From positions 1 through 47,379 of the forward strand of contig JAOPYY010000068.1 in NCBI GenBank assembly GCA_025964395.1: 47,379 bases of DNA, written 5' to 3'. Below, piece after piece: positions 1 to 47,379 of this stretch (its first letter is position 1; every line of letters begins with the position of its first letter). The translations under genes and the position numbers were made by a program. This stretch comes from Actinomycetes bacterium. GTDB lineage: Bacteria; Actinomycetota; Thermoleophilia; Gaiellales; Gaiellaceae. A model generated the notes under the pieces. It was not told the DNA's origin, did not search any database, and saw nothing but the letters and a program-made list of their open reading frames with translations.

Positions 1-231
1 GTGGTCAAGCACTCGGCGGCGCGCAGCGCCGAAGTCAAGACCCGCGTCGAGGACGGCGTCCTGCGAATCGAGGTCAGGGACAACGGAAGCGGCGGAGCCA
101 AGCCCGGCCGAGGGTCCGGACTCATCGGCCTCAGAGATCGCGTCGAGACGCTCGGCGGGAAGATCGAGATCGTGAGCCCGAAGGGAGGCGGCACGTCGCT
201 GCGCATCGAGATCCCGGTGGACGGCGGCTGA
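1..231 (+). CDS. Sensor histidine kinase, C-terminal end (partial)
   Basis: Only the last 76 residues are in the window; the reading frame runs in from the left edge, so the GTG at base 1 is not a real start. What is visible is the end of an HATPase_c ATP-binding domain: the N-box tail 'VVKHSAA', the G1 box 'VRDNGSGG' and the G2-like 'GSGLIGLRDRVETLGG', ending in 'GGTSLRIEIPV'. The GLIGLRDRVETLGG form is typical of NarL-type (HisKA_3) kinases that phosphorylate LuxR-type regulators. Its partner regulator is not in this window; the next gene on the same strand is unrelated. Confidence 0.85.
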   Translation: MVKHSAARSAEVKTRVEDGVLRIEVRDNGSGGAKPGRGSGLIGLRDRVETLGGKIEIVSPKGGGTSLRIEIPVDGG

Positions 232-272
232 CGCTCGCGCGCGGGGTAGCCTGGGGACGTGGGTGGACGCTG

Positions 273-1145
273 ATGTGCCGCCTGTTCGGCCTCGCCGCGG
301 GCGCGCACCGGGTGAAGGCGGCGTTCTGGTTGCTCGAGGCGCCGGACAGCCTCGCGCTGCAGAGCCGTCGTGAGCCCGACGGCACCGGGCTCGGCTTCTT
401 CGACGACGACGGGGCGCCGCGGGTCGAGAAGCGTCCGATCGCGGCTTACGCCGACAAGCAATTCGCACGTACCGCGCGAGAGGTGTCCTCGCGGACGTTC
501 GTTGCCCACGTGCGCTTCGCATCGACCGGTGGGCTGCGTCCCGAGAACACACATCCCTTCGTGCAACACCGGCGGCTGTTCGCGCACAACGGAGTGGTCG
601 AGGGGCTTGACCGCCTCGACGCGGAGCTCGGCGACTACCGGGCGCTCGTCAACGGCGACACCGACAGTGAACGGTTCTTCGCGCTGGTCACGAAAGAGAT
701 CGACGCGCACGGCGGCGACGTAGGCGAGGGCATCACGGCAGCCGCACGCTGGGCCGCCGCGCAGCTGCCGCTGTTCGCGCTCAACGTGGTGCTCGTGAGC
801 GCGTCGGACCTCTGGGCGCTCCGCTACCCCGACACGCACGACCTCTTCGTCCTCGAACGCGCAGCCGGCGGCCCGCACGGCGGAAGGCACCTGGACCACG
901 CCAGCCGGTCCGGGCGGGTCCGTGTGCGCTCCGGCGACCTCAGCTCGACGCCTTCGGTCATCGTCGCCACTGAGCGGATGGATGAGGATCCGGGCTGGCG
1001 CAACCTTCAGCCCGGCGAGCTTCTTCACGTGGACGGCGCACTGAACCTGACTTCGCGGATCGCACTCGACAGTCCGCCGGCGCACCTGTTGTCGCTGGCG
1101 GACCTGGACCCGCGAGCGGCGGCGTCGCAGCTGCCACGCGGCTGA
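273..1145 (+). CDS. Class II glutamine amidotransferase (YafJ/EgtC-like)
   Basis: The protein starts MCRLFG, placing the N-terminal nucleophile cysteine at residue 2, the hallmark of Ntn-type class II amidotransferases after Met removal. Further family signatures are 'ALQSRREPDGTGLGF', 'VAHVRFASTG', 'NTHPFVQ' and 'LFAHNGVVEG', followed by 'NGDTDSERFF'. At 290 aa it fits the stand-alone GATase_4 family (YafJ, EgtC) rather than a fused synthetase. Such enzymes hydrolyse a gamma-glutamyl amide; the substrate cannot be told from sequence. No ergothioneine genes are adjacent, so EgtC is not proposed. It converges on the HtrA gene across a strong hairpin region. Confidence 0.85.
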   Translation: MCRLFGLAAGAHRVKAAFWLLEAPDSLALQSRREPDGTGLGFFDDDGAPRVEKRPIAAYADKQFARTAREVSSRTFVAHVRFASTGGLRPENTHPFVQHRRLFAHNGVVEGLDRLDAELGDYRALVNGDTDSERFFALVTKEIDAHGGDVGEGITAAARWAAAQLPLFALNVVLVSASDLWALRYPDTHDLFVLERAAGGPHGGRHLDHASRSGRVRVRSGDLSSTPSVIVATERMDEDPGWRNLQPGELLHVDGALNLTSRIALDSPPAHLLSLADLDPRAAASQLPRG

Positions 1146-1146
1146 T

Positions 1147-1219
1147 CCGCGCGGTTGGAGTCCGCGCGGGCGGACGGCAGTTCGCCCCCCGCGAGCCGCC
1201 GCAGGGGCGGCCCGCGGGG
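1147..1219. terminator. Double hairpin between convergent genes
   Basis: Two inverted repeats fill the gap between the amidotransferase and the htrA-like gene. The first is CCGCGCGG, 7-nt loop, CCGCGCGG (1147-1169). The second pairs CCCCGCG-a-GCCGCC with GGCGGC-c-CGCGGGG around loop GCAGG (1187-1219). There is no T-tract on either side, so termination would be by strong GC hairpin only; it can serve both strands. Confidence 0.6.
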
Positions 1220-1228
1220 CCGGCTGAC

Positions 1229-2458
1229 CTATCCCGCGGGGAGGGAGCGCTGGGTGGTCGGCTGGGTGCCGAGCGTTGCGTTCAGCGTCAGCGTGTTCGA
1301 TCCGCGGCTGACGGTCAGCCCGATCCGGTCGCCCGGGGCGTGGGCGGCGATGGCGGCCACGAGATCGCTGGTGCCGGTGATCTTCTTGCCGTCGACGGCG
1401 GCGACGATGTCGCCCGCCTTCAGGCCGGCGTCTGCGGCCGGGCCGCCGGCGGTGACCGAGCCGACGGCCGCTCCCGTCGCACTCGTCGACTGCGTCGTGG
1501 CCACGCCCAGGTAGGCGTGGCTGACCGTCTGACCGGCTCCAAGCTGGTCAAGCTCGCCGGCGACGAGATCGATCGGGACCGCGAAGCCGACGCCGGAGCT
1601 CTGGTCGGCGCCGCCGGTGGCGATCTGGTCCGCGATGCCGACGACGTGGCCGCTCGAGTCGAAGATCGGGCCGCCGGAGTTGCCGGGGTTCAGCGCAGCA
1701 TCCGTCTGGATCGCGTGAGCGACCGTGTAGCCGTTGGGCGCCTGGATCGTGCGATCGAGGCCGGAGACGATGCCCGTGCTGACGCTCTCCTGGTAGCCGA
1801 ACGGGCTGCCGATGGCCGCGACGGAGTCGCCGACGCCGAGCGCGGCGGAACTGCCGAGCGTCAGCGGGTGCAGCGTCAGGCCGGACGGGTTGACCTTCAG
1901 AACCGCGACATCGGTGGCGTTGTCCTGGCCGGCCAGCGTGGCCGTACGGGTGACACCGTTCGAGAACGTCACCTTGATCGACGTGGCGCCGTCGATGACG
2001 TGCGCGGCAGTGACGATGTGGCCCTGGGCGTCGGCCACGAAGCCGGAGCCGGTTGCCGTCGATTGCGAGGAGCCCTGGCCGAACGGCCCGGGCTGCGAGG
2101 CACCGGTCCCGGTAGCGGTGATGTCGACCACGCCGGCGGAGGCGCTCGCGTAGATCGCCTTCGCGTCCACGTTCGTCGACGACGTGTCGGACGTGTTGCT
2201 CGTCGAGGCCGGCACGACCGTGGTCGTGATCGCCGGCGGGTTGTTGCCGAGCGCGCCGGTCAGCGCGAGCGCGCCGGCGCTCGCGGCGCCCCCGAGGAGC
2301 GCGGTGATCGTCATCAGGACGGCGAGCGAGCGACCGCCGGGCGGGCGGCGGGGCGGGCGGCGGTCGTCGTGGTCGACGGGCGGGTCAGTGCGGCCGGGGC
2401 CCGAGGGGCCACGGTCGTCCGCACCGGCCGTCTGCGGGGGCGGGAACGTGGTGGCCAT
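1229..2458 (-). CDS. HtrA/DegP-like trypsin-type serine protease with PDZ domain
   Basis: A 409-aa membrane-anchored protease. A proline/arginine-rich cytoplasmic N-terminus is followed by one TM segment (about residues 45-70), a low-complexity Thr/Ser linker, the trypsin domain and a C-terminal PDZ domain (about 310-395). The catalytic triad is His153 (TAAHVIDG), Asp183 (DNATDVAVLKV) and Ser261 (NPGNSGGP). This family degrades or refolds damaged exported proteins. The start chosen is ATG 2458, which has AGGAAGG five bases upstream; the track's GTG at 2464 overlaps that ribosome site. The final residues form a Ser/Thr/Gln-rich tail. It is probably a monocistronic gene; the two-component genes beyond it are on the same strand but separated by about 90 nt. 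Confidence 0.92.
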   Translation of the reverse strand: MATTFPPPQTAGADDRGPSGPGRTDPPVDHDDRRPPRRPPGGRSLAVLMTITALLGGAASAGALALTGALGNNPPAITTTVVPASTSNTSDTSSTNVDAKAIYASASAGVVDITATGTGASQPGPFGQGSSQSTATGSGFVADAQGHIVTAAHVIDGATSIKVTFSNGVTRTATLAGQDNATDVAVLKVNPSGLTLHPLTLGSSAALGVGDSVAAIGSPFGYQESVSTGIVSGLDRTIQAPNGYTVAHAIQTDAALNPGNSGGPIFDSSGHVVGIADQIATGGADQSSGVGFAVPIDLVAGELDQLGAGQTVSHAYLGVATTQSTSATGAAVGSVTAGGPAADAGLKAGDIVAAVDGKKITGTSDLVAAIAAHAPGDRIGLTVSRGSNTLTLNATLGTQPTTQRSLPAG

Positions 2459-2551
2459 GTCCACCTTCCTTTCGATGAGGTCGTTCCATGAGCGGGTACG
2501 ACTTCAGTTATGCGCCCGGCGCGCAGGGATTGCCCGTGAGGACCCTAGGAG

Positions 2552-4012
2552 CTACCTGAGAGCGGGCTCCGTCCGTGGCTGCGGGCAGCGCACGGTGAAG
2601 CACGCGCCGCCCTCGGGACGATTCTCGGCATGGACGCTGCCGCCGTGGGCGGCGGTCAAGCGGCGCACGATCGCGAGGCCCAGGCCGGCGCCGCCGGTCG
2701 CGCTGTTGCGCGTGCGGTCGGCACGAAACAGCGGCTCGAACAGCTGTGGCAGGTCGTCGGGGTCGATGCCCGGCCCGTCGTCGAGGATCTCGAAGCGGAC
2801 CTCGGCCTCGCCGGCGCTGACGCGCAGCTCGACACGAGAGCGGGCGTGACGGGCGGCGTTGTCGAGCAGGTTTATGAGCACTCGCAGCAGTACGGCATGG
2901 TCGCCCTCCAGCACCACCGCATCGTCTGGTGCGACGACGACGATCGCCGGATCGACGGTGTCGGCCGCCTCCCGTGCGAGTAGTGCGACGTCGAGCGCCT
3001 CGCGCTCGAGTTCCGGCGCCGCGTACTCCAGCCGGCTGAACGTGAACAGGTCGCCCACCAGCCGGTCCAGCAGCGTCGCCTTGTCCTGCGCGCGGCGCAG
3101 CTGGTCGCCGTTCCCGATGCCGTGCTCGATCGCCTCGAGCGAGCCGCGCAGCGTGAACAGCGGCGTGCGCAGGTCATGGGCGATCGCGCTGACCAGAAAG
3201 CGGCGCTGCTCGTCGGCGGCCCGGCGCTCGGCCAGGGCGCCGCGCAGACCGTCGGCCATCCCGTGAAGCGCCGCGCCGACCTCGGCGACCTCGCGCGTGC
3301 GTGAGCTGACGGGTGTGACGTCGAGCTCGCCGCCGGCGATCCGCTGCGCGTCGGCGGCCAGCCGTGCGAGCGGCGCGACGACCCAGCGGCGCAGCAGCAC
3401 GACGCCGGCGACCAGCGCGAGCGCAAGCGCCAGCATGCCGACGAGAGCTGTCGCAGCCACGCGCGCGGCGGTGCTCGGACGCTCGACGAACAGGGTCCCT
3501 GCGATCGGTCCGCTGACGAGCGGGTGCTCTTGGTAACGGGTCGTGAGCGTGCGCTTGCCATCGGGTTGCTGGAGCGTCGCCGCCAGCCCCTTGGTAACGA
3601 AGCCGCTCGGGCCCTTCATCGCACCGACCGGCGACAGCGGCGCCTTCGCCTTCGCCTTCGCCTCCGCAGCGTTCGCCTTCGCCTTTTCCGCCGCGGCGTC
3701 CGGCGACGCCCCCTTCGCGGCGAGGCCGCGATCGATCTCGAACGTGGGAGGGACGGCCTGGATGTCAGCCTCGACATGCAACGCTGCGAGCCGACGACTC
3801 AGGGTGTGCTGCGCCGCGGGCTGGGGCAGTTGCGCGCCGGTTTGCTCCACCACCTGCACGGCCGCGCGCAGGCGCCCGTCCAAATCGGACTGCTGGCGCG
3901 CGCCAAACGCCCACCACGTGGCGCCTGCGCCGAGCGCCGGGGCGGCGACCGCGAGCGCGAACCCGAGCGCCAGCCATGCACCGAGGGGCAGGCTGCAGAG
4001 CCGCCGTCTCAT
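2552..4012 (-). CDS. HAMP-containing sensor histidine kinase
   Basis: A 486-aa membrane kinase. TM1 is about residues 10-35, an extracellular sensor region spans about 36-185, TM2 about 185-207, then HAMP (208-260), HisKA with phospho-acceptor His279 (AHDLRTPL) and HATPase_c with N-box 'NLLDNAARHA', 'DDGPGI' and 'GAGLGLAIV'. The sensor loop has an unusual Ala/Lys-rich stretch (AAAEKAKANAAEAKAKAKA, about 106-124), which could bind an anionic ligand or be a flexible linker. Its ATG overlaps the stop of the upstream response regulator (ATGA), so the two are translationally coupled and form a cognate pair. The signal sensed is unknown. Confidence 0.93.
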   Translation of the reverse strand: MRRRLCSLPLGAWLALGFALAVAAPALGAGATWWAFGARQQSDLDGRLRAAVQVVEQTGAQLPQPAAQHTLSRRLAALHVEADIQAVPPTFEIDRGLAAKGASPDAAAEKAKANAAEAKAKAKAPLSPVGAMKGPSGFVTKGLAATLQQPDGKRTLTTRYQEHPLVSGPIAGTLFVERPSTAARVAATALVGMLALALALVAGVVLLRRWVVAPLARLAADAQRIAGGELDVTPVSSRTREVAEVGAALHGMADGLRGALAERRAADEQRRFLVSAIAHDLRTPLFTLRGSLEAIEHGIGNGDQLRRAQDKATLLDRLVGDLFTFSRLEYAAPELEREALDVALLAREAADTVDPAIVVVAPDDAVVLEGDHAVLLRVLINLLDNAARHARSRVELRVSAGEAEVRFEILDDGPGIDPDDLPQLFEPLFRADRTRNSATGGAGLGLAIVRRLTAAHGGSVHAENRPEGGACFTVRCPQPRTEPALR

Positions 4013-4701
4013 CGCGTCCCTGGCGGATCGAAGCGGTAGCCGACACCCCAGACCGTCACGAGCAGCCGCGGACGTGCGGGGTCCGCCTCGAGCTTCTCGC
4101 GCAGCTTGCGCACGTAGACCGAGACCGCGCTGCGATCACCCCAGGAGCCCCACAGCAACTCAAACAGCTGGTCGCGCCCGAGCACCTGACGCGGGTGCGC
4201 TGCGAAAACGCGCAGCAACTCGAACTCGCGCGCCGTCATGCGAACCGGGCGGTCAGCAAGCGCGACCTCGTGCGCGGCCAGGTCAATCGCGAGCTCGCCG
4301 AACCGGAGTGCGCTCGGCGCACCCCGATCGCCGTGGCCCGGCGTTCGGCGCAGTACTGCCTTGACCCGCGCGACGACCTCCGCCGGCGTCGCCGACTTGA
4401 CGATGTAGTCGTCGGCGCCGAGCCCGAGCCCGCGCAGCTTGTCGCTGTCGTCCCCGCGCGCCGTCAGGAACAGCAGCGGCACCTCGGACTGCTCGCGAAT
4501 GCGCCGGCACAGGTCAAAGCCCGAGCCGCCCGGCAGCATCACGTCGAGGAGAACGCAGTCGACCGGATGGGCGTCCAGTACCAGCAGCGCAGCGTCTGCG
4601 TCGCCGGCGGTGGCGACGCCAAAGCCCGCGACGCTGAGGAAGTCGCGCAAGAGCGCGACGATGTCCGGCTCGTCCTCGACCACCAGCACCGTCGGCTGCA
4701 T
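4009..4701 (-). CDS. OmpR/PhoB-family response regulator
   Basis: A 230-aa regulator: receiver domain with acidic pair E9/D10, phosphorylatable Asp53 (LLDVMLPGG) and 'FLTARG', then an OmpR-type winged helix ('MTAREFELLRVFAAHPRQVLGRDQL', 'VYVRKLREKLE', 'VWGVGYRF'). The ORF track extends 58 residues upstream, but the conserved start MQPTVLVVEDEPD at 4701 is where the domain begins. The gene is head-to-head with the secreted protein at 4830, 128 bp away, so that gene and the regulator's own operon are natural targets (inference). The downstream kinase overlaps by 4 nt. Confidence 0.94.
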   Translation of the reverse strand: MQPTVLVVEDEPDIVALLRDFLSVAGFGVATAGDADAALLVLDAHPVDCVLLDVMLPGGSGFDLCRRIREQSEVPLLFLTARGDDSDKLRGLGLGADDYIVKSATPAEVVARVKAVLRRTPGHGDRGAPSALRFGELAIDLAAHEVALADRPVRMTAREFELLRVFAAHPRQVLGRDQLFELLWGSWGDRSAVSVYVRKLREKLEADPARPRLLVTVWGVGYRFDPPGTR

Positions 4702-4829
4702 TGCCGTGAGTGTCGCGCACCCCGGCGGCGCTCGTCGCGGTTTTCGGAAAGTCTTCGGCGGTTGTGCGCTGCCTGCTCGCGCGGCGCTGGTGCGATCCAG
4801 CCACTGTCCAACGACGAGAGGAACACAGC

Positions 4830-5402
4830 ATGCGACGAATTCCCACGATGATCGCGTCCGCCGGCGCAGCGGCACTCACGACGCTCGCGGTCGTGGCGGC
4901 GGTGCCGGCGATTGGCGACGACGGAGCGGCTCCGCAGACAGCCGACGCGCTGGCGGCCTGCCTGCGCGCCCACGGACTCGACGGCGCACCGGACGGCGCC
5001 GCGTTGAAGCCGTGGCTCGGCCGGCGTCCGGAAGGGGACGCGACCACCGAGCGCGCGTTGGATGCGTGCGATCCGCAGGTCTCCAAGGACGAGGCCTCGG
5101 AGGTCTCGAAGGCCAATGCCGGGCCCTCCGAGCAGGAACTGCGCTCGTGCCTCAAGAACCACGGCATCGAGGTCCCCGGCGACGACCCGATGTCGCTCAA
5201 GCGCTGGATCGGCGAGCACCACGAACAGGCAGCCACCGCCTCCGCGCTTGAGGCATGCGACGTCGGGTTTGCCGACAAATCCGCGGCCGTGGCGCGCGGC
5301 AAGGACGGCCCGGTCTGCGAGGCGGGGCCCGCGAATCCGACGGACAGGAAGGCCACCCCAGAGGCTCCCGCCGCGAACGGCGGCGTGTCAGCCGGCACCT
5401 GA
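4830..5402 (+). CDS. Small secreted protein with an internal two-fold repeat
   Basis: A 190-aa protein with a signal peptide (about residues 1-30, ending near 'AAVPAIGDD'). The mature part contains two copies of one motif: 'LAACLRAHGLDGAPDG...LKPWLGRR...ALDACD' and 'LRSCLKNHGIEVPGDD...LKRWIGEHH...ALEACD'. Each copy has two cysteines and an 'H-G-hydrophobic' turn, suggesting a tandem disulfide-bonded helical unit. The start at 4830 has GAGAGGAAC upstream; the longer ORF-track start would overlap the regulator promoter. It is divergent from a two-component system, which suggests it is regulated by or feeds signal to it. I do not recognise a named family. Confidence 0.8.
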   Translation: MRRIPTMIASAGAAALTTLAVVAAVPAIGDDGAAPQTADALAACLRAHGLDGAPDGAALKPWLGRRPEGDATTERALDACDPQVSKDEASEVSKANAGPSEQELRSCLKNHGIEVPGDDPMSLKRWIGEHHEQAATASALEACDVGFADKSAAVARGKDGPVCEAGPANPTDRKATPEAPAANGGVSAGT

Positions 5403-5429
5403 TCCGAGAACCTCCAACGCCGCGATTTC

Positions 5430-5455
5430 GGGCCCGGCGGGCAGGCGCCGGGCCC
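5430..5455 (+). terminator. GC-rich hairpin after the secreted protein gene
   Basis: A perfect 10-bp stem, GGGCCCGGCG with CGCCGGGCCC, around loop GGCAGG, 27 nt after the stop codon. No T-run follows, so it is a probable but non-canonical terminator. Confidence 0.5.
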
Positions 5456-5464
5456 GGCCCCCTG

Positions 5465-5543
5465 TTCACGCCTTGCTGACTCAATCGTGAACCTTCCGCC
5501 CGCCGGGCATCACTTGACATTTTCACCCCGTCAGGCGTACCGT
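5465..5543 (+). promoter_or_regulatory. Predicted promoter of the MMPL transporter leader
   Basis: A perfect -35 TTGACA (5514-5519) and, after 18 nt, a -10-like TACCGT (5538-5543). An inverted repeat TTCACG-n15-CGTGAA lies at 5465-5491 just upstream, a possible operator. This promoter would give a leader of about 290 nt before the transporter start. Confidence 0.5.
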
Positions 5544-5549
5544 CGGGCG

Positions 5550-5843
5550 AAATCCGTCTGGCCTGTCGTTACAGCTGATGGCCGCGCGGTACTACCGGCT
5601 TTGAGGAGCCGGCCAAGGCTCAGTGCTGTCGTCTGCAGCGGCATGCGCCAGTGACACGGCGCGCTCGGGGAATCGCTCCAGGGAGTTCCCGGGAGGGCCG
5701 GAGGAGGTGCGTTGGATGGCTGTGCAACCGCACCGCGCCAGGCAGCGAGCGAAGCGCCAACCTGGACCGATCCAAGCGGTACCGAGCGAAGTGCCCGCCA
5801 GGCAGAATGGGTGCGCGAGGCCGGCGAGCCGAAGCGTCCGGCG
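5550..5843 (+). promoter_or_regulatory. Long structured 5' leader of the MMPL gene (unidentified)
   Basis: About 290 nt separate the predicted promoter from the MMPL start and hold no convincing gene. Several stems are visible: CCGGCT/AGCCGG (5595-5612), and GGTGC-GTTG/CAAC-c-GCACC (5706-5734). The near-repeats CGAGCGAAG(C/T)GCC and GCCAGGCAG each occur twice in the distal half. It does not match the cobalamin, ydaO, M-box or T-box signatures I know. It may be a cis-regulatory RNA, or a long untranslated region with incidental GC pairing. Confidence 0.35.
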
Positions 5844-8300
5844 ATGACCCGACCTCTATATGGGCTCGGGCGGCTTTGTGCGCGGCACAGGTTCGTAATC
5901 GTCCTGCTCTGGGTCGCAGTCGTGGTCGCGCTCGCCGCGGTTGCCAGAGGAACGGGTCAGCAGACGAGTGACGACCTCGTGCTCCCGGGCACGGACAGCC
6001 AGAACGCCACGGACATCCTGTCCACGCGCTTCCCCGCGGAGGCCAACGGCACGAATCCGATCACGTTCAAGGCGCCGCCCGGCGGCAAGCTGTCTGACAG
6101 CAAGTACAAGAACGCCATCGACGGCGTCGTCGACGCCTACAAGAAGGACCCGGCGATCCAGAAAGTCGTCAGCCCGTTCTCGAGCGGCGCCGACGGCGAT
6201 CTCTCGAAGGGCAAGACGGCAGGCTTCATCTCGCTCACGCTGAAGGACGACCCGAGCAACCTGAGCGTCGCCGAGGCGCACGACATCATCAACGTCGCAA
6301 ACCCGGCGAAAGCGGCCGGTCTGAAGGTCGCCGCGGGCGGCTACCTCGGCCAAAAGGTCTCGAAGCCCAGCACCCACCTCTCGGAGGTCGTGGGCATCGT
6401 GGCTGCGATCGTCATCCTGCTCCTGACCTTCGGAAGCTTCGTGGCGATGGGCTTGCCGATTCTCACGGCGATCCTCGGCCTCGTCAGCGGATTGAGCCTG
6501 ATCGCCCTGCTCGGGCAGATCACCGCGGTGCCGACAACAGCGCCTGCGCTGGCGACGATGATCGGCCTCGGAGTGGGCATCGACTACGGGCTCTTCGTGG
6601 TCACACGCCATCGCGAGCAACTCCACGCCGGGATGGAACTGCGCGAGTCGATCGCGCGGACGACGGCGACGTCCGGCGGAGCAGTGGTGTTCGCCGGCGG
6701 AACCGTGATCATTGCCCTGCTCTCGCTCGCGCTGGCAGGCATCCCGCTTGTGCGGACCCTCGGCTACACGGCGGCAATCGTTGTGCTCATCGCGGTCGCC
6801 GCGGCGATCACGTTCCTTCCCGCGATCCTCGCCGTGCTCGGTACGCGCGTGAACGCGCTACCCCTGCCGGGGCTCAAGCTCCATCACGACCAGCGCCCGC
6901 ACGGTTGGGCGCGCTGGGCGCGCTTGGTGGCCGCCCGCCCGTGGCCGGCCCTCGTTCTCGGTGTTGTCGTGCTGGCGGTGCTGGCGACACCGCTCCACAC
7001 GCTCGAATTGGGGCAGACGAACGTCGGCGCCCTGCCGAAGGACACACAAGCGCGGCAGTCATATGACCGCATGAGCGGGGCATTCGGGGCGGGATCGAAC
7101 GGCCCGATGCTGGTCGCCGTGAAGCTGACCAAGCCGGCCGCCAACGACCAGAAGCAGCTCGACGACGTCAAGAAGCAGCAGTCGGACCAGGAAAGCAAGC
7201 AGAAGCAACAGACCCAAACCAAGACTCAGCAGCTCACGCAGCAGCTCGAGGCCCAAGGCGTCCCGCCCCAGCAGGCTCAGGCCCAGGCTCAGCAGCAGGT
7301 ATCGGCAGACCAGAAGAAGGACCAGTCCAAGCAGGCCGACCAAGCCACGAAGACAAAGCAGCAGGAGAAGTTCCTCGGGTCGAAGGCGTCCGACCCGCGG
7401 CTGCAGCAGCTGCGAACCGACATGGAGAAGACGAAGGGCGTGAAATCGGTCACCGAGCCGCTCGTCAACAAAGGTGGAACGGCTGCCGTCTACACGCTCG
7501 TCGCCACGACCGCACCGTCTTCGGACGCCACCAAGACGCTGGTGAGCACCCTGCGCGACAAGGTGATCCCCAAGGCGACGAAGGGGCAGGGGCTGTCCGC
7601 GGACGTCGGCGGCACGACAGCCGGCTACATCGACCTCGCCAAGCAGATCGGTTCCAAGCTGCCCCTGGTCATCGGCATCGTGCTCGCGCTGTCGTTCGCC
7701 TTGCTGGCGCTCGCTTTCCGCTCGCTGATCGTGCCGCTCAAGGCGGTGGTCATGAACCTGCTCTCAATCGCGGCTGCCTTTGGCGTGGTCACGTATGCCT
7801 TCGGGCACAGCTGGTCCTCCAAGCTCGTGGGGCTCGAGGGACCCGTGCCGATCGTGTCTTACGTGCCGCTGATGATGTTCGCGATCCTGTTCGGGCTCTC
7901 GATGGACTACGAGGTGTTCCTGATGACGCACGTGCGCGAGCGCTGGCAGGCCACGCGCCACGCGCACACGGCCGTCATCGACGGCCTGGCCGGTACCGGA
8001 CGCGTGATCACGTCGGCCGCGCTGATCATGGTCAGCGTCTTCTGTGCTTTCGTGATCAACGGCGACCCGAACATCAAGCAGTTCGGGCTCGGCATGGCCG
8101 CCGCGGTCGCGGTCGACGCCACCGTGGTGCGGTGCCTGCTCGTGCCGGCGATCCTGGTGCTTCTCGACAAGTCCGCGTGGTGGCTGCCGCGCTGGCTCGA
8201 CCGGGGACTCCCGGAGATCAGCATCGAAGGCGAGGAGTACTTCGCCGAGCGAGACGCCGCCGCGGCGCGTGAGGAGCGGCGGGTTCCCGCGAAGGTATGA
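5844..8300 (+). CDS. MMPL-family RND transporter
   Basis: An 818-aa inner-membrane transporter with the RND duplication: TM1, a large extracytoplasmic loop, six TM segments, a second loop, and six more TM segments. Proton-relay Asp-Tyr pairs are visible in 'GVGIDYGLFVVTRHRE' and 'GLSMDYEVFLMTHVRE'. MMPL proteins export lipids, glycolipids, siderophores or drugs using the proton gradient. The second extracytoplasmic loop carries an unusual Gln/Lys-rich stretch of roughly 100 residues ('KQQSDQESKQKQQTQTKTQQ' and onward) that probably forms a long coiled coil. The start at 5844 (MTRPLYGLGRL) begins at the family's normal N-terminus; the ORF-track extension runs into the leader. No lipid-synthesis genes are adjacent, so the cargo is unknown. 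Confidence 0.92.
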   Translation: MTRPLYGLGRLCARHRFVIVLLWVAVVVALAAVARGTGQQTSDDLVLPGTDSQNATDILSTRFPAEANGTNPITFKAPPGGKLSDSKYKNAIDGVVDAYKKDPAIQKVVSPFSSGADGDLSKGKTAGFISLTLKDDPSNLSVAEAHDIINVANPAKAAGLKVAAGGYLGQKVSKPSTHLSEVVGIVAAIVILLLTFGSFVAMGLPILTAILGLVSGLSLIALLGQITAVPTTAPALATMIGLGVGIDYGLFVVTRHREQLHAGMELRESIARTTATSGGAVVFAGGTVIIALLSLALAGIPLVRTLGYTAAIVVLIAVAAAITFLPAILAVLGTRVNALPLPGLKLHHDQRPHGWARWARLVAARPWPALVLGVVVLAVLATPLHTLELGQTNVGALPKDTQARQSYDRMSGAFGAGSNGPMLVAVKLTKPAANDQKQLDDVKKQQSDQESKQKQQTQTKTQQLTQQLEAQGVPPQQAQAQAQQQVSADQKKDQSKQADQATKTKQQEKFLGSKASDPRLQQLRTDMEKTKGVKSVTEPLVNKGGTAAVYTLVATTAPSSDATKTLVSTLRDKVIPKATKGQGLSADVGGTTAGYIDLAKQIGSKLPLVIGIVLALSFALLALAFRSLIVPLKAVVMNLLSIAAAFGVVTYAFGHSWSSKLVGLEGPVPIVSYVPLMMFAILFGLSMDYEVFLMTHVRERWQATRHAHTAVIDGLAGTGRVITSAALIMVSVFCAFVINGDPNIKQFGLGMAAAVAVDATVVRCLLVPAILVLLDKSAWWLPRWLDRGLPEISIEGEEYFAERDAAAAREERRVPAKV

Positions 8301-8386
8301 GCGTCGCACTCGAGATCGCACGGGTCGCCGGTCAACCTCGGCGCGTGCAATCGGCCGAGATCGGCCTCGAGACGGACGACTCAACG

Positions 8387-8407
8387 AAAATGCCCGCCGC
8401 AGCGGGC
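8387..8407 (-). terminator. Intrinsic terminator of tRNA-Thr
   Basis: Read on the minus strand: stem GCCCGC/GCGGGC with a 4-nt loop, followed by TTTTC. It lies 12 nt beyond the tRNA 3' end. Confidence 0.75.
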
Positions 8408-8418
8408 GTTTCCAAGAG

Positions 8419-8491
8419 AGCCCAGTGGGGGACTCGAACCCCCGACCCCCTCCTTACCATGGAGGTGCTCTACCAACTGAGCTAACTGGGC
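8419..8491 (-). tRNA. tRNA-Thr (GGT)
   Basis: The minus strand folds as a complete cloverleaf. The acceptor stem is GCCCAGT/ACTGGGC; the D arm is 'AGCTCAGTTGGTAGAGC'; the anticodon stem CCTCC/GGAGG encloses loop ATGGTAA, giving anticodon GGT; the T arm is 'GGGGGTTCGAGTCCCCC'. The discriminator is T and no CCA is encoded. It reads Thr ACC/ACT codons. Confidence 0.95.
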
Positions 8492-8695
8492 GGTGGCGGC
8501 GGAGGTTAGCGTCGCGGCGCAGGTCGTTGGTGGTCACCGCCGCGGCACGCGGGCAGCGGCGGCAGCAGGAGAACTGCGAGAGCAGCCCCAAGAAGAGCCG
8601 GCGTCCATCCACCTCATCGTTGGGCGCGCGTTTCCGATTCAGGGAGCACCGGTGTCCCTGCGGGCACGGCCACCAGGTGCGGGCCTAGACCGGCG

Positions 8696-8712
8696 TGTAA
8701 AGGTGCTTTACA
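8696..8712. repeat. Perfect inverted repeat between two tRNA genes
   Basis: TGTAAAGGTGCTTTACA is a perfect 7-3-7 palindrome, 13 nt beyond the 3' end of tRNA-Tyr. It is AT-rich in a GC-rich setting. It could be a weak hairpin, a processing signal or a protein-binding site. The rest of the 233-nt gap between the tRNAs (8492-8724) shows no gene that I can support. Confidence 0.4.
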
Positions 8713-8724
8713 AACGGCCTTGAA

Positions 8725-8806
8725 TGGGGGGAGCAGGATTCGAACCTGCGTACGCATAGCGACTTGGTTTACAGCCAAGCTCCTTTAACCACTCGGACAT
8801 CCCCCC
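8725..8806 (-). tRNA. tRNA-Tyr (GTA)
   Basis: An 82-nt class II tRNA with a long variable arm. The acceptor stem is GGGGGGA/TCCCCCC with discriminator A; anticodon stem CTTGG/CCAAG around loop CTGTAAA gives GTA; the T arm is GCAGG-TTCGAAT-CCTGC. It reads Tyr TAC/TAT codons. It lies just downstream of the LexA-boxed nuclease on the same strand, 3 nt from its stop codon. Confidence 0.95.
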
Positions 8807-8809
8807 GAG

Positions 8810-9250
8810 CTATCGCGAGCCGATTGTAGAGCCGGGCATTCGCTGCGTGCGATCCGGAATCGGGTCCCCGGGGGCGACTTCGCATTCGCTGTATTTCTCT
8901 CCCCCGAGCGTGACGGTTCGCGCCCCGTCCAGCGCCCACGAGGGCAGGAACCAACGTCGGCCATCTCCCACGTGCACGTAGACGTAGTCACAGCGCGCAG
9001 GTTCGAAGAGCTTCGTCGTACCGGTCCAGCTCTGGTTTCCGCCGTGAGTGCACAGCTGAGCACACCACCGCCCGAGCTTCGTCCGGCGGGCAGTCGTCTT
9101 GACTTCGACCCGGCAGATTCGATCGCCGAAGTCAGCGATCAAGTCGTAGTCAGGACAATGGCCGATCGGCTTGGACACGACGGCGCCCTGGGCCGTCAGC
9201 CACAACGCCCCGGACATCTCGCCGAAGTCGCCTTGGATGCGCGGATGCAT
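8810..9250 (-). CDS. PD-(D/E)XK nuclease-like protein (PDDEXK_5 / group I intron endonuclease-like)
   Basis: A 146-aa protein. The N-terminal 'IQGDFGE' matches the G-D-x-(G/A)-E opening of small PD-(D/E)XK enzymes related to I-Ssp6803I (PDDEXK_5). The core follows: Asp in 'CPDYDLIADFGD' and the E-x-K of 'CRVEVKTTARR'. These residues normally bind the metal for DNA cleavage. A C-terminal half with 'DYVYVHVGDGRRWFLPSW' completes the beta-sheet, as in stand-alone resolvase/nuclease folds. A perfect LexA box sits 4 nt upstream of the start, so expression is probably SOS-induced and, given the short distance, nearly leaderless. The tRNA-Tyr lies right after it. Function as a DNA-damage nuclease is inference. 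Confidence 0.75.
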   Translation of the reverse strand: MHPRIQGDFGEMSGALWLTAQGAVVSKPIGHCPDYDLIADFGDRICRVEVKTTARRTKLGRWCAQLCTHGGNQSWTGTTKLFEPARCDYVYVHVGDGRRWFLPSWALDGARTVTLGGEKYSECEVAPGDPIPDRTQRMPGSTIGSR

Positions 9251-9253
9251 GCA

Positions 9254-9269
9254 CCGAACATACGTTCGG
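9254..9269. promoter_or_regulatory. LexA (SOS) box upstream of the PD-(D/E)XK gene
   Basis: CCGAACATACGTTCGG is a perfect 6-4-6 palindrome. Its core CGAAC-ATAC-GTTCG fits the Gram-positive LexA consensus CGAACRNRYGTTYG on both strands. It lies immediately upstream of the nuclease start at 9250. It is 48 nt beyond the 5' edge of nothing else transcribed away from it, since rpoD converges in the same direction, so the nuclease is the obvious target. Confidence 0.75.
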
Positions 9270-9316
9270 CGTCGGACAGAGACGCCGCGTTACGAGGCGT
9301 CTCTGAGTCGCAGCGC

Positions 9317-10387
9317 TTACGGCAATGACTCGAGCTTCTTCATCGTGTTGTTCTCGATCTGGCGGATTCGCTCGCGGGTCACTCCGAAGGCTCGGCCGAC
9401 CTCCTCGAGGGTCCGGGCCTGGTGGCCGTTCAGGCCGAAGCGCATCTCCATCACCTCGCGCTCACGCTCGGGCAGCGCCTCGAGCGCCTTGCGCACGTTC
9501 TGGCGGCGGAGGTTCTCCGATGCCAGCTCGAACGGGGACTCGGCTGTCTCGTCCTCGACGAAGTCGCCCAGCGACGAGTCCTCGTCCTCGCCGATCGGCT
9601 TCTCGAGCGAGACCGGCAGCTGGGACATGCGCAGGATGTCCTTGACCTCGCGCGCGGTCCACTCGAGCTCCTTCGCTATCTCCTCCGGCGACGGCTCGCG
9701 GCCCATCTCCTGGACGAGCGAGCGCTCGACGTGGACGACCTTGTTGAGCTTCTCGACCATGTGGACCGGGATGCGGATCGTGCGCGCCTTGTCTGCGATC
9801 GCGCGCGTGACCGCCTGGCGGATCCACCAGGTGGCGTAGGTGGAGAACTTGTATCCGCGCCGGTAGTCGAACTTCTCGACCGCGCGGATCAGCCCGAGCG
9901 AGCCCTCCTGGATCAGGTCGAGGAATGTCAGACCGCGGCCAAGGTAGTTCTTCGCGATCGAGACGACCAGGCGCAGGTTCGCCTCGATCATCTGCTGCTT
10001 CGCGCTCATGTCGCCGCGCTCGATGCGCTTGGCGAGCGTGACCTCCTGCTCGGCAGTGAGCAGGTCGACGCGGCCGATGGAGCGCAGGTAGAGACGGAGC
10101 GAGTCGAGCGACGGCTCGACGGTCAGATCGAGCTTCGGCGCTGCCTTCGCTTCGTCCTCGATGAGCGGCTGCTCGTGCGGGAGGCGCTTGTGCTCCTCGC
10201 CCTCGACGAGCTCGACGCCGTGGTCGATCAGGTAGGTGGTGAAGTCTTCGACTTGCTCTTTGGTGAGCTCGACTTCCTCGATTCCCTTGACGATCTCGTC
10301 ATAGGTGAGGAATCCCTTTTCTTGTCCCGTGGCGACGAGCTTGTGGAGTTCCTCGACGTCGGGAAGAGCAATATCGACAGTGAGCAC
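9317..10387 (-). CDS. rpoD: Primary RNA polymerase sigma factor (RpoD/SigA)
   Basis: A 356-aa group 1 sigma factor. Region 1.1-like sequence comes first ('[13 protein letters not shown]'), then an acidic spacer, region 1.2 ('[21 protein letters not shown]'), region 2 ('[17 protein letters not shown]', '[18 protein letters not shown]', '[18 protein letters not shown]'), region 3 and region 4 ('[15 protein letters not shown]', '[10 protein letters not shown]'). It directs RNA polymerase to housekeeping promoters. I chose the GTG start at 10387 because GGAGGT lies 9 nt upstream; the ORF track's TTG at 10435 has no ribosome site. It is short for an actinobacterial SigA because the N-terminal extension is small. 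Confidence 0.95.
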
Positions 10388-10530
10388 CTGAGCACGACCT
10401 CCGGCTACTACGCGGTTGACGGGGGACAACAGCAACGCAGGAACCGGGCCTTCTCCTCTTTACTTCACCCGGTTCACCCTCTGAGGTGGGCTGACAATAC
10501 ATCACTATTCGGTGAACGGGATCATTTTTT
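10388..10530. promoter_or_regulatory. Divergent promoter region of rpoD and the SDR gene
   Basis: This 143-bp gap is distinctly AT-richer than its surroundings. It contains GTTCACC/GGTGAAC (7-bp arms, about 34 nt apart; about 10470-10517) followed on the plus strand by a run of eight T (about 10523-10531). On the plus strand this could act as an attenuator-like hairpin with T-tract or a regulator site. No convincing -35/-10 pair could be fixed by eye. Confidence 0.35.
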
Positions 10531-11289
10531 TTGGAGACAGGACTCGAGCAAAAAAGTGTGCTAGTGACCGGCGGCTCGGGCGGCATCGGAGCCGCCTGCG
10601 CGCGGCTGTTCGCAGCCGAAGGCGCAGACGTCGTGGTGCACTATCACCGTGGGCGCGAGCGGGCGGAGGCGGTCGCGAGCGAAATCGGCGGGCGCATCGT
10701 CGGGGCCGATCTGACCGACGAGGCCGAGGTCGCGCAGCTGTTCGAGACGGTCGGCGACCTCGACGTCTGCGCGGCAATCGCCGGCGTGTGGCCGCAAGGC
10801 GATATACCCGTCTGGGACCTCTCGCTCGAGCGCTGGCGCGCGACGCTCGACGCGAACCTCACCGCGACGTTTCTGACCGCGCGCGGCTTCCTCGGGCAAC
10901 TCGGGGAGCGCGAAGGGGCGCTCGTGCTCTGCGGCTCGACCGCAGGGCTGATCGGCGAGGCAGGGCACGCCGATTATGCGGCCGCGAAGGCCGCGATCAC
11001 GGGCGGGCTGCTGCTCTCACTGAAGAACGAGGTCGTCCGCCGGCACCCCGCCTGCCGCGTCAACGCCGTCGCGCCCGGCTGGACGGAGTCGCCGATGACG
11101 CGCGGCCACGTCGATCCGGAGAGCATCCGGCTGGTCTCCCGGACGATGGCGCTGCGCAAGGTCGCGCAGCCCGAGGAGGTGGCGGTGCAGGTGGTCGTCC
11201 TCGCCTCGCCGATCCTCTCCGGCCACGTCACCGGCCAGGTGGTGACGGTCGCCGGCGGCATGGAGGGACGCGTCCTCCACGAGACGTAA
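10531..11289 (+). CDS. SDR-family oxidoreductase
   Basis: A 252-aa classical short-chain dehydrogenase/reductase. The NAD(P)-binding loop is 'VTGGSGGIG' near the N-terminus, 'AAIAGVWP' corresponds to the NNAG position, and the catalytic residues are Ser in 'LCGSTAGL' and the Y-x-x-x-K of 'YAAAKAA'. The C-terminus 'ILSGHVTGQVVTVAGGM' is the usual SDR end. The sequence resembles 3-oxoacyl-ACP reductases (FabG-like), but the substrate is not determinable. The start is a TTG with only a weak 'GAACGGGA' upstream; an in-frame GTG at 10558 is too close to the glycine loop. The following small gene starts 10 nt after its stop, suggesting an operon. Confidence 0.85.
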   Translation: METGLEQKSVLVTGGSGGIGAACARLFAAEGADVVVHYHRGRERAEAVASEIGGRIVGADLTDEAEVAQLFETVGDLDVCAAIAGVWPQGDIPVWDLSLERWRATLDANLTATFLTARGFLGQLGEREGALVLCGSTAGLIGEAGHADYAAAKAAITGGLLLSLKNEVVRRHPACRVNAVAPGWTESPMTRGHVDPESIRLVSRTMALRKVAQPEEVAVQVVVLASPILSGHVTGQVVTVAGGMEGRVLHET

Positions 11290-11298
11290 GCTCGAGCG

Positions 11299-11652
11299 GT
11301 GCTCGCACTCGCCGCCTTGCTGCTGGTCGCCGCGCATCCGCCCGCGGCCTACGTCGACACGGGGGCCGCGCACGTGCCGCTCGCGATCACGTCGTGGTGC
11401 TGGGATTCGGGCTGCGGAGCGCCGCTCGGGCAGGCGGGCCGACGCGTGGTCGTCGCGCGCGGCGCGCCCGTCCGGGTCGAGCTGAAGTTCGATCCGGTGG
11501 AGGCGACAGTCAACGTCGCCGGCGGCCCTGCCACGCCGACGACCCGCGGCCGGGAGGTCAGCTGGACCGCGACACGCGGCGGCGGCCTCACCGTCTACGT
11601 GAAGTACCGGCGCGGCTGGGTCATCTACTCCGCGCGCCTCGCCCTGCGCTAG
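11299..11652 (+). CDS. Small secreted protein, unknown function
   Basis: A 117-aa protein starting with GTG. An N-terminal hydrophobic signal ('LALAALLLVAAHPPAA') precedes a short beta-rich domain with 'SWCWDSGCGAPLG' (a Cys-x4-Cys pair) and 'VRVELKFDPVEATVNV', suggesting an Ig-like or beta-sandwich fold. I do not recognise the family. It follows the SDR gene by 9 nt and ends before two hairpins. Confidence 0.6.
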   Translation: MLALAALLLVAAHPPAAYVDTGAAHVPLAITSWCWDSGCGAPLGQAGRRVVVARGAPVRVELKFDPVEATVNVAGGPATPTTRGREVSWTATRGGGLTVYVKYRRGWVIYSARLALR

Positions 11653-11673
11653 AGAACGGCGGTGGTAAACGAA

Positions 11674-11811
11674 AGCGGCCGGCTTGCGCCGGCCGCTCAC
11701 CTCGCCGCAGGAAAGATTGCCGTCAGTCCCAGGGGAGGATCTCTTCCACCTATCGGCGTTTCGCGAACCGCCCTTGAATACGAAGACGGCGCCGCCGCCG
11801 ACGCCGTCTTC
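11674..11811. other. Intergenic hairpin-rich stretch (terminators, possible small RNA)
   Basis: Two 10-bp stems bracket this stretch: AGCGGCCGGC-TTGC-GCCGGCCGCT (11674-11697) and GAAGACGGCG-n10-CGCCGTCTTC (11782-11811). Read on the minus strand, the first is followed by TTTCGTTT, a plausible intrinsic terminator pointing away from any annotated minus-strand gene. Between them the minus strand can also form GGCG-g-TTCG-CGAA-a-CGCC. This would fit a short minus-strand RNA of about 100-140 nt, or simply two terminators. The rest of the gap to 11935 holds no gene I can support. Confidence 0.4.
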
Positions 11812-11934
11812 TTATGGGAGTGTCCGCCCCGCTTTTATCCGGCCCCGCCGCAACGGGCCCGTGCAGGTGACAGTCGTAGTCTCTCCCGCCGGCACCGGTT
11901 GATCCATCACCCGTTTCGTAGTTGACCGCGCCGC

Positions 11935-13740
11935 TTGACTACCCTCAACAATCCTGTGAGCACCTTCGAGTCCCGGCTGCGCGAAGGGCCGCCGATCGTC
12001 GCCGACGGCGGCCTGGGCGTCGTCCTGTCCGCAGCGGTGCCCGGGTTGCGCACGCCGGAGGAGGCGAACCTCCGCGCGCCCGACGCCGTCACCGCCGTCC
12101 ACGTCAGCTTCATCAACGCGGGCGCCGACCTGATCGAGACGAACACGTTCGGCGCGAACCGGCGCAAGCTCGCGCAGCACTTTCTGGAGGACGAGTTCGA
12201 GCGGATCAACTCGACGGCCGTCAAGCTGGCGCGCGACGCGCGGGAGATCTCCGGGCGCGAGGTCTTCATCGGTGGGTCGATCGGCCCCGTCGGCCCGGAC
12301 GGCGGTGAGCTGGTCGCGGAGCAGGCGCGCCTCCTCGAGGGGCGCGGCGCCGACGTCTTCATGCTCGAGACGTTCTACGACCTGGACGAGCTGGAGGAGG
12401 CGGTCGCGGCGGTGCGGTCGGTCTCCGCGCTCCCGATCGTCGCGCTGATGAGCTTCGACAGCGACGCGGTGACGATGGCCGGCGTGACGGCGCGCGACGC
12501 GGCCGCCCGGCTGCGCGGGCTGGACATCGCTGCGTTCGGGGCGAACCACGGTCGCGGCCCCGCCGCCGCCCTGACGGCGCTCGCGGAGATGTCGGGTGAC
12601 GGCGCGGTGCTCGCCGCCCTCCCGAACGTCGGTCTCGCGACGATGACGGGTGCTCGGATCTCGTTCCCGCACGCAACGCCCGCGTACTTCGGCGACTTCG
12701 CGGCGAGTGCGCGCTCCCTCGGCGCGCGCCTGATCGGCGGCTGCTGCGGCACGACGCCCGCGCAGATCGCGGCGATCCGGCAGGCGGTCGACGAGGACCG
12801 GCCCGCACGCGCGGCGTCCCCGTCCCGCGGGCGCGAGGCGGTTGCGGCGCCGCCGTCGCACGAGGAGCCGACGGAGCTGGCCCGGCTCTTCGCCACCGGC
12901 GAGTTCGTCGTCTCGGTGCAGCTCGACCCGCCGCTCGGCGGGAGCGTCGGCGGGCTGATCGATGCGGCGCGCACGATCCTCGAGTCCGGGAAGGCGCACG
13001 TCGTCGACGTGAACGACAATCCACGAGCGCGCGCCCGGATGAGCGGGATGATCGCGTCCGCCGCGATTCAGCGCGAGGCCGGGATCGAGGTGATCCCCCA
13101 CCTCACGCCGCGCGACTCGACGATCGCCGGGCTCGAGTCGCTCTTGCTCGGGTCACATGCCGAAGGACTGCGAAACGTGCTCGCAGTCACCGGCGACGCA
13201 CCGGAGGCGGGCGACTATCCGGGTACCGGATCGGTGTACGACGTCGACGCGATCGGTCTCGTCGAGCTGATCACACGGCTGAACGAGGGCACCGATTTCC
13301 ACGGACGCGCAATCGATGCGCCGACCTCGTTCTTCCCCGGCGTGGCGGTCAACCCGACGGCCGACGACCTCGAGCTCGAGGTCGATCGTTTCCATCGCAA
13401 GATCGCGGGAGGCGCGCGGTTCGCGATGACGCAGATCCTCTTCGACATGGAGTACTTCGACCGCTTCTTCGAGCTGTTCGGCGGCCCGTCGCCGATCCCA
13501 CTGCTCGTCGGCGTCTGGCCGATCCGCTCGCTCGAGCTGGCCGTCCGCGTGCACAACGAAACGCCGGGAATCGTCATCCCGGAGCACGTACAGGAGCGCT
13601 ACCGCGCTGCGGGCACGAATGCACCGCAGGTCGGGATCGACCTCGTGCACGAGCTGATCGAGCAGTCGCGCAAGGTTGCCGCCGGCGTGTACATCGTTGC
13701 GCCGTTCCGCCGCCCGCTCGGCATCCTCGAGGTGCTGTAG
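11935..13740 (+). CDS. Bifunctional homocysteine S-methyltransferase / methylenetetrahydrofolate reductase
   Basis: A 601-aa two-domain enzyme like Bacillus YitJ. Residues about 1-290 are a homocysteine methyltransferase: 'VADGGLG', 'GADLIETNTFGAN', and the zinc-binding GGCCGTTP with an upstream Cys position replaced in 'FGANHGRG', where related enzymes read GxNC. Residues about 315-601 are a MTHFR TIM barrel ('DVNDNPRAR', 'IPHLTPRDSTI', 'VLAVTGDAPEAGDYPG', 'KIAGGARFAMTQILFD'). It would couple 5-methyl-THF formation to methionine synthesis. No cobalamin domain is present. The start is TTG 11935 or GTG 11956; neither has a strong ribosome site. The missing first zinc Cys (His in its place) is worth checking. 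Confidence 0.88.
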   Translation: MTTLNNPVSTFESRLREGPPIVADGGLGVVLSAAVPGLRTPEEANLRAPDAVTAVHVSFINAGADLIETNTFGANRRKLAQHFLEDEFERINSTAVKLARDAREISGREVFIGGSIGPVGPDGGELVAEQARLLEGRGADVFMLETFYDLDELEEAVAAVRSVSALPIVALMSFDSDAVTMAGVTARDAAARLRGLDIAAFGANHGRGPAAALTALAEMSGDGAVLAALPNVGLATMTGARISFPHATPAYFGDFAASARSLGARLIGGCCGTTPAQIAAIRQAVDEDRPARAASPSRGREAVAAPPSHEEPTELARLFATGEFVVSVQLDPPLGGSVGGLIDAARTILESGKAHVVDVNDNPRARARMSGMIASAAIQREAGIEVIPHLTPRDSTIAGLESLLLGSHAEGLRNVLAVTGDAPEAGDYPGTGSVYDVDAIGLVELITRLNEGTDFHGRAIDAPTSFFPGVAVNPTADDLELEVDRFHRKIAGGARFAMTQILFDMEYFDRFFELFGGPSPIPLLVGVWPIRSLELAVRVHNETPGIVIPEHVQERYRAAGTNAPQVGIDLVHELIEQSRKVAAGVYIVAPFRRPLGILEVL

Positions 13741-13789
13741 GGGCTCGGTGTGGCACCGTTCGGGGCTCAACTGTGCCCCCGATCCCCTA

Positions 13790-14890
13790 CTACCCGCAGG
13801 AGCCGGTCGAGACCGGGTGCTTCGCACGCGCCAGGTCGGCACGCACGGGCGGAGCGGGCACGCCGTAGCCGCCGCTGCTGCCGATCCGCGCCGCGAAGAC
13901 CGTCGCCTCGACCTGGCCGCGCTCGTTCACGGCGGGGCCGCCCGAGTTGCCGTGGCGAACAACACCGCTGAGCGCGGTCACCTCGCGCAGCTTCCCGTTG
14001 ACGAGCACGTCGGCGGTCGAACCGATGCGCCCCGGACGTGCGTCAAAGGGGCCGTTCTCCGGGTACCCGAGGATCGCGACGGGGTCGCCGGCGTGCGGGT
14101 CGACGAGCGGCAGCGGTGCCGCCGCGAGCGCCGGAACGCGAAGCACAGCGACGTCCTCCTTGCGATCGACGACGAGCGCTGTCGCAGTATGACCGTTCAC
14201 CTCGATCCCCTTGCCACCCGCGACCACGTGCGCCGCAGTGACGACGATGTGTGGCCGCGCGACCCAGCCGGAACCTTCGACGCCGAGGCCGCATGCGGTC
14301 GCGGTGATGCGGACGACGCTTGGTCGCGCGCGCACCACAGCGGCTGAGGAGAGGACGCGCGTGTCCGGTGGCACCGAGGGCGGCGCCGGCCCGGCGATCT
14401 GCGGGAAGGGATCGACGCGCGCGAACGCACGCAGGACCGTGCGCGGCGGCGCGATCGTGTTCAGGTGCTGCAGGATCACCGACTGCTGCACCTCTGCGCG
14501 CAGCTTCGTCTGGCCGGGGAGCTGCAGGAGCACGGCGCCGGCGACCCAGACGATCGCCAGTCCGAGCGCAGCGCCCGCCGCGAGGCCGCCGAGCGAGTCG
14601 AGCATGCGCAGCGGCGGGATGACCGCGAGCGCGCCGCGCGCGAACGACCCGAGCATCGACGCGACCGACTGCAGCAGGAGAGCGCCGACAACGGCGCCGC
14701 CGAGCCCGACGAGCGGCGTGTAGGGCGAGCTCGCGCCGTTGTGGAGGAAGTGCGGCGCGAGGCGTGCACCGAGCACCGCGCCGGCCGCGAGCCCCGCGAG
14801 CGAGAGCGCAGTGGCAACCAGCCCTCGCTTGAGTCCGGAGAGCGCGGAGAGCCCCGCGATCGCCAGCGCGATCCAGTCGACGCGAGTCAC
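13790..14890 (-). CDS. MarP-like membrane serine protease (CvpA + trypsin domains)
   Basis: A 366-aa protein with four N-terminal TM helices of the CvpA type (about 1-125) and a periplasmic trypsin-like domain. The triad is His221 (TAAHVV), Asp246 (RKEDVAVL) and Ser316 (HGNSGGP). Cys200 before the core and the C-terminal Cys365 (TGSCG) match the disulfide positions of mycobacterial MarP (Rv3671c), where the bond holds the active form. MarP maintains acid/oxidative stress resistance by cell-wall proteolysis; here that role is inferred from homology. It converges on the metH-like gene 49 nt away, and tRNA-Asp starts 59 bp beyond its 5' end. Confidence 0.9.
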   Translation of the reverse strand: MTRVDWIALAIAGLSALSGLKRGLVATALSLAGLAAGAVLGARLAPHFLHNGASSPYTPLVGLGGAVVGALLLQSVASMLGSFARGALAVIPPLRMLDSLGGLAAGAALGLAIVWVAGAVLLQLPGQTKLRAEVQQSVILQHLNTIAPPRTVLRAFARVDPFPQIAGPAPPSVPPDTRVLSSAAVVRARPSVVRITATACGLGVEGSGWVARPHIVVTAAHVVAGGKGIEVNGHTATALVVDRKEDVAVLRVPALAAAPLPLVDPHAGDPVAILGYPENGPFDARPGRIGSTADVLVNGKLREVTALSGVVRHGNSGGPAVNERGQVEATVFAARIGSSGGYGVPAPPVRADLARAKHPVSTGSCG

Positions 14891-14949
14891 CCGGCCAACT
14901 TAGCCGGGTGTCAGGGGATCCCTGCCGCCGCTACACTGGCCGCCGTACC

Positions 14950-15023
<74 letters not shown>

Positions 15024-15030
15024 CTCACGA

Positions 15031-15058
15031 AGACCCCGGAAACGGGGTCTTCTCTTTC
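15031..15058 (+). terminator. Intrinsic terminator of tRNA-Asp
   Basis: A perfect stem AGACCCCG-GAAA-CGGGGTCT with a GNRA-type loop, followed by TCTCTTT. It starts 7 nt after the tRNA. Confidence 0.88.
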
Positions 15059-15172
15059 TAGCCCGACGGCATTACCTGCAGCATCGCGCCTGTCGTGAAC
15101 TCGCGATAGGACTTGATCGCCCGGGCGGCCGCTAGGGCCGCCGCCGGCGATTACGAGCTCGGACTTCTTCAT
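15058..15172 (-). pseudogene. Remnant of an FAD-dependent oxidoreductase (frameshifted, truncated)
   Basis: On the minus strand an excellent ribosome site (AGGAGGAG) precedes ATG 15172 and reads 'MKKSELVIAGGG', a typical FAD/NAD dinucleotide-binding start. At the third Gly codon the frame shifts: dropping one C from a CCC run restores 'LAAARAIKSYRE', the expected continuation of GGGLAAARAI in ferredoxin-reductase-like proteins. The restored frame then ends 'FTTGAMLQVMPSG' and stops, so most of the gene has been lost. In the annotated frame it simply runs on into the complement of tRNA-Asp. The remnant lies directly beside the presumed integration site. Confidence 0.65.
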
Positions 15173-15364
15173 CGGGTTCTCCTCCTGATTCGCGGCACCG
15201 CGCGTGGACGGACCTCGGTCGTACTCATGTCTCGGTCGCCCGCCCACTCGGCCTACGCGACGTGAGCGTCGCGCGCGGTCGTCGCGATCCTCGTTTCTCG
15301 GTGGACGTAAGGACGGCGCTCGAGCCGGCACCAATAACCCACATCCCAAAGTCAAGGAGAATCG

Positions 15365-15673
15365 ATGCCGTACGGGAGCTGGATCAACCAATTGCCGACA
15401 GGTTTCTTTCTGGCGGTGCATGTCAGTGCGTTTGCGCTCGGCGCAGGCTTTGCATGGCTCGCCGTCAAGCGCGAGCTCACACTGCTCAGCGCGGCGTTCT
15501 CGCTATTCGCCGTCGCCGAGCTCTTCTACATGACCTACCACCTCGACTGGACCGTGTTCCTGTTCGCGCACACGATCGCCGAGGTCCTCGACCTGGTCGC
15601 GTTCGTGCTCGTGTTCGCAGCCGCCGTCTACTCGACCGTGCGCCGGCCAGCGCTCGGGGAGGCGAAGCCATGA
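15365..15673 (+). CDS. Small integral membrane protein of the cupredoxin operon
   Basis: A 102-aa protein with three TM helices (about 12-35, 40-60, 65-92) and conserved-looking polar residues in the membrane: His19, 'YMTYHLDW' and 'AHTIAEVLDL'. A good AAGGAGAA ribosome site lies 6 nt before ATG. Its stop overlaps the start of the cupredoxin gene (ATGA), so the two are co-translated. Histidines and a methionine within and beside helices would suit a metal or electron-transfer partner of the cupredoxin, but this is inference; I do not recognise a named family. Confidence 0.75.
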   Translation: MPYGSWINQLPTGFFLAVHVSAFALGAGFAWLAVKRELTLLSAAFSLFAVAELFYMTYHLDWTVFLFAHTIAEVLDLVAFVLVFAAAVYSTVRRPALGEAKP

Positions 15674-16014
15674 GCTTCAGCCGATTCCTCCTGCCGGCCG
15701 TGGCGGTGCTCACCGTGACAGCAGTCGCGGCGGGCTGCGGCGGCACGGGCTCGAGCGCACCGGTGGCGACGACGCAGGTGTCGATGGCCAAGAGCTATCG
15801 CTTCGACCCGAAGACGATCGAGATCAAGGCCGGCCAGACCGTCACCTGGACGAACAACGACAACTTCACCCACACCGTGAAGGTCGGCGGGCAAGACGAC
15901 CACAAGGTCGGCCGCGGCGACAGCGTCTCGATCAAGTTCGACAAACCCGGCACCTACCACTATGTCTGCACGCTGCACAGCCACGACATGCACGGAACGG
16001 TAATCGTCCAATGA
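15670..16014 (+). CDS. Lipoprotein cupredoxin (plastocyanin-like blue-copper protein)
   Basis: A 114-aa protein. A lipobox-type signal ends 'TAVAAGC' with lipidated Cys23; the mature part is one cupredoxin domain with 'ITIEIKAGQTVTW'-like strand 'KTIEIKAGQTVTWTNND'. Copper ligands are predicted as His68 (FTHTV), Cys100, His103 or His105, and Met107 from 'YVCTLHSHDMHGTV'. Such proteins carry electrons or store copper at the outer membrane face. The spacing C-x2-H-x3-M is one residue different from amicyanin and plastocyanin loops, which tunes potential. The true start is ATG 15670, overlapping the upstream stop; the ORF-track extension is spurious. Confidence 0.9.
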   Translation: MSFSRFLLPAVAVLTVTAVAAGCGGTGSSAPVATTQVSMAKSYRFDPKTIEIKAGQTVTWTNNDNFTHTVKVGGQDDHKVGRGDSVSIKFDKPGTYHYVCTLHSHDMHGTVIVQ

Positions 16015-16412
16015 CGCTCGCCGACCTGCGAACCGACACCGTCGTCCTCACCTGCGCGATCAGCGCCGGGATCCACGGCGCCCTCATCCCGGACCACTTC
16101 CGGGAAGGCACGGAGGCCGGGATCGGTTTCGTCGTCGCGACCGCTCTGCTCGCCGTTCTCGCCGTCGCCCTGACGCGCAACCCATCACAGCTCGCTCTCG
16201 TCGGGACGGCAGCCGTCTTCACCGGCCTGATCGTCAGCTATGCGCTCGCGGTCACGACCGGAGTCCCCGTCCTCCATCCCGACGTGGAAGCGGTCGACGG
16301 GCTCGCACTCTTCACCAAAGCGATCGAGATTGCTGGCCTTGCCACGGCGGCGAGCCTCGTGCGGCGACCATCACTCGCCACCCTCCCACAACCGAGAGGA
16401 ACACTGATATGA
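16011..16412 (+). CDS. Membrane protein of the cupredoxin operon
   Basis: A 133-aa protein with about four TM helices (near 10-27, 38-55, 62-84, 100-120). 'CAISAGIHGALIPDHFREG' at the N-terminus holds a Cys and two His near the membrane face. It overlaps the cupredoxin by ATGA and the next gene by the same 4 nt, so all four genes are one tightly coupled unit. Function unknown; the context suggests membrane-bound copper or redox work together with the 102-aa protein. Confidence 0.75.
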   Translation: MTLADLRTDTVVLTCAISAGIHGALIPDHFREGTEAGIGFVVATALLAVLAVALTRNPSQLALVGTAAVFTGLIVSYALAVTTGVPVLHPDVEAVDGLALFTKAIEIAGLATAASLVRRPSLATLPQPRGTLI

Positions 16413-17137
16413 ACAGCACCCGGGCCGCCCGTCCGATTCCAATCGCCTTGACGGCGCTGGTCGCCTTCTTCAGTGCCCTCGCCGCCCTCGCCGTCTCCAA
16501 CGGCATGAACATGGCGCAGGCTCACGGCAACGCGCCACACCAATCAACGGCCCCAATGGCGATGACGATGACCGTCCACTCGTCCCCCGCACTGTCGGCG
16601 AAGGGCGTCGCGCTCCGCACGGACATGCGCAAGCTCTGGGAAGACCACGTCACCTGGACGCGCCTGGCGATCATCAGCCTCGAGACGGGTACCCCGGACA
16701 CCAACGCCACCGTCGCACGGCTGCTCCAAAACCAGACCGACATCGGCAACGCGATCAAGCCCTACTACGGCACGGCCGCCGGTAACGAGCTGACCCAGCA
16801 GCTACGGACGCACATCCTCATCGCTGCCGACCTGATCGCCGCCGCCAAGGCGGGCGACCAGACGAAGCTGGCTGACGCTCAGGAGCGCTGGAACGCGAAT
16901 GCCGACCAGATCGCGGCCACGTTGAACGGCGTCAACCCGCGCTTCTGGAAGCTCAGCGCGATGAAGGATGAGATGCGCATGCACCTCGAGTTGACGACCG
17001 CGGAAGCCGTCGCGCGGCTCCAGGGCAAGTGGGACGCCGACGTCGTCGCCTACGACAAGGTGGTCCAGCACATCCTGCACATGTCGGACATGCTCAGCAA
17101 CGGCATCATCAAGCAGTTCCCGGCCCGCTTCCGCTAA
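16409..17137 (+). CDS. Secreted helical protein, unknown function
   Basis: A 242-aa protein. An N-terminal TM/signal segment (about 10-35) is followed by a Met/His-rich linker ('NGMNMAQAHGNAPHQ', 'PMAMTMTVHS'), which could bind copper, and an all-helical domain ('LRTDMRKLWEDHVTWTRLAI', 'ARLLQNQTDIGNAIKPYYG', 'LRTHILIAADLIAAAKAGD'). The domain resembles a conserved hypothetical family seen in many soil bacteria; I do not know its function. The ATG overlaps the previous stop by 4 nt. The Met/His-rich stretch and the cupredoxin context make a metal role plausible. Confidence 0.75.
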   Translation: MNSTRAARPIPIALTALVAFFSALAALAVSNGMNMAQAHGNAPHQSTAPMAMTMTVHSSPALSAKGVALRTDMRKLWEDHVTWTRLAIISLETGTPDTNATVARLLQNQTDIGNAIKPYYGTAAGNELTQQLRTHILIAADLIAAAKAGDQTKLADAQERWNANADQIAATLNGVNPRFWKLSAMKDEMRMHLELTTAEAVARLQGKWDADVVAYDKVVQHILHMSDMLSNGIIKQFPARFR

Positions 17138-17171
17138 CTCCATCAACTGCAAGCGAACCGCAAGCTCCTCC

Positions 17172-17198
17172 CCGCCCCGAGGCGCCGCCTCGGGGCGG
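17172..17198 (+). terminator. Strong hairpin after the cupredoxin operon
   Basis: CCGCCCCGAGGC, loop GCC, GCCTCGGGGCGG: a 12-bp perfect stem, 35 nt beyond the stop of the 242-aa gene. No T-run; probable GC hairpin terminator separating the operon from the sigma-factor genes. Confidence 0.55.
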
Positions 17199-17287
17199 AC
17201 GCGAGCGAGGGGAAGATCCGTCAGCGTCTGAGCCGCGGATATTGAGTCCAGAGGTAAGGATCGGCCACTTGGCGGCACGAAAGAGAC

Positions 17288-17506
17288 ATGCAGACGAAAA
17301 CGACACCGGACGCGGCCGTCGATGAGGTCCTCCGCTGGCGCCGAGAGCAATTGAATAGATCCGGCTTCTCGCTCCCGCTCGCGGCCGAGGTTGCCAACGA
17401 TCCACGCTACGACCTGCACGCGCTGATCGAGTTTGTCGAGCGCGGCTGCCGGCCCGACCTCGCCGTGCGGATCCTTGCGCCGCTCGAGGAGGAAAGCGCG
17501 GCATGA
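17288..17506 (+). CDS. Small helical protein preceding a sigma-factor gene
   Basis: A 72-aa soluble helical protein ('AVDEVLRWRREQLNRSGFSL', 'DPRYDLHALIEFVERGCRPDLAVRILAPL'). The ribosome site is GAAAGAGAC. Its stop overlaps the start of the sigma factor (ATGA), so the two are coupled. The sequence resembles small conserved actinobacterial hypothetical proteins; a role in regulating the sigma factor is possible but unproven. Confidence 0.7.
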   Translation: MQTKTTPDAAVDEVLRWRREQLNRSGFSLPLAAEVANDPRYDLHALIEFVERGCRPDLAVRILAPLEEESAA

Positions 17507-18213
17507 GCATCCTCGACCCGGCTACGGTGGAGGTCATGGAGGCCCTGGTGTCGCGGAGCGCGTCGCCGGCGTCACTGGCGTCGGATACATCCCTTGACGC
17601 CGAGTCACGCGAATGGCTGCGCTCGCTGCGCGCCGCCGACGGTACCCGCGACGCCGCGATCGCGCGCCTGCGCGCGCTCCTTCTCCGTGGCGCACGCTTC
17701 GAGGTGGCTCGGCGGAGGCCGACTTTGCCGCACCTGCGCGGCAACGAACTCGACGACATCGCCACCGAGGCCGCCGACGACGCACTCATGAGCGTCCTCA
17801 GACGCCTCGACGACTTCCGGGGCGCCAGCCGCTTCACCACCTGGGTCTACAAGTTCGCCCTGCTCGAGGCGGCGGTCAAGCTCCGAAAGCGCGCCTGGCA
17901 AGGACGCGAGGTCCCCCTCGAGCCCGAAGGCTGGGGCTTGCTCTCGAGTGCCGGCCTCGAGCCTGACGCCGAGGCGGAGCAGAGGGAGCTTCTCGAAACC
18001 GTGCAAGGCGCGATCGCCGAGGTGCTGACCTCGCACCAGCGGAGCGTCCTGGTCGCACTCGCGTTGAACGGTGTCCCGATCGACGTTCTCGCCGAGCGCT
18101 TGAACACCAACCGCGGCGCGCTCTACAAGACCTTGCACGACGCCCGGCGCAAGCTACGCAAACACCTCATCGAGCGCGGACTCGCGCTCGATGAGTGGCT
18201 GGAGGAGAAATGA
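17503..18213 (+). CDS. ECF-type sigma-70 family RNA polymerase sigma factor
   Basis: A 236-aa sigma factor with an extended N-terminus. Region 2 is 'ELDDIATEAADDALMSVLRRLDDFRGASRFTTWVYKFALLEA', and region 4 is 'LTSHQRSVLVALALNGVPIDVLAERLNTNRGALYKTLHDARRKLRKHL'. It would redirect RNA polymerase to specific promoters. The sequence between the two is typical of ECF length. The next gene is a zinc anti-sigma-like protein overlapping by 4 nt, the normal ECF pair arrangement. Targets are unknown; the cupredoxin operon just upstream is a candidate. Confidence 0.9.
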   Translation: MSILDPATVEVMEALVSRSASPASLASDTSLDAESREWLRSLRAADGTRDAAIARLRALLLRGARFEVARRRPTLPHLRGNELDDIATEAADDALMSVLRRLDDFRGASRFTTWVYKFALLEAAVKLRKRAWQGREVPLEPEGWGLLSSAGLEPDAEAEQRELLETVQGAIAEVLTSHQRSVLVALALNGVPIDVLAERLNTNRGALYKTLHDARRKLRKHLIERGLALDEWLEEK

Positions 18214-18449
18214 CCATGGAGCGACCCGATCTCAAGCAGGCGCTGGGCCGACTCCTCGGACCGGCGGAGGCCGAAGTGGGCTGCGACGCCTGCTTCCAAG
18301 AGCTCGACCGCTATGTCGAGCTCGAACTCGCCGGCAAAGACGCCGACGCAGCTGTGCCCGGCTTGCGCGCACACCTTGACGGCTGCCCGGCCTGTCGCGA
18401 GGAGCACGACAGCCTGTACGCGCTGGTCGGCGGTGAGCACGCTCCCTAG
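18210..18449 (+). CDS. Soluble zinc-binding anti-sigma factor
   Basis: A 79-aa protein with a ZAS-type motif H55-x3-C59-x2-C62 ('HLDGCPACREE') and a second pair C25-x2-C28 ('CDACFQELDRYVE'). It has no TM segment, so it resembles redox-responsive soluble anti-sigma factors (RsrA/ChrR-N-like). I chose ATG 18210, which overlaps the sigma stop and has GGAGGAGAA upstream; the ORF-track GTG 18195 is not needed. Zinc-thiol chemistry suggests control by oxidative stress or metal, which fits the neighbouring copper genes. Confidence 0.82.
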   Translation: MTMERPDLKQALGRLLGPAEAEVGCDACFQELDRYVELELAGKDADAAVPGLRAHLDGCPACREEHDSLYALVGGEHAP

Positions 18450-18561
18450 CGGTCATCGACGTTCGTACCGACCATCGAGTCACTTCCCCCCTGCCGCGCG
18501 GAAAGACAACATTCCGTGGCCCCTCGTGGCCCAGTCGCCGCCCGTCGTAACCCCCGAACTC

Positions 18562-18600
18562 GCCTGTCACGCCGGAGGTCGCGGGTTCGAGTCCCGTCGC
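18562..18600 (+). repeat. Direct repeat copy 2 (attR-like): tRNA-Asp 3' fragment
   Basis: 39 nt identical to 14980-15018, covering anticodon loop, variable region and T arm of tRNA-Asp. Upstream (18450-18561) there is no D arm or acceptor, so it is a fragment and not a second tRNA. The remaining bases of the 303-nt gap to the glycosyltransferase show no gene I can support. Confidence 0.8.
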
Positions 18601-18752
18601 CCTCCCTGCGAGGATGCAAGCGCTGTCAGCAGCAAGGCGGACCCGATGCCGACGGCGAGCTGGCTCGAGGCGCGGATCGAGCGAACCTACTCGGGGGAAT
18701 CCTAACCGGACGACCAGTTCCGGGTGCGCATGCTGCCGGGGATCCTCCAGGG

Positions 18753-19901
18753 ATGAGTCTTCGCGTCGCGATCGCACACGAATGGCTCGTCCGCTTCGCA
18801 GGTTCGGAGCGTTGCGTGAGTGAGATGCTCGAGCTCTTCCCGGACGCGAGGCTGCTGACGACCGTCGTCGCGCCGGACCGCCTTCCGCTCGAGCTGCGAT
18901 GCGCTCGGCCGTCGCTCCTCCAACACATCCCCGGAGCGCGGGACCACCACGAGTGGCTGCTGCCGTTCATGCCGGTCGCCTGGCGCCTCATGGAGCCGCA
19001 GCGGGACGTAGATGTCGTGATCTCGAGTAGCCACGCATGCGCCAAGGCGGTCCCGATCGCCGACGGAATCCCACATCTCTGCTACTGCCACACGCCGATG
19101 CGGTACGCGTGGAGCTTCGATGCCGAGCAGGCGCGGTTTCCGCGGTCGTTGCGCCCGCTTGCCCGTCTCGGTGCTGCCTGGTTCCGCGCCTGGGACGCTC
19201 GCACCGCCGTCTCCGTGACGCGCTTCCTCGCGAATTCGCAGGCGGTCGCGGAGCGTATCCAGCGCTGCTACGGACGCACGGCCGAGGTCGTGCACCCGCC
19301 CGTCCGCACCGACTTCTTCACACCGGGCGGGACCAGGGACGACTTCTTCCTGTACGTCGGCCGGTTCGTGGCGTACAAACGTCCCGAACTCGTGGTCGAA
19401 GCGTTCGCGGACCTTCCTGATCGGCTTGTGATGGTGGGCAGCGGGCAGATGGAATCCCGGTTGCGCAGCCGCGCAACGGCAAACATCGAGTTCGTCACGG
19501 ATGCCGACGACGACCGGCTTCGCGATCTCTACCGGAGCGCGCGGGCGCTGGTCTATCCAGGAGAAGAGGACTTCGGCATCGTCATGGCCGAGGCGCAGGC
19601 TTGCGGAACGCCGGTCATCGCGCTCGCGGCCGGTGGTGCGCTCGACATCGTCGAGCCCGGCCTGAACGGTTGGTTCGTCGCCGACCAGACGCCGACGGAA
19701 CTCCGCCGTGCGATCGAAATCGCGGACGGCGAGATGCTCGACGCCGCAGAGATTCGCCGGTCGGCGCTCAGGTTCGGCGCAGCGCGCTTCCGTGGCGAAA
19801 TAGCTGCCGCTGTGGAACGGGCGGTTTCCGAGACGACCGAAGAACAGATCGCGGTTGGGTGGCGCGTTTCGCGTGCGCGATCGGTCGGGGCGGCATCGTG
19901 A
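18753..19901 (+). CDS. GT4-family glycosyltransferase
   Basis: A 382-aa retaining glycosyltransferase. The N-terminal half has 'AIAHEWLVRFAGSERCV' and 'CYCHTPMRYAW', the C-terminal GT-B half has 'FLYVGRFVAYKRPELVVEAF' and the nucleotide-binding 'ALVYPGEEDFGIVMAEAQACGTPVIALAAGG', ending with the E-x7-E of GT4 enzymes. It adds a sugar from an NDP-sugar to a lipid-linked or surface glycan at the cytoplasmic face. The start at 18753 is where homology begins; the upstream extension crosses the tRNA fragment. The stop overlaps the next gene by 4 nt (GTGA). Confidence 0.92.
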   Translation: MSLRVAIAHEWLVRFAGSERCVSEMLELFPDARLLTTVVAPDRLPLELRCARPSLLQHIPGARDHHEWLLPFMPVAWRLMEPQRDVDVVISSSHACAKAVPIADGIPHLCYCHTPMRYAWSFDAEQARFPRSLRPLARLGAAWFRAWDARTAVSVTRFLANSQAVAERIQRCYGRTAEVVHPPVRTDFFTPGGTRDDFFLYVGRFVAYKRPELVVEAFADLPDRLVMVGSGQMESRLRSRATANIEFVTDADDDRLRDLYRSARALVYPGEEDFGIVMAEAQACGTPVIALAAGGALDIVEPGLNGWFVADQTPTELRRAIEIADGEMLDAAEIRRSALRFGAARFRGEIAAAVERAVSETTEEQIAVGWRVSRARSVGAAS

Positions 19902-20938
19902 GCCGGAGTCTGAGGCTGTTCGTCCCACGCGACTGTTCCCTGCCGCTCGAGCTTCACGCGGCAGGGGAGGTCGCGCGTGTGTCGGCGGCGAGCGTCCGCG
20001 CGTGGCAAGACGCGTACGACGCTTGCGAGCATGCCACGTTCTTCCACGGTCCTCTGTGGTCGGAGATCTGGAGTTCCTATAGCAACGGCCGTTTTCAGCC
20101 GGCACCGCTTCGGGTCGACTTCACCGACGGATCGACGGCGATCGTCGGCATCACGAAGGAGCGCACTCGATTGGGTGTCGAGCGACACCATCTCTCGCCA
20201 GCTGGATGCTACGGCGGCTGGGTGAGCGCACAACGGCTGACTGACGGGCACCGGAGCGCCATCGCCCGCTATCTGATGGAGGGGCACAGCGTGGCCTGGC
20301 GAGCCAGCCCGGTCGATGCCGAGGTGGCCCGTCGGCAGTCGGGGGTGAGCGACGACTTCACGCACGAGATCGACTTGAGCGACGGAGGCGCCGCCGCACA
20401 TGCTCGTTGGCACACGAGCGCGCGAAACAAGGTGCGTCGAGCGCAGAGGGCGGGCGCCAAAGTACGAGAGGCCGGAAGCTGGGCCGACTGGAAGGCGTAC
20501 GACGCCCTTTATCGCGAGTCGCTGTGCCGCTGGGGCCATGAAGCCTCGGTCGTCTATGGATCCTCGCTGTTCGAGATGCTCGGGCGCGTCGACTCGCCTG
20601 AGGTCAGGTTGTGGCTCGCGGAGGTCGACGGCGCTCCTTGCGCGGGAGCGGTCGTCGTCGCGCACCGAACGCGCGCTAGCTACTGGCACGGTGCCTCGAC
20701 ACCGGCACGATGCCCCGGCTCGAGCTATCTCCTCCAGTGGGAGCTGTGCGAGGCCCTCGCCACCGGCGGCATCGAGACTTACGACCTCAATCCGAGCGGG
20801 GGACACGCAGGAGTGGCGTTCTTCAAGTCGAGGCTGGGTGCCGACCTGCAGCCCGCACCCTTTGTCCGACGCCGACACTGGCTCGAGCCGATCGCGGAAA
20901 CGCTTCGCCCCCTCCTCTCAATCGGAGGGGCTGCGTAA
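19898..20938 (+). CDS. GNAT/FemAB-like acyltransferase 1 of the glycan operon
   Basis: A 346-aa protein starting with GTG at 19898. 'FFHGPLWSEIWSS', 'HTSARNKVRRAQRAGAKVRE', 'YRESLCRWGHEA', 'YWHGASTPARCPGSSYLLQWELCEAL' and 'YDLNPSGGHAGVAFFKSRLGA' are the ordered motifs of FemAB/BioF2-like GNAT proteins (AcylTransf_8-type). Such enzymes transfer amino-acyl or acyl groups to peptidoglycan or exopolysaccharide precursors. It starts in the stop of the glycosyltransferase and its own stop overlaps the next start (TAATG). Confidence 0.85.
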   Translation: MSRSLRLFVPRDCSLPLELHAAGEVARVSAASVRAWQDAYDACEHATFFHGPLWSEIWSSYSNGRFQPAPLRVDFTDGSTAIVGITKERTRLGVERHHLSPAGCYGGWVSAQRLTDGHRSAIARYLMEGHSVAWRASPVDAEVARRQSGVSDDFTHEIDLSDGGAAAHARWHTSARNKVRRAQRAGAKVREAGSWADWKAYDALYRESLCRWGHEASVVYGSSLFEMLGRVDSPEVRLWLAEVDGAPCAGAVVVAHRTRASYWHGASTPARCPGSSYLLQWELCEALATGGIETYDLNPSGGHAGVAFFKSRLGADLQPAPFVRRRHWLEPIAETLRPLLSIGGAA

Positions 20939-22068
20939 TGCCCGCCCGTGCCGAAGCCATCTCTCTGCTGGGGCAGGAGCGGGGCATCGTCGTTCGAGTC
21001 GCCGCTGCAGAAGCCGGCCTCGAAATGCTCGACGCATCCTGGGACGCGCTCGCGCGCCGGCAGCCGTGCCCCAATCCAGCCTTGTCTGCAACCTGGCTGC
21101 GAGAGCTGGCGAAATGGGAACCCGGTGTCCCCCTCATTGTCAGGGTCGAGGCCGAGGGTCGCCTCGTGACCGCCGGCGCCTTCGGCTTGCGGAGACCCGC
21201 AGGCCGCCTCGGACCGATGCTCGCTACCTGGCTCGGCGACGAGCGACAGTGGTTCTCACCCGATCTTCTCGTCGATCCCAACTATGCCGACTGCGGCTCG
21301 AGCGTCGTCGATGCCGTGCTCGGGGCGGCCGACGCCATCCAGTTATCCGCCGCGGCCGATGGGTCGATGGCGAGGGCGCTCAGAGACTGCGTTCCCTGGG
21401 TGCACACCGCCCCGCGGACGAGCGGCTGGGTCGTGCCGATCCCGCCTCCGCGTCTCGAGTACGCGAAGCGCCGCGTGCAGTACGTCCAACGGCGTGCGGA
21501 ACGGCGAGGCGCTCGTGTGGCAGTGGTGGTTGCCGAAGAGGCCGAGGAGGTGCGAGCGGCGCTCGAGCGCCTCTTCGTCATCCATCGCGAACGCTGGGAT
21601 GGCCGGCCAGGCGAGATCGCGCGCTTCTCCACCACCGAACGACACCGAGACTGGTATCGCGGCCTGGTCTCTCTGCTCGCCGCCCGGAATGAGGTTCGCG
21701 TGTGCGAGGTATCCGAAGACGGAACGGTCGTGGCCTCGACCCTCCTCTTTCTGTGCGACCGCGGCTCAGCCTTCCACACGACCGCGATCCGTCCGGCCAA
21801 CGCGTTGCTCCGCGGAGGCCACGTCGCGCTGCTCGCGTGCGTCGAGGCCGCCGCGTCCGCAGGAGCCGAAGTCATGGATCTCGGGTGGGGAGCGTGCGCT
21901 CCCGAGTCGCCGAAGGCGCGGTTCGGCCCGACACCAGTACCGGTCGCCCGCCTGCGGGCCGCTTCTTCGCCGCGCCGGCAACGTCTCTTCGACGGCCTCG
22001 ACACAGCTGCGGGGGCGCTTGAGCGCCTCCGGTCGAGGAAACCGCTCTCCTGGCTGGGGCGGAGGTGA
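20938..22068 (+). CDS. GNAT/FemAB-like acyltransferase 2 of the glycan operon
   Basis: A 376-aa protein, a second member of the same superfamily as the preceding gene. It has 'ALSATWLRELAKWEPGVP', 'LEYAKRRVQYVQRRAERRG', 'ERLFVIHRERWDGRPGEIARF', 'RVCEVSEDGTVVASTLLFLC' and 'FHTTAIRPANALLRGGHVALLACVEAAASAG'. Overall similarity to the upstream paralogue is low, so they are not a recent duplication. It probably modifies a second position or uses a different donor. It begins at the TAATG overlap and ends in GTGA with the flippase. Confidence 0.82.
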   Translation: MPARAEAISLLGQERGIVVRVAAAEAGLEMLDASWDALARRQPCPNPALSATWLRELAKWEPGVPLIVRVEAEGRLVTAGAFGLRRPAGRLGPMLATWLGDERQWFSPDLLVDPNYADCGSSVVDAVLGAADAIQLSAAADGSMARALRDCVPWVHTAPRTSGWVVPIPPPRLEYAKRRVQYVQRRAERRGARVAVVVAEEAEEVRAALERLFVIHRERWDGRPGEIARFSTTERHRDWYRGLVSLLAARNEVRVCEVSEDGTVVASTLLFLCDRGSAFHTTAIRPANALLRGGHVALLACVEAAASAGAEVMDLGWGACAPESPKARFGPTPVPVARLRAASSPRRQRLFDGLDTAAGALERLRSRKPLSWLGRR

Positions 22069-23582
22069 CGCGAGGCTTGACTGCTTCGCGGTCCGCTCTC
22101 CCGGACGAACGCCTGGCGCCCGCATCCGCCGACAACGGAGCGCCCGTGAACCTGTCCGGGCGTATCGCGGCGAACTCCTTCGCGCAGATCTGCGGGAACG
22201 TGGTCGCCTCGCTCGTCTCCTTCTTCACATTTGCGGCGGTGACACGAGCTCTCGGTCCCGGACGGTTCGGTGATCTCGTCGCCGCGACCGCCTTTCTCGG
22301 CATTCCGATCCTGATCGGCGATCTAGGGCTTAGCTGGGGTGTGCTGCGCGAGATCTCGCAGTACCCGGAGCGGACGGGCCGCGTGATGGGTGCTTCGGTG
22401 CTCGTTCGAACGGTCGGGGCCGCGGTGATCGTGTCGACGGCGGCCGGGATTGCGTTCCTGCTCCCGTTCAATGGGCACGTCAGGTACGCGGTCGCCGTCG
22501 GAGCTATCGGCGCGTTCTTCAACCTTGCCGACCTGAGCCTGATGCCGGCGCTCCAAGCTCAACTCCGGATGTACCGGATCGTGCTCGTCACCGTCGTGAG
22601 CCGTCTCGTAACGCTGGCCCTCGTTTTCGGCTTCGTTGCCGCCGGTTTGGGTTTTCACGCGATCGTGTGGGCGTATGCCCTCGGCAACATCGCGAACTTT
22701 TCGCTCGACCTGCTCGTGGTTCGTCGACTCGTCGGGCTGCGCCTCGTGTTCGATCTACCGTATTGCTGGAAAGTGCTGCGCGGATCGCTGCTCCTCGGCG
22801 CCGCGTATGTGATCGGAACGGGTTACTGGTACGTGGACCGCGTTCTGCTCTCGCTGCTCGCACCCTCGCACGACGTCGGTCTCTATGGTGCAGCCTTCAA
22901 GTTCATCGAGCTCTCGTTCATCCCGATCACGGCAATCTCAATCTCGATCTTCCCGTCGCTCGCGCGGTCGATGGAACAGCGTGATCTCGAGCGGACACCG
23001 CACCTCCTTCAGCGAAGTCTGGACATCATGGTCGCGATGTCCGTCCCGCTGTGCGTGTTTGCATTGGTCGACTCCCGAGGGCTTGTCACGATCGTCGGCG
23101 GCTCGGCGTTCTCAGCCGCAGCTCCGGCACTGCAGATTCTCGGCCCTCTCCTGGTTGTGGTCTTCGTCGCCTCGGTGTTCGAGCGGGGATTGATCGCGGG
23201 TCACCGGGAGCGTCTACTCCTCCTGTTGAACAGCGCCGGTCTCGCCTTGAACGTGGTGCTCAACGTCCTCTTCATCCCGAGGTTCGGCTACAAGGCAGTC
23301 GCAGCGGTCAGTCTGCTGACCGTCTCCCTCTGGGTCATCACGGCTGCAATCCTGGTCGGTGGCCTTTACTCGTTCAGGCCGCGGCTGCAGTTCGTCAGCC
23401 TGACGGTGCTCGCAGGGGCCGTCATGGCGGCAGCGCTCACCCTCCTTCCGGGCCCGCAAGTCCCGGGCGGCCTGCTGGCCCTGGTTGTGTACGTGAGCAT
23501 CGTGGTGATTCCACCAGGCACCGGACGCGAGCTGGCTGGCCGGCTTCTCGTCAGTCTCGCACCACCTCGGCCGGCGAGATGA
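22065..23582 (+). CDS. Polysaccharide/oligosaccharide flippase (MATE/MVF superfamily, Wzx-like)
   Basis: A 505-aa integral membrane protein with about 12-14 TM helices. 'IAANSFAQICGNVVASLVSFFTFAAVTRALGPGRFGDLV' is the standard Wzx/RfbX opening, 'GTGYWYVDRVLLSLLAPSHDVGLYGAAFKFIEL' the central motif, and 'FIPRFGYKAVAAVSLL' the late one. It would move a lipid-linked glycan to the outer face. The GTG at 22065 is inside the previous gene's last codons; an in-frame GTG at 22146 (MNLSGRIAANS) is an equally good start and would delete a 27-residue polar N-terminus. Confidence 0.93.
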   Translation: MTRGLTASRSALPDERLAPASADNGAPVNLSGRIAANSFAQICGNVVASLVSFFTFAAVTRALGPGRFGDLVAATAFLGIPILIGDLGLSWGVLREISQYPERTGRVMGASVLVRTVGAAVIVSTAAGIAFLLPFNGHVRYAVAVGAIGAFFNLADLSLMPALQAQLRMYRIVLVTVVSRLVTLALVFGFVAAGLGFHAIVWAYALGNIANFSLDLLVVRRLVGLRLVFDLPYCWKVLRGSLLLGAAYVIGTGYWYVDRVLLSLLAPSHDVGLYGAAFKFIELSFIPITAISISIFPSLARSMEQRDLERTPHLLQRSLDIMVAMSVPLCVFALVDSRGLVTIVGGSAFSAAAPALQILGPLLVVVFVASVFERGLIAGHRERLLLLLNSAGLALNVVLNVLFIPRFGYKAVAAVSLLTVSLWVITAAILVGGLYSFRPRLQFVSLTVLAGAVMAAALTLLPGPQVPGGLLALVVYVSIVVIPPGTGRELAGRLLVSLAPPRPAR

Positions 23583-24295
23583 CGCTCCTCGACCCGCGGG
23601 TGCTTGTCGGAAAGGCCCGCCGCTCGATCAGGACGCGTGGCTGGGGCGGGACGCTTCTCGAAGCCCTCACGCGCTCCAAGCGGAGTCGCGCCAGACGGAT
23701 GCCGCGCTACGTCGGTGAGCTCTTCTTCGATCTCCGGAACGGGACGAGAGTACGAGGAATCGTCAGGTTTGAGAAAAAGGGCGTCTTCGAGCAGGCGTTT
23801 CGCTGTGAGACGACACCTCGATCATGGGTGGGCAAAGCGTTGTCGGAGGTGACCGCGGACTCGGCTCGCTACACGTTCGTCGATATCGGTTGCGGGCGCG
23901 GCTTCGTTTTGCTGCAGGCGCTGAGGCGCCGGTACCACCGGATCGTCGGGATCGAGCTTGCGCCGCAGATCGCCGCCGAGGCGCGCAAGAACGTCGAGGC
24001 GTACGCTCGGCGCCGCGGTCTCGCCGCCGGCTCCGTCGAGGTCGTCGCCGCCGACGCAACGACCTGGGAGCTGCCGTGCGAGCCGAGCGTCCTGTACTTC
24101 GCCAATCCGTTCTCGCGCAAGATCTTCGAGACGATGATCCGTCGCATCGAGGAGTCGCTCAGGAGGAATCCGCGAGAGCTCTACGTGGTCTACACGTTTC
24201 CGGAATCACGACAGGTCTTCGACGATTCCCCGTCACTCGAGACGGTCGCGGACCGCAAGCGGTACGTCGTCTACCGATCGCGCGCGATCGTCTAG
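23579..24295 (+). CDS. Class I SAM-dependent methyltransferase
   Basis: A 238-aa enzyme with the SAM motif 'FVDIGCGRGFVLLQAL', acidic loop 'IVGIELAPQIAAEA', motif 'VEVVAADATTWELP' and 'VLYFANPFSRKIFETMIRRIEES'. It methylates a small molecule, sugar or glycan; the operon points to the surface polymer. The basic N-terminus ('KARRSIRTRGWGG') may bind membrane. The start overlaps the flippase stop by 4 nt (ATGA). It closes the five-gene run. Confidence 0.88.
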   Translation: MTLLDPRVLVGKARRSIRTRGWGGTLLEALTRSKRSRARRMPRYVGELFFDLRNGTRVRGIVRFEKKGVFEQAFRCETTPRSWVGKALSEVTADSARYTFVDIGCGRGFVLLQALRRRYHRIVGIELAPQIAAEARKNVEAYARRRGLAAGSVEVVAADATTWELPCEPSVLYFANPFSRKIFETMIRRIEESLRRNPRELYVVYTFPESRQVFDDSPSLETVADRKRYVVYRSRAIV

Positions 24296-24355
24296 CGACT
24301 TGGCCCGCCGACGATCAGCGCGGTTTGGCACGACGGCTCAAACCGAAGAGCCCGC

Positions 24356-25234
24356 TCAGCCCACGGCGAGTAGGTCTGCCCGGTGCGCGATGAGCACATC
24401 CCGCAGCGAAATCGGCTGGTGTCCGGTGAGGCGCTTGAAGGTTGGGTCGACTACGTCGAAGAAGCCGAGGCGAACTGCCCGGCCGAACGCCGTGAGGCTC
24501 AGGACGTTCATGATGGGCGTGCCGATGCCGGCGAGGACCTCGGTGAGCATCGCGTCACTGAGCTGGACGACCTTCACGGGCTGCCCGCTCAGGTCGGTGT
24601 AGAGCTCGGCGAGGTCGTTCGGGGATAGGGCCTCGGCGCCGGTGATCTCGTAGGTCTTGCCGATGTGGCCGTCGGTCGTGAGCACGATCGCGGCTGCCTC
24701 CGCGCAGTCCCGCCGCGAGACCGGGACGATGCGCCCGTCGCCGTTGTTCGTGATCAGCCGGCGGTTCTGGACGGCTGTCGCGGCGGGAGCAAGCACCAGC
24801 TCGGCGAAGGTTCCGAACCGCAGCACCGTCCACGCGAGGCCGCTGCGGTGGAGGATCCCCTCCGTGAGGCCCGGCTCCCAGGCATACCTGCCGGTCGGAT
24901 TCGTTGCCACGGGATTGACGATTGACGTGAACACCACGTGGTTGATCCCTTCTTCCGCCGCGGCGTTGATGGCGGCGCGATGCTGGCGGACCCGGTGACC
25001 AACGGCATCGGTGCTGATGAGGAGCATCCGACTGCCGCCGGCAAAGGCGTCGCGCAGTGAAGCCGGCTCGTCGAAGTCGCCGTAGCGCACCTCGGCGCCG
25101 CGAGCGCGAAACTCCCGCAGGGCCTCCGGAGTACGAGTCACGAGGACGAGGTGCTCCGGCGCGACGCGCTCGAGCAGTTGCTCGCTGACGAGGCGGCCGA
25201 GATGACCCGCCGCCCCCGTGACGATGAGGCTCAT
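24356..25234 (-). CDS. NmrA-like NAD(P)H-binding oxidoreductase (QOR2/quinone reductase type)
   Basis: A 292-aa atypical SDR. It opens with 'SLIVTGAAGHLGRLVSEQL', the Rossmann G-x-x-G-x-x-G motif, then 'TRTPEALREFRARGAEVRYGDFD' and 'AINAAAEEGINHVVFTSI', typical of NmrA/QorB-like proteins that lack the SDR Tyr-x3-Lys. Such proteins reduce quinones or act as redox sensors. The start at 25234 is the real one; 122 residues of the track ORF are antisense filler. It is divergent from the hydrolase, and a gap of 199 bp (25235-25433) holds the promoters. Confidence 0.85.
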   Translation of the reverse strand: MSLIVTGAAGHLGRLVSEQLLERVAPEHLVLVTRTPEALREFRARGAEVRYGDFDEPASLRDAFAGGSRMLLISTDAVGHRVRQHRAAINAAAEEGINHVVFTSIVNPVATNPTGRYAWEPGLTEGILHRSGLAWTVLRFGTFAELVLAPAATAVQNRRLITNNGDGRIVPVSRRDCAEAAAIVLTTDGHIGKTYEITGAEALSPNDLAELYTDLSGQPVKVVQLSDAMLTEVLAGIGTPIMNVLSLTAFGRAVRLGFFDVVDPTFKRLTGHQPISLRDVLIAHRADLLAVG

Positions 25235-25433
25235 CGAACTGTTCTGCCGATCGAAAAGGACATTCGCCACCGAGCAGGCTACGGCGCCCGCGGCACCACG
25301 GGACCGGCCCGAAGGACGGGACGCACCGTACGCGGGGCCACTCCGTCCGCGGGCCTCTGGGTCGTTTACTTCGTGTGAGACCCGGCAACCGCGCCGCGGT
25401 TTGGTGCCGCCGTGAACAGGAGGATGGGACCGT

Positions 25434-26240
25434 ATGCCCACAGCCAAGAACGGACCCGTAACGCTCTCGTGGGAGAGCTTCGGCGAAGGGCCGGCAGTGC
25501 TGCTCATTGCAGGACAGGGAATGACGGCGGACGGCTGGTGGGCGACGATCCCAGTTCTGGCCGAGTCGTTCCGCGTGATCGCCTTCGACAACCGCGACAC
25601 GGGAAGCAGCAGCCGGGTGCCCTGGTTCTACTCGGCGGCGCAGATGGCCGAGGACGCCGTAGCTGTCCTCGACGCGGCCGGCGAGGCGCGCGCCCACGTC
25701 TATGGCGTGTCGCTCGGGAGCCTTGTGGCACAGGAGGTGGCCCTGCGCCATCCCGACCGGGTCAACGCACTCGTCCTCGGCTCCAGCTCCGCCGGCGGGT
25801 TCGCCGCGTACAAGCCCTCGCCCCTATCAGCCGCGCAGACGTTCATGGTCCGCGTCGGGACCATGGCGCCTGCAGAAGCGGCGTGGGCGGCCGTCCCCTA
25901 CACCTACGCAAAGAAGACGCCACACTCCCACCCGGAACGCATCGTTGCCGACATCGACCACCGGCTGAGCTCCCAACACGACGCGCTCACCTACCTGCAC
26001 CAGGCAGCCGTGGTGGCGACCCATGACGCGTACGAGCGGCTGAACCAGGTGGCCGCCCCGACGCTCGTCGTCCACGGCGAGCAGGACATCTTCATGCCGC
26101 CCGCCAATGCGCTGGTGCTCGCCGAGAAAATCCCCGGGGCGCAGCTGCAACTGTGGCCGGAGGCGGGCCACCTGTACATGATCGACGAGCCGAAGGCCGA
26201 TCGCGAGATCGCACGCTTCCTCGCGGAAGCGAGTCGCTGA
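25434..26240 (+). CDS. Alpha/beta-hydrolase
   Basis: A 268-aa enzyme with the canonical triad: Ser93 (YGVSLGS), Asp218 (HGEQDIF) and His246 (EAGHLYM). 'AGQGMTADGWW' is near the oxyanion region and 'FDNRDTGSSSR' is common in this branch of small soluble esterases and C-C hydrolases. The ring-cleavage genes further downstream might use a C-C hydrolase, but no specific signature is visible. It converges on the AhpD-like gene. Confidence 0.88.
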   Translation: MPTAKNGPVTLSWESFGEGPAVLLIAGQGMTADGWWATIPVLAESFRVIAFDNRDTGSSSRVPWFYSAAQMAEDAVAVLDAAGEARAHVYGVSLGSLVAQEVALRHPDRVNALVLGSSSAGGFAAYKPSPLSAAQTFMVRVGTMAPAEAAWAAVPYTYAKKTPHSHPERIVADIDHRLSSQHDALTYLHQAAVVATHDAYERLNQVAAPTLVVHGEQDIFMPPANALVLAEKIPGAQLQLWPEAGHLYMIDEPKADREIARFLAEASR

Positions 26241-26255
26241 CGGCACAAAAAATGG

Positions 26256-26606
26256 CTACTCAGTCTCAGGTGCTGCGAACTCGCCGTACGCGGCGAGCGC
26301 ACGTGGCCCCCAGACCGTCCCGGGTCCGCCGTTCATCATGATCACCACGCTCATCGCCTCGGCGACTTCGGCCTCGGTCGCGCCCTGCCGCGCCGCCCCG
26401 CGCGCGTGCGCTGAGATGCACCCGTCGCATTCTCGGGTTGCGGCGATTGCCAACGCGACCAGTTCCTTGACCTTCCCTGGCAGCGCTCCGTCGGCGAGCA
26501 CCGCACTCGACATCGCGTTGTACGCGTCGTAGACGGCGGGAATGTTCTTGCGAAGCCGGGTTGCGGGTTGCGCCAAACCCTTGGCTATGTCTCTTGCGCT
26601 CTCCAT
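26256..26606 (-). CDS. Carboxymuconolactone decarboxylase-family protein (AhpD-like)
   Basis: A 116-aa helical protein with 'LVALAIAATRECDGCISAHARGAARQGAT', the AhpD-type CxxC-xx-H active site. These proteins act as small peroxidases or disulfide reductants, using a thioredoxin-like relay. It follows the ferredoxin gene by 7 nt on the same strand and probably belongs to that P450 operon. Confidence 0.85.
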   Translation of the reverse strand: MESARDIAKGLAQPATRLRKNIPAVYDAYNAMSSAVLADGALPGKVKELVALAIAATRECDGCISAHARGAARQGATEAEVAEAMSVVIMMNGGPGTVWGPRALAAYGEFAAPETE

Positions 26607-26613
26607 CGCGCGG

Positions 26614-26808
26614 TCAGGCCTCGTTCACCGTGATCGCCCGCGCCGGGCAGAGCCTTCGGGCCAAGAGGAGATCCTCGTCCAGCTCGCTCGGTGGATTGTC
26701 GTCGAGCAACTCGACGAAGCCTTCCTCATCCTGGTCGAACACATCCGGTGCGGTCCGCACGCAGTTCCCAGCTCCTAGACATACGTCTTTGTCGACGACC
26801 ACTTGCAT
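26614..26808 (-). CDS. Three-cysteine ferredoxin ([3Fe-4S]-type)
   Basis: A 64-aa protein with Cys10, Cys16 and Cys54 in 'CLGAGNC' and 'RRLCPARAI'. Position 13 is Ala in place of the fourth cysteine, so a [3Fe-4S] cluster is expected. Ferredoxins of this kind (FdxH/Fd-1 type) reduce actinobacterial P450s. The true start is MQVVVDKD at 26808; upstream residues of the track ORF are spurious. It is directly downstream of the P450 with a 35-nt gap. Confidence 0.92.
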   Translation of the reverse strand: MQVVVDKDVCLGAGNCVRTAPDVFDQDEEGFVELLDDNPPSELDEDLLLARRLCPARAITVNEA

Positions 26809-26843
26809 GGTGTTCTCCTTTCGTTCGCTTTCCGAGTTACGGC

Positions 26844-28061
26844 TCACCAGGTGACCGGCAGTTCGTAGACGCCGTAGATCGCCCCGTCGTGCTTGAACGG
26901 CACGTGCTCGAGATCTGTGGCGAGGCGCAGGCTCGGGATGCGCCGGTAGAGGGTTCCGTAGACGACTTGGAGCTCCACCCTGGCCAGCGGTTGGCCGAGG
27001 CACTGGTGCACGCCGAACCCGAACGCCATGTGTCCACCGGCGTCGCGCTGTAGGTCCAACCGCTCGGGATCGGCAAAGGCTTGCTCGTCGCGGTTGCCGG
27101 CATCGATGGCCATCACCACGCCGTCGCCGGCGCGGATGGTCTGCTGGCCGATCTCGATGTCGGCGAGCGCCACCCGCCGCAGGCCGGAGTGGATAATGCT
27201 GAGGTACCGCAGCAGCTCCTCGACCGCGCCGGCGATCAGCTTCGGGTCGTCGGCATCCCGCAGGGCGGCCAGCTGGTCGGGGTGTTCGAGCAGGGTCAGC
27301 GTGCCGAGCGCGATCATGTTCGCCGTGGTCTCGTGGCCGGCAAGGAGCAACAAGACCCCCATGACGGCCGCTTCGCGTCGGCTGAGCTCGCCGGTCTTCA
27401 CGTGTCCGGTCGCCAGCTCGGACAGCAGATCGTCGGCGGGGTCGGCGAGCTTCTCGGCGATCAGCCGGTCGAGATAGACGAGCAGCTTGCCGTTGGCTTC
27501 TCGCGCCGCCTCCGCCGAGGATTCACGATTGACGAGAACCCTGCTGTTCGCTTGGAAGAAGTCGTGGTCGGCGTAGGGCACGCCGAGCAGCTCGCAGATC
27601 ACGAGCGACGGCACGGGCAGCGCGAAGGCCTGCACCAGGTCGACCGGCTTGGGCCCGGCCAGCATTCGGTCGATCAGACCGTCCACGATCCGCTGGATCG
27701 CCGGCCGCTGCGCCTCGACGCGCTTGATCGCGAACCGGCCGGTCACCATCCGGCGCAACCGAGTGTGCTCGGGATCATCCATGCCGATGAAGGTCCGCCC
27801 CACGGTCCCGCGCTCGCGGGCAGCGACGCTGGCGTGCGGATAGCCGGGACGTTCGGTGTCGCGACTGATCCGCGGGTCACCGAGCAGCGCGCGCTGGTCC
27901 GCCTGGCGAGTGACCAGCCACGCAGTCCTGCCATCCCAGAGGCGTACCTTGGCGAGCGGCGCCTGGGCCTGTAACCCCCGCAGAGCGGGGGGCGGGCTGA
28001 ACGGGCAGACGGGCGCCCTGGCCATCGGAAACGCAGGAATCTCAGCCGATGTGGCAGCCAT
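26844..28061 (-). CDS. Cytochrome P450
   Basis: A 405-aa soluble bacterial P450. The I-helix is 'LLLAGHETTANM', the K-helix ExxR is 'AVEELLRYLS', and the heme-thiolate motif is 'MAFGFGVHQCLGQPLAR'. It resembles actinobacterial CYP105/107-like monooxygenases. With the following ferredoxin it forms an electron-transfer pair (a ferredoxin reductase is not in the window). The substrate is unknown; nearby ring-cleavage genes hint at aromatic compounds. Confidence 0.93.
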   Translation of the reverse strand: MAATSAEIPAFPMARAPVCPFSPPPALRGLQAQAPLAKVRLWDGRTAWLVTRQADQRALLGDPRISRDTERPGYPHASVAARERGTVGRTFIGMDDPEHTRLRRMVTGRFAIKRVEAQRPAIQRIVDGLIDRMLAGPKPVDLVQAFALPVPSLVICELLGVPYADHDFFQANSRVLVNRESSAEAAREANGKLLVYLDRLIAEKLADPADDLLSELATGHVKTGELSRREAAVMGVLLLLAGHETTANMIALGTLTLLEHPDQLAALRDADDPKLIAGAVEELLRYLSIIHSGLRRVALADIEIGQQTIRAGDGVVMAIDAGNRDEQAFADPERLDLQRDAGGHMAFGFGVHQCLGQPLARVELQVVYGTLYRRIPSLRLATDLEHVPFKHDGAIYGVYELPVTW

Positions 28062-28186
28062 GGCAGTTCAAGCTTCCCTGACGTTCGCCCAGGTAAGAAC
28101 CGTCCCATCGATCGTGGCTGCCCGTTGTTTGGGTCAGCCCGGCAACGTCCCTCGAAGGCCCGCAGGCCCCGCGTAGGTGACCAAGC

Positions 28187-29305
28187 TCACGGAGGTCGAG
28201 GTCCCTCCTCCGCGGCGGTCGGCGCTTGCCAGCGGGTCTCCAGCCGCGCGAGGCGCCAGACCAGCACGGCCACGGCCCACACGGCGAGGAACAGGGCGAC
28301 CATCAGGTAGCCGGCGGTGTTGAGGTCAACCCTGGCGATCGCGTCGGTGAGACGGCCATGAAGGTGCAGTTCGGTCGAGAGCAGTCCGGCGATCTCGATT
28401 CCCCCGACCAGGAAGGCGACCGCTACCGAGACCGCGGTGATCGCCATGTTGTAGTAGAGCTTGCGCAACGGCCGGGCGAACGCCCAGCCGTAGGCAGTGT
28501 TCATGAACAGCCCGTCGGCGGTGTCGAGCAGCGTCATGCCGCCAGCGAAAAGCAGCGGGAGCGCCAGCACCGCGTACCACGCCAGTCCCTCGGTGGCGGC
28601 GGCCGCGGTGCCGGCCAGCAGCACGACCTCGGTGGCGGTGTCGAAGCCGATCCCGAAGGCGACGCCGACGAAGAACAGCTGCCGGGTATGGGTGATCGAG
28701 CGCAGCCACCGGCCGAAGAGGCGGCTCATCAGCCCGCGTGCCTGCAGCTGCGCCTCGAGCTGCGCCTCGTCGTAGACGCCGCGGCGCAGGTTGCGGAACA
28801 CCCGCACGATGCCGGCGAGCACGACGAGGTTCATCGCGGCGATCAGCCACAGGAACGTCGCTGACATCGCCGTGCCGGCGACGCTCCCGGCGACCGCGAA
28901 CCGCGAGCTCGGCCGCACCGCGGTCGTGAAGACCTCCTTGGTCGCGAACGTGATGCCGACGCCGACCAGCATCACCACGCTCGAGTGGCCGAGGCCGAAG
29001 AAGAACCCGGCGCCAAGTGGCCGCCCGCCGTCGGCCATCAGCTTGCGCGTGCTGTTGTCGATGGCGGCGATGTGGTCGGCGTCGAAGGCGTGGCGGCACC
29101 CGAGCGTCCACGCGGTCAGCGCCGCGCCGAGCCCCACCCCGAGGCCGTTGTAGTGAGGATGGCTGGGAAGCACGGCGAGCGCGAACAGCCCCCAGCCCGC
29201 CGCGTTGAGAGCGACGGCCGTGGCCAGCATCCCGCCGAGGCGGTTCCGCTCAGGGCCCGAGAGCGCTCGCCACGTGTTGACGAGACGTGCTGGTGCGCTA
29301 CTCAT
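28187..29305 (-). CDS. NiCoT-family nickel/cobalt transporter (NhlF-like)
   Basis: A 372-aa membrane protein with about eight TM helices. Signatures are 'RHAFDADHIAAIDN' in TM2, 'FFFGLGHSSVVM', 'GIGFDTATEVVLL' and 'LLFAGGMTLLDTADGLFMNTAYGWAF'. It imports Ni2+ or Co2+. In Rhodococcus the related NhlF supplies cobalt to a cobalt-type nitrile hydratase; here it follows a cobalt-type thiocyanate hydrolase cluster by 24 nt on the same strand, so Co2+ import is the likely role (inference from context). Confidence 0.92.
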   Translation of the reverse strand: MSSAPARLVNTWRALSGPERNRLGGMLATAVALNAAGWGLFALAVLPSHPHYNGLGVGLGAALTAWTLGCRHAFDADHIAAIDNSTRKLMADGGRPLGAGFFFGLGHSSVVMLVGVGITFATKEVFTTAVRPSSRFAVAGSVAGTAMSATFLWLIAAMNLVVLAGIVRVFRNLRRGVYDEAQLEAQLQARGLMSRLFGRWLRSITHTRQLFFVGVAFGIGFDTATEVVLLAGTAAAATEGLAWYAVLALPLLFAGGMTLLDTADGLFMNTAYGWAFARPLRKLYYNMAITAVSVAVAFLVGGIEIAGLLSTELHLHGRLTDAIARVDLNTAGYLMVALFLAVWAVAVLVWRLARLETRWQAPTAAEEGPRPP

Positions 29306-29329
29306 CTCGAGGTGAAGTCGCGTCGCCGC

Positions 29330-29692
29330 TCAGGCGGCTTCCAGTCGCGTACGCACCGCCACCATGCGGCGAGCCAGCGTCTCCTCCTCGATCACGCCTC
29401 TCGCGACCAGTGAGTGAGCGAGCGCAACGAGTTGGTTCTCAGGCGCCGGCAGAGCTGAGTACATCGCCTGCGACAGGAGGTCCTCATCGCGCCGGCGCTC
29501 GAGCAGAGGCAGGGCCTCTCCGTTCCTGTCCAACGCGTCACACATCCCATCCAAGCTGGACTGCCAGGGCGGCAGCGGGTTCGTTACGCCGTGCTTCTCT
29601 GCGACTCGCGCCCACACCTGTCCACGCGCCGCGATCCGGTCGAGCGTCGGGATCCTGACGGCGCTGACATTCTGGCCCTGCGCTTCACTCAT
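29330..29692 (-). CDS. Thiocyanate hydrolase/nitrile hydratase maturation protein (P15K-like)
   Basis: A 120-aa protein: 'WARVAEKHGVTNPLPPWQSSLDGMCDALDR' and 'ALAHSLVARGVIEEETLARRMVAV'. Its position directly after the gamma subunit matches P15K, the cobalt-delivery factor of Thiobacillus thioparus thiocyanate hydrolase, and its C-terminal helix pair resembles the N-terminus of nitrile hydratase beta subunits, as nitrile hydratase activators do. The start at 29692 has GGAG upstream; residues before it in the track are spurious. The gap to scnC is 13 nt. Confidence 0.75.
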   Translation of the reverse strand: MSEAQGQNVSAVRIPTLDRIAARGQVWARVAEKHGVTNPLPPWQSSLDGMCDALDRNGEALPLLERRRDEDLLSQAMYSALPAPENQLVALAHSLVARGVIEEETLARRMVAVRTRLEAA

Positions 29693-29705
29693 CGCTCTGC
29701 TCCGA

Positions 29706-30431
29706 TCAATAGTTCGCCGCCGCACGTATCGCCGGCCGCACGGCGCGCACCGCATTCCATGTCACACCCGGCCTCGGCCGTGCCACGCCGATCAAGCAGT
29801 CGCGCGTCACGATCTCGGCCAGCTGATCTTCGCTCCATCCCTCCGTCCCGGCGGGCCTGACGGGGAGCACCAAGAACCTGTGCTTCTGGTTGGAGTCTTC
29901 GACCCGAACCTCGACATCCTCAGGAAGGTGAAGGCCGAATTCGCCGAGCACCTGCCGTGGCCATCGCACAATGCGGCGACGGTAGTTCGGCGTCCGATAC
30001 CACTCTGGCGAATTGCCGAGGATCGGTCGCGGGTAACACGAGCACAGCGTGCAGACCACGACGTGGTGCAGATTCGGCGTGTCCTCGAGAACATGCAGCG
30101 CGGTGAAATCGCTGGGTGTCCCGAAACCTGTCGGCTGAAGCCAGTCGACTCCCACCGCCCGGCTCGCCGCGATTGCATCTTCCAGGGCCAGCCGCTTGAA
30201 CTCCGGGTCCAGCCACGCCCTCGCAACCAGCCGCGCGGCCGGCGTCGGCCCGATCTGCTCCGCGAACTCGGTGAAGTGACGGTGATCCTCTGCGGTGAAC
30301 AGACCCTTCTCGATCGCGAGCTCCCGCACCGCGATCTCCAGCACCTCGAAGTCGGTGATCTCCTCGACCATCGGCGCATGGGGATGAAGGTCGTCGTGCC
30401 CCGTCTCGTGCGTGTCGTCTCCATGCGCCAT
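29706..30431 (-). CDS. scnC: Thiocyanate hydrolase gamma subunit (cobalt-binding)
   Basis: A 241-aa protein. The metal claw is C127-T-L-C130-S-C132 in 'VVVCTLCSCYPRPILG', with Cys130/Cys132 expected to become Cys-SO2H and Cys-SOH as in nitrile hydratase and SCNase. The 'YPRP' after the claw and 'SPEWYRTPNYRRRIVRWPRQVL' are SCNase-like; cobalt nitrile hydratases read differently ('PWPVLGLPPAWYK'). The N-terminus is His/Asp-rich ('HETGHDDLHPHAP'). Thiocyanate hydrolase converts SCN- plus water to COS and NH3. The call rests on remembered family sequence and should be confirmed by search. It follows the fused subunit gene by 4 nt. Confidence 0.85.
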   Translation of the reverse strand: MAHGDDTHETGHDDLHPHAPMVEEITDFEVLEIAVRELAIEKGLFTAEDHRHFTEFAEQIGPTPAARLVARAWLDPEFKRLALEDAIAASRAVGVDWLQPTGFGTPSDFTALHVLEDTPNLHHVVVCTLCSCYPRPILGNSPEWYRTPNYRRRIVRWPRQVLGEFGLHLPEDVEVRVEDSNQKHRFLVLPVRPAGTEGWSEDQLAEIVTRDCLIGVARPRPGVTWNAVRAVRPAIRAAANY

Positions 30432-30435
30432 CTCG

Positions 30436-31296
30436 CTAGTCCTCTCTCGTTGCTTGACTATCGGCCGGCTCGAGCCAACGCTCCGGAATCTCCGTCTGAA
30501 GGCTGTCGCCCGAACAGCCGGCGTACGGCTCCCAGAGATCGGCCATCCTGAAGCGCACGATGTAGAACCACTCGGGCTTCTGGTCGTCGCGATCGAACGC
30601 CTCGTCTTCCGGGGCGATGCTCTCGTATGAGACCTTCACGACGGTCCCGCGCGCGCCTCTCACATACTCCTGGGTGCGCGTGTAAAACACCGTCGGCAGA
30701 CCGCGGACGCGCACCTCGTCGCCGGCGCCGAACCTCGGCTTGCCGGCCATACCCGCGTAGCACTGCGGATCTCCCTTGCCCACAGCCACCACGTGGTGGT
30801 CATTTCTCGCGACGGCAGCGGGGTCGCCAGCGGCGCGAGGCGCCGCGTCCGGCAGCTCAGCGCCGATCCCTTCGGAATAACGGCGACGCACCTCGTCGAC
30901 TCGCTCGATCAACTCGCCAAGCGTCACGTGGTGCTTCTCGACCAGGACGCGCGCAGCAGCCAGCAGCCAGCGACCGTAGTACGGAAAACCCAGGTACACG
31001 GTCTTGCCGACGTCGACGTTCTGCATCCTGCGACGTTCCTCCGATACCCAGACGCCGCGCCAACCGAGCACCTCGCACGTCACATAGGTGTTGAGCTCCC
31101 ACTGCTCTTCCTCCTTGAGCAGGAACTCGGCCGGGGCACTAGGTACACCGCCGACATCGTGCGACGTCTTCATGTACGCGCGAAACCGCGCGTGATCGAT
31201 CTGATCCGGCGTCGGCGCGTCCTGGACCTCGTGAAACGCCGGGCGCAGCTGACCGACAAGCTCAAGGTCGCTCATCACATCGGAGCGATCAGACAT
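30436..31296 (-). CDS. Fused thiocyanate hydrolase beta-alpha subunit (NHase-beta-like)
   Basis: A 286-aa protein that joins the two small SCNase subunits in one chain. Residues about 1-150 match SCNase beta ('SHDVGG', 'KEEEQWELNTYVTCEVLGWRG', 'EERRRMQNVDVGKTVYLG', 'PYYGRWLLAAARVLVEK'). Residues about 171-280 match SCNase alpha ('GKGDPQCYAGMAGKPRFGAGD', 'FYTRTQEYVRGARGTV', 'WFYIVRF', 'DLWEPY', 'LQTEIPERWLE'). A short linker (about 150-170, 'AAPRAAGDPAAVARND') replaces the gene boundary. Nitrile hydratase beta has the same order in one chain, so this is a structural intermediate. The Arg-rich 'EERRR' contains residues expected near the claw. The ribosome site GGAGGTGAACAGG is strong. Confidence 0.85.
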   Translation of the reverse strand: MSDRSDVMSDLELVGQLRPAFHEVQDAPTPDQIDHARFRAYMKTSHDVGGVPSAPAEFLLKEEEQWELNTYVTCEVLGWRGVWVSEERRRMQNVDVGKTVYLGFPYYGRWLLAAARVLVEKHHVTLGELIERVDEVRRRYSEGIGAELPDAAPRAAGDPAAVARNDHHVVAVGKGDPQCYAGMAGKPRFGAGDEVRVRGLPTVFYTRTQEYVRGARGTVVKVSYESIAPEDEAFDRDDQKPEWFYIVRFRMADLWEPYAGCSGDSLQTEIPERWLEPADSQATRED

Positions 31297-31463
31297 TCCT
31301 GTTCACCTCCGCAGCACACCGCAACACTTGGCACGGCCGCTCACCTCGATTTTCCCTCCGATCGAGCGTGAAACACGCACCGGCCCCCACACGTGTTGTC
31401 CCGTGGTCGAGGCGCATCTGGCCCTTGGGGCCCTTCAGCGAAACGGTCAACCCGTGTTCAATC

Positions 31464-32375
31464 GTGGACGTGCGGGTCGTTAGCTTCGTCGGGCCGGACG
31501 GCCCTCGCCTCGGGGTTGTCGAGGGCGACCTTGTCGTCGACCTGACCGCGGTCGATCCGGCCGCTCCCCGCGATCTGCGTAAGGTCTTGTGCGCCGGCGG
31601 CCTGCCGGAGCTCCAGCGGCTCGTGCTCGGTGCGACGCCGGGCACGCGGCGGGCTCTCGACGAGCTGCAACTCGGGCTCCCGGTGCCGTGCCCCGGGAAG
31701 GTGTTCTGTTTGGGTTTGAACTATCGCGACCACGTCGACGAAGGGCCGTTCGAGCGCCAGGAGTACCCCGCGTTCTTCATGCGCGGCACGACGTCGCTGG
31801 TCTCCCATGGCGACCCGATCATCCGCCCGGCGTCGTCGGTGGCGCTCGATTACGAGGCGGAGCTCGCCGTCATCATCGGAAGGCGCGCTCGCCATTTGGG
31901 GGAGGAGGATTGCGGCGAGGTCATCGCGGGCTATACCTGCTTCAACGACGGGTCGGTGCGTGATTACCAGCAACACACGACCCAGTGGACGGTCGGCAAG
32001 AACTTCGACCGGACGGGCGCTCTTGGGCCGGCGATGGTCACGCCCGACGAGCTGCCGTCGTTCGCGACGGGTCTGCGGATCCAGTGCCGGCTCAACGGCG
32101 AGGTCGTCCAGGACAGCTCCACCGACAGGATGATCTTTTCGGTTCCCGACGTGCTCGTCTACCTGACGTCGGCTGCCACGCTGTACCCGGGAGACGTCGT
32201 CGTGATGGGCACGCCGGGCGGGGTGGGCATGTCGCGCAACCCGCCGCTGTGGATGAAGCACGGCGACGTCGTCGAGGTCGAGATTGAGGCCGTCGGGACC
32301 CTCGTGAACCGCGTGAAGGACGAGGTGGCCCCACTGGAGAAGCCCGAACTGCGCGAGACATACGTCGACCGTTAG
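31464..32375 (+). CDS. Fumarylacetoacetate hydrolase-family protein
   Basis: A 303-aa enzyme. 'VFCLGLNYRDHVDE', 'PAFFMRGTTSLVSHGDPI', 'DYEAELAVIIG' (metal-binding E..E), 'GYTCFNDGSVRDYQ', 'GPAMVTPDEL' and 'TGTPGGVG'-like 'VVMGTPGGVG' define the FAH/HpaG family, which cleaves or isomerises oxo-acids after ring opening. The start is uncertain: GTG 31464 is used; the ORF track's ATG 31368 would extend 32 residues of non-homologous sequence. It is divergent from the thiocyanate hydrolase operon and leads the ring-cleavage genes. Confidence 0.85.
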   Translation: MDVRVVSFVGPDGPRLGVVEGDLVVDLTAVDPAAPRDLRKVLCAGGLPELQRLVLGATPGTRRALDELQLGLPVPCPGKVFCLGLNYRDHVDEGPFERQEYPAFFMRGTTSLVSHGDPIIRPASSVALDYEAELAVIIGRRARHLGEEDCGEVIAGYTCFNDGSVRDYQQHTTQWTVGKNFDRTGALGPAMVTPDELPSFATGLRIQCRLNGEVVQDSSTDRMIFSVPDVLVYLTSAATLYPGDVVVMGTPGGVGMSRNPPLWMKHGDVVEVEIEAVGTLVNRVKDEVAPLEKPELRETYVDR

Positions 32376-32492
32376 TGGTGGTCCCGATCAGCCTCAGCTT
32401 CGAGAACGGCCCTGAGTCCGATGTCGCCGACTTCGTGCTCGACACGCTGGCCTAACCCCGGACACCGAGAACGAGAAGGAGGAGAAACGCCG

Positions 32493-33512
32493 ATGTCCGT
32501 GCCGAAGACGAACCTGCGCCCGGCAGTCCGCTTCCTGCGCGCCAGCCACGCGAGCTTCACCTCGCGCGACCTCGACAAGAGCCGCGAGTTCTACACCGAG
32601 GTGCTCGGGCTCCTGGTCAGCGACGAGGACAACGACACGCTCTACCTGCGCGGGCTCGAGGAGCGGGCGCATCACAGTCTCACGATCAAGCGCAGCCAGG
32701 ACGAGCCGGCCTGCCTGCGCGTTGGAATGCGTGTTCACGACGAGGAGGAACTGGAGCGCGCGAAGCACACCTTCGAGCGGCACGGGTTGCCGTGCCGCTG
32801 GGTCGACGAGCCCTTCCAGGGGCGCACGCTGCACACCGTCGACGTCGTGGGGACCCCGCTCGAGATCGTCGCGTCGATGACGCATCAGCCGCGGCGCGAC
32901 AGGCAAGTGCAGATGCATAAGGGGGCGGCGGCCCGTCGCTTCGACCACTACCAGATCACTGTGCCCGACGTTCACAAGGCCGCCGTGTTCTACACCTCGC
33001 TCGGCTTCCGCATCGCCGATTACATGACGATGGGGGAGCACCCGGTCGGCGTGTTCCTGCACGTCAAGAACACGCCCTACGACCTTGTCTTCTTGGAGCG
33101 GGACGGCCCCGCCTTTCACCACTACGCCTACATCGTTCCGGATGTCCAGTCGATGCTGCGCGCTTGCGACACCATGGGCGAGCTCGGCTGGGGCGAGAAC
33201 GTGGAGTTCGGCCCGGGCAAGCACTCCGTCGGCCATTCCTACTACGTCTACGTGCGCGATCCTGACGGGCACCGCGTCGAGCTGCTGCTGCCCCCGATCG
33301 TGTACATGGACGGCGACGACCCGCCGTCGGTCTTCGACGTGCGGACAGTCAAGAGCCCCCAGGTCGCCTGGGGTCTTCCGCCGCGCGCGTCGTGGTTCGT
33401 CCACCGCTCGCGCTTCCTCGACTGCGAGGTCACGCCCTCGCTTGGCGACGGCGACGGCTTGACGCTCGAGCAGTACCTCGTCATCACCGACAGACAAGCC
33501 ACCGGAGAGTGA
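32493..33512 (+). CDS. Extradiol ring-cleavage dioxygenase (VOC family, HPCD-like)
   Basis: A 339-aa two-domain VOC enzyme. The C-terminal domain holds the 2-His-1-carboxylate site: His152 (RRFDHYQI), His209 or His210 (FHHYAYIV) and Glu263 (HRVELLLPP), close to the spacing of homoprotocatechuate 2,3-dioxygenase. It cleaves a catechol-type ring next to the two hydroxyls using Fe2+ or Mn2+. A ribosome site GAAGGAGGAG precedes ATG. It lies 118 nt after the FAH gene and directly before a CMD-like gene, a common meta-cleavage arrangement. Confidence 0.9.
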   Translation: MSVPKTNLRPAVRFLRASHASFTSRDLDKSREFYTEVLGLLVSDEDNDTLYLRGLEERAHHSLTIKRSQDEPACLRVGMRVHDEEELERAKHTFERHGLPCRWVDEPFQGRTLHTVDVVGTPLEIVASMTHQPRRDRQVQMHKGAAARRFDHYQITVPDVHKAAVFYTSLGFRIADYMTMGEHPVGVFLHVKNTPYDLVFLERDGPAFHHYAYIVPDVQSMLRACDTMGELGWGENVEFGPGKHSVGHSYYVYVRDPDGHRVELLLPPIVYMDGDDPPSVFDVRTVKSPQVAWGLPPRASWFVHRSRFLDCEVTPSLGDGDGLTLEQYLVITDRQATGE

Positions 33513-33514
33513 TC

Positions 33515-34057
33515 ATGGCCCGCGTTCGGTACCCCAAGCGAGACGAATATCCAGACGCCTACCTCGCCGCCTACGACCGGATGCTGCGCGAGCGTGGCGA
33601 CCCGCCACTCCACATCTTCGCGGCGCTAGCCAACATCCCGAACCTGCTCGACCCGCTCCTGACCTTCACGCGCGAGATGCGAGAGGGGGCTGTCATAGAG
33701 CGGCGGCTGCGCGAGCTCGCGATCATGACGGTCGCACTGGTCACGGGGGCAACGTACGAGTTCAACCACCACTGGAACTCGGCTCTCGAAGCCGGGCTGC
33801 GCCGCGAGCAGCTGGAGCAGCTCGCCGACGCCGAGACCTCGGATGCCTTCGACGAACGGGAGCGCGCCATCGTCCGCTACGCCCGCGAGGCGACCGTGTC
33901 GCTCAACGTCTCCGACGAGACCTGGTTCGCCCTGCGCAGGCACTTCTCCGCGCGCGAGAGCATGGATGTCGTGATGGCGGTGGCCTGGTACAACGCGGTC
34001 GCCCGGATGCTGTTGCCGTTGGAAATCGAGCTGGAGGACTGGTACGAGCGGCACTAG
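33515..34057 (+). CDS. Carboxymuconolactone decarboxylase-like protein
   Basis: A 180-aa helical protein with 'RRLRELAIMTVALVTGATYEFNHHWNSALEAGLRREQLEQL' and 'FDERERAIVRYAREATVSLNVSDETWFAL', the CMD/AhpD fold, here without the CxxC. The His-His in 'FNHHWNSA' replaces the redox cysteines and resembles CMD-like decarboxylases/hydratases rather than peroxidases. ATG is 2 nt after the dioxygenase stop. Its 3' end overlaps the end of the small convergent gene at 34054. Confidence 0.82.
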   Translation: MARVRYPKRDEYPDAYLAAYDRMLRERGDPPLHIFAALANIPNLLDPLLTFTREMREGAVIERRLRELAIMTVALVTGATYEFNHHWNSALEAGLRREQLEQLADAETSDAFDERERAIVRYAREATVSLNVSDETWFALRRHFSARESMDVVMAVAWYNAVARMLLPLEIELEDWYERH

Positions 34058-34332
34058 GGAAGAAGCGGGAAGGTGGTGCGGTGGTAGAGGTAATACCGCC
34101 ATGACGTGCAGGCGCTAGCGGCTGAATTCGGAAAGCCGTACCAGCTCGGGCAGGTCAGGAGATCCGGGATTCCGATGGGGACCGCAGGAATCATGGGCAC
34201 GGTCGTTGGGACTCCGAGGGAGACCGGAGGAATGATGGGCGCGGTCGCGGCGTTCGCAGCCGTCGCCGTTGTGCCGATGGCGAATGCCCCCGTTACCGCC
34301 GCCGCCGCGGTTAGGAGTTTCCGCAGAGACAT
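34054..34332 (-). CDS. Small secreted protein, tandem paralogue A
   Basis: A 92-aa protein starting MSLRKLL with GGAGGTCGAC upstream. A signal peptide ends near 'ATAANAATA'; a short Pro-rich region precedes 'LTCPSWYGFPNSAASACTSW', a two-cysteine motif. It is a paralogue of the next gene (34398-34625); the two share their 5' leader almost exactly. Function unknown; probably a small surface or secreted peptide. Confidence 0.7.
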   Translation of the reverse strand: MSLRKLLTAAAAVTGAFAIGTTATAANAATAPIIPPVSLGVPTTVPMIPAVPIGIPDLLTCPSWYGFPNSAASACTSWRYYLYHRTTFPLLP

Positions 34333-34391
34333 GATCCGTCGACCTCCTTCGTGGCGAACGGCCGCGGCCGCCGCCCGTCGATTTCGTTGAG
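34318..34391 (-). repeat. Duplicated leader/start region, copy A
   Basis: About 74 nt covering first codons, ribosome site and 5' leader; nearly identical to 34611-34684 (46 nt from GTCGACCTCC onward are identical). It marks a recent tandem duplication with conserved leader. Confidence 0.8.
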
Positions 34392-34397
34392 GCGTGC

Positions 34398-34625
34398 TTA
34401 GTGAGCGAGCGGGATGCATGGACCGGAGTCGCGGGGCTGACACCACGGCAAGCAGGAGCCAGTGGCTGCGTTCGGCATGCCGTACCAGGTCGGGCAGGTC
34501 GAGCCGGCCGGGATTCCGACGGCGTCCGCAGGAGCGATGGGCGCGGTCGCGGCGTTCGCAGTCGTGCCAATGACGAATGCCGCCGTTACGCCCGCCGCCA
34601 CGGCGAGGGGTTTCCGCAGAGACAC
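34398..34625 (-). CDS. Small secreted protein, tandem paralogue B
   Basis: A 75-aa protein beginning with GTG (MSLRKPLAVAAGV). After a signal peptide it carries 'STCPTWYGMPNAATGSCLPW', the same Cys-WYG-x-PN-Cys pattern as paralogue A, and then extra Cys residues ('CQPRDSGPC'). The GGAGGTCGAC ribosome site and about 70 nt of surrounding sequence are shared with paralogue A. Expression control is therefore likely shared too. Confidence 0.68.
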   Translation of the reverse strand: MSLRKPLAVAAGVTAAFVIGTTANAATAPIAPADAVGIPAGSTCPTWYGMPNAATGSCLPWCQPRDSGPCIPLAH

Positions 34626-34684
34626 GATTCGTCGACCTCCTTCGTGGCGAACGGCCGCGGCCGCCGCCCGTCGATTCGGTTGAG
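34611..34684 (-). repeat. Duplicated leader/start region, copy B
   Basis: Counterpart of 34318-34391. Differences include the start codon (GTG here, ATG in copy A). The leader is GC-rich with CGGCGGCCGCGGCCG and could form a stem near the ribosome site. Confidence 0.8.
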
Positions 34685-34797
34685 GGCATGCTGGTCGTCA
34701 GCGCACCCCGTCGGTGATGCCGTAAATCTTCCGGCCGCGGCGTCCTAAGCGCACTGTCACACGGGACAGTCTCAGGTGTCCGGCAGAGCAACCAAGG

Positions 34798-34831
34798 CCG
34801 AGAGAGCCGCCCCGAAGGGCGGCTCTCTCGG
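34798..34831 (-). terminator. Terminator of the beta-helix protein gene
   Basis: A long perfect stem, CGAGAGAGCCGCC... with GGCGGCTCTCTCG around a GAAG-type loop, directly after the stop at 34844 on the minus strand; CCTTGGTT follows. The rest of the 34626-34843 gap shows no gene. Confidence 0.7.
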
Positions 34832-34843
34832 TTCGGAAACCGC

Positions 34844-36874
34844 CTACCAGGCCGAAGGCGCAGGGGGCACAACGACCGGAGGACGGTCGTCACACGTGAT
34901 CGTGTTCGGGAGCTCCCACGGCGCGAGCCACGGACCGGTGGTCCCGCCGCCGTCGTTGCCGCCCAGGTCGGTGAGCGAGAACTCGGAGCCCGCCGGTGTG
35001 AAGTGGAACGAGCCGCAATTGTTGACTCCGACCGCGCCGACGTTGCGCGCATCGACGTTCTCGAACGACGCCGATCCCGCGACGCGGGCACTCACGACCG
35101 AAGTGCCCGTTCCATCGACCTTGATGTCCTTGAAGTGGACGTTCGTGATCGAGTAGCGATCCTTCACCGGGAAATCGGCGACCAGCATGATCGCGTTGTA
35201 GGTGCTGTCCAGGAAGTTGTCGCCGACCACCTGGACGTCCGCGTCGATCGAGTGGTCGAGCGCGTAGAGCCAGATCGCGCCGAGGCCGATCTTCCAGTTG
35301 AGCTCGTACGTACCGGCCCGGACCGTCGTGTTGTTCGTGAACCAGAGGTGACCGACGAACGGGGTCGTCCCGTTGAAGCGTGACCCTGCGTGCAAACCAC
35401 TGCCTTCACGCACCGGGTCGGCGACGACGTTGTTCGAGACGGTGTTGTCCTTACCGCCGTAGATCGCGATGCCGTTCGCGAGTGACGGGCTCTGGACCGT
35501 GTTGTGGTCGAACACGTTGCCCGCGTTCTCGTTCCCCTCCGACCACATTGCCATCCCGTCGTCGGCCGTGTTGCGGAAGAACGAGTTGACGACGCTCGAG
35601 TTGGTGACGCCCTGATGGAAGTTGACACCGTCGGCGAGCACGTCGGCGACGATCGTGTTGCTGACAGTCAGGTTGTGCATCGGCCCGTCGAACCAGAGGC
35701 CCACCTTCGTGTGCTGGATGTAGAGGCCGTCGACCGACGAGTCGCTGAGCGCGCCGCCGACGCCGTTCACCTGGTCAGTGTCGATTCGCTCACGGACGTC
35801 GCCCTCGATTGCGAAGTTCGACAGGTGCACGTTGTGACTTCCGCCGTCGGCAGCGGACTTCCCGTAGAACCCGACGCCCGTGTGCACCGAGCCGTCCGGC
35901 AGCGGCGAGGTGAGCGAAACCTCATGACCGCGAATGATCGTGTACCAGTTGCCCGCACCCTGGATCGTCACGTCGTCGACGACGATGTGGCGGTTCACCT
36001 GGTACGTGCCGGCCGGGATGAAGACAGTCTCGTGAGACGCCTTCGCGGCGGCGATCGCCGCGTCGAAGGCATTCGACGCCTCGGCGTGACCGGTCGGATC
36101 CGCGCCGAAGTCGAGCACCGAGACGGAGTGCGGCACCGAGCGCGTTGGCGGGTCGACCTTCTCGAAGTCCACCAGGTCGACAACCGTCCGGGCGGCGTTC
36201 GTGCTGTCGGGCACGGTGAAGCGGACCGTTTCGCCAGCGCCGTACGTGTGATCGAGCAGGACGCGCTGCTCGTCGTAGAAGTGCATCGGGCGGAACGGCG
36301 TCGTCACCGTGGGCGTCGGCGTCGTGGACGCCGGCACGCAACTGCACTCGGTGATCCACCAGTCGGGGTGCACCAGGCCCGCGTTCGGGTCGTTCGAGAA
36401 CGGGTACTGGTTGTAGAGCCACGAGTACTTGGACGTGAGCGTCAGCGTCGACTGGCGCTTCCCGTCCAGCGTCATCGTGAGCGGAGCGTCGATGCCGCCA
36501 CCGGCAGCTGCGTCCGGGATGCTGTAGCGAATGGTGATCGCGTTGGCGGGACGCGTCAGCGTGAACTCGACGTACTGACCGGGCGCGGTCAGCTGCACGG
36601 CCTGTCGTCCCGACGCCTCGGCGGCGAGCGTGTATGCCGTTGTGTCGTACCCGAGGATGGTGCCGTTCGTGGCCGCGTTCTCGGCTTCCTGCTCGACGAA
36701 GTCGACGCTCGCCCCGCGACCGGCGGTGAGTGCCGGGTCGATGGCGGCGACCGTGACGCGCGCGGGCCCTTGCCCGGTGATGTCGTCGGCGGCTCCCGCC
36801 GCCACCCAGATCACGGACGCGGTCAGCGTTCCTACTACTGCGAGGGCGAACTTGCGGAGCTTGGGGCGTTCCAT
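34844..36874 (-). CDS. Secreted parallel beta-helix glycoside hydrolase (GH87-like)
   Basis: A 676-aa secreted protein. After a signal peptide (about 1-28) an N-terminal carbohydrate-binding beta-sandwich ('YVEFTLTRPANAITIRYSIPDA', 'YDEQRVLLDHTYGAGETVRFTV') precedes a pectate-lyase-like helix starting 'LDFGADPTGHAEASNAFDAAIAAA'. 'NTADDGMAMWSEGNENAGNVFDHN' resembles the Asp-Asp catalytic region of GH87 mycodextranase / alpha-1,3-glucanase. Repeated 'VSNTIV', 'VVNSFF', 'FDHNTV' strands are the helix coils. It would degrade an alpha-glucan outside the cell. The start at 36874 has AGGGGAT upstream; the track's 1177-aa ORF reads through the antisense of the next gene and is rejected. Confidence 0.82.
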   Translation of the reverse strand: MERPKLRKFALAVVGTLTASVIWVAAGAADDITGQGPARVTVAAIDPALTAGRGASVDFVEQEAENAATNGTILGYDTTAYTLAAEASGRQAVQLTAPGQYVEFTLTRPANAITIRYSIPDAAAGGGIDAPLTMTLDGKRQSTLTLTSKYSWLYNQYPFSNDPNAGLVHPDWWITECSCVPASTTPTPTVTTPFRPMHFYDEQRVLLDHTYGAGETVRFTVPDSTNAARTVVDLVDFEKVDPPTRSVPHSVSVLDFGADPTGHAEASNAFDAAIAAAKASHETVFIPAGTYQVNRHIVVDDVTIQGAGNWYTIIRGHEVSLTSPLPDGSVHTGVGFYGKSAADGGSHNVHLSNFAIEGDVRERIDTDQVNGVGGALSDSSVDGLYIQHTKVGLWFDGPMHNLTVSNTIVADVLADGVNFHQGVTNSSVVNSFFRNTADDGMAMWSEGNENAGNVFDHNTVQSPSLANGIAIYGGKDNTVSNNVVADPVREGSGLHAGSRFNGTTPFVGHLWFTNNTTVRAGTYELNWKIGLGAIWLYALDHSIDADVQVVGDNFLDSTYNAIMLVADFPVKDRYSITNVHFKDIKVDGTGTSVVSARVAGSASFENVDARNVGAVGVNNCGSFHFTPAGSEFSLTDLGGNDGGGTTGPWLAPWELPNTITCDDRPPVVVPPAPSAW

Positions 36875-37065
36875 TGGGGATCCCCTCTCTCGACCGTTGC
36901 GGCGGCCGTTCAGTTTTGGCGCGCTGTCTGCTCCGTGACAAATCAACGCAAAAAACGAACGCTGAGCGTACAACGGTCCACTGAACGTTGCAATAGCGCC
37001 ACTTAGCCCTGGAACGGGCCTCGGCCTCCGTCCGGAGAGGCGACGCAGGACATAGCTCCTGATCG

Positions 37066-38343
37066 TTACGGGGCGAGCAGCGACTTGCTGAAGGTCTTCG
37101 CGCTGTTGTTGCCGGACGTCGCCTGGACGATTGCCAGCAACTGATGCCCTCTGTCCGCCGCGACGACGGTGTATGTCGCAAGGGTCGCACCGGCGATCGG
37201 GGTGCAGATGCGCCCGTTCGCGTTGCAGCGCTGCCACGCGTAGCTGTACGCCGTCGCGGCAGGTGACCACGTACCGGTCGTGACGGAGACCGGCTTCCCG
37301 GTCGCGCCGGAGCCGCTGACGGCGGGCTGCACCGTTGCGATCAGCGAGGCTCCCGCCGCAACGACCGGACCGACGAGGCTCGCGTAGGCACTCGCCTTCC
37401 CGGCGCGGTCGCTTGCATTGACGGTCAGGCCGATCGTGTGCGAGATGTCCTGTGCGACGAGCTTGTAGCGCGCAAGGGTCGCGCCGTGAATGGAGCTGCA
37501 GTGCGCACCACTCGCGTCGCAGCGATACCACTGATACGCATAGCCAACCGTTCCCGATCCGCTCCACGTCCCCGCGGTGGCGGTGAGCTGACTGCCCTGC
37601 ACGGCGCTGCCCGTGACAGCCGGAGCTGCGGTGTTCTTCGGTCCTGCAGTCTGCGTCGTCGTCGTGGTGCCCGTGCCGGCCGGCGTGCTGGTTACTGCGG
37701 CACTGAGCGCGGCGGCCGTTGCGCCGCCGGACGAGGCGGTGACGAACGCGATGAGTGCGTGTCCGGCGTCCGAGGCCGTCGCGACGTACGACGCTGCGGT
37801 CGCACCGGCGATCGGCGTGCAGATCCGCCCGTTCTGGTTGCAGCGCAACCAGCTGTATGTGAAGGAGGTCGGGCTCTTGCTCCAGGCGCCGTTGTCGACC
37901 TGCAGCGTGCGCCCCTGCTGCACTGCGCCGGCAACCAGCGGCTGCACGGTCGAGACGAACGTCGCGGTGGCAGGCGCGACCAGGCCGACGGCGCTGGCAT
38001 AGCCACTCGCCGTCCCGGACGAGTCGGTGGCGTTGACGGTGAGCCCAATCGTGTGCGTCGCATCGGCCGCGACGAGCTTGTAGCTCGGCCCGGTAGCACC
38101 GTGGATCGAGTCGCAGTGGGCTGCGTTCGAGTCGCAGCGATACCACTGGTAGCGGTAGGAGATCGTCCCGGATCCGCTCCACGTTCCGCGCAAGGCGGTC
38201 AGACGTTGCCCCACGACCGGCGCGCCCACGGCGGCCGGCGCGCCGACCAGCGCCGGGCCAGCCGCAGACGCTCCACGCGAGACGCCCGCTCCCGCCGCGA
38301 CCCCGCCGAGGACCAGCGCGAGCGCGAGCAAGGATGACCTCAT
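37066..38343 (-). CDS. Secreted Ig-like repeat protein with A-B-A-B domains
   Basis: A 425-aa protein: signal peptide, then four beta-sandwich repeats of about 90 residues. Repeats 1 and 3 read 'GTWSGSGT...YQWYRCD...AHC.SIHGAT', repeats 2 and 4 'YSWLRCNQNGRICTPIAGAT' / 'YAWQRCNANGRICTPIAGAT'. The alternation shows duplication of a two-domain unit, joined by a Thr-rich linker ('TSTPAGTGTTTTTQT'). Each repeat has a Cys pair. Such proteins are usually adhesins or wall-binding modules. ATG 38343 is used; the TTG at 38355 is an alternative. Confidence 0.8.
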   Translation of the reverse strand: MRSSLLALALVLGGVAAGAGVSRGASAAGPALVGAPAAVGAPVVGQRLTALRGTWSGSGTISYRYQWYRCDSNAAHCDSIHGATGPSYKLVAADATHTIGLTVNATDSSGTASGYASAVGLVAPATATFVSTVQPLVAGAVQQGRTLQVDNGAWSKSPTSFTYSWLRCNQNGRICTPIAGATAASYVATASDAGHALIAFVTASSGGATAAALSAAVTSTPAGTGTTTTTQTAGPKNTAAPAVTGSAVQGSQLTATAGTWSGSGTVGYAYQWYRCDASGAHCSSIHGATLARYKLVAQDISHTIGLTVNASDRAGKASAYASLVGPVVAAGASLIATVQPAVSGSGATGKPVSVTTGTWSPAATAYSYAWQRCNANGRICTPIAGATLATYTVVAADRGHQLLAIVQATSGNNSAKTFSKSLLAP

Positions 38344-38410
38344 GCCGCGACCCAATCAGCGCTCGCTGAGAGGACACTAAGAAACACCAGGTACTTCGAC
38401 GTCGACGCGC

Positions 38411-38875
38411 TCACTCTGCGTCACGTCGTTCGGCCGCGTACAGCCGCGGCACGCCGAACCAGAGCACGCCGAGAAAGAGCAGCGCCGCGCCGGCGAGCGG
38501 CAGGCCGATCGACTCGCCGTAGATGAAGTCGGCGACGACCGAGATGCTCGCTGCGATCGCAAGTGCGAGCGCGACCAGCCCGCACAGCGCCATCCGGTTC
38601 CCCCAAAGAACGAGCTGCTCCTTGTCGCGCTGGCGGAACCGCAGCCGGTGATGCGCCGAGGGCGCGATCAAGAAGCCGGATGCGACGGCCGCCAGCATCA
38701 ACGCGACGAAGTACATGACGCGCTCCGTGTGACCGAGTTGCGGCCAGCCGCGCGTGAATGGCAACGTGAGGAGGAACGCGAACAGCACCTGCACGCCCGG
38801 GAGCGCGACGCGGAGCTCGTTCAGCAGCTCGATCAGCTCGCGGTCGAGGCGCTCTTTTTTCGACTCCTCCGCCAT
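38411..38875 (-). CDS. DUF6328-like membrane protein
   Basis: A 154-aa protein with four TM helices (about 30-47, 55-72, 93-112, 122-142) and a charged N-terminal helix ('EESKKERLDRELIELLNELRVALPGVQVLFAFLLTLPF'). This matches a common actinobacterial family of unknown function (DUF6328). Its ATG overlaps the upstream stop by one base (TGATG), so it is co-translated with the glycine-rich protein. Confidence 0.75.
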   Translation of the reverse strand: MAEESKKERLDRELIELLNELRVALPGVQVLFAFLLTLPFTRGWPQLGHTERVMYFVALMLAAVASGFLIAPSAHHRLRFRQRDKEQLVLWGNRMALCGLVALALAIAASISVVADFIYGESIGLPLAGAALLFLGVLWFGVPRLYAAERRDAE

Positions 38876-40098
38876 CAGAAGTCACCCCCGCCGCCATCAC
38901 CGCCGCCGAAATCTCCGCCCCCGAAGTCGCCGGCGCCGCCGCCTCCGAAGTCACCGTCTCCCGCGCCGCCCGTGTCGTACCCGCCCGGTCCACCGCCCCA
39001 ACCGCCCAGCCCGCCCACCATCAGCTCGCCGAGCAGGAGGCCGGGGAAGAAGCCGCCGAAGTAGCCCCCGTACATCGGGCCGGCAGCCCAGTACGGCGTC
39101 GCTCGTCCGCCGACCAGCACCTGGCGCGATTCCGGCTCCTCGCCCTCCTCGATGCGCGTCGCGTCGGCGGCGCACGCAGGAACGGCGCGCGGCTGCCCGC
39201 CCGGGGGTGCCCATTCGACGTCGCGCACCGACGGCCCATGCCGGGGATCGACGAAGCACGCCGGCCGGCGCTCGGGTGGCTCCTGACCTTCGAGCCGCGA
39301 CTCGGCCGAGGCCATCAGGTAGCGCCCCTCCTCCAACGATTCGGCGACGGGCGCGAGCTGGGCGGGCGACGCAGCGCGGTCGAACGCCGACGACGCCTGT
39401 GAGTACTTGTCGAGCGCCGCGAGGTAGTCGCGCTTGGCCGCGTCGTTGCCGTCGACCTTGTGCTCGAGGCCCTGCACGTCGTCGGCGAGCGCGACGAGGT
39501 CTTCGCGCGCAGTTTCCTTCACCGCGACGAAGTCGCTCGCGTTCTGCCGGCGTCGCTTGATGGTGCGGTAGACGAGGAAGCCGGCGATCGCGAGGATCAC
39601 GATCGGCCACCAGCCGAAGCTCTTTCCGCCGCCGCTGCTCCCACTCCCGCTGCGTGCGGCACCGACGCGGTCGATGAAGTCGACCAGCGTCGGCGTCACA
39701 CCTGCAGTGTGGTGCGCTCGGAACGCGTCGGTGGCGAGCTTGCCCGCCTTGCCCGTGCCGAGGTCTGTCGACTCCGCGCGGAATTGGTTGCCCGCGACGA
39801 CTGCGTAGACGCCGCGGCGCCCGAGGATCCGGTGCAGCTCGTCGGAGATCCCGACGGCACTGCCGCCGGCCTCTGCGAGCGCAGCCTTCGGCAGCACGGC
39901 GATGTAGATCGGCCCCTTGCCCTTCGACGCGACCTCGCGCCGCAGCACGTCCGCGTCGGCCTGCGACACGGTCGTCGCCGACGGGTCGACGTAGACCGGA
40001 TCGTTGGCGAGCGCCTGGGCCGCCCGGTTGATGATCGTTCCGGCCGCCGCCGCGGGTGCGAGCGCCAGGGCGAGGAGGAGGACGACGAGGATGCGCAC
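38875..40098 (-). CDS. Membrane protein with TPM-like extracytoplasmic part and Gly-rich tail
   Basis: A 407-aa protein: signal/TM at the N-terminus ('ILVVLLLALALAPAAAAG'), an extracytoplasmic domain (about 30-150; 'PVYVDPSATTVSQADADVLRREV', 'GPIYIAVLPKAAL') resembling TPM-type proteins, a second TM ('WWPIVILAIAGFLVYR'), a helical cytoplasmic region, and a Gly/Asp-rich tail ('GDFGGGGAGDFGGGDFGGGD'). GTG 40098 is chosen as start, with GCAGGTGAG upstream. It is coupled to the DUF6328-like gene. Function unknown. Confidence 0.65.
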   Translation of the reverse strand: MRILVVLLLALALAPAAAAGTIINRAAQALANDPVYVDPSATTVSQADADVLRREVASKGKGPIYIAVLPKAALAEAGGSAVGISDELHRILGRRGVYAVVAGNQFRAESTDLGTGKAGKLATDAFRAHHTAGVTPTLVDFIDRVGAARSGSGSSGGGKSFGWWPIVILAIAGFLVYRTIKRRRQNASDFVAVKETAREDLVALADDVQGLEHKVDGNDAAKRDYLAALDKYSQASSAFDRAASPAQLAPVAESLEEGRYLMASAESRLEGQEPPERRPACFVDPRHGPSVRDVEWAPPGGQPRAVPACAADATRIEEGEEPESRQVLVGGRATPYWAAGPMYGGYFGGFFPGLLLGELMVGGLGGWGGGPGGYDTGGAGDGDFGGGGAGDFGGGDFGGGDGGGGDF

Positions 40099-40148
40099 GT
40101 GGCTCACCTGCCCCACCCTACGCACCGCGAGTCGGCGCGGCCGCCGAG

Positions 40149-41894
40149 TCAGGCGCCGAGGAAGGTGACCCAGTCGGAGAGATCAACATCTCCCCGCGCG
40201 GGAACCGCGTCGCGGATACAGACCGCGTTCTCCAGCAGCTTGATCTGACGCGTGCGCAGCCAGCGCCCGTAGACGTCGAGCTTCGCGAAGCGTCCGAGCA
40301 CGCCGCGGGCGACGGTGCGCGCCTGGACCGGCGACAGCGCGAGCAGCGGCACGGGCGGGCCGAGCGGGCGAACCGCGAAGCGGCCGTCGACCGTGTCGAT
40401 TGTCGTCTTGCGGTTCTGGCGCAGCGAGAAGATCTCGCTGGGCGCGATCGTCTCGACAGCGAAGCCGCGGAACGCTCCGCCGAGCCACGCCGCTTCTGGG
40501 TCGACCTCCACGAGGCGGACGCGCGTGGCGGCGTACGTCGAGACGAACTCGGCGATCTGCGCGGCCGATGCGGGCCGCGGCCGGAAGCGCTCTTGCACCC
40601 GGTCGCGCGCGAGCCGGTCTTCGATGATCGCGCGTGCGTCCTGCAGCGTCAGCTGCGCATCGCGCAGCGCGGCGCGATAGCGCGCGACGCTGCGGCCGAA
40701 ACGGTCGCGGACGATTGCGTGCTCGGCGGCGAGCACGGTGATCGGATCGATCGGGCTCTCGGTGCGCAGCACCTCGCGCTGCAGCAGCGCGGTGGCCGCG
40801 GAGTCGCGGTCGCCCGTGATCAGTGCCGCGCGGGCGACGTCGCTCTTCAGGATGCGACGCGTGCCGAGTGTGCAGCGCACGTGCGTCGGCAGGATGATCT
40901 GCCCTTCGGTGAGCGAGGTGTTGAAGCCGCTGCCGGCAAGCGCGGGACCGTCGCAGAGTTTGGTGTCGCGGGCCCATAGATAGACGCACGCGGCGGCCGG
41001 CTTGTCCGGGTCGACGCCTGCGACCGAGAAGCTCGGCCAGCCCCACGACCAGACGCCCTGGATCTTCGTCTCCGCGGCAACCTGCTTCGCGGCGAGCGCC
41101 TGCAGCTTCACGATCTCGAGCCACGCGGACTTCGGCTGCAGCCCGTTGCGTCCGCCCTGCCCCGGCGCAGACTGGAACTGCAGCTCGAGCGCGACGCGTC
41201 CCGCGGGGATCCCGATCGTCGAGAACCGCGAGATGAGCCCACGCATCCCCTGGCGCATCGCGCGGCTCGCCCGAGCCGGGCCGAGTGCGAAGAGGCCCTT
41301 CGGACCGGGCGCGGTGAAGTAGACCTGGCGCACGAGGATCGCCGCCTTCGCGGTCTCGCGCCACCACTCGGCGGCGTCACCGCCGGTGTACGGCGGGTTC
41401 GCGATCGTCAGCGCCGTCGTCGCGCCGAGCTTGTCGAGCTCCTGCAGAAGCAGCAACACGTTCGCGCGGTACTGCGCGTTCGTCGAGCTCCACGGCGTGA
41501 CGGTCTGCGCGCCGAACAGCTCGTTCTCCGCGATCAACGGTGTCGCGCAGCCTGTGATCTGCACTGCGAAGTCGAATTCGCGCTTCGCCTTCGCGGCGAT
41601 CGTCGAAGGATCGGCAGGCGCCGATGGCGTGCCGACGCGATCGTTCAGGTGCAGGTCGAAGAAGATCGTCGCCGCGCCGGCTGCGCGCATCGCCGCCGGC
41701 ACGACGGTGCCCGACGAAACGGCAAGCACCATCCCCGGCTTGGGCGTGATCGGAGCGTCGTGCCCGGCGTAGTCCACCCACATCGGCGCCTTCGCCGGCA
41801 GCCCGCAATTCAGAGGGTCGTCGGCGTGCCCAACGCGGGCGCCGAGAACCAGAGCTCCGACCCCCAGAGCGAGAACAGCAATGCCCCCCTTCAT
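40149..41894 (-). CDS. Large secreted protein of unknown function
   Basis: A 581-aa protein with a signal peptide ('GGIAVLALGVGALVLGARVGHA'). Motifs include 'PMWVDYAGH', 'TIFFDLHLNDRVG', 'ENELFGAQTVTPWSSTNAQYRANVLLLLQEL', 'TALTIANPPYTGGDAAEWWRETA' and 'IQGVWSWGWPSF'. The beta-alpha alternation suggests a barrel like those of glycosidases, but the residues needed for a firm call are not clear. The C-terminal half is helical and rich in Arg. Two identical 15-bp palindromes lie 44 and 108 bp upstream of its start. I do not recognise a family. Confidence 0.7.
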   Translation of the reverse strand: MKGGIAVLALGVGALVLGARVGHADDPLNCGLPAKAPMWVDYAGHDAPITPKPGMVLAVSSGTVVPAAMRAAGAATIFFDLHLNDRVGTPSAPADPSTIAAKAKREFDFAVQITGCATPLIAENELFGAQTVTPWSSTNAQYRANVLLLLQELDKLGATTALTIANPPYTGGDAAEWWRETAKAAILVRQVYFTAPGPKGLFALGPARASRAMRQGMRGLISRFSTIGIPAGRVALELQFQSAPGQGGRNGLQPKSAWLEIVKLQALAAKQVAAETKIQGVWSWGWPSFSVAGVDPDKPAAACVYLWARDTKLCDGPALAGSGFNTSLTEGQIILPTHVRCTLGTRRILKSDVARAALITGDRDSAATALLQREVLRTESPIDPITVLAAEHAIVRDRFGRSVARYRAALRDAQLTLQDARAIIEDRLARDRVQERFRPRPASAAQIAEFVSTYAATRVRLVEVDPEAAWLGGAFRGFAVETIAPSEIFSLRQNRKTTIDTVDGRFAVRPLGPPVPLLALSPVQARTVARGVLGRFAKLDVYGRWLRTRQIKLLENAVCIRDAVPARGDVDLSDWVTFLGA

Positions 41895-41937
41895 CGCGTC
41901 CAGAGTAGACAGCGACCTGGCTGAACTCCCGGTGCTT

Positions 41938-41952
41938 GTAACAGTCTGTTAC
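41938..41952. promoter_or_regulatory. Palindrome copy A (candidate operator)
   Basis: GTAACAGTCTGTTAC, a perfect 7-1-7 palindrome within a 23-nt repeat (TGCTTGTAACAGTCTGTTACTTG), 44 bp upstream of the 581-aa gene. It is repeated exactly at 42002. TetR-type repressors bind sites of this form. Confidence 0.6.
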
Positions 41953-42001
41953 TTGCGCCGTTCGGCCCGCCAGGACGTGCGCGCGTTGCAGGTCGTTGCT
42001 T

Positions 42002-42016
42002 GTAACAGTCTGTTAC
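42002..42016. promoter_or_regulatory. Palindrome copy B (candidate operator)
   Basis: The second exact copy of GTAACAGTCTGTTAC, 64 bp from copy A, overlapping the stop codon of the FMN oxidase gene. The spacing of about six helical turns suits cooperative binding or looping. Confidence 0.6.
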
Positions 42017-43056
42017 TTGGGCGCGACGCGGTCTCGGGTCACGTCCGCGGGGGACGTGCAGCCGACCAGTTGCAGCGCGCTCAGGATCTCTGCCTGCAGC
42101 AGTTGGAGGACTCGGAGGGCGCCGGCTTCTCCGTCGACCACCAGGCCCCAGAGCGGGGCGCGGCCGGCGAGGACTGCGCGCGCGCCCAGGGCCAGCGCCT
42201 TCACGACATCCGTGCCGCGGCGGATGCCGCCGTCGAGCAGCACCTCGATGCGCCCGTCGACCGCCGCCACCACTTCCTCGAGCGCATCGATCGTCGCCGA
42301 CACGCCGTCGAGTTGTCGGCCGCCGTGGTTCGAGACGACGACACCGCTCGCACCGTGTTCGCACGCGAGCTTCGCGTCTTCCGCCGTGAGCACGCCCTTG
42401 ACGAGCAGCGGCAACCCCGACTCGGCGCAGATGCGTTCGAGGTCACGCCACGTCAGCGACGCAGAGATCGCTTCGAACACCTGCTTCGGCGTCACCCCGC
42501 CCCTGCCGAACGCCGCGACCCGAACGTCATCCGGAATCGCGAACGACGTGCGCGCGTCGCGCTCGCGGTTGCCGCGCACCGGCGCGTCGATCGTCAAAAC
42601 GAGCGCCGTGTAGCCGCCGTCGCGCGCCTGCGCGATCAGATCGTGCGTCACGCCCTCGTCGCGGAACACGTAGAGCTGGAACCAGCGCGGGCCGCCGACA
42701 GCCGCGACCTCGGCCGGCGTCGATGTCGCGATCGTCGAAAGGCACATCACCGTGCCGGCAGCCTTCGCCGCGCGCGCCATCCCGACCTCGCCGTCCGGGT
42801 GTGCGACGCGCTGGAACGCGACCGGCGCAACGAGCAGCGGCATCGACACCTCCTGCCCGAGCACCGTCGTCGCGGTCGTGGACGCGTCAACGTCGACGAG
42901 CATCCGAGGCCGCAAGTACCACCGCCGGAACGCCTCGACGTTGTCGCGCAGCGTCAGCTCGTCGCCGGCGCCGCCTGCGTAATACCCGTGCGCGCCGGGG
43001 TCGAGACGCTCCGCCGCCAGCCGCTCGTAGTCCCAAACGTTGAGCGGCTCCACCAT
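42013..43056 (-). CDS. FMN-dependent alpha-hydroxy-acid oxidase/dehydrogenase
   Basis: A 347-aa TIM-barrel enzyme. It has 'GYYAGGAGDELTLRDN', 'VLGQEVSMPLLVAPVAFQ', 'WFQLYVFRDEGVTHDLI', 'LVLTIDAPVRGNRERDART', the catalytic 'VVVSNHGGRQLDG' (His) and 'EVLLDGGIRRGTDVVKALALGARAVLAGRAPLWGL' for FMN-phosphate binding. It oxidises L-2-hydroxy acids such as lactate or glycolate. It is monocistronic; the 581-aa gene follows downstream on the same strand. Confidence 0.9.
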   Translation of the reverse strand: MVEPLNVWDYERLAAERLDPGAHGYYAGGAGDELTLRDNVEAFRRWYLRPRMLVDVDASTTATTVLGQEVSMPLLVAPVAFQRVAHPDGEVGMARAAKAAGTVMCLSTIATSTPAEVAAVGGPRWFQLYVFRDEGVTHDLIAQARDGGYTALVLTIDAPVRGNRERDARTSFAIPDDVRVAAFGRGGVTPKQVFEAISASLTWRDLERICAESGLPLLVKGVLTAEDAKLACEHGASGVVVSNHGGRQLDGVSATIDALEEVVAAVDGRIEVLLDGGIRRGTDVVKALALGARAVLAGRAPLWGLVVDGEAGALRVLQLLQAEILSALQLVGCTSPADVTRDRVAPK

Positions 43057-43080
43057 GCGACGGAGCGTATATCGAGGCCC

Positions 43081-43674
43081 CTACGACTTGGACAAGAACG
43101 GATCGACGAACAGATCGTCGATCTGCGCCGTGCCGCTCTCGACCGTGAACTGGAGCTGCATTGTCTTCGTGCCGACCAACGATGCAAGGGAGCTGAGCAG
43201 CGTCGACGTCTTCGGCGACGGGTTCCAGCCCTGATCGGCGGTGAACGTTCCACCGTCGAGCACGGAGAGCGGACCGAGGAGGCTGCGCGTGACGACACGC
43301 ACGTGCACCCTGGCCGGGCCATTCTGGCCCGCGACGAAGAAGCGCACCGCGGGATAGGTAACGCCGTAACAGACGTTGATCGAGGCGCTTCCGCCCGTCG
43401 AGATCTCGAGCGCATGCGACCCGAAGCCGGCGAGATACCACGGCTCGTTGTCCGCGGCCACGACTGCAGCGCCGCCACCGAGGGTCCACCCGGCCGAACC
43501 GTTCTCGAAACCGCCGTTCGGCGCGAAGTAGTAAGACGACCAGTCGCCCCAGGGAGCGAACACCGGCGCTGTGGCACCGCAGTTCCCGCCGATCAGACCT
43601 GCTTTTGCCGTGCCTACCGTCGACGCAAGCGCCGTCGCCACGACCAAAACCAAAAGAACAACCAAACGCCGCAT
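43081..43674 (-). CDS. Secreted beta-sandwich protein, unknown function
   Basis: A 197-aa protein with a signal peptide ('LVVLLVLVVATALASTVGTAKA'). The mature domain reads 'APNGGFENGSAGWTLGGGAAVV', 'HALEISTGGSASINVCYG' and 'TKTMQLQFTVESGTAQIDDLFVDPFL', the usual jelly-roll pattern of a carbohydrate-binding or surface domain with a C-terminal 'IDDLFVDP' strand. The start codon is preceded by GGAGGCGG, which also forms part of the structured leader at 43675-43762. Probably a surface protein with translational control. Confidence 0.75.
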   Translation of the reverse strand: MRRLVVLLVLVVATALASTVGTAKAGLIGGNCGATAPVFAPWGDWSSYYFAPNGGFENGSAGWTLGGGAAVVAADNEPWYLAGFGSHALEISTGGSASINVCYGVTYPAVRFFVAGQNGPARVHVRVVTRSLLGPLSVLDGGTFTADQGWNPSPKTSTLLSSLASLVGTKTMQLQFTVESGTAQIDDLFVDPFLSKS

Positions 43675-43762
43675 GAACCGCCTCCAACCCTCATCCGCAG
43701 AAACCTGACTCGCTCATCCTCGTCAGGTTCGGGGAGCCCGCGTCCCCCGGTTGGGTGAGCGA
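43675..43762 (-). promoter_or_regulatory. Pseudoknot-capable three-way-junction leader
   Basis: On the minus strand the leader of the gene at 43674 can fold as P1 CCAACC/GGTTGG (plus 43749-43754 with 43684-43689), P2 TCCCC/GGGGA-type stem (43731-43747) and P3 AACCTGAC/GTCAGGTT (43702-43729) with a 12-nt loop. That loop contains TGAGCGA, perfectly complementary to TCGCTCA just 5' of P1 (plus 43756-43762), giving a 7-bp pseudoknot. The 3' strand of P1 runs straight into the ribosome site GGAGGCGG, 8 nt before the ATG. This is riboswitch-like geometry; no known class matched by eye. Confidence 0.55.
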
Positions 43763-43783
43763 GGCGCTCTCCGGATCCCTCAT

Positions 43784-45139
43784 ATGGGGGAATCTCAACG
43801 CATTCCGGAGGCCGATGGACCCCCGGTGACCTCAGCTGCGGCAGAACTGGCGGACGAACTCGTCCGTGATGCGCGTGCGCGCTACGAAGGCGGACGCCTC
43901 GAGAGCCGCGCGCGCGCCGTCTTCGCGGCCGGCGGTTTCGCAGTCGCGCTCGGCGTCGTCGCGACAGCGCTGTTCCTCCACGGCGGCCCCGGCTTCTCCC
44001 TCCCCCGAGCTGCGCTGTTCGCCGTTCTCTATGCACTTGTTTCGCGGGTCGAGTTCGAGATCGGCTCCGGCTCCGCGATCCCCACGCAGCTCGTGCTGGT
44101 GCCGATGCTCTTCGCCCTGCCGATTGGGTCGGTGCCGGCAATCGTCGCCATCGGCCTCCTGCTCCGCACCGTGGTGGACCGTCCCTGGCCGCTCCGTGAC
44201 CCGGCCCGTGTCCTGCCACTTGTGGCGACCACTGCCCACGCGCTCGGCCCAGCCCTTGTAATTGCACTCGCCGGTGGCCTGCCTCTGCGCTGGTCGGCGT
44301 GGCCCGTCTACGCATGCGCCATGCTGGCGCAGCTGGCCCTGGACTTCAGCAATGCGCTCCTCAACGCGCTCGCAAACCGCGTCACTGTTGCCGAGCTGGT
44401 GAGCTTCGTAGGGCTCGCGTACGTCGTCGACCTCAGCCTGGCCCCGATCGCGCTCGCGCTCGCCTTCGCGACGCACGCGAATCCTGCTCTCGTCGTGCTG
44501 GCGGTGCCGCTCGTCGGACTGCTCCGCTACTTCTCACGCGAGCGCCAGCAGCGCATCGACAGCGCGCTCGAGCTGAGTGACGCGTACCGCGGCACTGCGT
44601 TCCTCCTCGGCGATGTGGTCGAGGCCGACGACGCGTACACCGGAAGTCATAGCCGCCACGTCGTCGACCTCGTGATCGGGGTCGCGGACGAGCTGAAGCT
44701 CAGCCCCTCCGAATGCCGCGACGCAGAGTTCGTCGCGCTTCTGCACGACGTCGGCAAGATCCGCATCCCCGGTTCGATCATCAACAAGCCGGGACCGCTC
44801 GACGCCGCCGAGCGCACGCTGATGGAGACGCACACGATCGAAGGCGAGCAGATGCTCGAGCGCGTCGGCGGGATGCTCGGCCACGTCGGCCACCTCGTGC
44901 GCTCGTGTCACGAGCACTGGGACGGGAACGGCTATCCCGACCAGCTTGCAGGCAAGAAGATCCCGCTCGTCGCACGGATCGTCTGCGCCTGCGACGCGTT
45001 CAGCGCAATGACGACCGACCGCCCCTATCGCGCCGCGCGCACGCACGAAGAGGCGCTCGCCGAGTTGCAGCGGTGCTCCGGAACGCAGTTCGACCCGCAG
45101 GTCGTCGACGCGCTCCTGCGCGTCAACGCCGGCGGCTGA
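43784..45139 (+). CDS. Membrane HD-GYP domain protein (c-di-GMP phosphodiesterase-like)
   Basis: A 451-aa protein. N-terminal TM segments (about seven, residues 45-260) lead to an HD-GYP domain: '[14 protein letters not shown]', '[20 protein letters not shown]', '[23 protein letters not shown]' and '[17 protein letters not shown]'. GYP and the metal-binding His residues are present, so it should hydrolyse c-di-GMP. The TM region is likely a sensor. ATG 43784 is preferred over the track's 43751. It converges on and overlaps the AAA gene at the 3' end by 17 bp. Confidence 0.88.
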
Positions 45140-46097
45140 ACCAACCGCCGCGCGGCGGCACGGGATGCTCGCCGAGCGAACGTGCGCCGGCAACGAGATC
45201 CTCCGGTGTCAGCTCCACAAGCTCCGAGTGCGACAGCTGCGCGACGTCACCGACGCCGAGACGCAATGCCTGCGCGTTCAGCGACTGCTCGAAGAGCGTG
45301 CGCGCAAACCGTGCGTTGCCGAATGACTCGTCGCGCTCCGCGTTGTGGAAGATCGCGCGCAGTGCGTCCTCGGCTCCGTCGCCGAGCGCGTACTCCGACT
45401 CTGCGGCGAACTGCCCGAAGATCTCGATGAGATCGTCGGTCGAGTAGTCCGGAAATTCGATCTCGCGGGAGAAGCGTGAGCGCAGTCCAGGATTCGACTC
45501 GAGGAATCGGCGCATCAGCCTCGGGTATCCCGCGACGATCACGACCAGACGGTGGCGGTTGTCCTCCATGCGCTTCAGCAGCGTCTCGATCGCCTCGTCG
45601 CCGAAGTCGAGCCGTTCCGCTTCGCGCGAGAGCGCATATGCCTCGTCGACGAAGAGCACGCCGTCGAGCGCCTTACGCACGACGCGGTCGGTCTTCACCG
45701 CCGTCAGCCCAACGTACTGACCGACGAGCCCGGCGCGGTCGACCTCGACGAGGTGCCCCTTTCGCAACAAGCCCATCGAGCGATACATCTGCGCGAGCAG
45801 GCGCGCGACGGTCGTCTTGCCCGTGCCCGGGTTGCCGAGGAAGACGAGGTGCTGTGTCGTCGCCACCTCGGGGAGGCCTGCCTCCATCCGCCGCGCCTGC
45901 ACGCGCAGGAACGCGACGAGCGCGCGCACCTGCTCCTTCACCGACTCGAGTCCCGGCAGCGCGTCGAGCTCCTCGAGCAGCTCCTCGAGCGGCCGGGCCG
46001 GCTCTTGCCGCCGCAGCGCGTCGAAATCGAGCTCCTCGCCGATCTGCGCGCGTAGCTGGTCACCCAACGCCTTCAACGACTCCAGCGGGTTCGGCAT
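45123..46097 (-). CDS. CbxX/CfqX-type AAA ATPase
   Basis: A 324-aa ATPase. An N-terminal helical segment is followed by a AAA module: '[21 protein letters not shown]', Walker A '[15 protein letters not shown]', Walker B '[12 protein letters not shown]', and '[21 protein letters not shown]' with sensor 2. This is the CbxX/CfqX and EccA-related family, which remodels partner proteins. The start is MPNPLES at 46097; the track extension has no homology. No type VII secretion genes are in the window, so the partner is unknown. Confidence 0.88.
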
Positions 46098-46154
46098 GGG
46101 TTGACGGTACCGATTACGGTCTAGCTCGTCAGCTTCGGCCATCGCGAACTCGCG

Positions 46155-46352
46155 GTGGCCGCGTGTCGCGCAGGCGCCCTGGCGGTCGACGCGGTGTACG
46201 AGGACAACCGCGTCTACGCCGCGCGGATCCGTCACGCCTCGAAGGAGGCGCTCGGACACCAGACCCCCTGGAAGATCGCGCAGTGGCGGGCGCTCGGCGA
46301 CGAGAAGGTCGCGATCGTCCGACGGAACCTGGCGATTCTAAGGTATAGTTAA
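46155..46352 (+). CDS. Small unrecognised ORF (possible gene remnant)
   Basis: A 65-aa ORF from a GTG: '[24 protein letters not shown]' and '[29 protein letters not shown]'. The codon pattern and amphipathic helix look protein-like and the frame has sense-like composition, but I see no ribosome site and no known family. It sits between the divergent AAA gene and marR, ending in the marR promoter. It may be a truncated gene or a small protein. Confidence 0.35.
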
Positions 46353-46380
46353 CGAGGTTAATGATTCGCGTAGTTAACGA
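46341..46380 (+). promoter_or_regulatory. MarR promoter with overlapping operator
   Basis: A -10-like TATAGT (46345-46350) runs directly into TTAAC-GAG-GTTAA (46349-46361), a 5-3-5 inverted repeat overlapping the first base of ATG 46361. TAGTTAACGA occurs at 46346 and again at 46371, 25 bp apart. This is a typical autoregulatory MarR site; transcription would start close to 46357, leaving almost no leader for ATG 46361. Confidence 0.6.
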
Positions 46381-46795
46381 CCCGATGACGATCGCCAGCC
46401 GGCTCCGGCCGGTGCTCCTCCGCTTGGCGCGGGAGCTGCGCCGCGAGATCCACTCGCTCGGCGTGACCGGCGGCCAGGTCTCTCTGCTCGCGTCGATCAA
46501 GCACAACCCCGGCATCACCGCGACCGAGCTCGCCGAACGCGAGCGCGTGTCCGCGCCGGGAATGTCGGGTCACCTCGTCCGCCTGGAGGCGGCGCAGCTG
46601 ATCGAGCGCACGCGCGCAACGGATCGGCGGCGGATCGGCCTCTCCCTGACCCCCGAGGGCGAAAAGGTGCTGAAGTCGGTGCGCAAGAAGCGGACCGCCT
46701 GGCTGGTGGCACGGCTCGAGCGGCTGGAGCCGGAGGAGCGGCAAGACATCGAACGGTCGATCGACGCGTTGGAGAAGTTGCTGAGCGACGAGTGA
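46361..46795 (+). CDS. MarR-family transcriptional regulator
   Basis: A 144-aa winged-helix regulator: 'LGVTGGQVSLLASIKHNPGITATELAERERVSAPGMSGHLVRLEAAQLIERTRATDRRRIGLSLTPEGEKVLKSV', with the wing D-R-R-R. It probably represses itself and the exporter that follows (GTGA overlap). ATG 46361 would be leaderless or nearly so; the second ATG at 46385 (MTIASRLRP) would keep the full domain and give a short leader. Confidence 0.9.
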   Translation: MIRVVNDPMTIASRLRPVLLRLARELRREIHSLGVTGGQVSLLASIKHNPGITATELAERERVSAPGMSGHLVRLEAAQLIERTRATDRRRIGLSLTPEGEKVLKSVRKKRTAWLVARLERLEPEERQDIERSIDALEKLLSDE

Positions 46796-47379
46796 CGCTT
46801 CTCCGCCTGGCGTCACGCCGCACATTCGCCTCGCTGAGGCGTCACCGCAACTACCGCCTCTTCTTCTACGGCCAGCTCACGTCTGTCGCCGGGACGTGGA
46901 TGCAGAACATCGCGATGGCGTGGCTCGTCGTGTCGCTCGCGCCCCACTCGCGCGGCCTCGCCGTCGGACTGCTCGCGGCCTGCCGCTTCGGCCCCTTCAC
47001 GGTGCTCGGCCTCTTCTCGGGCGTCGTCACGGACCGCTTCGACAACCGGCGCGTTGTGATCGTCACGCAGGCGGTGCAGATGGTGTTCTCGGCGGTGCTC
47101 GCCTCGGTCACGCTGCTCGGGCACGTGCAGCTGTGGGAGGTCTATGCGATCGCAGTGCTCACCGGCTCCGCGCTCGTCTTCGACGCACCGTCGCGCCAGA
47201 ACCTGACGTTCCAGATGGTCGGCCGGGACGAACTGCCGAACGCGATCGCGCTCAACTCGAGCCTCTTCAACACAGCGCGCATCTTCGGCCCCGCGCTCGC
47301 CGGCGTGCTGATCGCGGCCGTCGGCTCAGGCTGGTGCTTCGCGATCAACACCGCCAGCTATTTGGCGGTGCTCGGGGGA
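46792..47379 (+). CDS. MFS transporter (truncated at window edge)
   Basis: An open frame of 196 codons from GTG 46792 to the window end, not listed in the ORF track. 'SLRRHRNYRLFFYGQLTSVAGTWMQNIAMAWLVVSLA', 'GLFSGVVTDRFDNRRVVIVTQAVQM' (the MFS loop 2-3 motif) and 'FDAPSRQNLTFQMVGRDELPNAIALNSSLFNTARIFGPALAGVLI' identify an MFS_3-type exporter (EntS-like). It is coupled to the MarR gene and is the likely target of its repression. The C-terminal half is outside the window. Confidence 0.9.
   Translation, partial: MTLLRLASRRTFASLRRHRNYRLFFYGQLTSVAGTWMQNIAMAWLVVSLAPHSRGLAVGLLAACRFGPFTVLGLFSGVVTDRFDNRRVVIVTQAVQMVFSAVLASVTLLGHVQLWEVYAIAVLTGSALVFDAPSRQNLTFQMVGRDELPNAIALNSSLFNTARIFGPALAGVLIAAVGSGWCFAINTASYLAVLGG

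Follow-up and report, generated by a model that had tools for sequence, protein, structure and literature searches.

The fused gene and its operon

The thiocyanate hydrolase (SCNase) of the textbooks is the three-chain enzyme of a single bacterium, and the present locus, where two of those chains appear to be encoded as one, raises two questions: is the product an SCNase, a nitrile hydratase (NHase) or something between them, and which arrangement of chains came first? The window (i.e., the whole stretch of DNA analysed, 47,379 nucleotides) carries an operon of four same-direction genes that lie 4, about 13 and 24 nt apart, in the order fused scnBA, scnC (gamma), activator and NicO transporter. 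The anatomy, the family of each chain, the conserved residues and this gene order are direct observations at the locus, whose features are as follows:

31310-31303, minus strand: Shine-Dalgarno GGAGGTGA of the fused gene, strong, 6 nt ahead of the ATG (read from sequence)
30436..31296, minus strand: fused thiocyanate hydrolase beta-alpha subunit (scnB-scnA, one ORF), 286 aa, ATG start, intact
30847..31296, minus strand: SCNase beta-like half, residues 1-150 (HDVGG and EERRR motifs; phmmer to 2dd4_B; SCNase-only columns, see below)
30808..30846, minus strand: junction, residues 151-163; the homologous Thiobacillus thioparus alpha N-terminus (RTHHAKMATGIGDPQC) aligns just past it
30463..30807, minus strand: SCNase alpha-like half, residues 164-278 (SH3-like barrel, FYTRT motif; phmmer to 2dd4_A; Foldseek)
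29706..30431, minus strand: thiocyanate hydrolase gamma (scnC), catalytic, CTLCSCYPR metal site, 4 nt from the fused gene (TIGR03887, 2dd4_C)
29330..29692, minus strand: probable activator of SCNase (P15K-like metallochaperone) with homology to the N-half of beta; translation probably begins at ATG 29692, about 13 nt past the gamma stop
28187..29305, minus strand: predicted NicO-family nickel/cobalt transporter (PF03824, 286 bits; TIGR00802, 331 bits, slightly below its cut-off)

Compared against solved structures with phmmer, both halves of the fused chain were far nearer to SCNase than to NHase beta: residues 3-150 matched T. thioparus SCNase beta (2dd4_B) with 175.6 bits (E 1.3e-50) and residues 164-278 SCNase alpha (2dd4_A) with 129 bits (E 1.8e-36), vs. 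46 bits (E = 5e-11) for the top NHase beta match. A beta-like and an alpha-like half in one 286-aa ORF, as first proposed from the letters of the sequence, are thus borne out. Pfam places NHase_beta_N at 42-144 and NHase_beta_C at 184-277, and the chain does not pass the NHase-beta equivalog TIGR03888 (78.8 bits vs. a cut-off of 152.2). The AlphaFold model, built from an input alignment without two plasmid rows, is confident in the alpha half only (mean pLDDT 56 for the beta half), and its top Foldseek matches in the PDB are the 2dd4 SCNase alpha chains (TMt 0.82-0.83), with complete NHase beta chains coming next. The domain order is indeed that of NHase beta, as had been pointed out; it simply follows from homology across the whole beta chain of both enzymes.

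The gamma passes the SCNase equivalog TIGR03887 (388 bits, cut-off 291.45), does not reach the NHase-alpha equivalog cut-off, and keeps the metal-ligand residues C-x-L-C-S-C, with 69% identity to T. thioparus gamma (2dd4_C, E 7.5e-112). Further down the operon, the product of the third gene, about 120 aa long if translated from the probable ATG, scores 112.9 bits against the beta-N HMM and has no Pfam match over cut-off. Homologues adjoin other SCNases, and those on plasmids, in Azospirillum and Roseomonas, occur solely next to fused SCNase genes. It is probably a P15K-type activator, as expected from its anatomy; Kataoka et al. 2006 (as cited in PMC3511329) state in their title that functional SCNase expression is promoted by P15K. 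The NicO transporter probably supplies cobalt. No COS hydrolase is evident next to the operon, and the sole beta-carbonic anhydrase found in the genome is a better fit to ordinary carbonic anhydrases than to COS hydrolase.

Directly downstream of the operon and on the same strand (26256-28061, minus) lie P450, ferredoxin and carboxymuconolactone-decarboxylase-like genes, and a divergent cluster (31368-34057, plus) encodes an aromatic ring-cleavage module of FAA hydrolase, HpaD-like extradiol dioxygenase and a CMD-family gene. Separately, an activator gene adjoining alphaproteobacterial scnC is absent from the gene table of the records in several cases (L114, 7118-8020, and plasmid hits H57 and H58).

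Thiocyanate hydrolase or nitrile hydratase

To place the protein among its relatives, beta, alpha and gamma domains were taken from 151 rows (a few loci being fetched twice). The residue following CSCYP is Trp in 28/28 canonical NHases (beta in one ORF), whereas 94 fused SCNases, the T. thioparus enzyme and 27 three-gene enzymes have Arg; the window gamma keeps Arg, as T. thioparus does. The gamma-homologue of one three-gene enzyme (L099, genome G050) has Lys there (CTLCSCYPK), the sole case in the 151 rows. Trees of beta+alpha and of gamma agree that canonical NHases are a separate group (support 98-100), and that SCNases are one clade (support 100) within an Arg-type group whose other members always encode beta by two genes (28 three-gene loci). 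In the tree of all three parts the SCNase clade again has full support (100/100), with the window protein inside it, and neither half groups inside ordinary NHase beta.

The three-gene NHase-like group is large and mostly actinobacterial, with CTLCSCYPR and a two-gene beta, and comparable loci on plasmids carry a nitrile hydratase annotation. Such loci occur among relatives of the window genome (L082, L086, L087, L093, L096-L099, L105) and beyond (L126-L133, L135, L136, L138-L140, L143, L145). Judging from subunit sizes alone, our guess is that they are of the toyocamycin NHase type (PMC8574189).

Residues present in at least 97% of SCNases and in <10% of the other groups were considered SCNase-only. 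The window protein has those of beta (Lys35, Cys48-Glu49, Arg62, Asn67) and of alpha (Tyr36, which is His in 56/56 other rows), and the window gamma has the insert PTGFGTPSD together with Ser137, Arg142, Trp153 and Lys179 (all in domain numbering). Given these residues, the enzyme most probably hydrolyses SCN-, yielding COS and NH3. As judged by score, tree position and lineage-specific residues, the fused protein is an SCNase.

Two other readings have to be weighed against this assignment. The sequence-only reading had seen in the fusion an architecture between the two families, i.e., an evolutionary intermediate of NHase and SCNase with a mixed or shifted substrate range, and the NHase domain order, the two-chain organization and the matches to both Pfam NHase_beta domains would suit it. 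However, the protein sits inside the fully supported SCNase clade rather than at its base, canonical NHases form their own group (98-100), and the closest non-SCNase relatives are split-beta enzymes rather than two-chain NHases, which is the opposite of what an NHase intermediate predicts. With SCNase-only residues conserved as well, a shifted substrate range finds no support, nothing points to a new substrate, and we regard an intermediate as very improbable. Alternatively, the protein could be a three-subunit NHase-like enzyme (toyocamycin NHase type) whose fusion is incidental and whose substrate is an organic nitrile: SCNases and three-gene enzymes form one clade (98-100), and share the Arg following CSCYP, Arg64 of the beta domain and further columns that are absent from NHase. 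Against this, the window gamma reaches 388 bits on the SCNase model where three-gene relatives stay at about 185-228 bits, under the cut-off, and the window system has both the gamma insert and the SCNase-only residues, which makes a fused nitrile-converting enzyme of this type highly unlikely.

Our main reading, resting on homology, is therefore that the locus encodes a cobalt-type thiocyanate hydrolase of two polypeptides, a fused beta-alpha chain and a catalytic gamma, with a probability of roughly 0.87. Its activity, cobalt, subunit stoichiometry and physiological role we infer. By homology to the T. thioparus enzyme, gamma would bind one low-spin Co(III) via the CTLCSC claw with oxidised cysteines, inserted by the activator and supplied by the NicO transporter. 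The fused chain would close the active site with Arg89 and Arg207, numbered Arg63 (beta) and Arg38 (alpha) in the domain alignments, where Arg is kept in every group; from alignment offsets and named mutants, these are the approximate counterparts of NHase beta Arg52 and Arg157. The reaction would be SCN- + 2 H2O -> COS + NH3, with a likely role in nitrogen acquisition or thiocyanate detoxification.

Distribution of the fused form

A scan of GTDB genomes with gamma as the query found 303 relatives. Ranked by similarity to the window, the best 80 were kept, so that counts are biased towards actinobacteria; nearly all of these 80 loci come from mycobacteria and other Mycobacteriales. Beta and alpha lie in one ORF at 79 of these best 80 of 303 loci, and in the exception (L010) the break falls inside the beta domain, not at the linker. 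Since the same one-ORF arrangement recurs in 79/80 independent loci from other genomes, a sequencing error that joined two genes is excluded, and so is a chimera. The inter-domain linker spans 22-34 aa across fused loci (mostly 26), and the Ala/Pro-rich composition remarked on at first is not general among relatives. Among 397 genomes sampled from the window's phylum (own genome included), nine have an SCNase gamma over cut-off, and all nine loci are fused. The fusion also adjoins annotated scnC on two alphaproteobacterial plasmids, where the RefSeq name of the fused gene is "SH3-like domain-containing protein". The fused form is thus the common actinobacterial SCNase and no rare intermediate.

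Several side observations emerged from these loci. CALCSC replaces the CTLCSC metal-site motif in 41 fused SCNase rows (e.g., L033, L117, L021), including many mycobacterial gammas; Ala is odd at this position, the second residue of the NHase motif having been discussed for metal choice. One genome titled Methylocystaceae (G101; L021, L110, L113) carries two SCNase copies whose placement well inside the mycobacterial clade is fully supported; this MAG is probably mislabelled or contaminated, or else the copies reflect a recent transfer. A Microvirga terrae plasmid (L150) has the gene order alpha-like, gamma-like, beta-N-like, so that it may lack the beta-N half or use an activator-like gene in its place.

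Fused SCNase was not described in the open-licence papers covered by our full-text literature search, and no assay of any fused SCNase was found in that literature. Two transcriptome papers annotate MSMEG_6266/6267 of M. smegmatis as SCNase beta/gamma, with expression up under nitrogen limitation or in a PII-pathway mutant (PMC4617892; PMC11001197); judging from the two-gene layout, MSMEG_6266 is presumably the fused chain.

The genome to which the window's 47-kb contig is assigned is fragmented, about 3.2 Mb in size and 89% complete, and probably metagenome-assembled. For flanking genes at 11.9 kb and 38.9 kb, close same-genus homologues exist (up to 89% and 71%); the contig thus belongs to the genome, and MAG contamination is unlikely. 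Only one of 101 genomes in the relatives search (own included) has an SCNase gamma over cut-off, namely the window's own; either acquisition by transfer or widespread loss is suggested by this. In the three-part tree, the window branch lies deep within the actinobacterial fused group.

Fission or fusion

The idea that the fused gene could inform how two- and three-chain enzymes arose from one another is supported: the phylogeny of fused and split forms does bear on their interconversion. T. thioparus is the sole split SCNase in the trees; no further one turned up around the Methylocystaceae-labelled genome beyond its own two copies, or in a viral-contig scan. In the tree of beta, alpha and gamma together (450 columns), T. 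thioparus is placed between alphaproteobacterial and actinobacterial fused forms (99/94), as in the gamma tree (96). Such a position favours a fused chain ancestral to SCNases that was later split in T. thioparus, as does the homology of T. thioparus alpha, which runs on into the actinobacterial linker (RTHHAKMATGIGDPQC aligns with RNxHHxxAVGKGDPQ). The latter alignment is compatible with adjacent genes having been joined, or one gene split, at a single point. On the other side, constraining all fused forms to one clade costs 7.6 log units, and a single fused clade is not rejected because the AU test gives p = 0.058; the trees hold one split SCNase sequence only, and the alphaproteobacterial linker aligns poorly. 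We would give fission even odds.

The alternative is a split state ancestral in the Arg-type lineage, with independent fusions in Actinobacteria and Alphaproteobacteria. No one-ORF beta occurs in Arg-type enzymes outside the SCNase clade (28 three-gene loci), and with split outgroups two fusions equal one fusion plus one fission in step number (two changes on the tree). The same ends would, however, have been joined twice with similar linkers (26 and 34 aa), a weak argument given that such joining is simple for adjacent genes. We consider two fusions possible, with the odds against them, and lean slightly towards fission. The full fission scenario, with an Arg-type beta chain that was split, then fused, then split again, a fused two-chain SCNase as the ancestral form and the three-chain T. 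thioparus enzyme as a fission product, is one that we advance tentatively, at somewhat less than even odds.

Implications

Nearly all SCNases reached by the genome scan (the best 80 of 303 loci, similarity-ranked) are two-chain, and half of the enzyme is concealed by automatic annotation under the name "SH3-like protein". Public genomes had contained the fusion before; the novelty lies in recognizing it, not in the sequence type. Within mycobacteria SCNase occurs widely, and published transcriptomes there indicate nitrogen scavenging; a natural fusion may be easier to express for thiocyanate clean-up.

Comparison with known systems

The window system is homologous over all three subunits to the SCNase of T. 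thioparus THI115 (ScnB, ScnA, ScnC; PDB 2dd4/2dd5), shares its CTLCSCYPR metal-site motif in a gamma of 69% identity, and has a probable counterpart of its activator protein, P15K (named in the reference list of PMC3511329). The two differ in that T. thioparus has beta and alpha as separate chains, whereas the window has one chain with a short linker; as nearly all SCNases sampled are fused, we take chain number to be a feature of the type enzyme, not of the SCNase clade. The actinobacterial SCNase loci (L002-L081, and by annotation MSMEG_6266/6267) share the two-gene layout of fused beta-alpha followed by gamma, identities reaching 68% for the fused chain and about 85% for gamma, although the window copy forms a separate deep branch and sampled kin of its genome are without SCNase.

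Outside the clade, the three-gene NHase-like enzymes (e.g., the Streptomyces plasmid locus L116) have the same three domains and the Arg following CSCYP and are the closest SCNase outgroup, but encode beta in two genes and are without the SCNase-specific residues. Cobalt NHase (e.g., Pseudonocardia thermophila, 1ugp) is likewise a two-chain enzyme with a CTLCSC site, has beta N- and C-domains homologous to those of the window system, and comes with an activator and in many cases a cobalt transporter; it differs from the window system in the Trp following CSCYP, a beta-chain identity of about 22-25% and its placement in a separate clade.
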